Shown: positions 1 to 39,557 of the stretch, piece after piece | Position numbering within the stretch: position 1 is the stretch's first letter | Layout: each line of letters opens with the position of its first letter | From: an uncultured Clostridia bacterium | GTDB lineage: Bacteria; Bacillota; Clostridia; Oscillospirales; Ruminococcaceae | DNA length: 39,557 nucleotides | Direction: 5' to 3' | NCBI GenBank assembly: GCA_947627205.1 | Contig: CANQVE010000019.1 | Location: 1-39,557 of the forward strand | Notes under the pieces: model-generated | The model's database searches: none | What the model was told of the DNA's origin: nothing | What the model saw: only the letters and a program-made list of their open reading frames with translations | Position numbers and translations under genes: made by a program

Positions 1-187
1 TCGTAATCTAAACTTTATTTTGCTCTCATTATTTTTTTATATTTTTTGTCTCACATCATTGACAAAAGTACATTTTTTGAAAGAAAAAAATTCCCCGCTC
101 TATGCACATATCCCGAAAATTTAAACCGTAACAAATTAAAACCCGACTGCATAAAATGCACTGTAAGCTATCTATCAGGAGGGCGCT

Positions 188-988
188 ATGAAAATTCTGG
201 TCATGGGCGGAGATGAACGCATGATATTCGCGGCCCGCGCACTCGGCGCAGACACGCTTTATCTCGGCGAAAATGTGAACATAAGCGGGAAATACGAAAC
301 TATCGTTCTTCCCGTGCCTCTTTCAAAGGACGGCGAAAACGTAGCTTGTCCGATCGAAAACACAAAATTCCCGCTTGAAAAAATAACGGAATTTGCAAAG
401 GAGAACGCATTAGTTTTCGCGGGCGGGAATTGTCCGAAATTAAACGAGATATGCAGTGAGAAAGGCTATAGGCTCGAAAATTATTTTGACAGTGAAACGC
501 TGACGCTCAAAAACGCAAGGCTCACCGCCGAAGCCGCGGTTATGCTGATGATACAATCTTCAAAAGGTGCGCTGTTCGGCGAAAAGGCGCTTATAACAGG
601 CTATGGGAGGATAGCGAGGTTTTTGGCGAGGGATCTTGCTTCATTCGGCTGTGGGGTAACTATCTCGGCAAGAAAGCCCGAAGCCCGCACGGCGGCGGAG
701 CTTGACGGATACGAAGCAATTGACATAAACAATTTTCACGGCAATATCGGAAAATTCGGATATATAGCGAATACCGTTCCTGCACAGTTATTTAATAAAG
801 AAGATTTCAAGGGCGCAGGCGCCATATTTATTGAGCTTGCAACTCTTCCGCAGGAGCCGACGAAAACATTTTGTGAAGCAAACGGCTTAAAGTATATTTT
901 TGCGGGAGGACTTCCGGGCAAATACTCGCCGAAAACCTCAGGAGAATATATTGCAGGCGAGATAAAATCAAGGATCATGCTTTCATAA
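188..988 (+). CDS. dpaA: Dipicolinate synthase subunit A
   Basis: Subunit A of dipicolinate synthase (SpoVFA in Bacillus). With subunit B it makes dipicolinic acid from the lysine-pathway dihydrodipicolinate intermediate in the mother cell during sporulation. The 266-residue protein has an N-terminal DpaA_N-like region (about 1-115) and a Rossmann NAD(P)-binding fold with the motif GYGRIARFLA near residues 138-147. It is slightly shorter than the Bacillus protein. The start is supported by AGGAGG five bases upstream of the ATG. dpaB follows after 55 bases, so the pair is probably one operon. In Bacillus the pair is SigK-controlled; a loose SigK-like -10 (CATAAAAT, about 150-157) is present but not convincing. 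Lysine-pathway genes that accompany this pair in Bacillus are not in the window. Confidence 0.93.
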   Translation: MKILVMGGDERMIFAARALGADTLYLGENVNISGKYETIVLPVPLSKDGENVACPIENTKFPLEKITEFAKENALVFAGGNCPKLNEICSEKGYRLENYFDSETLTLKNARLTAEAAVMLMIQSSKGALFGEKALITGYGRIARFLARDLASFGCGVTISARKPEARTAAELDGYEAIDINNFHGNIGKFGYIANTVPAQLFNKEDFKGAGAIFIELATLPQEPTKTFCEANGLKYIFAGGLPGKYSPKTSGEYIAGEIKSRIMLS

Positions 989-1043
989 TGCGACATTCCG
1001 CGCAAACGCGCGTCCAATAAGGAACACTAAGGAGCATACATTT

Positions 1044-1643
1044 ATGAATGACATAGAAAAACTTTCGGGACTGAAAGTGGGGTTTGCGGTATGCGGTTCT
1101 TTCTGCACGTTTGAAAAAGCGTTTTCGGCTCTTTCGGCGCTGAAAGAGGCGGGCTGTGAGCTTACGCCGATAATGTCCTTTAACGCCTACTCTCTCGACA
1201 CGCGGTTCGGAACGGCACAGGAAAACGCCGCGAAGATGTTTGAAATAACGGGAAAGACGGTGCTTCATGATATAGTTTCGACAGAGCCTATAGGTCCGAA
1301 AAAGATGTTCGATGTGCTTGTAGTTGCACCCTGCACGGCAAATACCCTCGCAAAACTTGCTGTGGGGATAACGGATTCTCCCGTATGCATGGCGGTAAAA
1401 AGCCACCTAAGAAACCAAAAACCCGTTGTTATAGCGGTGTCCACAAACGACGGGCTTTCAGCATCTGCGAAAAATATCGGACTGCTTAGGAATTATAAAA
1501 ACTATTACTTTGTTCCGCTGGCTCAGGATGATTATATCAAAAAGCCGTTTTCGCTTGTCGCGGATTTTGAGAAAATACCCGAAACGATTGTCGCCGCGCT
1601 GGAGGGAAAACAAATTCAGCCGCTTTTAGAGGTAAGAGGTTAG
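1044..1643 (+). CDS. dpaB: Dipicolinate synthase subunit B
   Basis: Subunit B of dipicolinate synthase (SpoVFB), a flavoprotein-family protein of 199 residues, close to the usual 200. Family features visible are the N-terminal GLKVGFAVCGSFCTFEKA segment, the central VVAPCTANTLAKLA loop typical of the flavoprotein fold, and AVSTNDGLSASAKN. AAGGAG precedes the ATG by about nine bases. It is cotranscribed with dpaA by position. The last codons (LEVRG and stop) are made of the heptanucleotide repeat GAGGTAAGAGGTTAG seen elsewhere in the window, so the native C terminus may have been trimmed or extended by that repeat. Confidence 0.93.
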   Translation: MNDIEKLSGLKVGFAVCGSFCTFEKAFSALSALKEAGCELTPIMSFNAYSLDTRFGTAQENAAKMFEITGKTVLHDIVSTEPIGPKKMFDVLVVAPCTANTLAKLAVGITDSPVCMAVKSHLRNQKPVVIAVSTNDGLSASAKNIGLLRNYKNYYFVPLAQDDYIKKPFSLVADFEKIPETIVAALEGKQIQPLLEVRG

Positions 1644-1671
1644 CGCATTATGCGCTTCGCGCAAAACGCTG

Positions 1672-1706
1672 TAAGAGGTAAGAGTTCATGCTCTTACCTC
1701 TTTTTC
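1672..1706 (+). terminator. Intrinsic terminator of dpaAB built from heptad repeats
   Basis: AGAGGTAAGAG, a six-base loop, then CTCTTACCTCT and a T-rich tract. The two arms are the same GTAAGAG-type heptads in opposite orientation. The T-run on the + strand makes it a plausible terminator for dpaAB. Confidence 0.7.
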
Positions 1707-1754
1707 TTTTATAACAAACTTACTCTGATTAGGAAAACAACTTTTAAGTCTGAA

Positions 1755-1799
1755 CTCTTACCTCTTACTTCTTATATCTTACTTCTAATTTCTTACTTC
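1755..1799 (-). repeat. Heptanucleotide tandem repeat array
   Basis: On the minus strand this reads as consecutive 7-mers: GTAAGAA, ATTAGAA, GTAAGAT, ATAAGAA, GTAAGAG, GTAAGAG. The array begins at the stop codon of the minus-strand ATPase gene (AAG TAA), so that gene's stop is part of the repeat. The same family recurs near 1630-1702, 9982-10033, 16609-16630, 16709-16744, 35764-35797 and, as a fragment, near 37134. Confidence 0.75.
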
Positions 1800-3133
1800 G
1801 GGTTGTTTTCTTTAAGGTATCGTTTAAGCAAGAACGCGCAAAAATAAGGGAACGTGTAAATGTTGTCACTGTATCCGATATTTCCGCTTGTCAGCTTGAT
1901 ACCGAAGCGTATATCGGGATAATGCCCCGACTCTATAAGTGTGCGCAGGGATTTTGACCGGGCGTTTGCAGACTTAACTTCCACGGGAACAAGCGAATTT
2001 GCCGTCCGCACAAAAAAATCCTCTTCAAGCGGAGAATCCTCGCGCTTGTAGTAATACAGCGAATACCCGCTTTTAACGAGCGCCTCGCCGACGATATTTT
2101 CATACAGCGCTCCCTTATAAACGCCGAGATTTTTATTCGCCCGCAGATCGTCTTGAGCTTCCTCGTCAAGCATTGCAACAAGCAGACCTGTGTCTGCAAA
2201 ATACAGCTTGTACTTGTTATCGTTATAATTCCCGCCAAGCGGAAGTTCGGGAAAGTTCAGACAATGGCAGATGTTCACCATTCCTGCGTCTACAAGCCAC
2301 TCAATGCACCCACGGTAATCCTTGAACCTCGCTCCCGATGCGACCTTAGAGATCTGGAACTTCTTATTTTCTCTCGCAAGCTGGGGAGCAATTCGGTTGA
2401 ATACATTGAGTATGCGAGTCTGGTCAATACCCTCGGCGTACTTTCGGATATCCTCTTTGTAGTCGGCGATAAGCTGACGCTGGGTTTCAAGCGAACCCTC
2501 AAACGTTCCTTTAGTTATATAATCGACGACAACTGCGGGCATACCTCCGAGAACACAGTAATCAAGAAACATAGAACGGTATACGGAAAATTCCGTTTCA
2601 CCAAGCGGCGTAATTTCCGTCATATGCTTGTAAAGTCTCTCGATAAGGTCTCCGTCATATCCCTTTGCCCACAAAAACTCCTCGAAGTCCATTGAATACA
2701 TAACATAATCGCTTTTGTAACCAACGCTGTTGCTTTCGATATTTTGGTAATTTATCCCGAGCATAGAGCCGCTGCATATCACATCGAACCGCCCGTCCTG
2801 CTTGAAAAATTTAAGCGAGGTCGCAATGTCGGGGAACTTTTGCAATTCGTCAAAGAAAATAAGCGTTTTCCCCGCTATAAAGCGTTTTGACGGATCAAGA
2901 AGTGATATATTGCGGATAATGTCGTCGGTCTTGTAGCCGTCAGAGGTTATATTTTCATATTTCGGTTCTTCGACGAAATTTATCTCTATAACGTTTTCAT
3001 AATTCTCGGCGGCAAAATGACGTATCGTTTCGGTTTTGCCGACCTGCCGCGGACCTTTTATAATAAGCGGCTTTCTGTCGGGATCTTGTTTCCACTCTTT
3101 GAGAAATCGGTCAGCCTTTCTTGACATATACAT
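1793..3133 (-). CDS. AAA-family ATPase with DUF4143 C-terminal domain
   Basis: A 446-residue predicted ATPase of the AAA_14/DUF4143 family, common in multiple copies in gut Firmicutes and Bacteroidetes; its role is not established. Walker A is GPRQVGKTET near residues 27-36, and a Walker B-like LIFFDELQKFP lies near residue 93. The C-terminal DUF4143 domain includes KLYFADTGLLVAML and a nuclease-like DFFVRTANSLVPVEVKSA segment (E-V-K). The start at 3133 is chosen because GGAGGT lies seven bases upstream; an in-frame ATG at 3148 overlaps that site and is unlikely. A sigma-A promoter and three repeated boxes precede it. The stop codon lies in a heptad repeat. Confidence 0.9.
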   Translation of the reverse strand: MYMSRKADRFLKEWKQDPDRKPLIIKGPRQVGKTETIRHFAAENYENVIEINFVEEPKYENITSDGYKTDDIIRNISLLDPSKRFIAGKTLIFFDELQKFPDIATSLKFFKQDGRFDVICSGSMLGINYQNIESNSVGYKSDYVMYSMDFEEFLWAKGYDGDLIERLYKHMTEITPLGETEFSVYRSMFLDYCVLGGMPAVVVDYITKGTFEGSLETQRQLIADYKEDIRKYAEGIDQTRILNVFNRIAPQLARENKKFQISKVASGARFKDYRGCIEWLVDAGMVNICHCLNFPELPLGGNYNDNKYKLYFADTGLLVAMLDEEAQDDLRANKNLGVYKGALYENIVGEALVKSGYSLYYYKREDSPLEEDFFVRTANSLVPVEVKSANARSKSLRTLIESGHYPDIRFGIKLTSGNIGYSDNIYTFPYFCAFLLKRYLKENNPK

Positions 3134-3153
3134 TTTAAGCACCTCCATATATT

Positions 3154-3241
3154 ATGATACAATTTTTTTAACGAATTGTCAAGGGCAGATCACAATTTTT
3201 TTAACGAACTTTTGTACCTAATAACAAAAATTATAACGAAT
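3154..3241 (-). promoter_or_regulatory. Promoter with three phased operator-like boxes
   Basis: Minus-strand promoter: -35 TTGACA (3177-3182), 17-base spacer, -10 TATCAT (3154-3159). The spacer plus -10 contains the box ATTCGTTAAAAAAATTGT (3159-3176). A near copy, GTTCGTTAAAAAAATTGT, lies at 3192-3209, and a degenerate third at 3224-3241. The boxes are 32-33 bases apart, about three helical turns, which suggests cooperative binding of one regulator over the promoter. Confidence 0.65.
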
Positions 3242-3256
3242 TATGTAAAAATATGG

Positions 3257-3292
3257 CAAAAAAGGCACACCCAAACTTTCGTTTGGGTGTGC
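3257..3292 (-). terminator. Intrinsic terminator of the 3.3-5.3 kb surface-protein gene
   Basis: On the minus strand, GCACACCCAAAC, a GAAA loop, GTTTGGGTGTGC, then a T-rich run (CTTTTTTG). A perfect 12-bp stem just past the stop codon at 3329. Confidence 0.92.
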
Positions 3293-3328
3293 GTGTTAAA
3301 AAGGGTATTATGAAAGCGTCTGAGATCA

Positions 3329-5308
3329 TCAGCGTTTCTTTCTGGAAATAACAACTGCCGCGCCTGCAAGGGCAACAATGCCGAGCGTAAGCGAGATACC
3401 TGCAACGCCCGTGTCGGGAGAGGTTGCGCCGCTGCCTGAAGAATTGCTGTCGGTAGATGTTTCGCTGTCAGTGCTGTTGTCAAATGATGTTTCGCTATCC
3501 GTGCTTGTTTCAGTGTCGGAAGAAGTTTCACTATCTGAGCTTGCTTCGCTGTCCGAGCTTGTTTCGCTGTCTGAGCTGTCCTCAGGCTCTTTTTCTTCAT
3601 TCTGATAAGTTACGAAATAGGTCTTATCGCCGCTCTTTGCGAGGAAAAGATCCTCGTCGATCGCTATGACATCATCAGCCTCAATTTCTGTCGAAACGGT
3701 GTTCATATCCTTGTCAACAAGATAAGCCTTGCCGTTCTTTACAACGGGAGCGTAATCGCCTGCGAAATTATCCAAAGCGTCAAATTCGCCGAGGATCTTT
3801 TCGTTCTCGTCCATAAAGCCTGTTTTGCCGTCTTTGGTTGTGTACTTTAAGATAACACTATCTCCAACGAGATTAACGTCAATATCTTCATAGCACGTTT
3901 TGCTTTGCCAGTTTTTAAAATCATTGAAATTATCCAGAACAATATATCCGTCGGCAAGAACTACATCTTTATATGTTCCGTGACGGTCAAAAGGTTTTTT
4001 GGGATCATCGGGGTTGTTTTCATCGGGAACATATATGCTGGCAGTAACATCTATTGTCGCTATTGTGCATTTTTCGGAATAGTATTTTATATCAAATAAC
4101 CAAGACGGATAATCATCTTCTTCGCTGTAGAACCAACCGTCCGTTGAGCCTTGGCTATAATCAAATGTTTCACTGCCATAGCTTTCAACCTTACCTGTTT
4201 TTGCATTATAACCGTGTAATGTTGTCGAGCCTATTGCAGGAGGTGCGTCATCCCACCATACTATAGTGCCTTCATCGCCCCATAATATTCCGCCAAAATC
4301 TGCTCCGGTGCCAAATCCGTCTTCATGAACAGATGTTTCTGAATAAATTTTTTTGTAATTACCATCTTTATCTACTTGTCCAAGCTCATAACTCCAGCCG
4401 CCTGCCATATAAACCCAATTGCTACAAGGTGACTTTACGGAACATACATTTGCATATATATCTCCGCGGATAGGAACACTCCAAGAACGTCCATAACACT
4501 CAAATATTGTATCAAGAACATTATAATCATAAAAGCCTTGGCTCATATCTTCATCATAATAAACTACCGGTATTTCAATTTCATCGGGAATATTTTCTGC
4601 TTTTGCAATAACAACTTCATTTTTATTGCCGTCAGGTTGAGTTACAATCATTCTGAATTCAACGCCACAAGAAATATTGTCTGTTTCTTCACCGTCATCA
4701 TAGATATCTCCTGCGGATTTTTCTTTCAACAGAGTTATGTCTTTATTTAAGGTTTTAAACCCAATTGAAATTCCGTCTTCTCTTGAATAAGTCCAAGAAG
4801 TATCAAGGTCGCAGAGGTGTTTTATTTCGCCGTTTTCGATTTTATAAAGTCCTCTGTATATAACAACGTCCTCTTCTTCCTCGCTGTTCTCAACCTTTTG
4901 CTTTTCCATTTTAACAAGTTGAACATAGCCGTTCGCGCCGTTGAACATTCCCCACTTCAAGCCTGTTGTGTCGAAATCGGCTTTGAGTTTTTCTACTTTA
5001 AGCTCGCCTGTTTCTTTCCAGGCTTTAAGGCTCTCTTGGCTTATATAGCCGATATCGTCAAAGCTTACGTCAAGATTTGCGTCCTCATCAGCGCTTCCGT
5101 TTTCGCTTGAGGCAATACCCACGCCCGTGGTATCAACAACGCCTATTCCCTCTATAAAGACCAAATCGGACTTTATCTCGGTTTTAAGCTCAGAAGTCAC
5201 AAGCGCGATTTTTTCGCTTTTAACTTCTTCTGCAATTGAACTGTAAGCGACTGTTGAAAAAGCGACCGCCGCAGCCACTATTGACGCGGCAATTTTCTTT
5301 AGTTTCAT
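3329..5308 (-). CDS. Secreted, cell-wall-anchored surface protein of unknown function
   Basis: A 659-residue surface protein I cannot assign to a functional family. It has a Sec signal peptide (MKLKKIAASIVAAAVAFSTVA), then a roughly 540-residue extracellular region rich in Asp, Glu, Tyr and Trp. Near the C-terminal end of that region are segments resembling WG/beta-hairpin repeats (KTGFMDENEKILGEF, then NGKAYLVDKDMN). A Ser/Asp/Glu/Thr stalk of about 50 residues follows, then SPDTG, a hydrophobic helix and RKKR, i.e. a sortase-type anchor variant. No sortase gene is in the window. The start at 5308 has GGAGGAG upstream; an upstream in-frame ATG (5488) would place the leader RNA inside the gene and is rejected. 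Expression is probably controlled by the structured leader at 5372-5550. Confidence 0.82.
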   Translation of the reverse strand: MKLKKIAASIVAAAVAFSTVAYSSIAEEVKSEKIALVTSELKTEIKSDLVFIEGIGVVDTTGVGIASSENGSADEDANLDVSFDDIGYISQESLKAWKETGELKVEKLKADFDTTGLKWGMFNGANGYVQLVKMEKQKVENSEEEEDVVIYRGLYKIENGEIKHLCDLDTSWTYSREDGISIGFKTLNKDITLLKEKSAGDIYDDGEETDNISCGVEFRMIVTQPDGNKNEVVIAKAENIPDEIEIPVVYYDEDMSQGFYDYNVLDTIFECYGRSWSVPIRGDIYANVCSVKSPCSNWVYMAGGWSYELGQVDKDGNYKKIYSETSVHEDGFGTGADFGGILWGDEGTIVWWDDAPPAIGSTTLHGYNAKTGKVESYGSETFDYSQGSTDGWFYSEEDDYPSWLFDIKYYSEKCTIATIDVTASIYVPDENNPDDPKKPFDRHGTYKDVVLADGYIVLDNFNDFKNWQSKTCYEDIDVNLVGDSVILKYTTKDGKTGFMDENEKILGEFDALDNFAGDYAPVVKNGKAYLVDKDMNTVSTEIEADDVIAIDEDLFLAKSGDKTYFVTYQNEEKEPEDSSDSETSSDSEASSDSETSSDTETSTDSETSFDNSTDSETSTDSNSSGSGATSPDTGVAGISLTLGIVALAGAAVVISRKKR

Positions 5309-5371
5309 ATTTTTCTCCTCCGTTTCTTTTTGCGGTTTGTTATTTTTTCCCGCGCAATTTCCCCGCAAAAA

Positions 5372-5550
5372 CAAAAAGTGCGCAGCGTTGAAGCCGCGCA
5401 CTGTAAAAATGCAAGCCTCAATCACTGCGACGTAAATTGTTTTCGAATTTGGAAGTATTATCCAGAAAGGATACACGAAAAACAGCATGCACTTTTACCG
5501 TAAAAGTGTATACTTCCAAATTAAAAACTATTCAATTTACGTCGCAAATA
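5372..5550 (-). promoter_or_regulatory. Candidate structured leader RNA (riboswitch-like) with intrinsic terminator, copy A
   Basis: The 5' untranslated region of the surface-protein gene. A 13-bp closing stem P1 (GCGACGTAAATTG, 5533-5545, with its exact complement at 5427-5439) starts just after the promoter. Inside is an 11-bp stem (TTTGGAAGTAT/ATACTTCCAAA) enclosing a short hairpin with arms CACTTTTA and TAAAAGTG, then a conserved GCTGTTTTTCGT tract. After P1 come GGCTTGCATTTTTACAG and a GC-rich terminator hairpin (5378-5401) with a T-run. About 70 bases separate the terminator from the start codon. A second copy with the same architecture and compensatory changes is at 37224-37395. The ligand is unknown and I do not match it to a known riboswitch class. 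Confidence 0.65.
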
Positions 5551-5551
5551 A

Positions 5552-5580
5552 ATTGTACCACAATATAAGAAAAATGTCAA
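5552..5580 (-). promoter_or_regulatory. Sigma-A promoter for leader RNA A
   Basis: -35 TTGACA (5575-5580), 17-base spacer, -10 TACAAT (5552-5557) on the minus strand. Predicted transcription starts right at stem P1 of the leader. The LRR gene promoter at 37195-37223 has the same hexamers and spacing. Confidence 0.85.
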
Positions 5581-5625
5581 TAATTTTTTTCAAAATTCGC
5601 CGTGACATTTTAGAAATAAGCCGTT

Positions 5626-5774
5626 AAAAATTTTCAGACTGTATAAAAAGTCCTGCTTCAGACTGTAGAGAAAGTCCCAGATGCAAGGAAGCGGTGCTAC
5701 GGCTAGGCTTTGTGCCTGCCGTAGTGCCGCTGACACAGCAGATGGGGCTTTATCTACAGTCTGAAAAATTTTTT
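5626..5774. repeat. Palindromic extragenic element (MITE/REP-like)
   Basis: About 150 bases between the surface-protein promoter and purL, with terminal inverted repeats (TTTTCAGACTGTA / TACAGTCTGAAAA). An internal hairpin at about 5690-5730 has arms GCGGTGCTACGGC and GCCGTAGTGCCGC. The left end holds a tandem half-repeat, TTCAGACTGTATAAAAAGTC then TTCAGACTGTAGAGAAAGTC. A partial copy of that end lies at 30638-30674. It codes for nothing and looks like a miniature non-autonomous mobile or REP-type element. Confidence 0.7.
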
Positions 5775-5808
5775 GAGCAATTTTCGTCAAAAAAATTTAA
5801 AAAAGTTA

Positions 5809-5837
5809 ATGACAAAAACAAAGTTTTATGATATAAT
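5809..5837 (+). promoter_or_regulatory. Promoter of purL
   Basis: -35 ATGACA (5809-5814), 17-base spacer, -10 TATAAT (5832-5837). It leaves a leader of roughly 55-60 bases; I see no purine riboswitch in it. Confidence 0.75.
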
Positions 5838-5900
5838 ACAAATAAGTATTTGCATAGGCAAAACCTTGAATTTGAATTACAAACGAAAGGAAAGAACATA

Positions 5901-8900
5901 ATGGTATACCGAGTTTATGTTGAAAAGAAAAAGCTGTTTGCGGTAGAAAGCGCGGAGGTGCTTTCGGACCTTACGACCGCCCTCGGAATGAAAGGCGTAA
6001 AGAATGTCCGCGTTATAAACCGCTATGACGCAGAGGGACTTTCAAAAAAGGATTTTGAAAAGGCTGTGCCGACCGTGTTTTCAGAGCCACCTGTTGATGA
6101 TGTTTATTATGAACTTCCGAAAACCGAGGCTGACGAGCGTATGTTTGCGGTAGAGTTTCTTCCGGGACAGTTCGACCAGAGAGCCGACAGCGCGGGACAG
6201 TGTATACAAATGCTGTGCAAGGGCGAAAGACCTGACGTTAAATACGCTAAAATATACATCTTAAAGGGCGATATCTCGGACGAGGATTTTGCGCGGATAA
6301 AGCACTATCTTATAAACGCCGTAGAAGCGCGCGAATGTGGGTTTGAGGAAAAGAAAACGCTTAAAGTCAGCTATTCTATCCCGACCGAAGTCGAAACGCT
6401 CAAAGGCTTTAATGAAAAGACAGATGACGAGCTTGCCGAGTTTGTCACAAAATACGGTCTGGCTATGGACAATGACGACATTAAATTCTGTCAGGAATAT
6501 TTCAGGAAAGAACAGCGTGATCCTACCATAACCGAGATACGCATGATAGACACCTATTGGAGCGACCACTGCCGTCATACTACCTTTGGCACGATCATAG
6601 ACAAGGCGGATATTGAACCTAAATATATCGCCGACACATTCAACAAATATCAGCTCCACAGAATAGACCTCGGCAGGCAGAACAAGCCCGTTTGCCTTAT
6701 GGACATTGCGACGCTTGCCGCGAAGAAGCTGAAAAAGGACGGACTTTTAGACGACCTCGACGAGAGCGAGGAAATAAACGCCTGCTCGGTCAAAGTTAAA
6801 GTTGACGTAAACGGCAAGGAAGAAAACTGGCTTCTTATGTTCAAAAACGAGACTCACAACCACCCTACCGAAATTGAGCCTTTCGGCGGCGCGGCGACCT
6901 GTCTCGGCGGAGCTATACGCGATCCGCTTTCGGGGCGCTCGTATGTATACCAGGCTATGAGAGTTACGGGCGCAAGCGATCCGCTTTTGCCGATAGAACA
7001 GACGCTCCCGGGAAAGCTCCCTCCGAGAAAGATAACGACGACTGCGGCGGCGGGTTATTCCTCATACGGAAACCAGATAGGACTTGCGACAGGTCATGTC
7101 GCCGAAATTTATCATTCGGGATATATGGCTAAGAGAATGGAGATAGGCGCGGTAATAGGCGCTGCTCCCGAAGAAAATGTAAGGAGAGAACGTCCCGCGC
7201 CGGGAGATGTCGTTATACTGCTCGGCGGAAGAACGGGGCGCGACGGCTGCGGAGGAGCGACAGGCTCTTCAAAGGCTCATTCGGTACAGTCGCTCGAAAG
7301 CTGCGGAGCGGAAGTTCAGAAAGGCAACGCTCCCGAAGAAAGAAAGCTCCAGAGACTGTTCAGAGAACCCGAAGCGACGCGCCTTATAAAGCGCTGCAAC
7401 GATTTCGGCGCAGGCGGAGTTTCGGTCGCTATAGGCGAGCTTGCGGACGGGCTGGAAATTGACCTCGACAAAGTGCCGAAGAAATACGATGGTCTTGACG
7501 GAACGGAGCTTGCTATTTCCGAAAGCCAGGAGAGAATGGCGGTCGTTGTTGCCAAAAAAGACGCGAAGAAGTTTATGGCTTTAGCTGCTAAGGAAAATCT
7601 CGAAAGCACCATTGTCGCAGAGGTAAAGGCAGAACCGCGCCTTAGAATGAATTGGAACGGAAAAACGATTGTTGACATTTCGCGCGAATTTTTGAACTCA
7701 AACGGCGCGGAAAAACACACGACCGTTTATGTTCCGAATGTTGACGTTAAATATAACTCCGACTGGAAATACAGCGGCGTTTCGGACACAAAAGAGGGCT
7801 GGGAAAGACTTGTGAGCGACCTTAATGTTTGCTCGCAGAGAGGACTTGTACAGCGTTTTGACAGCACTATCGGCGCGGGAACGGTGCTTATGCCGTTTTC
7901 GGGACGCTATCAGCAGACTCCCGCTCAGGCTATGGCGGCGAAGCTGCCCGTGCTCGGCGGAAAAACTACGACTGCTTCCATTATGGGCTGGGGCTTTAAT
8001 CCCTCCGTCTCACAGCAGTCGCCCTATCACGGCGCGGTATGCGCGGTAGTTGAGAGCGTGGCAAAGGTCGTTGCGGCAGGCGGCGCGTATGACAAATGCC
8101 GTCTTACATTCCAGGAATATTTCGAGCGCACAAACGGAAAGCCCGAACGCTGGGGAAAGCCTTTTGCAGCTCTGCTCGGAGCGTATGAAGCGCAGATAAG
8201 ATTAGGACTTCCCGCTATAGGCGGAAAGGACAGCATGAGCGGAACATTCGAGCATATAGATGTTCCCCCGACGCTCGTTTCATTCGCAGTCTGCACGGCA
8301 AACGCAAAGAACGTTATTTCTTCGGAATTTAAGATACCGTTCAGCAAGATCGGCTATATCGCTCCCGAATACGACAAGAACGGTCTGCCCGATTTTGAGA
8401 GCGTAAAGACAGTGTTCAAGACCGTTGAAAAGCTCATAAAGAACGGCAAGGCTATCTCTGTAAGAAGCGTTGCAAACGGCGGTTTAGCCGAGGCCGTATT
8501 TAAGATGACGCTCGGAAACCATGTGGGCGCGAAACTTGAAAAATTGTCCGAGGAAGAACTGTTTACTCCCGTTTACGGAGCGTTCGCTCTGGAGCTTGAA
8601 AATGACTTTAAGGAATCGGACGTTATCGTTATAGGTGAGACCATAGCGGACTACAAGCTGATAAGCGGAGGCACTGAACTTGATCTGACAAAACTTGAAG
8701 AAAAGTGGGACAATGTCCTCGAACCCGTTTTCAGACAGAAAACAAACTTCCTGCCCGAAATTGAAAAGATATCCTATAATGAGGGCTGTGAGCTTCTTAC
8801 AACTCACATCTCCCCGAAAATTGCAAGCCCGAAAGTTCTTATCCCCGTATTCCCGGGCACTAACTGCGAATATGATACCGCGGAAGCGTTCAACAGATAT

Positions 8901-9623
8901 GGCGGTACGTCCGAGATTTTCGTTATCCGCAATCTGACGGCAGGCGACATTGAGGACAGCGTTGAAGCATTTGCAAAACTTGTACAGCAGGCGCAGATAA
9001 TCGCAATTCCCGGAGGATTTTCGGGAGGCGACGAGCCCGAGGGCTCCGCGAAGTTTATAAACGCGTTCTTCCGCAATCCCAGGATAACGGAAGAAGTAGA
9101 GAATATGCTCTACAAGCGCGACGGGCTTATGCTCGGCATCTGCAACGGTTTCCAGGCACTGATAAAGCTCGGTCTTGTGCCGTTTGGGCATATCGTTCCC
9201 GCGGCGGAAAACTCTCCCACACTTACTTATAACAAGATAGGACGCCACCAATCTCAGCTTGTTTACACAAAAATTACCTCGAACAAGTCGCCGTGGCTGG
9301 CAAACTGCAAGGTCGGAGATATCCACGCAATTCCTATTTCCCACGGCGAGGGCAGGCTTGTCGCAAGCGGCGAGGCTCTTAGAAAGATGATAGACAACGG
9401 GCAGATCGCTATGCAATATGTTGACCTAAAGGGTGAGCCGACAATGAACACGCGCTATAATCCCAACGGCTCTATGTGCGCTATAGAGGGAATAATTTCG
9501 CCCGACGGGCGTGTTCTCGGAAAAATGGGACACACCGAGCGCCTTACGGACTTTGTTGCGAAGAACGTTGACGGAAACAAGGACCAGCCTATATTTAAGA
9601 GCGGTATTGAGTACTTTAAGTGA
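5901..9623 (+). CDS. purL: Phosphoribosylformylglycinamidine synthase (single-chain)
   Basis: Fourth step of de novo purine synthesis: FGAR + ATP + glutamine to FGAM. At 1240 residues this is the fused clostridial-type enzyme rather than the split PurS/PurQ/PurL of Bacillus. Visible motifs include WSDHCRHTTF, the ATP/metal loop ETHNHPTEIEPFGGAA, a second synthetase half with GGKDSMSG, and a C-terminal glutamine amidotransferase beginning near VLIPVFPGTNCEYDT. The amidotransferase has the nucleophile Cys in GICNGFQAL and the His of ISHGEGR. The ATG at 5901 has AAGGAAAG upstream; an in-frame TTG at 5850 lacks such a site. No other pur genes are adjacent, so it is a stand-alone transcription unit with its own promoter and terminator. 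Confidence 0.97.
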   Translation: MVYRVYVEKKKLFAVESAEVLSDLTTALGMKGVKNVRVINRYDAEGLSKKDFEKAVPTVFSEPPVDDVYYELPKTEADERMFAVEFLPGQFDQRADSAGQCIQMLCKGERPDVKYAKIYILKGDISDEDFARIKHYLINAVEARECGFEEKKTLKVSYSIPTEVETLKGFNEKTDDELAEFVTKYGLAMDNDDIKFCQEYFRKEQRDPTITEIRMIDTYWSDHCRHTTFGTIIDKADIEPKYIADTFNKYQLHRIDLGRQNKPVCLMDIATLAAKKLKKDGLLDDLDESEEINACSVKVKVDVNGKEENWLLMFKNETHNHPTEIEPFGGAATCLGGAIRDPLSGRSYVYQAMRVTGASDPLLPIEQTLPGKLPPRKITTTAAAGYSSYGNQIGLATGHVAEIYHSGYMAKRMEIGAVIGAAPEENVRRERPAPGDVVILLGGRTGRDGCGGATGSSKAHSVQSLESCGAEVQKGNAPEERKLQRLFREPEATRLIKRCNDFGAGGVSVAIGELADGLEIDLDKVPKKYDGLDGTELAISESQERMAVVVAKKDAKKFMALAAKENLESTIVAEVKAEPRLRMNWNGKTIVDISREFLNSNGAEKHTTVYVPNVDVKYNSDWKYSGVSDTKEGWERLVSDLNVCSQRGLVQRFDSTIGAGTVLMPFSGRYQQTPAQAMAAKLPVLGGKTTTASIMGWGFNPSVSQQSPYHGAVCAVVESVAKVVAAGGAYDKCRLTFQEYFERTNGKPERWGKPFAALLGAYEAQIRLGLPAIGGKDSMSGTFEHIDVPPTLVSFAVCTANAKNVISSEFKIPFSKIGYIAPEYDKNGLPDFESVKTVFKTVEKLIKNGKAISVRSVANGGLAEAVFKMTLGNHVGAKLEKLSEEELFTPVYGAFALELENDFKESDVIVIGETIADYKLISGGTELDLTKLEEKWDNVLEPVFRQKTNFLPEIEKISYNEGCELLTTHISPKIASPKVLIPVFPGTNCEYDTAEAFNRYGGTSEIFVIRNLTAGDIEDSVEAFAKLVQQAQIIAIPGGFSGGDEPEGSAKFINAFFRNPRITEEVENMLYKRDGLMLGICNGFQALIKLGLVPFGHIVPAAENSPTLTYNKIGRHQSQLVYTKITSNKSPWLANCKVGDIHAIPISHGEGRLVASGEALRKMIDNGQIAMQYVDLKGEPTMNTRYNPNGSMCAIEGIISPDGRVLGKMGHTERLTDFVAKNVDGNKDQPIFKSGIEYFK

Positions 9624-9732
9624 TTTGTAACTGTAAGCTCATGACGCTAAAATACGCAGTTTGAAAGTATACAGTGTACAGCAGAATGTATCCGCTTCGC
9701 GGATAAGATTTAGATTGTTTTGAAATTTTTAA

Positions 9733-9770
9733 GAGCGTACAAAGCCTAATGGTTTGTACGCTCATTTCTT
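9733..9770 (+). terminator. Intrinsic terminator of purL
   Basis: GAGCGTACAAA, a nine-base loop, TTTGTACGCTC, then a T-rich tract: a perfect 11-bp stem about 110 bases past the purL stop. A small hairpin (ATCCGCTTCGCGGAT) lies between them, near 9690. Confidence 0.82.
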
Positions 9771-9962
9771 ATATAAAGTAGGTCTTTTTTCCTAAGCCGA
9801 TATATTTTCCGTCTTTAAATTCGCCGTCGTCTACATCACCGTTCTGATACGTTATTTTTTCGGTTTTGCTATTATCTTCGGATACATTACCGCCTGCAGA
9901 GGAAAAACATTTTCTTTGTTATTGCAAACATCGGTACTTTGACTTATAAATTCGTCCGCCAT
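9769..9962 (-). pseudogene. Truncated, frameshifted remnant of a TIR-MORN gene
   Basis: Minus-strand reading starts at an ATG at 9962 with MADEFISQST, matching the start MADVFISYSS of the neighbouring TIR-MORN gene. The upstream bases match too (GGAAC-GTTTATTATGGCGGACG in both). It then jumps to a segment matching the linker before the MORN repeats (CNNKEN), loses frame, and in another frame continues ITYQNGDVDDGEFKDGKY to a stop at 9769. Almost the entire TIR domain and all but one MORN repeat are missing. It is best explained as a collapsed tandem duplicate of the downstream gene. Confidence 0.75.
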
Positions 9963-9981
9963 AATAAACCGTTCCCTGTCA

Positions 9982-10033
9982 GAGGTAAGAGATAAGAAGT
10001 AAGAGGTAAGAGTTTTAACTCTAACCTCTTACA
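9982..10033. repeat. Heptad repeat array forming an inverted pair
   Basis: Plus-strand 7-mers GTAAGAG, ATAAGAA, GTAAGAG, GTAAGAG, then TTTTAA and the reverse-complement CTCTAACCTCTTAC, able to form a hairpin. It lies about 25 bases past the stop of the minus-strand TIR-MORN gene and could end its transcript. Confidence 0.7.
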
Positions 10034-10057
10034 GCATAATTCCATGGCTGTATAATG

Positions 10058-11983
10058 TCAATCGTCGGTAGGAATTTCCGCCTTTAATATGTCGTTATCC
10101 CATATACCGGCTTTTGCTTTGCCGTTTTTATACAGCATTATTCCAAAACCGTGTTTTTTATAGTCTTTAAAATCGCCCTGAAAAACATCACCGTTTACAT
10201 AGGTCATCTGCCCCTTGCCGTGCATAACGTTGTCTTTAAATTCGCCGACATATACTGTGCCGTTTGCATAGGTGTATGTACCTATTCCGTGTCTTTGGTC
10301 GTATTTCCATTCGCCCTCGTATACATCGCCGTTTGCATAGGTGTATCTACCTATGCCGCTTCTTTTGTCGTCCGTCCAGTAGCCTTCGTATACTTCGCCG
10401 TTTGCATAGGTAATTTTTCCATATCCGTTTCTGCAGTCATCTTTAAATTCGCCGTTATATACTGCGCCGTCCGTCCAGATAAATGTTCCGCTGCCGGCAT
10501 ATACTCCGTCTTTAAATTCTCCCTCGTATGAATTTCCATTAGCAAGAGTCATCTTGCCTCTGCCGTTTCTATTGTTGTCTTTCCATTCCCCGTTATATAC
10601 TGCGCCGTCCGTCCAGATAAATGTTCCGTTGCCGGCATATACTCCGTCTTTAAATTCTCCCTCGTATGAATTTCCGTTAGCAAGAGTCATCTTGCCTCTG
10701 CCGTTTCTCTTGTCGTCTTTCCATTCACCGTTATATACAGTACCGTCAGGATAGGTCATTTTCCCTTTGCCGTTAATTCTTCCGTCTTTAAATTCGCCCT
10801 CATATACAGTGCCATTGGATAAGATCGTTTTACCTTTGCCGTTTTTCTTGTCGTCTTTCCATTCACCGTTATATACAGTACCGTCAGGATAGGTCATCTT
10901 CCCTTTGCCGTTTCTCTTGCTGTTCAGCCATTCGCCGTCATATACAGTACCGTTAGCAAAAGTCATCTTTCCTTTGCCGTTTCTCTCGCTGTTCTGCCAT
11001 TCGCCGTCATATACAGTACCGTCGGGATAGGTCATTTTCCCTTTGTCGTTAATTCTTCCGTCTTTAAATTCGCCCTCATATACAGTGCCATTGGATAAGA
11101 TCGTTTTACCTTTGCCGTTTTTCTTGTCGTCTTTCCATTCACCGTTATATACAGTACCGTCAGGATAGGTCATCTTCCCTTTGCCGTTTCTCTTGCTGTT
11201 CAGCCATTCGCCGTCATATACAGTACCGTTAGCAAAAGTCATCTTTCCTTTGCCGTTTTTCTTGCTGTTCTGCCATTCGCCGTTATATACAGTACCGTCG
11301 GGATAGGTAATTTTCCCCCTGCCGTTATATTTTCCGTCTTTAAATTCACCCTCATACACAGCGCCGTTCGCCAAAGTCATTTTTCCTTTGCCGTTTCTCA
11401 TTCCGTTTTCAGTTTCGCCCTCGTATACATTTCCGCTCTGATACGTTATTTTTTCAACTTTACGTTTATGGTTATCTTCGTGTACTTTGCCGACTGCAGC
11501 GGAAAACCCGAATTCTTTGTTATGGTAAACAGCCGGGGTATTGTCATTTTCGATGTTGCTCGGGTAATGGTAGAAATTATTCCGAACAGGCGTTACTCTT
11601 GCAACGGCTTTATACAGTTTTTCAAACTGAAGATCATTCTTGCTGTAATCGGCAGTTATCCAATGAGAATTTGACAGATAATATTCAAACACGCCCTCAA
11701 GCTCGGTATCATCTATCTTATAAGGAATAACGACAACGCCTTTTCTATCGGCAATGTCTATCTCTTTCGGGACCTGTGTGGACAAAGCGCTGTTCTTGCT
11801 GAATATAACAATAAAGGCCTTGGAGCAGGTGATCGCCGTGTTTATTTCCGCCGCCCAAAGCACTCCGCCGACAATATCCCTCGGCGCTATCCAGCACTGC
11901 AGTCCTTTTCCCTCCAGAAACTCGCAGACTTTATCCGCTATTTCCTTGTCCTTTGAACTGTAGCTTATAAATACGTCCGCCAT
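10058..11983 (-). CDS. TIR domain protein with about 20 MORN repeats
   Basis: A 641-residue protein. Residues 1 to about 130 form a bacterial TIR_2-type domain (MADVFISYSSKDKEIADKV, WIAPRDI). Glu46, in VLWAAEINTAI, sits where catalytic TIR NADases carry their glutamate. After a linker with EDNHKRKVEKITYQ, residues of about 175-635 are tandem 23-residue MORN repeats (pattern G-x-V-Y-x-G-E-W/F-K-x-x-x-x-x-G-x-G-K). No signal peptide or membrane helix is visible, so it is probably cytoplasmic. TIR domains act in NAD cleavage and in immune signalling; MORN repeats often bind lipids or proteins. Its role here is unknown and no defence genes adjoin it. Nearly identical DNA units show recent repeat expansion. 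AAAGGAAC precedes the start. Confidence 0.88.
   Translation of the reverse strand: MADVFISYSSKDKEIADKVCEFLEGKGLQCWIAPRDIVGGVLWAAEINTAITCSKAFIVIFSKNSALSTQVPKEIDIADRKGVVVIPYKIDDTELEGVFEYYLSNSHWITADYSKNDLQFEKLYKAVARVTPVRNNFYHYPSNIENDNTPAVYHNKEFGFSAAVGKVHEDNHKRKVEKITYQSGNVYEGETENGMRNGKGKMTLANGAVYEGEFKDGKYNGRGKITYPDGTVYNGEWQNSKKNGKGKMTFANGTVYDGEWLNSKRNGKGKMTYPDGTVYNGEWKDDKKNGKGKTILSNGTVYEGEFKDGRINDKGKMTYPDGTVYDGEWQNSERNGKGKMTFANGTVYDGEWLNSKRNGKGKMTYPDGTVYNGEWKDDKKNGKGKTILSNGTVYEGEFKDGRINGKGKMTYPDGTVYNGEWKDDKRNGRGKMTLANGNSYEGEFKDGVYAGNGTFIWTDGAVYNGEWKDNNRNGRGKMTLANGNSYEGEFKDGVYAGSGTFIWTDGAVYNGEFKDDCRNGYGKITYANGEVYEGYWTDDKRSGIGRYTYANGDVYEGEWKYDQRHGIGTYTYANGTVYVGEFKDNVMHGKGQMTYVNGDVFQGDFKDYKKHGFGIMLYKNGKAKAGIWDNDILKAEIPTDD
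10773..11275 (-). repeat. Long near-identical internal duplication within the MORN region
   Basis: A stretch beginning near 10773 recurs near 11050 with almost no changes over about 220 bases. The offset of 276-277 bases corresponds to four 69-base MORN units. This indicates recent block duplication by recombination between repeats, and probable length variation between strains. Confidence 0.7.
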
Positions 11984-12085
11984 AATAAACTGTTCCTTTC
12001 TCGAATAATAGCCGTTATTATCCGATGCTTAGGTAAAATCGTTCTGAGTTTTCCCGCAGAATTTCATGTTATAAATCTAATTTAT

Positions 12086-12114
12086 ATTGTACAATATTAT
12101 AGAGTAAATTTCAA
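12086..12114 (-). promoter_or_regulatory. Candidate promoter of the TIR-MORN gene
   Basis: -35 TTGAAA (12109-12114), 17-base spacer, -10 TACAAT (12086-12091) on the minus strand, about 100 bases before the start codon. A TATAAT in the spacer is a competing -10 with a poorer -35. Confidence 0.6.
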
Positions 12115-12154
12115 GTGGATTTCTCCCATTTCGTCATTTTTAAGAATTACAACA

Positions 12155-12190
12155 TAAAAAATATCCGTCCTCGCAAAAGGACGGATATTT
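12155..12190 (-). terminator. Intrinsic terminator of rplM-rpsI
   Basis: Minus strand: ATATCCGTCC, an eight-base loop, GGACGGATAT, then a T-run, about 30 bases past the rpsI stop. Confidence 0.88.
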
Positions 12191-12220
12191 GAATTTTTGA
12201 TAATTTTTTTGTAAAATAAA

Positions 12221-12619
12221 TTATCTCTTCGAGAACTGCGGAGCGCGTCTTGCCGCTTTGAGTCCGTACTTCTTTCTTTCTTTCATTCTCGGATCGCGAG
12301 TGAGGAAGCCCGCTTTCTTGAGAACGGGGCGAAGCTCGTCGCTGTACTGGAGAAGCGCTCTCGAAAGCCCGTGACGGATAGCGCCCGCCTGACCTGTAAC
12401 ACCGCCGCCCGCAACAGTGCAGACGATATCAAATTTTCCAACGGTGTCAGTAAGCGTCAGGGGCTGGCGAACTATGAGCTTTAATGTGTCAAGACCGAAA
12501 TAGTCGTCGATGTCTCTGTTGTTTATAGTGATCTTGCCGCTTCCGATATAAACTCTTACGCGCGCAACAGAGTGCTTTCTTCTGCCCGTTCCGTAGTAAT
12601 AAGGTTTAGATTCGTACAT
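12221..12619 (-). CDS. rpsI: Ribosomal protein uS9
   Basis: Small-subunit protein S9, 132 residues, normal length. Family features are the N-terminal [29 protein letters not shown], and the basic tail ending in QFSKR, which reaches the P-site tRNA. It follows rplM by 14 bases with a GGGAGGG ribosome binding site, the conserved rplM-rpsI pair. Confidence 0.98.
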
Positions 12620-12633
12620 TCAAAAGCCCTCCC

Positions 12634-13062
12634 TTAAAATTTGTACTCAACGGGCTTCTGGGCCGCGTTGTTGTGCTCTGCGCCCGCATAGCAGCGAAGT
12701 CTCGTCAGAGCCTTTCTTCCGATAGTAGTATCGGGAACCATTCCGTTTACCGCAAGCGTCATAGCCTTGCAGGGGTTTGTTTTCATGAGCTTGTCATAGC
12801 TTACCTCTTTGAGGTGGCCGATATAGCCCGTGTGCCATCTGTAGAACTTTTTCTCGAGCTTCTTTCCTGTGAGGACCGCTTTTGCGCAGTTTACTATAAT
12901 AACATGATCGCCGCAGTCGCAGTGAGGAGCGAAAGTCGGTTTGTGCTTTCCTCTGAGCAGATGAGCAGCAGTAGCCGCAACTCTTCCGAGCGGCTTGTCG
13001 GCAGCGTCGAGAATGTACCAGCTGCGCTCAACTGTCTTTGCATTAGGCATATAAGTTGACAT
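12634..13062 (-). CDS. rplM: Ribosomal protein uL13
   Basis: Large-subunit protein L13, 142 residues, normal length. Diagnostic segments are WYILDAADKPLGRVAATAA, HCDCGDHVIIVNCAKAVLTG and the central HTGYIGHLKEVSYDKLM. First gene of the rplM-rpsI operon, with AGGAGG upstream and a consensus promoter. The 5' leader is only about 40 bases, so the long L13 leader known in Bacillus does not seem to be present. Confidence 0.98.
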   Translation of the reverse strand: MSTYMPNAKTVERSWYILDAADKPLGRVAATAAHLLRGKHKPTFAPHCDCGDHVIIVNCAKAVLTGKKLEKKFYRWHTGYIGHLKEVSYDKLMKTNPCKAMTLAVNGMVPDTTIGRKALTRLRCYAGAEHNNAAQKPVEYKF

Positions 13063-13111
13063 TTATTTTCCTCCTGTAAAGATTTTTTAAATTTTATTTG
13101 CAACATTTGTT

Positions 13112-13140
13112 ATTATAGCGCCTTTTTATCCGTTTGTCAA
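13112..13140 (-). promoter_or_regulatory. Promoter of rplM-rpsI
   Basis: Perfect consensus on the minus strand: -35 TTGACA (13135-13140), 17-base spacer, -10 TATAAT (13112-13117). From 13141 to about 13330 I see only AT-rich DNA with a pyrimidine-rich TTTCTC-like tract on the + strand at 13171-13243, and no gene. Confidence 0.9.
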
Positions 13141-13330
13141 GTAGTTTTTCACGCAATTTTAAAATATATCGTGTTTTCTTTATGTTTCTCTTTATTTCTC
13201 TCTGTTTTTCTCAATTTCTCTTAATTCATTTCAATTTTCTGCAATATTATGATATAGTGAGTATATTATTGAAATTCAAAGAATTAGTTAGATTTAGCGT
13301 GTTATTTTTAATTTTTGACAATATCAGGCG

Positions 13331-13389
13331 TTGACAAAATAAAATAACAGTGCTAAAATAAAATCAAACATTTGAACAGATGTTCAAAT
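13331..13389 (+). promoter_or_regulatory. Promoter and palindromic operator of the metal-resistance operon
   Basis: -35 TTGACA (13331-13336), 17-base spacer, -10 TAAAAT (13354-13359). Just downstream, around the expected transcript start, lies a palindrome ATTTGAACA-GA-TGTTCAAAT (13370-13389). It resembles the TCAAAT/ATTTGA half-sites recognised by CadC/SmtB-type ArsR repressors, so it is the likely autoregulatory operator. Confidence 0.82.
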
Positions 13390-13413
13390 GAACAAACTTT
13401 TGAGGAAAACTTT

Positions 13414-13782
13414 ATGAAGAACGAGATTATCAATGAACTTCCGTCATGTGAGCTTATACATGCCCACCCAACGGAAATTGAAACTATCCGCAATAAAATG
13501 CCCGACGACGACACGCTTATCGACCTCGCGGAGCTGTTTAAGGTATTCGGCGACAGCACGCGCATAAAAATATTGAGCGCGCTCTCGGAAAAAGAACTTT
13601 GCGTCTGCGACCTTTCGACCGCGGTCGGAATGTCAAGCAGCGCGGTTTCACATCAGCTGAAGATACTGAAAAATGCCGAGCTTGTCAGCTTTCGGCGCGA
13701 CGGAAAAACAGTGTTCTACTTTCTCGCAGACGACCATGTAAACACCATTTTAAAGCAAGGACTTGAACACGTCAACGAATAA
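13414..13782 (+). CDS. ArsR/SmtB-family metal-responsive repressor, CadC-like
   Basis: A 122-residue winged-helix repressor. It probably binds the palindrome in its own promoter and releases DNA on metal binding. Residues of about 34-100 form the HTH, with the recognition segment SSSAVSHQLKILKNAELV. Both classical metal sites are recognisable: an alpha3N-type thiolate site with ELCVCD (Cys63, Cys65) plus an N-terminal Cys12, and an alpha5-type zinc site with Asp107, His108, His119 and Glu122. That suggests response to Cd/Pb/Zn. The start at 13414 follows GAGGAAAA; an upstream ATG at 13388 lies in another frame, and the in-frame start at 13372 would fall inside the operator. First gene of a four-gene operon ending in a Zn/Cd ATPase. 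Confidence 0.9.
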   Translation: MKNEIINELPSCELIHAHPTEIETIRNKMPDDDTLIDLAELFKVFGDSTRIKILSALSEKELCVCDLSTAVGMSSSAVSHQLKILKNAELVSFRRDGKTVFYFLADDHVNTILKQGLEHVNE

Positions 13783-13795
13783 AGGGGCGTATGAT

Positions 13796-14395
13796 ATGAA
13801 TTTCTGGGACAATATCGCAGGATTTTACGACTTAGCCGAGGCTGTAAACGGCAAAGTCTACAGTCAGATGCTCTCGATAACGGCGCGGATCGTGCCGAAA
13901 GGCGCTAAGGTCCTTGACTGCGCGGCAGGAACAGGCGCGTTGTCGTTTGCGGCGGCTAAAAAAGCAAAGAGCGTTCTCTGCACTGACTTGTCCGAAAATA
14001 TGCTCAAAACAGCGAAATTAAAGGCAAAAGCAAGAAATGTCAAAAACGTTTCATTTGACGTAAGGAATATTTTTGGCATTAAAGACCTAGATGATACTTA
14101 TGATATAGTTATTGCGGGAAATGTGCTTCATCTTCTTGAAAATCCCGAAGTCGCGGTAAAAGAAATGTACAGGGTATTAAAGCCGAACGGAAAACTGCTT
14201 TTGCCGACATTTACTACTAAGGGCAAGGGGAAAACGCTTTTAAAGCTGTATAAACTCATAGGCTTTAAACCTGCCGCGGAGTATTCTCCCGATGAATTTA
14301 AAACAATGCTTAAAAACTGCGGTTACGGCAGGGTAAGAACAAAACTTATCGACGGGCTTGTTCCCTGCTGTTATGCGGTTATTGTAAAAGAGTAA
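13796..14395 (+). CDS. Class I SAM-dependent methyltransferase in the metal operon
   Basis: A 199-residue Rossmann methyltransferase of the Methyltransf_11/UbiE-like type. Motif I is VLDCAAGTGALSFAAA, and the acidic post-I residue is in VLCTDLSENML. Motif IV is YDIVIAGNVLHLL, followed by VLKPNGKLLLPTF. The substrate is unknown. It sits 13 bases after the repressor with its own AAAGGGG site, and the HMA protein follows after 24 bases, so it belongs to the operon. It could methylate a metal or metalloid, a thiol ligand or an unrelated metabolite; the sequence does not decide this. ArsM-type As(III) methyltransferases are longer and carry conserved cysteines that I do not see. Confidence 0.85.
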   Translation: MNFWDNIAGFYDLAEAVNGKVYSQMLSITARIVPKGAKVLDCAAGTGALSFAAAKKAKSVLCTDLSENMLKTAKLKAKARNVKNVSFDVRNIFGIKDLDDTYDIVIAGNVLHLLENPEVAVKEMYRVLKPNGKLLLPTFTTKGKGKTLLKLYKLIGFKPAAEYSPDEFKTMLKNCGYGRVRTKLIDGLVPCCYAVIVKE

Positions 14396-14419
14396 TTTTT
14401 TGAGAAAGGAATTTGCACC

Positions 14420-14641
14420 ATGAAAAAGACATTTAAGCTCATTGACCTTGACTGCGCTAACTGCGCGGCAAAAATGGAAACGGCAATAAAGAAGATCGAC
14501 GGCGTAAATAACGCCACCGTCAGCTTTATGACGCAGAAAATGACGATAGAAGCCGACGACGGCAAGTTTGACGAGGTTTTGAAAAAGGCTGTCGAGTGCA
14601 TTAAAAAAGTTGAGCCCGACTGTACGGTCGTATTAAAATGA
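14420..14641 (+). CDS. Stand-alone heavy-metal-associated (HMA) domain protein
   Basis: A 73-residue ferredoxin-like metal-binding domain with the CxxC site in DLDCANCAAKME. The Asp before the first Cys is typical of Zn/Cd-type rather than copper domains. It overlaps the following ATPase by four bases (ATGA), so translation is coupled. The ATPase lacks an N-terminal HMA domain, so this protein is the detached equivalent and probably delivers metal to it or regulates it. Confidence 0.92.
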   Translation: MKKTFKLIDLDCANCAAKMETAIKKIDGVNNATVSFMTQKMTIEADDGKFDEVLKKAVECIKKVEPDCTVVLK

Positions 14642-16491
14642 GCAGAAAACAGAAAAAACTGCTGACAAGGATAATCATTTCGGCAGTTTTATTCGCGGGC
14701 GGATTGTTATTGCCGCATGGCTGTGAAACATTCTCGGTGATATGGTTCATAAGGCTCGGAGTTTTCCTCGCGGCGTATTTCACTGCGGGCTGGGACGTTT
14801 TGTGGAAAGCAGTCAGAAACATAGCCCACGGACAGGTATTTGACGAAAACTTTCTTATGGCTATTGCTTCGATCGGCGCAATGATAATCGGAGAGTATTC
14901 CGAGGGTGCGGCGGTTATGATATTCTACCAGGTGGGAGAATTGTTCCAAGGGCTTGCCGTGGGTAAATCGCGAAAGTCTATCTCCGATATGATGGACATA
15001 AATCCCGAAAGCGCAAATGTTGAGCGAAACGGCGAAGTTATCGAAGTTGAGCCGGACGAAGTTGAAGTTGGAGAAACCATTGTCATAAAGCCCGGAGAGA
15101 AAGTGCCGCTGGACGGCGTTGTTATTTTCGGTTCAAGCGGGCTGAACACCGCCGCTCTGACGGGCGAGAGCGCTCTAAGAGATGTGACCGAGGGCGACGA
15201 GATCTTCAGCGGTTCGGTCAATACAAACGGACTTCTGAAAGTGAGAGTTACAAAGCCCTACAGCGATTCAACAGTGACGAAAATTCTCGAGCTTGTGGAA
15301 AATTCCTCGGAGAACAAAGCCAAGACCGAGAGCTTTATAACGCGCTTTGCGAGGGTGTATACGCCGATCGTGGTTATTTCGGCGGTATTGCTTGCGGTTA
15401 TTCCTCCGCTGTTTATGGGGAATTGGAGCGATTGGATATACAGGGCGCTTACGTTTTTGGTGGTGAGCTGTCCATGTGCGCTGGTAATTTCCGTTCCGCT
15501 GTCATATTTCGGCGGGATAGGCGCGGCGGCGAGACACGGCATAATGATAAAAGGCGCAAACTATCTCGAGGGACTTGCAAAAGCGAAGATATTTGTTTTT
15601 GACAAGACGGGCACTCTGACAAAAGGGAGCTTTTCGGTTTCGGAAATTAAGCCCGACAGGAGTTTGGGATTGTCGGAAAGTGAACTGCTGAACTTATGCG
15701 CGGCGGCTGAAAGGATATCCAACCACCCTATAGCGAAGTCAATTGTAAACGCCGCGGAAAGTGAAAATATACCGAAAGCCGAAAGCGCGGAAGAGATAGC
15801 AGGCTTCGGCGTAAGGGCTATTATAAACGGAAAAGAGATACTCGCGGGCAATGCGCGGTTTATGAAAAAAGAGGGTATCTTCAAAGAAGAACCCAGCTCT
15901 TCGGGTACGGTCGTTTTCTGCGCCTGCGGCGGGAAGTATGCGGGGAGCATAACAGTTTCTGATACGCCGAAAGATAACGCGAAAAAAGCGCTTTCGGAGC
16001 TTGACGCGAGAAAGATAATGCTTACGGGCGACAGAAAAGAAGCCGCCGAGGATATTGCGCGGAAGCTAGGGATAGATGAGGTGAGAGCGCAGCTTTTGCC
16101 CGACGGAAAAGTAAAGGCTGTAGAGGAGATATTTGCAGACAAGCCGAAAGACAGCGCGCTTGTTTTTGTGGGTGACGGAATGAACGACGCGCCGTCGCTT
16201 GCGAGAGCGGACATAGGGATAGCAATGGGTGCGCTCGGCTCTGACGCGGCGATCGAGGCGGCGGACGTTGTGCTTATGAACGATAATATGAACTGTATTC
16301 CGCTTTCGGTGAAGATAGCAACAAAGACGCGCAGGATAGTAACGGAGAACATTGTTTTCGCACTTGCGGTCAAGGTTGGAGTTCTGGTGCTGTCGGCGCT
16401 GGGATTTGCGAATATGTGGGCGGCAGTGTTCGCGGACGTGGGCGTTTCGGTCATTGCGATATTGAATGCCATGAGGATGATTAGGAGCTAG
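14638..16491 (+). CDS. cadA: P1B-type Zn/Cd/Pb-translocating ATPase, CadA/ZntA-like
   Basis: A 617-residue metal efflux ATPase of the membrane. Motifs are LTGESALRD (actuator), SCPCALVISVP (transmembrane metal site), DKTGTLTKG (phosphorylation Asp), NHPIAKS (P1B HP motif) and GDGMNDAPSLARAD. The Lys in ALAVKVGVL and the Asp in FADVGVSVIAILNAMR near the last helices mark the P1B-2 group, which moves Zn2+, Cd2+ and Pb2+. The N-terminal HMA domain is missing and encoded separately just upstream. The gene closes the operon. Its last codons (ATT AGG AGC TAG AGGTTAG) run into a heptad repeat that provides the stop. Confidence 0.94.
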   Translation: MSRKQKKLLTRIIISAVLFAGGLLLPHGCETFSVIWFIRLGVFLAAYFTAGWDVLWKAVRNIAHGQVFDENFLMAIASIGAMIIGEYSEGAAVMIFYQVGELFQGLAVGKSRKSISDMMDINPESANVERNGEVIEVEPDEVEVGETIVIKPGEKVPLDGVVIFGSSGLNTAALTGESALRDVTEGDEIFSGSVNTNGLLKVRVTKPYSDSTVTKILELVENSSENKAKTESFITRFARVYTPIVVISAVLLAVIPPLFMGNWSDWIYRALTFLVVSCPCALVISVPLSYFGGIGAAARHGIMIKGANYLEGLAKAKIFVFDKTGTLTKGSFSVSEIKPDRSLGLSESELLNLCAAAERISNHPIAKSIVNAAESENIPKAESAEEIAGFGVRAIINGKEILAGNARFMKKEGIFKEEPSSSGTVVFCACGGKYAGSITVSDTPKDNAKKALSELDARKIMLTGDRKEAAEDIARKLGIDEVRAQLLPDGKVKAVEEIFADKPKDSALVFVGDGMNDAPSLARADIGIAMGALGSDAAIEAADVVLMNDNMNCIPLSVKIATKTRRIVTENIVFALAVKVGVLVLSALGFANMWAAVFADVGVSVIAILNAMRMIRS

Positions 16492-16504
16492 AGGTTAGTA
16501 ACGC

Positions 16505-16538
16505 AAGGGGGAAACCTTTTGAAAAAGGTTTCCCCCTT
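16505..16538 (+). terminator. Terminator-like hairpin after cadA
   Basis: AAGGGGGAAACC, a short loop, GGTTTCCCCCTT. A very stable stem just past the cadA stop. It lacks a clean T-run, so it may act more as a 3'-end stabiliser. Confidence 0.6.
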
Positions 16539-16565
16539 GAACCCCTTTCCAAAACTTTTACTTGC

Positions 16566-17150
16566 CGCCGCTGACGCGGCGGACGATAACCAAACAGCGC
16601 TTACGTTTAGAAGTAAGTGGTAAGAAACTGTTTTGAGCGGGAAAGCACTTTAAATTTAAAACCACCTGACGAGCGGGCACACGAAAGTTTTTTTGAAAAG
16701 GGAGTTCTGCTAGAGGCAAGAAGCTAGAAGCAAGAGGGAAGAAGATGTTCCGAGCGGGGGAAGCACTTTTCCGTTCAAACCGCCTCACGAGCGGGCGCAC
16801 GAAAGTTTTTTGAAAGGGAGTTTGAGGGAAAACTTTTTTTCAAAAAAGTTTTCCCTCAATAACGCGTTAGCAAAAGCGCATCAGGTTAAATGCCTGCGGC
16901 ATTGAACCTGGGGTGTGGGGAAAACAAGAGTTTTCCCCACATTTTCAAATTTAAAACGTGAGTTTTAAATTTGAAAATCATGAAACAACATTTGAGCGTA
17001 AAACAACCTACAGTATGAAAAAACTTTTGAACGGGAAAGAAGTTCGCTAAGGTTATCAAAAGTGATAAACGAGCGAACTTTGTCGCGGATGCGCGCGTTT
17101 TTAGAAGTCGGGCAAAAGTTGAGGGGAAACTTTTTTAAAGGTTTCCCCTG
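16566..17150. repeat. Gene-free hairpin and repeat-dense extragenic region
   Basis: About 600 bases with no credible gene. It holds a CCGCCGC/GCGGCGG hairpin (about 16565-16582). An imperfect 85-base direct repeat (16622-16706 and 16738-16822) shares GAGCGGG, AAGCACTTT, ACGAGCGGGC, CACGAAAGTTTTTT and GGGAGTT, and a heptad array (16709-16744) lies between the two copies. Long hairpins follow: GAGGGAAAACTTTTTT and its complement (16824-16857), GTGGGGAAAAC/GTTTTCCCCAC (about 16916-16941), AAATTTAAAAC/GTTTTAAATTT (16947-16976), AAGTTCGCT/AGCGAACTT (about 17040-17080) and AGGGGAAAC/GTTTCCCCT (about 17122-17149). The last may terminate the minus-strand nucleotidase gene. Confidence 0.75.
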
Positions 17151-17176
17151 TTTTATGCTGTGATGTGTGTTTGAGC

Positions 17177-20100
17177 TTATCTGCTTCTTGCTTTCTTCTT
17201 TGCAAGAACTACCGTAAGGCAACCAGACAGCGCGATAAGTACAGCTATTGCCGACATATCAAAGCCTGTTTCGGGTGACTTTCCGGGATCTTGCTCGGGA
17301 TCTTTTTCAGGCTCTTGCTCGGGCAATACCGCGCGTATCTTCGTTTCGTAATCTGCGCCGATCTTTGCGATTTCGTCATAGAGCGCCGCTACAGCGTCCA
17401 TGTCGCTTATAAAGGCGAACTCGGTTTCTACGCCGAGCAGAGCGTTTTCAGCCTCTTCCTGTAGCTTTTCGATAGCCGCCGTAAGCTCGCTAAGATCTGT
17501 TCCGTCTTTCTCTTCAAGAGCCTTTATGGCTTCTGTAGTTTCGTCTGCCGCCGAATTTATGCCATACATTGCGTTTGACTGGAACAAAGCGAATATTGTT
17601 GAGTCATACATATCCTGGAGTTTTTCGCCGTAATAATTCATCTTTTCAACTTCGTCGTCTGTTCCGACCGCCAATTTCATTCCTACACTTGCTATCGCTG
17701 TTGCAAACTTGAGATAATTTCTTAATTCTTCGAACTGTTCCTGGTTTATATAAGTACACTTCGGGCCAAATTCTTTTATTGCCGCGTCATATTCTTCGAG
17801 CGCATACTTATCTACCCACAAGAACACGTCCTTGCGCCAGAGATCGTCTGATTTACCCTCGATCTCGCCCAAAAGCTCGTCTGTTTTCTCCCAATTTAAA
17901 ACGTCGTTTTCGGCTATTATCTTTTGAACAGCGGCGTAGTTATCCTCTATCAGCTTCAAAACTTCCGCTTTCTCTTCTTCCGTTACATAGTCGAGTTCTT
18001 CTACGGTTGCTTTTGCGTTTCTTACAATGCTGGTCGCAAGCGGCTTTGTATAAGCGAGATTTACAGTACCCTCGTACTTCTTGATGTTCTTTTTTATCTC
18101 GTCCTTTGTCTTTGTCGCAATTTCATCTCTTACAGACTTTATAGCTTCATCAAGATCTTTCTTATACTGAACTCTTTCTTCATCGGTGAGCATTGTAAAG
18201 TTCTCGATATCATCTGTATAGCTCTTTTCTACTCCAACAAGAAATGCTTCGAGGTATTCTGCGGAAACATCAGTTCTGAAATTATCCACTACTTCGATAT
18301 ACGCGTCCATGACCTCAACCGCAATATTGCCCTTTACTACCGTATCCTCATCATCAAGAGCGTCTACAGCCTTTTCCGCATCAGCCTTAAGAGCCTCTAC
18401 AGCCGTCTTCATGTCGCTGCGGTCCTTGCCGTCTATCTCTTCGGCTTCTTTAATTATGTCGGTTACATTCTGTGTGACCTCGGAGATTCTTGCTTTTGCA
18501 CAAAGCGTGTTGAGTTCTGCCCATTCGCTAAGTATACCGTTTATGGTATCGTCATACAGTTTTACCTGTTCATCAATATCCGTCAAAGTTTCATACTCTT
18601 TGAGCAAATCGTCGAGCTTTGTGATTATGTCATTCAGCACTTCTTCGGTCTTGCCCTCGGGCGCATACTCAAACCACTCGGGGTTGTCGTCTACGGCTTT
18701 TTGGAAATAGTCCTTATACTCCGTAACTTCGTCTTTAACCATGTCCTTGTTTGCATCAACAATGGTTTTGTCTATTTCATCAAACGCCGAGTCAAGTATT
18801 TCGAAAGATTTGTCAATGATTTCTTCCTCTTGTAAATTTTTGATATTTTCCAATGCATCGCGCTCGATATCCTTGAGCTTCTTTATCAATGCGTCCGCTT
18901 CTTCCCTTGTCATAGTGCCATCATTTACATTATCCTCGGTCTCGGCTTTGTAATATTCTACTACGTTATTCAAAGCCGCTACTTCGTACATTATTTCGGC
19001 GCCGTCTACAAACTCATCATAAAGCTCGCCTATTTCCTCATAAGTATCAAGACCGTCAAGAATTTTTATAGCGGCATCTCTGAGTTTCTCCGTACGGGTT
19101 ATTGCCAGCTCTTTTACATCTGCTTCGCAATAAGTGAGATATTTGTTTATATCGCTTATATTGCGCTCGGCATAATCCTCTATATGCTGAGCAACTTCCG
19201 CTTTGTAGTCGTCTAAGCCGAGAGCGGTAAAGCTGAACTCATAATAGCCCGCTTTGGTATAGGCTGTGCCTGTGCCCGAATAGTTGTTTACATAAACAGG
19301 ACTGTACTCGTCAGTCGTTTCTCTGAGCCAGATGACGTGCGCGCCTTTTTCAAGCTCAATTTCTATTTCGCCGTCTCCATTTGTCGTTACCGTAATGCCG
19401 TCCTCGCCGTCAATGCTTATCGTAACGTTGGTATCTGCAACAGCAGCTCCGTCCGCAAGCACGGGGATAGTAACCGTATAGGTTTCGGGAGACTTGTCGT
19501 TTGCAATGATTATGCGAGGCTCGGTAATCTCATAGGTGAGTCTGCCGCTTTTCAGGTTAGCCAGAATGTAGTCCATAACTATCTGGTCTTCGCCGCCAAG
19601 CTCGCCGACCTTTGTTCCGTCTTTAATGCCGTTAAATGTTCCGACATAGTTGTTTGTGGCAAGGAGGAGCTTTGTCTCGTTGTCATTGAGACCGAGATTC
19701 GTTCCGTCAGCAAGCGTTATGGCTGTGACCTTTTTGCCTGCCTCTCCTGCGGGATCATAAGAATAGCTAAAGCCGCCCGCCTGTAAAAAGCTGCCGCTTA
19801 CGCTTTCTCTTACGAGCATACCCGTTTCGTCCTGTCCTGTCATTGTAAGCCCTTTTTCAAGCGCCGTGCGGAGCATTTGGGGAGTAACTTCGTATACCTC
19901 TACCATATTTCCGTGGTTAAAGGCATTCAGAACATCGCCGCGCGTTACTGTTCCCGCGGGAAGCGTCTGACCTATGCCGCCGCCGTTTTCAACTGCAATA
20001 ACGGGAAGATCAATTCCGTTGTTCTCTGCAAATTCTCTTGCATATTCTGCAAAAGCGTCGGTAACGAAATCGCCGTAGGGAGTTTCAACTATACGCGACT

Positions 20101-21130
20101 CTACATAGTTCCAGCAGATATAACCGCCCCAGAGAGGAATGTCGTTTACACAGAGCTTTTCGCCGAGAATTTTATTCTGCTCGGACTGAATGTCGGAAAG
20201 CACCTTTTCTACTGCGGCTTTCTTTGCTGTGCCGTTTTCATTGAGGGGATATTTGTCTGTATCAGCCTGGTTGAGCACATCGCAAGTAGCGGAAGCGCCG
20301 TTTGCGCCAAAGGTAATTTCAACCATTCCGATGCTTGCAAACTGTGTTCCTGTCTGAACAACAGGGATAGAAACGCCGTTTTTTGTATATGTACTTTGTT
20401 CTACTGTGTGGCTGTGACCGTCGATCACTGCCGTTATTTCTTTAAGTTCATCTTCCGAAAGACCGTCGAGCAGATCTTTGCTCGTGCAGCTTACTGCAGC
20501 CTCGCTGTCGCCGAGGTGGGTGATAAGAACGATAGCGTCGGTCTTATCTTTCAGCTTCGCTATCTCGTCTTTCGCCGCTTGTATCTCGTCGCCGAAAGTA
20601 ACGCCGCTGAGTTTCGCGGGGTTTGTAGAAGTCGCGGTGTTCTTTGTGGTAATGCCGACAAAGCCTATCTTCTTGCCGCCCGCTTCTATAACAGCGCTGC
20701 TTTCAAGAAGCGTCTTCCCGTCTTTCATAACGTTTGCGCTGAGTATCGGGAACTCTGCCGCTTCTTCGAGCTTTTTGAGCTGATCCGTTCCGAAATCGAA
20801 CTCATGGTTTCCCGCCGCCATAACGTCATAGCCTGCGGCGTTCATCATTTCAATAACGTCCTCGCCCTGTGAAATTGTCGCAAAGGACGCTCCCTGTACT
20901 GCGTCGCCCGCGTCTACCAGAAGCGAGTTTGTTGTCGACGCTTTCATTGCGGCAGCCTGCGCCATACCTATGGTTTTTGTTTCGTCATTTTCGGCAACAA
21001 CGCCGTGAATGTCGTTTGTCGTAAAAATAGTGACCGTTTCGGCATCAGCCGCGAATGCCCCCGCAGGAAGCAGTGAAAATACCATTGCCACGGACACCAG
21101 TATCGACAATACTTTTTCTTTCAGTTTCAT
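17177..21130 (-). CDS. Cell-wall-anchored 5'-nucleotidase with long helical stalk
   Basis: A 1317-residue surface enzyme of the UshA/YfkN family that likely dephosphorylates extracellular nucleotides. The signal peptide ends near AGAFA-ADA. A metallophosphoesterase domain follows (TNDIHG, DAGDAVQG, GNHEFDFG, DGHSHT), then a 5_nucleotid_C domain (AVENGGGIGQTLPAGTV, NHGNMVEVYEVT) to about residue 510. A beta-rich segment around 540-640 precedes roughly 600 residues of acidic, Lys/Glu-rich alpha-helical repeats that look like a stalk or coiled-coil bundle. The C terminus has a Glu/Asp/Pro linker, SPETG, a membrane helix and KKKARSR, a sortase-type anchor. AGGAGAAAGT precedes the ATG. The anchor resembles that of the 3.3-5.3 kb protein. 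Confidence 0.92.
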   Translation of the reverse strand: MKLKEKVLSILVSVAMVFSLLPAGAFAADAETVTIFTTNDIHGVVAENDETKTIGMAQAAAMKASTTNSLLVDAGDAVQGASFATISQGEDVIEMMNAAGYDVMAAGNHEFDFGTDQLKKLEEAAEFPILSANVMKDGKTLLESSAVIEAGGKKIGFVGITTKNTATSTNPAKLSGVTFGDEIQAAKDEIAKLKDKTDAIVLITHLGDSEAAVSCTSKDLLDGLSEDELKEITAVIDGHSHTVEQSTYTKNGVSIPVVQTGTQFASIGMVEITFGANGASATCDVLNQADTDKYPLNENGTAKKAAVEKVLSDIQSEQNKILGEKLCVNDIPLWGGYICWNYVESRIVETPYGDFVTDAFAEYAREFAENNGIDLPVIAVENGGGIGQTLPAGTVTRGDVLNAFNHGNMVEVYEVTPQMLRTALEKGLTMTGQDETGMLVRESVSGSFLQAGGFSYSYDPAGEAGKKVTAITLADGTNLGLNDNETKLLLATNNYVGTFNGIKDGTKVGELGGEDQIVMDYILANLKSGRLTYEITEPRIIIANDKSPETYTVTIPVLADGAAVADTNVTISIDGEDGITVTTNGDGEIEIELEKGAHVIWLRETTDEYSPVYVNNYSGTGTAYTKAGYYEFSFTALGLDDYKAEVAQHIEDYAERNISDINKYLTYCEADVKELAITRTEKLRDAAIKILDGLDTYEEIGELYDEFVDGAEIMYEVAALNNVVEYYKAETEDNVNDGTMTREEADALIKKLKDIERDALENIKNLQEEEIIDKSFEILDSAFDEIDKTIVDANKDMVKDEVTEYKDYFQKAVDDNPEWFEYAPEGKTEEVLNDIITKLDDLLKEYETLTDIDEQVKLYDDTINGILSEWAELNTLCAKARISEVTQNVTDIIKEAEEIDGKDRSDMKTAVEALKADAEKAVDALDDEDTVVKGNIAVEVMDAYIEVVDNFRTDVSAEYLEAFLVGVEKSYTDDIENFTMLTDEERVQYKKDLDEAIKSVRDEIATKTKDEIKKNIKKYEGTVNLAYTKPLATSIVRNAKATVEELDYVTEEEKAEVLKLIEDNYAAVQKIIAENDVLNWEKTDELLGEIEGKSDDLWRKDVFLWVDKYALEEYDAAIKEFGPKCTYINQEQFEELRNYLKFATAIASVGMKLAVGTDDEVEKMNYYGEKLQDMYDSTIFALFQSNAMYGINSAADETTEAIKALEEKDGTDLSELTAAIEKLQEEAENALLGVETEFAFISDMDAVAALYDEIAKIGADYETKIRAVLPEQEPEKDPEQDPGKSPETGFDMSAIAVLIALSGCLTVVLAKKKARSR

Positions 21131-21242
21131 ACTTTCTCCTTTTTTTCATGATGAAATTCGCGCGTTGAAATTAAAAACGTGCATTTTCCCTGCAAAGGAA
21201 ACTACTGCCTGCCTCACCACCTTACATCGAATTTACAATTGC

Positions 21243-21271
21243 ATTATACCACAAACTGTTTAATTTTACAA
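21243..21271 (-). promoter_or_regulatory. Promoter of the 5'-nucleotidase gene
   Basis: Minus strand: -35 TTGTAA (21266-21271), 17-base spacer, -10 TATAAT (21243-21248). The leader is about 105 bases and holds a small TTTCC/GGGAAA hairpin; it does not resemble the leader RNAs at 5.4 and 37.3 kb. Confidence 0.75.
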
Positions 21272-21286
21272 TAAGCAATCATAAAA

Positions 21287-21517
21287 TTACATATTTTTCA
21301 TAATTTCGCTGAGAAGATCCTGTACTTTGTCGAAAATGTTCCCGCCCGCGACTTTGTCGAGGTCGTCGTCCGAAAGCTCGCCGCTTGCGTTTAGCTCGGC
21401 GAAAAGCTCCTTTGCCTTTTCCTCGTCAAGTTCAATTCCGCTTTCTTTTGCAAGAGCAAGGATTTCATCGGCGGACTTTGCTTCTTTGAGCTTGGAAATA
21501 AATTCTTCTTTGTTCAT
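21287..21517 (-). CDS. Nif11-class leader peptide precursor with Cys-free helical core
   Basis: A 76-residue precursor of the Nif11-like leader family (TIGR03798 type). Features are the N-terminal MNKEEFISKLKEAKSADEI, helical middle, and ELSDDDLDKVAGG, a double-glycine cleavage site expected to be cut by a C39 protease domain. The predicted core after GG is NIFDKVQDLLSEIMKNM: 17 residues, no Cys, Ser and Thr nearly absent, amphipathic in helical projection. The C39-containing exporter lies in the same locus (26.4-28.6 kb). AAGGAGC precedes the ATG. With no Cys, a thioether or disulfide product is ruled out for this core. Confidence 0.88.
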   Translation of the reverse strand: MNKEEFISKLKEAKSADEILALAKESGIELDEEKAKELFAELNASGELSDDDLDKVAGGNIFDKVQDLLSEIMKNM

Positions 21518-21539
21518 TTGTTTAAGCTCCTTTCAAGAG

Positions 21540-21702
21540 TTAATCCTTTGGGTGGTCTTTGCGATACTGCTCCATGGCTTTTAAAAAACTGCCCACGATC
21601 TCGTCACGGCTTATAACGACACCATACTCCTCGCCGCCCGCGACTTTATCAAGCTCTTCATCGGACAGCTTCGCCGTTTTTATTTAACTCTTCTTTGTCC
21701 AT
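21540..21702 (-). pseudogene. Frameshifted, internally deleted Nif11 precursor gene
   Basis: Between the two intact precursors, a good GGAGG site and ATG (21702) start MDKEELNKNGE, then the frame breaks. Reading in the next frame gives KLSDEELDKVAGG, the Nif11 cleavage motif, and a core beginning EEYGVVISRDEIVG that ends with RKDHPKD at a stop near 21540. Compared with the neighbours, about 30 residues of leader are missing and a single extra A (GGCGAAGCTG versus GGCGAGCTG) shifts the frame. The gene is broken unless recoding occurs. Confidence 0.8.
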
Positions 21703-21771
21703 AATACCTCCGTTTTTGGAGCCTGCTTCGGATATGTGCTATCCGAAGCAGACACCGAGAATGTGAGCCTA

Positions 21772-21996
21772 TTACCTGCCGAATAAGCTGCCTACCCAAT
21801 GCTTTATCGTGTCAACTATTCCGCCGCCCGCTACTGCTTCAAGCTCGTCGTCGGAAAGCTCGCCGGTCTGGTTGCTTATCATTTTAAACAACTCCTCAGC
21901 CTTGTCGTCAGCAAGCTCCAGCCCGCATTCTTTTGCGATAGCCTTTATTTCGTCCACCGACTTCGCGTCCTTGACCTTGTTTACAAATTCTTCCAT
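21772..21996 (-). CDS. Nif11-class leader peptide precursor with cationic helical core
   Basis: A 74-residue Nif11-type precursor (MEEFVNKVKDAKSVDEIKAI, then GELSDDELEAVAGG). Cleavage after the double glycine gives GIVDTIKHWVGSLFGR, a 16-residue Cys-free peptide with alternating hydrophobic and charged residues, Trp, and net positive charge. It resembles short amphipathic helical antimicrobial peptides in composition. AAGGAG precedes the ATG. It is the most upstream of the three precursor genes and the likely first gene of its transcript; the upstream 75 bases contain an inverted GTGAAAC...GTTTCA element. Confidence 0.88.
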   Translation of the reverse strand: MEEFVNKVKDAKSVDEIKAIAKECGLELADDKAEELFKMISNQTGELSDDELEAVAGGGIVDTIKHWVGSLFGR

Positions 21997-22095
21997 AGCA
22001 ACTTCTCCTTTTAAAATTTATTTGAAACGCACCTGCGTGGTTTCACCCATTTAAGTTATACAACCAAAAAACCTGTTTACCGATACACTTCGCTT

Positions 22096-23361
22096 TCATA
22101 TTCTCATTTTCGGACAGGAAAGCTCCTGCTCCGCGCCGCCCGAAACTTTTATCCCCGCAGATTTTAACTCGTTTATAAACGCCTCGGAGAGCGCGTTTCC
22201 CGCAAAATCCTGCATAATATTCATAAAGAACTTTCCGTTTAATGCATTAGCTTCTACAATTACATGACTTCCCGACGGATCAACGTATGTTCTCACAGAC
22301 TTTATATAAGGCTCAAGAGCACCAAGGGTATTCATTCTAACATAGCTTAAAGTAAGATTTACCAGCCTTAAATTCTCCTTAGAAGCCCCTCTGAAAGCCT
22401 CGCGTATCTTTTCGAGATCGCCCAGGGCAAGTATCTTCCTTTCGTTGTAAAGTTTCCTTTGCAATGCGCTTTGCATATATTCGTCTGTGGACTGATACGC
22501 CGCCATCTGACGGCATATACCGTTCAGCTTTTCGGAAGTCAGCCCTCGCATTTCGTCCGTATAGTTGAGGGCGATAACGCCTGTGATGTTGTTATGTGCA
22601 AGGGGCTTTTTCAAAAACGCGCGGTAGTTTTTCATAAGAACTATTCTGAACGGCGCGTCAAATTTTTCGCAAAGCCCGAATGTTGCTTTCGCGAACATAT
22701 TTGCGAGCATAATTGCGGGAGTAGAGCCGTTTTTCTTGCAATAGTCCACAAACTCGGCTTCCGAAAACTCTATTTCAAAAACGGTCTGACTGCCTGTGTC
22801 TATATCCATTATCTTGTCCCATGTTACCGCAGAGGGCATATCGGGCTTTTTCGCACTGTCCTGCTGTTCATCGGAAGTTTCAATATCAAGATAGGGATCT
22901 CTTCTCTCCTCGTCCGATACGGGCATTTCTGCCGTGCGGATATTGTCTGAGGGGAGAGAGGTCTTATATTCTTCGGTTATGTAATAATAGAGCGTTGTTT
23001 TTATAAACTCCATAATTCCCGTAGCGTCGGTTATGGAATGTATCATGTCGAAATAAACCGTATCTCCGAAATAGTTTACGGCGAGGGCATGAAAGTTTGA
23101 TTCTTCGGAAAGAAGCGTAACAGGCTCGGAGCTGTTTGTAATAACGATAGGCTCGTCATTCGGAACGACCGAATGTAAAACCTCGTCTTTTAAAACAAAT
23201 TTCACCGAAAAGTAATCATAACGTTTTACTGCAATATCCAAGGCTTTTCTCAAAGCCGTTTCATCTACCGCATCGATAAGTTTTACGGCTATTCTTACGG
23301 TGTGCCGGCAGTTGTTTGTTGAGCGATAAAAGCCCGATATTCCCGAGGGGTTGTTTTTCAT
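22096..23361 (-). CDS. HxxxD condensation/acyltransferase-like protein in the Nif11 locus
   Basis: A 421-residue protein resembling the condensation-domain / alcohol acetyltransferase / wax-ester synthase superfamily. The catalytic HxxxD motif appears as HSITD (His108, Asp112) in the context FDMIHSITDATG. The N-terminal half has the typical HTVRIAVKLIDAVDETALRKAL opening, and a C-terminal segment with LVNLTLSYVRMNTLG fits the channel-floor region of this fold. No signal peptide or carrier-protein domain is seen. By known family chemistry it could transfer an acyl group to an amine or alcohol. Its place between the sigma factor and the precursors suggests it acts on the peptides or makes a co-exported molecule; that is inference. 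AAAGGATAAAC precedes the ATG. Confidence 0.7.
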   Translation of the reverse strand: MKNNPSGISGFYRSTNNCRHTVRIAVKLIDAVDETALRKALDIAVKRYDYFSVKFVLKDEVLHSVVPNDEPIVITNSSEPVTLLSEESNFHALAVNYFGDTVYFDMIHSITDATGIMEFIKTTLYYYITEEYKTSLPSDNIRTAEMPVSDEERRDPYLDIETSDEQQDSAKKPDMPSAVTWDKIMDIDTGSQTVFEIEFSEAEFVDYCKKNGSTPAIMLANMFAKATFGLCEKFDAPFRIVLMKNYRAFLKKPLAHNNITGVIALNYTDEMRGLTSEKLNGICRQMAAYQSTDEYMQSALQRKLYNERKILALGDLEKIREAFRGASKENLRLVNLTLSYVRMNTLGALEPYIKSVRTYVDPSGSHVIVEANALNGKFFMNIMQDFAGNALSEAFINELKSAGIKVSGGAEQELSCPKMRI

Positions 23362-23398
23362 TTCAGTTTATCCTTTCTATTGTCTAATGTAATATTAT

Positions 23399-23896
23399 CT
23401 ATTTAAAAAGCCCTGTTATTTCTAACAGCTTTCTCAGCTTTTTAATGGCATTGTATTGCAGAAATCGGACGTTCGCATAGCTAAGTCCTAACTTTTCGGC
23501 AGTCTCTTTTGCGGAATAACCGCCGTAAAACCGAAGCACGATTATTTTCCGCTCGCGCTCGGGGAGCTGTTCGAGAGCATCGGCAAGGGCTTCGAGCGTT
23601 TCTTCGGAAAGCGGTTTTTCCTCCTGCGATAAAAGCTGAAGTTCATTGTCATCCGCTGAAAGCGGTGTTTTTTCAAGGCTTCTGTAGTAGTCAATGACGG
23701 CGTTTCGCGTTATGGCGTAGAGCCAGGTGCTTATAGACGCCTTTTCGGGATCATAGTCTTTTAAAGCCGATATGGCGTTTAAAAACACCTGCTGTACGAT
23801 ATCCGCGCGGTCGTGTTCGTTTCTGACATGAGAACGTATGTAGCGCTCGACCTTTTCGCGGTAGACATTATAGAGTTCTTCGGGAGTTATCTTCAT
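23399..23896 (-). CDS. ECF-type RNA polymerase sigma factor
   Basis: A 165-residue sigma-70-family factor of ECF size. Region 2 spans about residues 10-80 (ADIVQQVFLNAISALKDYDP, STWLYAITRNAVIDYYR). Region 4 spans about 108-160 (LEQLPERERKIIVLRFYGGY, SAKETAEKLGLSYANVRFLQ). It probably drives its own locus. It overlaps the upstream 61-residue gene by four bases (ATGA), so the two are translationally coupled; no classical membrane anti-sigma factor is adjacent. The acyltransferase-like gene follows after 37 bases. Confidence 0.93.
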   Translation of the reverse strand: MKITPEELYNVYREKVERYIRSHVRNEHDRADIVQQVFLNAISALKDYDPEKASISTWLYAITRNAVIDYYRSLEKTPLSADDNELQLLSQEEKPLSEETLEALADALEQLPERERKIIVLRFYGGYSAKETAEKLGLSYANVRFLQYNAIKKLRKLLEITGLFK

Positions 23897-24078
23897 TTCT
23901 TCGGACCGCTCCCCGGCTTTTTTATGTCCGTTTCGCCCGCGGCGTTTATATCAAGCTCGCTGTCCTCAAGCAGAGCACCGCCGTCTTCGCAGTCGGCTAT
24001 AATTTTATCGAGGCGCTTGTTTGAGGCAAAACGCTGAAAGTCAAACAGCCTGCGAATTATATCTTCGGTCTTTTCCAT
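23893..24078 (-). CDS. Small leader-like protein coupled to the ECF sigma factor
   Basis: A 61-residue protein with a strong GGAGGG site three bases before the ATG and a four-base overlap with the sigma gene. I do not recognise an established family. It has a helical basic N-terminal half (TEDIIRRLFDFQRFASNKRL) and then LEDSELDINAAGE, which parallels the ELSDDELxxVAGG cleavage motif of the Nif11 precursors with AAG in place of AGG. A hydrophilic tail ends in KKPGSGPKK. It may be a sigma-factor regulator, or a peptide processed by the same exporter and used as a signal. Both ideas are inference. Confidence 0.7.
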   Translation of the reverse strand: MEKTEDIIRRLFDFQRFASNKRLDKIIADCEDGGALLEDSELDINAAGETDIKKPGSGPKK

Positions 24079-24186
24079 CTACCCTCCATACGGCAGAGCC
24101 TGTTTTAAAGGCAACTGTTCTTTATCTTGCGTTTCACTTATTTATACGGAGAAAATTCTTTTTTGTTAGAGGCTTTCGAAAATTAT

Positions 24187-26400
24187 TTAAAAAGCTGTCG
24201 TCTGACCTGCATACTCCGTATCGTCGAGTCGCTGGCGCGCGACAAGCTCCGCAAACTTTCCGTTCTTTTCGATTAGTTCATTATAAGAACCGTCCTCGAC
24301 AATTTTCCCCTTTTCAAGGTATATTATCCTGTCGCATTGTTTAATGGTAGAGAGCCTGTGCGCTATGACAATTCTTGTGCATTTAAGCCTGTCGAGCGAC
24401 TGTGAAACAGTTTTCTGGGTGATGTTGTCGAGGGCGCTAGTAGCTTCGTCAAACATAAGTATCTTCGGCTTCGGCGCAATAGCTCTTGCTATCATAAGGC
24501 GCTGGCGCTGACCGCCCGAAACTCCGCCGCTTCCCTCGGAAATGAGGGTGTTCATGCCCATAGGCATACGGCGAATGTCCTCGGCTATGCCCGAAAGCTC
24601 CGCCGCCTCCCATGCGTCATCTAAAGTGAGCCACGGTGCGGAAATGGTTATGTTTGAAAAGATGTCGCCCTGAAAGAGCTTTCCGTTCTGCATGACCGTT
24701 CCTATCCTGCGCCGAAGTGATTTAAGGTCAATGCCCGCTATATCCTTTCCGTCGTAATAAATTGCACCTTTCTGCGGCGTTTCAAATCCCAGCATAAGCC
24801 TCATGAGCGTGGATTTTCCGCAGCCCGTCGTGCCGACTATCGCCACATATTGTCCGGGGCGTATCTTCAGCGACAAGTCGTCCACAACGTTCGGCATATT
24901 TTCGTTGTAGCGGAAAGAAACGTTATTTAGCTCTATTCCGCCCGAAAGACGCGTTATGACCTGCTTGCCCTCGGAAACTTCGGGGACTGCCTCTAAAATA
25001 GGCTTTGAGAGATCGAGAACAGGCTTTATGTTCGCGGCGGTGAGAGCAATATCCGCGAGAGCTACAAATGCACCCGAAACAAGACCGTATGCGGTGTTGA
25101 ACGCATAATAATCCGCGACCGAAACGCCGCTCGATACAGCCAGATAATACATAGCGAATGTTCCCGCAAGAGTTATAAAGGTCGTTATGACCTTATTGTA
25201 TTTGATTATTGCGGGAGGGTTATAGGTGACTTTCGACTGTTCGGCATAGAGCTTTCCCCACCTCGCAAAAGCGCGTTTTTCCGCGCCCGAGAGCTTTATT
25301 TTCTGAACACCCGTAATTAGCGAATAGCTCATGCCGCTTTCCTTTGTGCAAAGTTCAAGCCTTTTCTTTGACACTTTCATCTGCGCCAATGCCGTAATCA
25401 ACGAAACAACGACCGTTATTGCCACAACAATAAGCGCGGGAACGACCAGCGCGGGCGCAAAGTCAAATATCTGCGTTATGTAAATAAGCGAGAACACCGA
25501 AGTAAGTCCCGTGGATAAAACAGTGTCAACTATCATCGTGCAGAGCATATTTATATACTGCGTTCTTGTATAAAGGTCGCCCGAGCTGTAGTCTTTAAAG
25601 AACGCCGCAGGGAGCGAAAGAACTCTCGCCATTGCCGCCGCCTGGACTGTAACGTCCATCTTCGTCCTTATCCTCGCGATTATAAGGTTCTTTACCGCGC
25701 CGAAAAGCGCCGTCGATACCGTCAGGCAAAGCAAGAACACCGCTATTGAGCCGAGCAATGTCATATCTCCGCTTTCTACTACCGTTCCGAACAAAAGCTG
25801 ATTTAATTTCGGAGCGAACATTCCTATAAGCGTTACAACAAGCGTCGCGACCGCCGCAAGCGCATAATCCGCGGGAGAAAGTATCTCGGCGATATATCTC
25901 ATAAGCGAGCCTATCGTCATCTTTTTCAGCGGGAACGGCTTGTAAAAAGCGACGGCTTCTTTTTCAAAAAGGTCCTCGTTCTTTTTGGAAACTCTGACGC
26001 TCTTTCCCGTTTCAATATCAAGGAACGAATATCCCGAAAATCCCTTAGGAACAAGCGCTACTACCGTGCCGTCCGATTTTCTCACGCCGAGCATTGCGCC
26101 CATTGCGTCCTTATACCAGCCCTTTTCAAGCTCGACGGTTCTTCTCATTATGCCGTGCGGGCGCATGAGAAATTCGAGCCTCTCGTTCATGTCCTTTATT
26201 TCGTCGGGAACGTCACGCGTTTTAACATGATAAAACCTTAATATCTCGTCTATGGCGTCTTTTGCACGGCTCTGCTCGTCGCCGAGCGCGGCGGAAACGC
26301 GCGCGCCCGTAACTGCGTCGGAGATACCTAAAAACGCTTCTTCAAAGATGTTCTGGTCGTGTTCGTTGCGCTGTTTTATCTGTTCGTCAAACCAACCCAT
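24187..26400 (-). CDS. NHLM-type bacteriocin exporter, permease/ATPase subunit
   Basis: A 737-residue half-transporter of the NHLM microcin ABC2 type (TIGR03797-like). About 160 N-terminal residues of the non-peptidase domain are followed by a transmembrane domain (about 165-450, e.g. YALAAVATLVVTLIGMFAPK). A nucleotide-binding domain follows, with Walker A GTTGCGKST, signature SGGQRQR and Walker B KILMFDEATSAL. It lacks the protease Cys of its partner. It likely pairs with the next-upstream exporter (18-base gap) as a heterodimer that moves Nif11 peptides across the membrane. AAAGGAG precedes the ATG. Confidence 0.93.
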   Translation of the reverse strand: MGWFDEQIKQRNEHDQNIFEEAFLGISDAVTGARVSAALGDEQSRAKDAIDEILRFYHVKTRDVPDEIKDMNERLEFLMRPHGIMRRTVELEKGWYKDAMGAMLGVRKSDGTVVALVPKGFSGYSFLDIETGKSVRVSKKNEDLFEKEAVAFYKPFPLKKMTIGSLMRYIAEILSPADYALAAVATLVVTLIGMFAPKLNQLLFGTVVESGDMTLLGSIAVFLLCLTVSTALFGAVKNLIIARIRTKMDVTVQAAAMARVLSLPAAFFKDYSSGDLYTRTQYINMLCTMIVDTVLSTGLTSVFSLIYITQIFDFAPALVVPALIVVAITVVVSLITALAQMKVSKKRLELCTKESGMSYSLITGVQKIKLSGAEKRAFARWGKLYAEQSKVTYNPPAIIKYNKVITTFITLAGTFAMYYLAVSSGVSVADYYAFNTAYGLVSGAFVALADIALTAANIKPVLDLSKPILEAVPEVSEGKQVITRLSGGIELNNVSFRYNENMPNVVDDLSLKIRPGQYVAIVGTTGCGKSTLMRLMLGFETPQKGAIYYDGKDIAGIDLKSLRRRIGTVMQNGKLFQGDIFSNITISAPWLTLDDAWEAAELSGIAEDIRRMPMGMNTLISEGSGGVSGGQRQRLMIARAIAPKPKILMFDEATSALDNITQKTVSQSLDRLKCTRIVIAHRLSTIKQCDRIIYLEKGKIVEDGSYNELIEKNGKFAELVARQRLDDTEYAGQTTAF

Positions 26401-26418
26401 ATATACACGCTCCTTTCT

Positions 26419-28614
26419 TTATTCATTGGAAACGAGCTGCGTATAGTAGCCGTTCTTTGCATATAATTCCTCATGAGTTCCGCGCTCAACGACTTTTCCG
26501 TGATCCATGACTATAATTTCGTCGCAGTCGCGTATAGTGGATAATCTGTGCGCAACGACAATGCAGGTTATCCCTCTGTCCTTTATCGAGCGCACAACGT
26601 CATATTCCGTCTTTGCGTCAAGCGCGCTCGTCGCCTCGTCAAGTATGATTATTGTAGGATCCTGGGCTAATACTCTCGCAATTTCAATGCGCTGGCGCTG
26701 ACCGCCCGAAAAGTCTTTTCCGCCCTCGGTTATCATATAGCTGTAACCGCCGTCGCGCTTCATAATATCCTCGTGGAGCTGGGCGTCCTTTGCGGCAAGT
26801 ATCATCTCAAAATCTTCTATGGAAGAATCCCACATCTTTATGTTGTTGCGGACAGTGTCCTCAAACAGGATTATGTCCTGGTCGACTACCGCGAGAGAAC
26901 CCGTAAAGACGCTTCTGTCAATGTCTTTCATCGGCTTTCCGTCAAAGAGTATCTCTCCGCTCCAGGGCTGGTATAATCCCGAAATGAGCTTTGAAAGCGT
27001 GGATTTTCCGCACCCCGAGCCGCCGACGAATGCAACTCGGCTCCCAGGCTTCAATGAAAGGCTGAAGTTTTCAATAAGCGGTTCGCCGAGGCGAGAATAT
27101 CCGAATGTAACGTTTTTCATTTCGAGCGCGCCCGAAAGTTTGTCATATTCCGCGTCTTCATTTATACCGCTCTCGTTTTCATAGTTTATGTCCGTAGGAT
27201 ATTCCATAACGTCCTCAATGCGCTCCATTTGCGTGCGCATTTCCTGGATAGTTTCACCCGCGGTTATGAGCGTCATTGCGGGCTGGGTAAATGCCGTCAG
27301 AAATCCCTGAAACGCCATGACCATGCCGACGGTAAATTGTCCGTTTATCGTAAAGAAAACGCCGAGGATAAGAACTATGGTGTTTGTAAGCCGGGTTACA
27401 AGACTCGGTACCATTCCGAGATATTCATTCAGCTTTGCGAATTTTATCTGCTGGGTATTTACGCTCGCCTGATATCCCGACCATTTTTCATAATAGCCGT
27501 TTTCCGCGCCGCTCGACTTTATTGTTTCTATCATCTCAATTCCCGCGACGGTAGAGCCTGCCAGCTTCGCCTCATCTCGCATCTGAACGCGCGTTATGTT
27601 TACGCGCTTTTTGGAAATAACGTGCGAAAGAATTAAATTCAGCACTATCGAAGCAACGCCTATGAGCGTTAAAAACCAGCTGTACTGTATCATTACCGCG
27701 AGATAGAAAATGAGCATTGCCGCGTTTAATACCAGCGGGGCAAACGTGTTTACAAAATTCTTCGCTATCTCGGAGTTTGCCCCCTGGCGCTGCTGGATAT
27801 CGCCCGCCATGCGCTGGGAGAAAAACTCCATGGGCATTCTCAGTATCTTCCAGATAAAATTAGTGTCGCCGACAACGGCGAGCTTTCCCTCTATCTTGAA
27901 CTTCGTTCTCGCCTCAACAAACGCTGTGATTATCTGTACCAACGACACCGCCGCTAAAATTCCCAGAAAAGGATAGAACCATTCGGGATCTTCTTTTGTC
28001 AGAAGTCTGTCAAGGAATATTCTCGAAAACGCGGGCTGTATAATTCCTATAAGAGAGGTTATAACGGTCGTCAGTACAACAAACGCCACCGCCGAGCCTG
28101 CTCCCGCAAGGCGCTTTGCGGCAAAAGACAGAACGCTTTTCGGCTTTCCGCCCGGCTCGAAACTTTCTGTCGGCTCAAACATAAGGCAAATGCCCGTAAA
28201 GCTCTTGTCGAAAGTTTCCATTGAAACGGCATAATTTCCGTTTGCAGGATCGTTTAATACCGCCTTGTTGCCTTTAAATCCGCAGAGAACGACAAAGTGG
28301 TTGAAATTCCAGTGAATGATACAGGGAAACTTTCCCTTTTCTTTCAGCTGTTCGGGCTCATAGCGATAGCCCTTTGCGGTCATTCCGTAGCTTCTCGCAG
28401 CTTTTAAAACGTTCTTTGCGCTAGAGCCGTCGCGAGACACGCCGCAGTCCGCGCGCACCTGTTCCAAAGGCACCCACTTTCCGTAATATGCAAGTATCAT
28501 TGTAAGCGAAGCCGCTCCGCATTCGAGCGCTTCCATCTGCATAACTACAGGCACCTTAGCCACGCCGTTTGTTACGGGCTGTTTTATTTTCTTAGCGGAC
28601 ATCTCGCACCTCAT
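26419..28614 (-). CDS. NHLP-type peptidase/permease/ATPase bacteriocin exporter
   Basis: A 731-residue exporter of the TIGR03796 type combining leader protease, membrane domain and ATPase. The C39 peptidase domain has catalytic Cys32 (QMEALECGAASL), His106 (HWNFNHFVVLCG) and Asp122 (LNDPANG), so it should cut precursors after GG. The ATPase has GGSGCGKST, SGGQRQR and TIIILDEATSAL. The ATG at 28614 overlaps the stop of the HlyD-like gene (ATGA); an in-frame ATG at 28602 has GAGGTG just upstream and is an equally good start. It is operonic with the HlyD-like gene before it and the second ABC gene after it. Confidence 0.95.
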   Translation of the reverse strand: MRCEMSAKKIKQPVTNGVAKVPVVMQMEALECGAASLTMILAYYGKWVPLEQVRADCGVSRDGSSAKNVLKAARSYGMTAKGYRYEPEQLKEKGKFPCIIHWNFNHFVVLCGFKGNKAVLNDPANGNYAVSMETFDKSFTGICLMFEPTESFEPGGKPKSVLSFAAKRLAGAGSAVAFVVLTTVITSLIGIIQPAFSRIFLDRLLTKEDPEWFYPFLGILAAVSLVQIITAFVEARTKFKIEGKLAVVGDTNFIWKILRMPMEFFSQRMAGDIQQRQGANSEIAKNFVNTFAPLVLNAAMLIFYLAVMIQYSWFLTLIGVASIVLNLILSHVISKKRVNITRVQMRDEAKLAGSTVAGIEMIETIKSSGAENGYYEKWSGYQASVNTQQIKFAKLNEYLGMVPSLVTRLTNTIVLILGVFFTINGQFTVGMVMAFQGFLTAFTQPAMTLITAGETIQEMRTQMERIEDVMEYPTDINYENESGINEDAEYDKLSGALEMKNVTFGYSRLGEPLIENFSLSLKPGSRVAFVGGSGCGKSTLSKLISGLYQPWSGEILFDGKPMKDIDRSVFTGSLAVVDQDIILFEDTVRNNIKMWDSSIEDFEMILAAKDAQLHEDIMKRDGGYSYMITEGGKDFSGGQRQRIEIARVLAQDPTIIILDEATSALDAKTEYDVVRSIKDRGITCIVVAHRLSTIRDCDEIIVMDHGKVVERGTHEELYAKNGYYTQLVSNE

Positions 28615-29081
28615 TCAAACAAAAAGGATATAGGAGAAACGCTGTCGGTTATTACCGAAGCCTCATAAACGCCGTTCTGGAGCGCAGTGTCAAGCTCTAC
28701 TGCATATACCCATTCTCCCGCAGTAAAGTTTCCGATATGCATTGCATATTCCGAAAAGCTCCCGTCTGCCGAAACGGGCTCGGAGGGAACAGCTTTCACG
28801 GCATATTCTTTTTCGCCTATGCGTACTGTATCGCCCGCTTCGATTTTCGCAATGTCCGCTTCTTTTATATAGCAGACGGTCTTTTCCGTATCGGAAACAA
28901 CTACGGTATTTACCTTTGTTTCGAGCTTTCCGACAATTCCCCAGACAATAAAGCCTGCAAGCAGAACAATTATCGCCGCGAGAGTAAGCCAGATACCGGG
29001 GTTTGTGACCTTTATGTAATCATTGAGCTGTTCGGGAGACGATACCCTTTCCATGCTTTTTTCTCTGAAAATAGAAGCCAT
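28611..29081 (-). CDS. Short HlyD-like adaptor of the NHLM secretion system
   Basis: A 156-residue membrane protein. The N terminus (FREKSMERVSSPEQLNDYIK) matches the start typical of NHLM secretion adaptors, followed by one transmembrane helix (WLTLAAIIVLLAGFIVWGIV) and a small extracytoplasmic beta-rich domain with VNTVVV and AGDTVRIG lipoyl-like segments. Standard HlyD adaptors are two to three times longer and have a coiled-coil hairpin, which is absent here; a reduced form fits a cell without an outer membrane. AGGAGG precedes the start. It is the first gene of the exporter set and starts 46 bases after cstA with no clear terminator between. Confidence 0.8.
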   Translation of the reverse strand: MASIFREKSMERVSSPEQLNDYIKVTNPGIWLTLAAIIVLLAGFIVWGIVGKLETKVNTVVVSDTEKTVCYIKEADIAKIEAGDTVRIGEKEYAVKAVPSEPVSADGSFSEYAMHIGNFTAGEWVYAVELDTALQNGVYEASVITDSVSPISFLFE

Positions 29082-29127
29082 ATTGTTTCCTCCTGTGTTC
29101 AGTGCGATTTTTTGGAAGCTATGCGCT

Positions 29128-30573
29128 TTAGTTTAATTTGGGCTTAACGCTTCTCATTCCGCATATTACAAGCGCCGCACCGTATGCCGCAGTTAATGCT
29201 CCCGCGACAGAGTAGCTTATTACCCACGGGAGATTGAAGCCTATCTGCGCATTCAAAATAAAGCTGGAGATGATGAACATATAGAACATTCCCGGGATAA
29301 GCGCCATTATAAACGGCTTTTTGTTCTTTATCATATACATTGTTATCATGCCGAAAGCAAATACCGCAATTGTCTGATTTGCCCATGCGAAATAACGCCA
29401 AAGCACCTCGAAGCCGTCGGAGTTTATCTTTGCGAAAATAAGCAACCCTGCAACCAACGCAAATATAACGAGAGACACCGCGAGCCTCTTTGACTTTTTC
29501 GTCTGGTCAATTTTCAGCGCGTCGGAAATTATAAGCCTCAGCGAGCGAAGCGCCGTATCGCCCGAGGTTATGGGAAGAACGATTATTCCTATAACCGCGA
29601 TTATACCGCCTATGTTTCCGAGAAGATCGTTTGCTATTATGCCTACTACGGCGGTCGTACTTGTGTCGGCATTTGCAAGACCGAGATTTATAACGCCCAT
29701 TGCCGCGGCAGCCCATATCATGGCTATAAATCCCTCTGCCAGCATCATGTTATAAAACGTCATTCTGCCCTCTTTTTCGCTTTTCATTGTACGCGAAACA
29801 AGGGTAGCCTGTGTAGAATGAAATCCCGAAACAATTCCGCAGGCAACCGTTACAAAGAACACGGGGATAAAATGAAGTCCTTTCGGGTGTACGCCGATAA
29901 CTCCCGTTGTCCAGATATCGTCGAGCGGATAGCCTTTTATCAGAAGTCCCGCAAAAACGCCGACCGCCGATAAAATAAGAAGCGCGCCGAAAATCGGATA
30001 GACCTTTCCTATTATCTTGTCTATCGGGAAAAGCGTCGCCACGATGTAATAAACAAAAATTACTCCGTATACTATCCACAAAACGGGGTTTGTTACTCCG
30101 CTGTCGGCTTTAAGTATCTGCGATACAAACAGATCGCCGGGCGTATAGATAAAGACCGCTCCGACAAGAAGCATAAGCAGACATACAAAGATATTGTAAA
30201 TGGGATATGTATATTTTCCGAGGTATTTTTTTATAAGCGCGGGCATCTGCGCGCCGTCCTCGCGGACAGATATCATTCCGCACATATAGTCGTGGAATGC
30301 TCCGCCGATTATACAGCCTATGGGAATTGTAATAAACGCTATAGGCCCGAAAAGTATGCCCTGGATAGGACCTAGGATAGGACCTGTTCCCGCTATGTTC
30401 AGAAGCTGAATGAGCGAGTTTTTCCACTTCTTCATCGGCACATAGTCCATTCCGTCATTCAGACGAACAGCGGGCGTTTCGCGGTCGTCAGGTCTGAATA
30501 CCTTTTCGCAGACCTTTCCGTAAAGCGCGCCGCCTACCAGAAGAACAACCAGACCAATAATAAAAGTAACCAT
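29128..30573 (-). CDS. cstA: CstA-family carbon starvation / peptide-pyruvate transporter
   Basis: A 481-residue polytopic membrane protein of the CstA family, in the shorter clostridial form (E. coli CstA is about 700). Family segments are LIQLLNIAGTGPILGPIQGI, GAFHDYMCGMISVREDGAQM and GIVSGFHSTQATLVSRT. Family members import peptides or pyruvate. In enterobacteria related transporters are controlled by LytTR-type two-component systems, which matches the GHKL-LytTR pair upstream here. AGGAGGTG precedes the ATG by about ten bases and directly abuts a hairpin (30590-30612). Confidence 0.93.
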   Translation of the reverse strand: MVTFIIGLVVLLVGGALYGKVCEKVFRPDDRETPAVRLNDGMDYVPMKKWKNSLIQLLNIAGTGPILGPIQGILFGPIAFITIPIGCIIGGAFHDYMCGMISVREDGAQMPALIKKYLGKYTYPIYNIFVCLLMLLVGAVFIYTPGDLFVSQILKADSGVTNPVLWIVYGVIFVYYIVATLFPIDKIIGKVYPIFGALLILSAVGVFAGLLIKGYPLDDIWTTGVIGVHPKGLHFIPVFFVTVACGIVSGFHSTQATLVSRTMKSEKEGRMTFYNMMLAEGFIAMIWAAAAMGVINLGLANADTSTTAVVGIIANDLLGNIGGIIAVIGIIVLPITSGDTALRSLRLIISDALKIDQTKKSKRLAVSLVIFALVAGLLIFAKINSDGFEVLWRYFAWANQTIAVFAFGMITMYMIKNKKPFIMALIPGMFYMFIISSFILNAQIGFNLPWVISYSVAGALTAAYGAALVICGMRSVKPKLN

Positions 30574-30589
30574 AATACTTCTGCACCTC

Positions 30590-30674
30590 CTGCGGAAATT
30601 TTTTATTTCCGCAAATTAAAAAAATTTATTTTATAGATTTCAGTCTATATTAAAAGTCCTGCTTCAGACTGTAT
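30590..30674 (-). promoter_or_regulatory. cstA leader: hairpin beside the ribosome binding site plus partial repeat element
   Basis: Minus strand: TGCGGAAAT, five As, ATTTCCGCA (30590-30612), directly followed by the AGGAGG site of cstA. Upstream, 30638-30674 is a diverged copy of the left end of the 5626-5774 element (AAAGTCCTGCTTCAGACTGTA on the + strand). I see no clear promoter, so cstA may be read from the upstream regulatory genes. Confidence 0.5.
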
Positions 30675-30675
30675 A

Positions 30676-31083
30676 TTATAGATTTTTTGTTATTTTAAGA
30701 ATGTTCTGCCCGTCTTTATATTCGTATTCAACGCCGTCCATGCTCTTTTTTACCATGTATATCCCAAGACCGCCTATTTCCCTTTCCTCTGCGGAAAGAG
30801 CGGTGTCGGGATCGGTTTTTTTGAGCGGATCATAAGGAACGCCGTTGTCTATAAATGTGATAACGACCGAGAGCGGTTCTTCCGAAAGCTCAACTCTGAC
30901 CGTTGCCGAACCGACATTTTTTTTATATGCATAGTGAGCGATATTCCCGAAAAGCTCGTCTATCGCTATATCTATCTGCATCTGCGACTTTATCGAACAG
31001 CCGTGTTCTTCGAGCTGTTCGTTTACAAAATCCGTAACAACGGGGATATTGTCTACTGTCGCGTCAATTGTCAGTTCTTTCAT
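30676..31083 (-). CDS. Serine-kinase-type anti-sigma/partner-switch ATPase (RsbW/SpoIIAB-like)
   Basis: A 135-residue GHKL ATP-binding protein of the HATPase_c_2 type. The N box is DIAIDELFGNIAHYAYKK, with FIDNGVPYDP and GGLGIYMVKKSMDGVEY as G boxes. By family knowledge it phosphorylates the STAS protein and binds a sigma factor or another target. It overlaps the phosphatase gene by 20 bases, with GGAG seven bases before its ATG inside the phosphatase reading frame. No sigma factor for it is adjacent. Confidence 0.88.
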   Translation of the reverse strand: MKELTIDATVDNIPVVTDFVNEQLEEHGCSIKSQMQIDIAIDELFGNIAHYAYKKNVGSATVRVELSEEPLSVVITFIDNGVPYDPLKKTDPDTALSAEEREIGGLGIYMVKKSMDGVEYEYKDGQNILKITKNL

Positions 31084-32689
31084 CTTTAAGCTCCATTCTG
31101 CTCTTGTATTCGAGGCACAGCATTGTTATATCGTCAAACTGCGGGGCTTCTCCTACAAATGCGTCAATATCCTCTTTTACCATCGGCAGAAGCTCTTCGG
31201 GAGAGCTGTCCTTGTTTTTGTTCAGCACTTCTCCGAGCCGTTCCATTCCGTATAATTCGTTTTGGGCATTTGTGGCTTCGGTCACTCCGTCGGTATACTG
31301 AAAGACCTTGTCGCCGACAGAAAGAGTTATGCTCCCCGCACGGTATTTCATGCCCTCCATTCCCGCAAGTACAAAGCCTGCTCTTATCTTCTGCGCTTCA
31401 TAGCTTTCTCCCGCACGGCAGATAAACGGCATTTCGTGTCCTGCGTTTACATAATTAAATTCGCCCGTCACAAGGTCAAGCACGCCCTCAAACGCCGTTA
31501 TAAACAAGCCCTCGCTGTTTGATTCGCAGAGCAGGCCGTTTACTTCGGTAAATACCTCTCCGAGACTTCTTCCCGGGCGGGTGTGGTCTTTTATCAGCGT
31601 TTTTCCTATCACCATAAACAGCGCCGCGGGAACGCCCTTTCCTGAAACGTCCGCCATTACTATCGCAAGGTGTCTTTCGTCTACCATAAAGAAATCGTAG
31701 AAATCTCCGCCAACTTCTTTTGCTGGCGTCATTGTCGCATAGATGTCAAATTCCTTTCGCTCGGGAAACGCGGGGAATATACACGGGAGCATTGATTTCT
31801 GGATATGCGCCGCAACGTCAAGTTCCGCGCCTATACGCTCTTTTTCGGCTGTTACACGGCTCAAGTCGTTTATGTACACATTAAGCTCTTTTACCATCTG
31901 CCCGAAACCGTCCGCAAGGTCGCCTACCTCGTCTCTTGTTTTAACGTCTACGGTAAATTCTTCGAGATCGTCCATGTGCCCGCTTACAAGCCCCGTTACG
32001 GCATTATGAAGTGTAAAGAGCGGGCGGATAAGTATTTTCTTTATGTAGATATAGTAAATGAGCGAAGATATAATAAGTATAACGAGCGTAACTATAAGCG
32101 TAATTATCGCTAAAACATCGCTGTTTTGGTTCATGCTTTCGGTGGACATACTTGCCGTGACATAAGCCACAATGTTGTTATTGCTGTCATAAACGGGAAC
32201 GTATGCCTTGGCGAAGTTTTCCGTTATCAGAACGTTTTCGTCTATCGACGCGCCTTTAACGTCCGCCGCCTTTTTCATAAACTCCATTTCGCCCTCGGAC
32301 AGCTCGACTGTATCGCCCGTCTTATAATTCTCCCCGTCGCTATCGCCCGCATACCATATATAAACGAGCTTATCGCCCTCGGGCTTTGCCACATACAGAT
32401 ATTTAAACCTCACTTCGTCTTTTACAGTCATAAGATAATCGGCAATTTCTTCATAATAGCCGTCTTTTTCGCCGGCTTTTCCGCTGTCGTAATACTGCGC
32501 GATACGGTCGCCGTCAATGACGTAGGAGGACATATAGGCGTTGTCATAGGTTATCCACGAATAATATGTGTACATAAATCCGCCGAAGATTATCATTATT
32601 ACAGACAAAAGTGCGACTACCAATACTACCGCCATAATAACCAGACCAAGCAGCAGTTTTGGCTGTAAATTAAATCTTCGTTTCTTCAT
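31064..32689 (-). CDS. Membrane-bound sensor PP2C phosphatase (SpoIIE/RsbU type) with HAMP
   Basis: A 541-residue signalling protein. A first transmembrane helix (about 12-38) and a second (about 193-216) flank a roughly 150-residue external Cache-like sensing domain. A HAMP linker (about 220-275) and a SpoIIE PP2C domain follow. Metal-binding motifs are VGGDFYDFF, MADVSGKGVPAALFM, QYTDGVTEATN and FDDITML. It likely dephosphorylates the STAS protein next to it when its external signal arrives, counteracting the HATPase kinase. The start has GGAG about ten bases upstream. Confidence 0.93.
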   Translation of the reverse strand: MKKRRFNLQPKLLLGLVIMAVVLVVALLSVIMIIFGGFMYTYYSWITYDNAYMSSYVIDGDRIAQYYDSGKAGEKDGYYEEIADYLMTVKDEVRFKYLYVAKPEGDKLVYIWYAGDSDGENYKTGDTVELSEGEMEFMKKAADVKGASIDENVLITENFAKAYVPVYDSNNNIVAYVTASMSTESMNQNSDVLAIITLIVTLVILIISSLIYYIYIKKILIRPLFTLHNAVTGLVSGHMDDLEEFTVDVKTRDEVGDLADGFGQMVKELNVYINDLSRVTAEKERIGAELDVAAHIQKSMLPCIFPAFPERKEFDIYATMTPAKEVGGDFYDFFMVDERHLAIVMADVSGKGVPAALFMVIGKTLIKDHTRPGRSLGEVFTEVNGLLCESNSEGLFITAFEGVLDLVTGEFNYVNAGHEMPFICRAGESYEAQKIRAGFVLAGMEGMKYRAGSITLSVGDKVFQYTDGVTEATNAQNELYGMERLGEVLNKNKDSSPEELLPMVKEDIDAFVGEAPQFDDITMLCLEYKSRMELKDERTDN

Positions 32690-32721
32690 GTTTATAAATC
32701 TCCGTTATGCGGTTTAATTCC

Positions 32722-33018
32722 TTATTCTATCGTTAGAATGTCTATAAAACCCGTTATTTCAAATACTTCCATTATGGTGTCATTTACGTTTTTTATGGTC
32801 ATACTGCCCTGCTTGTTCATGACTTTCTGCGCCGCAAGCAAAACGCGAAGCCCCGCCGAGGAAATATATTCAAGCCCCGCAAAATCAAACCTCAAGTCCG
32901 TTATGTCGTTTATAATGTGCTTCAGCTCGCCCTCAAGCTGGGGAGCGGTAGTCGTGTCGAGTCTTCCCTCAAGAGCAATATCAAGCTCCGAACCGTTCTG
33001 TTCTTTAGTTATCGTCAT
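32722..33018 (-). CDS. STAS-domain anti-sigma factor antagonist
   Basis: A 98-residue SpoIIAA/RsbV-like protein. The phosphorylation serine lies in LEYISSAGLRVLLAAQKVM. It is the switch component between the kinase and the phosphatase encoded just downstream. GGAGG precedes the ATG. It lies 57 bases after the histidine kinase gene without an obvious terminator, so all five regulators may share a transcript. Confidence 0.92.
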   Translation of the reverse strand: MTITKEQNGSELDIALEGRLDTTTAPQLEGELKHIINDITDLRFDFAGLEYISSAGLRVLLAAQKVMNKQGSMTIKNVNDTIMEVFEITGFIDILTIE

Positions 33019-33074
33019 ATTGACCTCCGTTATAATGTTTAAAATTCGGGATCTCCCGCTGTGAACGAAAAATG

Positions 33075-34457
33075 TTATTCTATATCATCATTCGTATGCA
33101 TATTAAGCCTAATGCGCACCGTAAACAATTCCTTTTCCGCGTCAAATCTGAACGTTGCGCTTCCGCCGTATTTGCGCGCGGTATGCGCTATGCTCCGAAG
33201 CCCGTAGCCTCCGCCCTCTCTGCCGCTTATAAACGCCTCTGCGGGCAAAAATCCGCTTTCCGAGCGATAGCGTTTGTCGAGCGAAACTTCTTTGCAGGAG
33301 TTTGAAATTTCTATCGCAAAAGAGCCCTGTACTGTTCCGACGCGGATCTCCATAAGCCGCTCGCCCGGATATTTATCACAGGCGTTTATAGCGTTTTCCA
33401 TGGTATTTCCAAACAGGACAGTCAAATCCGCAGGCTCTATCTTCAGCTCTTTGCATTCTGCGTTTACCTCGCAGGTTATGTTATGATCTCTCGCCATGCC
33501 GATATAATACTGTAAAAGCCCGTTTACAGTGAGGTCTTCGCAGTAGACCTCGTTGTCGCGCTTTACCGTTGTGTCTATGAGCTTTGAGAGATAGTCTTTC
33601 ATTTCGTCGAGTTTGCCTCTATTCAGCATATCGGTGAGGGAATTATAGTGATGGCGCATATCGTGGCGCATACGGCGGGTGTTTTCCATGTCGTTTACTA
33701 TGTTTTCATACTGTATCTGTCTTATTTCAATTGCGCGGAGCTGTTCTCCGTCGAGCTTTCGTCTTACAGACTCGCGGAATATAAGCCAATATATCAATAT
33801 CTGATCTATCGTCAGGAATATCATCGGTATTAGGAAAAAATGGAACACTCCGTAGTTTCCCGCGGACGTTTCGCAATAAACCGTAATAACAAAATAAAGC
33901 AGAGTCGAAAATGTCGCGATGAAAAACTCGCGCTTCATGTTGTGCGGCTCTATAAGCTCGATGTATTCTTTAAGCGGGCGTATTACCGCCAGCAAAAGCA
34001 TAGGCAGGAGCAGCGCCGTAACAGCCGAAAACAGTATCAAAAATCTGTCGGTATACGGGTATATCGTCGTATCTATCTGGTTTGGGAATATTATCGTATA
34101 CATAACGTTTACCAGAATATAGACCGTAACGCCGTAAAACATTGCAATAAAAAATACCAGGAGCTTTTTTAATACCGCCTCTTTTACGAGCCAGATATAC
34201 GCCGCGAGCATAAACAGAATCGCTGCAAGCATAAAAGAGTTTGAAATGTTTATGTGCAGAGGATATTTTTCCATATCTCTAAGGCACAGCACCGCCGAGA
34301 AAACCACCGCAAACAGCACGGAAATTATCATCATAACGACGAAAATTTTCTTTCTGCTAAAGCGGTATGCCTCCTGCGAAAATGGCAGGAATATAATAAA
34401 AACGCACGGCAAAAACTGTATAAGAAATCCCGCAGCGTTCTGTAAAATAGCGATCAT
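33075..34457 (-). CDS. Sensor histidine kinase, GHKL (AgrC/NatK-like)
   Basis: A 460-residue kinase with about six or seven membrane helices in residues 5-228 and a cytoplasmic kinase core. The probable phosphoacceptor is His265 in RRMRHDMRHHYNSL. The N box is FGNTMENAINACDK and the G box GGYGLRSIAHTARKYGG. It pairs with the LytTR regulator, whose stop codon it overlaps by four bases (ATGA). No signal-peptide gene of AgrD type is seen beside it, so the ligand is unknown. Confidence 0.92.
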   Translation of the reverse strand: MIAILQNAAGFLIQFLPCVFIIFLPFSQEAYRFSRKKIFVVMMIISVLFAVVFSAVLCLRDMEKYPLHINISNSFMLAAILFMLAAYIWLVKEAVLKKLLVFFIAMFYGVTVYILVNVMYTIIFPNQIDTTIYPYTDRFLILFSAVTALLLPMLLLAVIRPLKEYIELIEPHNMKREFFIATFSTLLYFVITVYCETSAGNYGVFHFFLIPMIFLTIDQILIYWLIFRESVRRKLDGEQLRAIEIRQIQYENIVNDMENTRRMRHDMRHHYNSLTDMLNRGKLDEMKDYLSKLIDTTVKRDNEVYCEDLTVNGLLQYYIGMARDHNITCEVNAECKELKIEPADLTVLFGNTMENAINACDKYPGERLMEIRVGTVQGSFAIEISNSCKEVSLDKRYRSESGFLPAEAFISGREGGGYGLRSIAHTARKYGGSATFRFDAEKELFTVRIRLNMHTNDDIE

Positions 34458-35191
34458 TGTTTTCCATCTCCAACATTAAAGCCTTTGCGGCGCGAAAGCC
34501 TGTCAAAGACATAGTTGTCATAAGCCGCACGGATCGCGGCGCTCTGCCTGACGGCGATAGGGAGCTTTGTTCCGTCGCGCATAACGCAGATATCCGTTCT
34601 CATCTGCTCTATATGCTCCATATTTACGACTATGCCGCGGTTTATCTTCAAAAAATTGCCGTCGAGCCTATGTTCAAGCTCGCTCAAAGACAACCACACC
34701 TTTAGGCTTCTTCCGTCCGCCAGAATAACATTTACCGCATGATTTTCGTTTTCAAGCCTCGATATTTCGTCAAGAAACACCGTGTGCCTTTCGGAGCCTA
34801 CAGAAAGCGTTATGCGCTCTCTGTTTTCCGAACGCAGCATATTCAGTCTCCTGAAAGAATCGGCAATGCCCTCGGTCGTGACGGGCTTTAAGATATAGTT
34901 CAAGGCATAGAGCGAAAAGGCGTCTATAGCGTGGTCGCGGCTTGTCGTAACAAAGACAATCCCCGTTTCGGGAGATATCTTTTTAAGCTCCTTTGCTATG
35001 TCGATCCCGTTTTCTTCGGGCATATAAATGTCCAGAAACACAATATCAAAGGGCGGCATATTTTTCGCAGCCGAAAGCAAAGAAGCGCCGTTTGAAAATT
35101 TTTCCGCATTTCGTGCTGCGTCCCAGCCGAACAGCGCTTTTTCAAAATGCTCCCGCTCATGCAGCTCATCGTCGCAAATTGCGATGCGCAT
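34454..35191 (-). CDS. LytTR-family response regulator
   Basis: A 245-residue regulator. The receiver domain (1 to about 118) has acidic Asp7/Asp8, phosphoacceptor Asp54 (VFLDIYMP) and Lys in ILKPV. The C-terminal LytTR DNA-binding domain (about 140-238) includes ISRLENENHAVNVILADGR, FLKINRGIVVNMEHI and LPIAVRQS. GGAGG precedes the ATG. Upstream is a promoter with a 21-base-phased direct repeat that fits LytTR binding geometry, so it probably activates its own operon and perhaps cstA. Confidence 0.94.
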   Translation of the reverse strand: MRIAICDDELHEREHFEKALFGWDAARNAEKFSNGASLLSAAKNMPPFDIVFLDIYMPEENGIDIAKELKKISPETGIVFVTTSRDHAIDAFSLYALNYILKPVTTEGIADSFRRLNMLRSENRERITLSVGSERHTVFLDEISRLENENHAVNVILADGRSLKVWLSLSELEHRLDGNFLKINRGIVVNMEHIEQMRTDICVMRDGTKLPIAVRQSAAIRAAYDNYVFDRLSRRKGFNVGDGKQ

Positions 35192-35318
35192 AACTTTTCC
35201 TCCCGAGTTCGGCTAAGAAGATCGCCGAAGAATAAAGGCAGTTTTTATATCAAACGGGATAAAGTCCCTATCCCTGTTACAATGCAAATACTAAGCATAT
35301 AATAACCATTCTGAGATT

Positions 35319-35395
35319 ATTATAGCATAAAAGTGAATTTTTTTCAATACAACAGTTTTGACTTTTAAGAAGTCAAATATGACTTTTAAGAAATC
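35319..35395 (-). promoter_or_regulatory. Promoter of the LytTR operon with phased direct-repeat operator
   Basis: Minus strand: -35 TTGAAA (35342-35347), 17-base spacer, -10 TATAAT (35319-35324) with TG nearby. Immediately upstream are two direct repeats TGACTTTTAAGAA(G/A)TC on the + strand (35359-35374 and 35380-35395). They are exactly 21 bases apart, two helical turns, as expected for a LytTR activator bound next to the -35. Confidence 0.75.
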
Positions 35396-35558
35396 GGAAA
35401 TTTCGGCAGGTTGGCAGGAGACAGGGGACAGTATTCAGTAACAGCCGAAAGGCAGTTCTCTCATTTATCACTTTTGAATAGCCTTATCGCTCTTTTTCCC
35501 CCGCCCTACTGTAAATCCATTTTCAAGGTTGTTCCCCGCTCTACACCTCTTGGTAGGA

Positions 35559-35725
35559 TTGCCGTTTCAAATGCAAGCATTTGAAACGGCAATGCGGGGA
35601 AAACTCTTGTTTTCCCCGCACCCTTTAGCGCTTGCTGACGCGTTTGCGGGGGCTTTGCCCCCGCGCCCCCACCAAAGGGCGCAATGCGCCCTTTGGAAAC
35701 CCATATACCGCGCCTTACGGCGCGG
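35559..35725. repeat. Cluster of five extragenic hairpins
   Basis: In a gene-free stretch (35192-35778) five stable palindromes follow one another: ATTGCCGTTTCAAATGC with its complement (35559-35593), TGCGGGGAAAAC/GTTTTCCCCGCA (35593-35620), GCGGGGGC/GCCCCCGC (about 35646-35663), CCAAAGGGCGC/GCGCCCTTTGG (about 35672-35696) and CCGCGCC/GGCGCGG (about 35708-35725). The second and the adjoining AGCGCTTGCTGACGCGTT are related, in reverse orientation, to sequences at 16855-16942. This is a composite dispersed extragenic repeat. Nothing else is evident from 35396 to 35558. Confidence 0.75.
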
Positions 35726-35763
35726 TCGGATAGAATAAACGTTGTTCTCCGCTCAAAACTTAT

Positions 35764-35797
35764 TCTTGCCTCTTGCTTCTAGCTTCCAGCCTCTAGC
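35764..35797 (-). repeat. Heptad repeat overlapping a gene end
   Basis: Minus strand 7-mers GCTAGAG, GCTGGAA, GCTAGAA, GCAAGAG, GCAAGAA. The first two encode the last residues (LEAGS) and the third supplies the TAG stop of the DUF4026 gene. Nearly the same heptads lie at 16709-16744. Confidence 0.75.
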
Positions 35798-37062
35798 AAG
35801 TATACCTCATTCGGCGTAACGGGAAATTCCTTTGTAAATATCATCCAATCCGTAATGTCCGAAACCTCAAACTCCCGCTCGTCGCCCGTATGTATCCCGC
35901 TTACATCATAAGCCTCATGCGTGAGCTTAGCCGTGAACTTATCACCATTGACACCCACAAGCTCAAACCACACATGCTCCTTTTCTCCCGCTTTTCCGCC
36001 GTCCGTCTGCAGACCTATCTTTATAAGCACCTTGTTTTCCTTGTCCTCAAACGCTTTCCTCGCATAACCAAAACGCTCCTGCGCAAGCGCTTTCATCCGC
36101 TCCGTTTCCTCGTTGCTGAAAAAATAAACGGGATTGTTGGGGTACTTGTCGTTGTAAATTGAAACCTTGCTTAAAACGTCTTTCTTCATATCGTCCTCGG
36201 ACTTGTACAAAAAGACAGGGCTTGTTTTTGAGTTATGAGCGTTCTCCCTGTCCTTTTCTCCGCCAAGTTCAAGTTTTTTATACTCGGAAAGCGCTTCCGT
36301 CCACGAACGGCAAATTGCCACAATCGGCGTATTCCCCTCCAGAAGTCCGATAAAAGCTACGTCCTTATGCGGATCGAAATCCTCGTTCATATCGAGAAGA
36401 TATGAGCCGTATGCATTAAGAAGATTGTAGTGGTCGTTACAATGCTCCCTGTCCGAATCAAGAATTTCGATCTCTGTAAGCCCAAATCTGCACAGTCCGT
36501 GAGTATGGAGCCACACCGAATTTCCCGTGCCTGATACGCCCTGTATCGCAAACAAGTCCTGCGCGGCAGGAACAACTTTCGACTTTGCCGCGAGCTTTAC
36601 CCATTTCGGATGCAGCACTCTTTCCGCGCTTTCGTCTATAAGCCCGATAAGGTCGGGAATTACCGCCACTGCAATTTTCAGCTGGATATGATAAAACTTT
36701 TTGGGATTTTTAGTAAAGCGCATTGAAAAGTTCATTGAAGAATTGGCATTTTTAAGTTTTTCGGTTTCCGCCTGCGTAAAATTGCGCATTGTATAAAGGT
36801 AGCTTTCGGGGAGCGAAAATCCTCCCGCATCAAAAACTCCCTCGTATTCTTCGCCGTCGTAATCAAAATTCACCATAAATGCATTGGACTTTTCGCTCTG
36901 CTTTGAGTGATTGACCTTAAAGCCGTCGATATTGTTTATCGCATTGACCACCTGCTCCATATCGGGGAGCTTGTTTTTGTTTTCGGGAATTATCATAAAG
37001 CAAGACAATGCTTCCCAATACCCGAGCGGCTGCTCCGTAAGCTGTTTCTTTTTTCCGAACAT
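35779..37062 (-). CDS. DUF4026/DUF2314 domain protein
   Basis: A 427-residue cytoplasmic protein of unknown function. The N-terminal and central parts resemble DUF4026 (segments VWLHTHGLCRFGLTEIEILD and YHIQLKIAVAVIPDLIGLID). The C-terminal 80 residues fit DUF2314 (HVWFELVGVNGDKFTAKLT, VSDITDWMIF). The start at 37062 is chosen because GGAGG lies five bases before it; the in-frame ATG at 37074 overlaps that site. The gene has its own promoter, and its stop codon lies in a heptad repeat, which suggests the original C terminus was replaced. Proteins of this type are often found as stand-alone genes. Confidence 0.8.
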   Translation of the reverse strand: MFGKKKQLTEQPLGYWEALSCFMIIPENKNKLPDMEQVVNAINNIDGFKVNHSKQSEKSNAFMVNFDYDGEEYEGVFDAGGFSLPESYLYTMRNFTQAETEKLKNANSSMNFSMRFTKNPKKFYHIQLKIAVAVIPDLIGLIDESAERVLHPKWVKLAAKSKVVPAAQDLFAIQGVSGTGNSVWLHTHGLCRFGLTEIEILDSDREHCNDHYNLLNAYGSYLLDMNEDFDPHKDVAFIGLLEGNTPIVAICRSWTEALSEYKKLELGGEKDRENAHNSKTSPVFLYKSEDDMKKDVLSKVSIYNDKYPNNPVYFFSNEETERMKALAQERFGYARKAFEDKENKVLIKIGLQTDGGKAGEKEHVWFELVGVNGDKFTAKLTHEAYDVSGIHTGDEREFEVSDITDWMIFTKEFPVTPNEVYLLEAGS

Positions 37063-37101
37063 AATTACCTCCATAATTCTATAGCCATGTCCTGTGGTTT
37101 A

Positions 37102-37130
37102 ATTGTAACATTTTTTCGGTAGGTTGTCAA
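37102..37130 (-). promoter_or_regulatory. Promoter of the DUF4026 gene
   Basis: Minus strand: -35 TTGACA (37125-37130), 17-base spacer, -10 TACAAT (37102-37107). Confidence 0.85.
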
Positions 37131-37194
37131 TACAGAAGTAAGAAGTTTAAATTAAAGCGTTGTTTGCTGAATTTTATGTATAATAGAAAAAAGG

Positions 37195-37395
37195 TTGACA
37201 ATATTTTTAAATTATGGTACAATTTAATTGCGACATAATCTCATATTATTTCACATACAGCATACACTTTTACTGCGGTAAAAGTGTGGGCTCTGTTTTC
37301 GTATGCTGTTAGTGAATAAAGTATAACGAGATTGTGTCGCAGCAATCGGAGCTTGCGTTTTTACAGGTGCGCGGCTTCGGCTGCGCACTTTTTTA
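37195..37395 (+). promoter_or_regulatory. Promoter and candidate structured leader RNA with terminator, copy B
   Basis: Promoter -35 TTGACA (37195-37200), 17-base spacer, -10 TACAAT (37218-37223). The leader opens with P1 GCGACATAATCTC (37230-37242), pairing with GAGATTGTGTCGC (37328-37340) with one G-U. P2 is TTCAC/GTGAA plus CAGCATAC/GTATGCTG (37250-37265 with 37301-37316). P3 is ACTTTTAC, TGCG loop, GTAAAAGT (37266-37285), followed by GGCTCTGTTTTCGTAT. After P1 come GAGCTTGCGTTTTTACAG and a terminator GTGCGCGGC-TTCG-GCTGCGCAC (37367-37388) with a T-run. The same order and several identical tracts occur at 5372-5550, while the P1 and P2 sequences differ but stay paired. Confidence 0.68.
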
Positions 37396-37419
37396 TTGAC
37401 AATTTAAGGAGGACAAGAA

Positions 37420-38754
37420 ATGAAAAAAGCAAAATTATTATCGGCAATTTTAGCAACATCGCTTCTTCTGTCGGGGTGCGCGAACAGCACCGAAAATTCC
37501 TCGCAAAGCTCACAGCAGAATAGCGTTACAGACAATTCAAGCAGTTCTTCTCACAATAGTACATCTTCTTCAAGCTCAACTGAAAGTAGCTCGTCTGAAA
37601 GCAGTTCTTCCGAAATAACCGAAAGTTCTTCAAGTTCCGTTGTCAGCAGTTCCGAGGAAAGCAGTTCGGCTGAAACTTCTTCAAGCGCAGAGGCTTCAAG
37701 TTCTAAGCCTGCAAGTTCTTCAAGCAAGCTCGCTTCAAGTTCAAAATCTTCAAGTACATCAAGCTCGTCAAACAAATCTGCTTCAAGCTCCAAACCTGCA
37801 AGTTCTTCAAGCAAGTCTGTTTCAAGTTCTAAGTCAGCAAGTTCTTCAACGCCTGCAACTCCTCCTGCAAGCGGTACGGTGACAATTTTCGGGAAAGAAT
37901 ATGATATAGCAACTACAACAGGGTTTTATTGCTATTCCGTAGATGTTAACCGCGTTACATTTGATGATGCAGTAAAAATCGGCAAACTTGTAAATTTGAC
38001 AACTATATATATTAGTGGTGTAGAAATTACAGATATAAGTCCATTTTCAAATCTTACCAAGCTGGAAGAATTGTATTTGAGCAGTAGTCAAATAAGCAAT
38101 ATAAGTTCGCTTGCAAATCTTACTAATCTTACCACTTTGAGTTTGGATTATAATCAAATTAGCGATATAAGCCCTCTTGCAAATCTTACTAATCTGACAT
38201 ATTTGCATTTGAGCTATAATCAGATCAGAGATATAACTCCGCTTTCAAATCTTACTAAGTTGGATAATTTGATGTTGAATTATAATCAAATCAGTGATAT
38301 AAGTCCGATTTCTAATCTTACTAAACTGAAATATTTGAATTTGAGCGATAATCAAATAAGCAATATAATTGCACTTGAAAATCTTGCCAATTTGGCGTGG
38401 TTAGGCTTGGGCAACAATCAAATCAGCAATATAAGTGCGCTTGCAGAGCTTACTAATCTGACGGAATATTTGGGATTGTATACTAATAAAATCAGCGATA
38501 TAAGTGCGCTTAAAAATCTTACTAATCTGACAGATTTGAATTTGTCGAATAATCAAATCAGCGATATAAAGCCGATTTCAAATCTTACTAAGCTGACAAG
38601 TTTGGTTTTGAGCAATAATCAAATCGGCGATATAAGTCCTCTTGTAAATCTTACTGAACTGAAATATTTGAATTTAAGCGATAATCAAATAAGCAAAGAA
38701 GATATATATCAACTTAAAACTCATCTTCCGAATTGTTCTATAAGTTTTATATAA
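37420..38754 (+). CDS. Leucine-rich-repeat lipoprotein with serine-rich linker (internalin-like)
   Basis: A 444-residue secreted lipoprotein. The lipobox is LLSG-Cys20 after MKKAKLLSAILATSL. About 125 residues of low-complexity Ser/Ala/Lys/Thr-rich linker follow. Next is a short cap (GTVTIFGKEYDIATTTGFYC), then roughly 11 LRRs of 22 residues with the internalin/SDS22 pattern (LTNLTTLSLDYNQISDISPL). One repeat (near LTEYLGLYTNKIS) carries an extra residue. It is probably surface-exposed and binds a protein or glycan ligand. AAGGAGG lies seven bases before the ATG. Expression is likely gated by the leader RNA and terminator just upstream. The repeats are AT-rich compared with the surroundings. 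Confidence 0.9.
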   Translation: MKKAKLLSAILATSLLLSGCANSTENSSQSSQQNSVTDNSSSSSHNSTSSSSSTESSSSESSSSEITESSSSSVVSSSEESSSAETSSSAEASSSKPASSSSKLASSSKSSSTSSSSNKSASSSKPASSSSKSVSSSKSASSSTPATPPASGTVTIFGKEYDIATTTGFYCYSVDVNRVTFDDAVKIGKLVNLTTIYISGVEITDISPFSNLTKLEELYLSSSQISNISSLANLTNLTTLSLDYNQISDISPLANLTNLTYLHLSYNQIRDITPLSNLTKLDNLMLNYNQISDISPISNLTKLKYLNLSDNQISNIIALENLANLAWLGLGNNQISNISALAELTNLTEYLGLYTNKISDISALKNLTNLTDLNLSNNQISDIKPISNLTKLTSLVLSNNQIGDISPLVNLTELKYLNLSDNQISKEDIYQLKTHLPNCSISFI

Positions 38755-38851
38755 TTATAAACACACCTGCCCTTTTAGGATAGGGCACTGCTTATAAAAA
38801 GAAGCAAGAGGTCAAAGCTAAAAACGAAAGATGTTAGCTTAATAAAAAGTA

Positions 38852-38885
38852 TAAAAAAGAGAGAACCCGAAGATTCTCTCTTAAT
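38852..38885 (-). terminator. Terminator of the rRNA/tRNA operon (bidirectional)
   Basis: Minus strand: AAGAGAGAATC, TTCG, GGTTCTCTC, then six Ts. The opposite strand also ends in a T-rich tract, so it can serve the LRR gene too. Nothing else is seen from 38755 to 39009 apart from a small TGCCCT/AGGGCA hairpin near 38769. Confidence 0.85.
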
Positions 38886-39009
38886 TTTTTGAGCTTGCGT
38901 GCTAATAATTTCCATATTTTCCCTTTTTTTCGTGGGAATTTTCGTGGGAAAAATTGTTGTTTTTTACTTGCTTTTGTTGCTGTTTTTGGCTCTACAATAA
39001 GCCATTTTG

Positions 39010-39085
39010 TGGCACGGGCAGAAGGACTTGAACCCTCGACATACGGTTTTGGAGACCGTCGTTCTACCAACTGAACTATACCCGT
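39010..39085 (-). tRNA. trnW: tRNA-Trp (CCA)
   Basis: 76 bases including encoded CCA; acceptor stem ACGGGTA/TGCCCGT; anticodon loop CTCCAAA gives anticodon CCA; T-loop GTTCAAG. Last tRNA of the cluster downstream of the 5S gene. Confidence 0.96.
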
Positions 39086-39118
39086 ATATAAAATTTCGCT
39101 GAACACGAGGTTCAGCGA

Positions 39119-39195
39119 TGGTGCGCCAACAGGGACTCGAACCCCGGACCGACCGGTTATGAGCCGGTTGCTCTAACCAACTGAGCTATTGGCGC
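39119..39195 (-). tRNA. trnM: tRNA-Met (CAT)
   Basis: 77 bases with encoded CCA; acceptor stem GCGCCAA/TTGGCGC; anticodon CAT in the stem-loop CCGG-CTCATAA-CCGG. It looks like an elongator Met tRNA; a tRNA-Ile with lysidine-modified CAT cannot be excluded by eye. Confidence 0.93.
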
Positions 39196-39218
39196 AAATA
39201 GGGAAAACTCCCGTATAA

Positions 39219-39293
39219 TGGTGACCCGTACCGGAATCGAACCGATGTTAACGGCGTGAGAGGCCGCTGTCTTAACCGCTTGACCAACGGGCC
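39219..39293 (-). tRNA. trnE: tRNA-Glu (CTC)
   Basis: 75 bases with encoded CCA; begins GGCCCGTTGGTCAAGCGG, typical of Glu tRNAs; anticodon loop CTCTCAC gives CTC, reading GAG. Confidence 0.95.
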
Positions 39294-39332
39294 ATATAAA
39301 GGTAAGGAATAGGAGATCCTATTCCTTACTTA

Positions 39333-39408
39333 TGGTACAGCTTCAGGGACTCGAACCCTGGACCCACTGATTAAGAGTCAGTTGCTCTACCAACTGAGCT
39401 AAAGCTGC
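39333..39408 (-). tRNA. trnK: tRNA-Lys (CTT)
   Basis: 76 bases with encoded CCA; acceptor GCAGCTT; anticodon stem-loop CTGA-CTCTTAA-TCAG gives CTT, reading AAG. First tRNA after the 5S gene. Confidence 0.95.
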
Positions 39409-39412
39409 ATAG

Positions 39413-39530
<118 letters not shown>

Positions 39531-39557
39531 AAATTCATTGAGCGGACGGTGAATTAA

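Follow-up and report, generated by a model that had tools for sequence, protein, structure and literature searches.

Do the two terminator-ending leaders in a 39,557-nucleotide stretch of DNA from an uncultured Clostridia bacterium (contig CANQVE010000019.1 of assembly GCA_947627205.1; the whole stretch is hereafter the window) belong to a class of regulatory RNA, and if so, how might such an RNA govern the gene behind it? An initial annotation had placed the leaders at 5372–5550 (minus strand) and 37224–37395 (plus strand); both are present there, spanning 5547–5373 (leader A, minus) and 37228–37394 (leader B, plus). With a probability of roughly 0.77, judged from sequence and computed folds, we read each unit as a cis-acting three-way transcription attenuator, a promoter-plus-leader cassette in which one short RNA stretch with two possible partners probably decides whether the next gene is read. 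Computed support covers the anatomy, the covariation of P1, P2, P3 and the terminator, the preference of both alternative helices for their own partners, and the overlap of these helices on the linker bases.

The element has a promoter, then a rod (P1, an AUA junction and P2) and a P3 hairpin whose 3′ bulge is conserved; a linker, likewise conserved, leads to an intrinsic terminator. The promoters, read from the sequence, occupy 5552–5580 for leader A (minus; TTGACA at 5580–5575, TACAAT at 5557–5552, 17-nt spacer) and 37195–37223 for leader B (plus; TTGACA at 37195–37200, TACAAT at 37218–37223), which bears out the claim of a common promoter type, TTGACA-17 nt-TACAAT in each. The 13-bp closing stem starting GCGAC and the inner stem were likewise found in both. 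P1, assigned by sequence, fold and family alignment, joins GCGACGTAAATTG (5533–5545, minus) to CAATTTACGTCGC (5427–5439, minus) in leader A and GCGACATAATCTC (37230–37242, plus) to GAGATTGTGTCGC (37328–37340, plus) in leader B. The P3 hairpin lies at 5490–5508 (minus; CACTTTTAC/GTAAAAGTG; sequence, fold and family alignment) and at 37265–37286 (plus; sequence and fold). Both leaders contain the TTTTAC/GTAAAA hairpin described in the annotation; what it called a conserved loop tract corresponds to the 3′ bulge tract, GGGCTCTGTTTTCGTAT in leader B and CATGCTGTTTTTCGTGT in leader A, and the predicted GCTTGC(A/G)TTTTTACAG linker and GC-rich terminator with a U run follow in each. Within P2 of leader A, at 5459–5473, there is an extra small hairpin (TATCC TTTCT GGATA), by eye absent from the nine other folds of the same genome.

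Three regions matter for the proposed switch. Region 1, the P3 3′ strand together with the bulge, is complementary to the linker (GTAAAAGTGCATGCTGT at 5482–5498 in leader A, minus, duplex energy −17.8 kcal/mol, and family tests; GTAAAAGTGTGGGCTCT at 37278–37294 in leader B, plus, −21.1 kcal/mol). Region 2 is the linker segment common to both alternative helices (GAGGCTTGCATTTTTAC at 5403–5419, minus, the whole linker being 5426–5401; GGAGCTTGCGTTTTTAC at 37348–37364, plus, the whole linker being 37341–37366). Region 3 is the terminator 5′ strand, with which, by duplex energies, the linker can pair as an antiterminator (GTGCGCGGCTTC at 5390–5401, minus; 37367–37378, plus). The intrinsic terminators with their U runs, located by sequence, fold and energy, extend over 5373–5401 (minus) and 37367–37394 (plus). 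The antiterminator hairpin is computed at −13.4 vs −17.6 kcal/mol for the terminator in leader A, and at −14.6 and −17.0 kcal/mol, respectively, in leader B; by these energies the competing helices are of similar strength in both. Downstream lie, after leader A, the gene of a 659-aa protein with a signal-peptide-like N-terminus and no Pfam match (3329–5308, minus) and, after leader B, that of a 444-aa lipoprotein with leucine-rich repeats (37420–38754, plus; LRR_4, E 7.9e-51).

Is this anatomy under selection as RNA structure? Leaders A and B have fold z-scores of −7.5 and −7.6, and 0/200 dinucleotide shuffles fold as well. The compensatory differences in P1 and P2 noticed between the two leaders proved real: across 102 distinct relatives P1 is 98.7% paired and 9/11 of its pairs have changed on both sides. 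Over the whole structure in these relatives, 94.8% of cells are paired vs 84.4% when shuffled and 38–48% with the partner slid, counts that lean to P1, inner P2 and P3 because the alignment was fitted to those parts; double-sided changes number 365 cells vs 101 in shuffles. The bulge:linker helix GCUCU/GGAGC lies outside the search model, yet it is 89.1% paired, with both-side changes in 3/5 pairs. Covariation, on which the original proposal leaned, was assessed against a phylogeny-aware null of our own, modelled on R-scape and built on a FastTree tree and Fitch reconstruction, with substitutions re-dealt along the branches. Ten column pairs are significant at E<0.05 (99 sequences; 3/102 dropped), nine of them in the named helices: three in P1, two in P2, one in P3 and three in the terminator, whose columns lean to pairing because they were cut by folding; the tenth, internal to the linker, is read as an alignment-register artefact. 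With 252 sequences and fewer columns, 8 pairs pass: the linker-internal pair again, a single P1 pair and six terminator pairs.

With what, then, does the linker pair? As drawn from the alignment, the linker (GGAGC-U-AUGCRUUUUU) is complementary to the P3 3′ strand and bulge (AAAAAYGCAU-GCUC), a relation overlooked in the initial annotation. Five anchored positions are 97.4% paired, in the best of seven registers tried, vs 91.6% (sd 0.5, 300 permutations) with linkers dealt among 100 sequences, and the same anchored test gives 93.8% vs 86.9% for 252 sequences. Duplex energies were computed for 247 of the 290 alignment rows; those dropped were 25 duplicates, 7 overlapping hits on opposite strands, 9 rows in which no terminator was recognised and 2 lacking a T run. 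Region 1 binds its own linker at −15.4 kcal/mol, the linkers of others at −12.1 and those of the ten most similar elements at −14.0, and the own value was reached in 0/2000 permutations and 0/500 neighbour draws. A nonsense control, reversed region 1 against the linker, gives −5.55 (own), −5.32 (others') and −5.24 kcal/mol (ten most similar), with counts of 5/2000 and 0/500 (1/2000 in a separate run); since this control still scores low counts, permutation counts alone overstate significance, being inflated by composition and relatedness, and it is the effect size that matters, 3.3–3.4 kcal/mol for region 1:linker vs 0.2–0.5 for the reversed control. The own preference also holds within single genomes, at 1/5000 in the window's genome (G000) and 0/5000 in each of two others (G659 and G693), which argues for pairing in cis; ranked among all linkers of the genome, the own one comes first for only 2/10, 6/20 and 9/21 copies, respectively. 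Judged one at a time against the phylogeny-aware null, column pairs between region 1 and linker do not reach significance for the alignment as a whole, at E 0.59 and 5.9 with 99 sequences and E 0.18 and 0.58 among 2016 pairs with 252, and are significant only as pre-specified pairs (p about 9e-5 and 3e-4).

The same linker is also complementary to the terminator 5′ strand, again overlooked at the outset. Over the 247 elements this helix is computed at −10.7 kcal/mol for own partners, −9.4 for others' and −9.7 for the ten most similar (0/2000 and 0/500). When the linker was extended with the P1 end, the terminator 3′ strand reached −9.7, nearly equal to the −10.5 of the 5′ strand, because the P1 end had been included; the linker alone was then tested as a control against the terminator 3′ strand and shows no preference (−6.15 own, −6.11 others', −6.23 ten most similar; 568/2000 and 427/500). 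Own preference of the antiterminator recurs within G659 (0/2000) and G693 (1/2000) and is not seen in the window's genome with its 10 copies (451/2000), and a fixed-column test falls short of significance (z 1.6), possibly owing to register shifts that come with varying terminator length. These two results apart, an antiterminator that would compete with the terminator is conserved by covariation. The two alternative helices have at least 5 linker bases in common in 243/247 elements, with a mean overlap of 8.3 common bases of the 9.6 used in the antiterminator, so that the linker segment can be paired with one or the other, not with both.

These observations suggest a sequence of events that might run as follows. 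Transcription would start at P1, and P3, then P2, then P1 would form a rod of ~30 bp (medians, P1 12 bp and P2 18 bp) in which the conserved AUA lies between P1 and P2; the linker, emerging co-transcriptionally after the rod, would face two mutually exclusive partners. In the putative OFF state, the linker pairs with region 1 and displaces the P3 5′ strand, leaving the terminator 5′ strand free for the terminator to form. In the putative ON state, the linker pairs instead with the terminator 5′ strand, no terminator forms, and RNA polymerase would read into the gene just downstream. That docking on the bulge corresponds to OFF, rather than the reverse, is the direction we infer, and some signal presumably biases the docking.

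How could the linker reach its first partner at all? Region 1 sits at the far end of the ~30-bp rod, and ~7 nt separate P1 from the first region 1-pairing linker base. At about 2.8 Å per base pair and 6 Å per nucleotide, such a spacer cannot span the rod, which would thus have to bend back at the AUA junction; the conserved junction offers a natural candidate hinge for the fold-back. A match of P1 length to P2 length, as a hinge might suggest, found no support (correlation −0.77, which in part reflects the script's division of a single rod into two stems). Alternatively to bending, the pairing might occur between two RNA molecules. The preference for own partners within genomes argues against pairing of different copies, but not against pairing of two molecules of the same copy.

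The genomic surroundings of the family fit the layout of the two leaders. A promoter at fixed distance precedes 203/212 distinct elements vs 98/212 with shuffled upstreams, its −10 box beginning exactly 10 nt before the element in 181/212, and an intrinsic terminator follows 211/219 distinct elements, lying between promoter and start codon. A script found a confident gene 15–260 nt downstream in 196/238 hits (median 49 nt after the linker, 5th–95th percentile 43–156), and none within 260 nt for the other 42/238. That both leaders control secreted surface proteins, as was first proposed, stands as a strong tendency across the family and fails as a rule. By a crude script, the N-terminus is hydrophobic or carries a lipobox in 124/196 downstream proteins, vs 118/431 background ORFs. 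Among 148 downstream proteins, own genome excluded, Pfam matches include 37 LRR_5, 23 LRR_8 and 7 LRR_4 (overlapping families), 6 AMP-binding, 6 zinc ribbon and 3 DUF6809. Of the ten downstream proteins in the window's genome, 8 have leucine-rich repeats, while the protein after leader A and one other have no Pfam match. By position, several LRR loci of that genome have no leader, so that the leader marks a subset. Inspection by eye covered 41 elements of G659 and G693, which belong to the same genus: many stand before secreted proteins, a good part of these with LRR-like repeats, and some before no clear gene. In PHROGs, the most frequent downstream matches (36/148 and 35/148) are families of unknown function, and a link to anti-phage defence was rejected, with five such families, one protein each, among the 148. 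Two side observations concern individual downstream proteins. A small AbrB-like protein with a zinc-finger-like tail (by eye) follows the leader repeatedly in one genus (L296, L308, L318, L326 and L327) and may be a regulator inside the regulon, and proteins with a shared N-terminus, TG[YF]PSIDKPW[LS]KYY, follow it in several genomes (L052, L085, L100, L226 and L245).

How widely is the element distributed? Homologues in related genomes, whose absence would have counted against a functional RNA, were sought with covariance models, and many were found. By blastn, eight further copies lie outside the window, which together with leaders A and B makes ten in its genome; model R1, built from these ten, refinds them and adds no full-strength copy there. 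R1 is positive in 29/61 genomes and 9/25 genera (E<=0.01) and, across the order, in 115/394 genomes and 63/168 genera (E<=0.001); model R2, built from 103 hits, is positive across the class in 93/391 genomes and 55/223 genera (E<=1e-4), the own genome being counted each time. In a phylum sample, which also included some same-order and same-class genomes without a match, R2 is positive in 1/299, namely the own genome. The order, class and phylum counts are lower bounds, since only 8–11 candidates per genome were scored; eight genomes at that ceiling, scored deeply, hold 9, 24, 26, 20, 13, 9, 9 and 13 copies. An exact 19-base piece of the element is present in at least 117 named stretches; among the matches listed are metagenome-assembled genomes and genomes of uncultured bacteria, under names such as Oscillospiraceae, Ruminococcus, Ruminiclostridium, Monoglobus and Clostridia; the named sources are mostly animal rumen, colon, caecum, rectum and faeces. 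The family is large and occurs in many Clostridia, largely of gut and rumen. Elements also stand in tandem (L128 401–935, L129 401–857, L319 2001–2334, L321 101–474, L322 101–441, L331 101–451 and L332 101–444). Each of eight tandem gaps read contains a terminator and, by eye, a new promoter for the second unit, so that each unit may be an independent promoter-switch cassette. A divergent, shorter sub-type with the linker GATCAAGCTGCGTTTTTATTATT was seen at L319 2001–2118, L312 2001–2117 and L322 319–441, two of the three within tandems.

What, then, might set the switch? We tentatively picture a riboswitch-like class, a picture that we hold at somewhat less than even odds, in which the rod bends at the AUA hinge, the linker reaches the bulge and displaces the P3 strand, and hinge or bulge responds to a signal from inside the cell, through which Clostridia of gut and rumen would control whole sets of LRR surface proteins. 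In its strict form, a small molecule or ion would bind the bulge or junction and bias the switch, which comes close to an even bet. The highly conserved unpaired tracts (AUA junction 96–98%, bulge CTC 87–97%, linker AGCAA 87–95%), an expression platform of alternative helices, and up to 26 dispersed copies per genome besides tandem copies all speak for a strict riboswitch, dispersed and tandem copies being typical of signalling riboswitches as well; however, the heterogeneity of the downstream genes, in which even LRR_5, AMP-binding and zinc ribbon proteins are only a part of the 148, suggests no ligand. Cyclic di-GMP in particular is unlikely as a general ligand, since a GGDEF match (E<=1e-5) is absent from 3/12 element-bearing genomes searched, G384, G693 and G673, with 9, 24 and 13 element copies and completeness of 100, 94 and 96%; all five same-genus genomes without a detected element do have GGDEF matches. 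Rather less likely, in our estimate, an antiterminator or other RNA-binding protein recognizes the bulge or P3 and sets the switch. The long rod with its conserved bulge would make a plausible protein site, and attenuators set by proteins are known from LicT/RAT and ANTAR targets, but since the elements span many families of the class such a protein would need to be widespread. As for a leader-peptide mechanism, no conserved ATG with a Shine–Dalgarno sequence was seen by eye.

Other readings dispense with the linker as the decisive element. The P1 3′ strand might itself be the antiterminator, pairing with the terminator 3′ strand once P1 opens, as in the classical riboswitch arrangement, with linker:terminator pairing secondary. 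This we consider improbable: the P1 3′ end prefers its own terminator 3′ strand over those of others (−12.1 vs −11.0 kcal/mol, 0/2000), and by eye P1 and terminator have changed together in copy C7 (18 kb), but the preference vanishes against the ten most similar elements (−12.05, 213/500), an 11–13-bp P1 under an 18-bp P2 would have to open, and the double complementarity of the linker would be left unexplained. The complementarity of the P1 3′ end to the terminator 3′ strand nevertheless exists and may provide a second switch path. Very unlikely, too, is a trans-acting small RNA merely positioned upstream of genes. The element has its own promoter and terminator, the terminated form thus being an RNA of ~175 nt, and so does the second unit in the eight tandem gaps (promoter by eye), but a start codon follows closely in most hits, partners prefer their own inside single genomes, and linker:terminator complementarity would be superfluous for a small RNA. 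That the copies are a REP- or MITE-like mobile or repeat DNA element without regulatory role is scarcely credible, for, despite many similar copies per genome and two matches in unannotated faecal records labelled bacteriophage, the copies differ by compensatory changes, have a promoter at their start and in most cases a gene behind their end, and a phage or plasmid origin was rejected, the exact 19-mer being absent from viral contigs and leader B having no blastn match in plasmids. An element-like match (79% identity over 82% of the query) lies in MT835845.1 (L333 2106–2234), an unannotated, unverified “Bacteriophage sp.” faecal contig, and could be bacterial DNA.

The cis-acting attenuator thus remains our preferred reading, and it raises the matter of novelty. 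None of the 4227 families of Rfam 15 matches either leader at gathering score, where a match would have removed the novelty originally claimed; the only matches of that score in the window are one 5S rRNA and four tRNAs, which the scan places at the window end, 39013–39529. At E<=5 there are nine Rfam hits to the two leaders, all below 40% of the gathering score and mostly miRNAs, the others including rli42 and the OppA thermometer. Given the lack of an Rfam match, the many homologues and the significant covariation, the proposal of a candidate new regulatory RNA class holds in the sense of a class of regulatory RNA that Rfam 15 lacks; single genomes carry up to 26 copies, and the element extends over many families of Clostridia. 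From the switch one would learn how bacteria that are for the most part uncultured regulate the surface proteins through which they probably make contact with host, food particles and neighbours, and the covariance model together with a clear switch provides the means to look for its signal. No such RNA is described in the literature searched, including the covered portions of PMC8040213, PMC11109978 and PMC8632094; it could be one of the 3161 candidates of PMC8040213 without having been given a name there. With neither an Rfam match nor a description in the literature searched, we call it a new class within the known cis-acting attenuators and riboswitch-like leaders.

Among these relatives, the c-di-GMP-I and -II riboswitches resemble the element in standing upstream of secreted or surface proteins, as does the c-di-GMP riboswitch upstream of cbpA in B. 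thuringiensis (PMC7423583), whereas the element is without an Rfam match and occurs in genomes without a GGDEF match. With the T-box and with protein-dependent attenuators it has in common a leader with competing antiterminator and terminator, although Rfam scans give no T-box match. The proposed mechanism also resembles that of the preQ1, ZTP and fluoride riboswitches, terminator-type riboswitches with pseudoknotted aptamers, in which, as here, a 3′ segment engaged in a pseudoknot also serves the competing choice between terminator and antiterminator; unlike them, the present element, which none of the Rfam families matches at gathering score, has a ~30-bp rod with an AUA junction and a linker that can displace the whole P3 strand.
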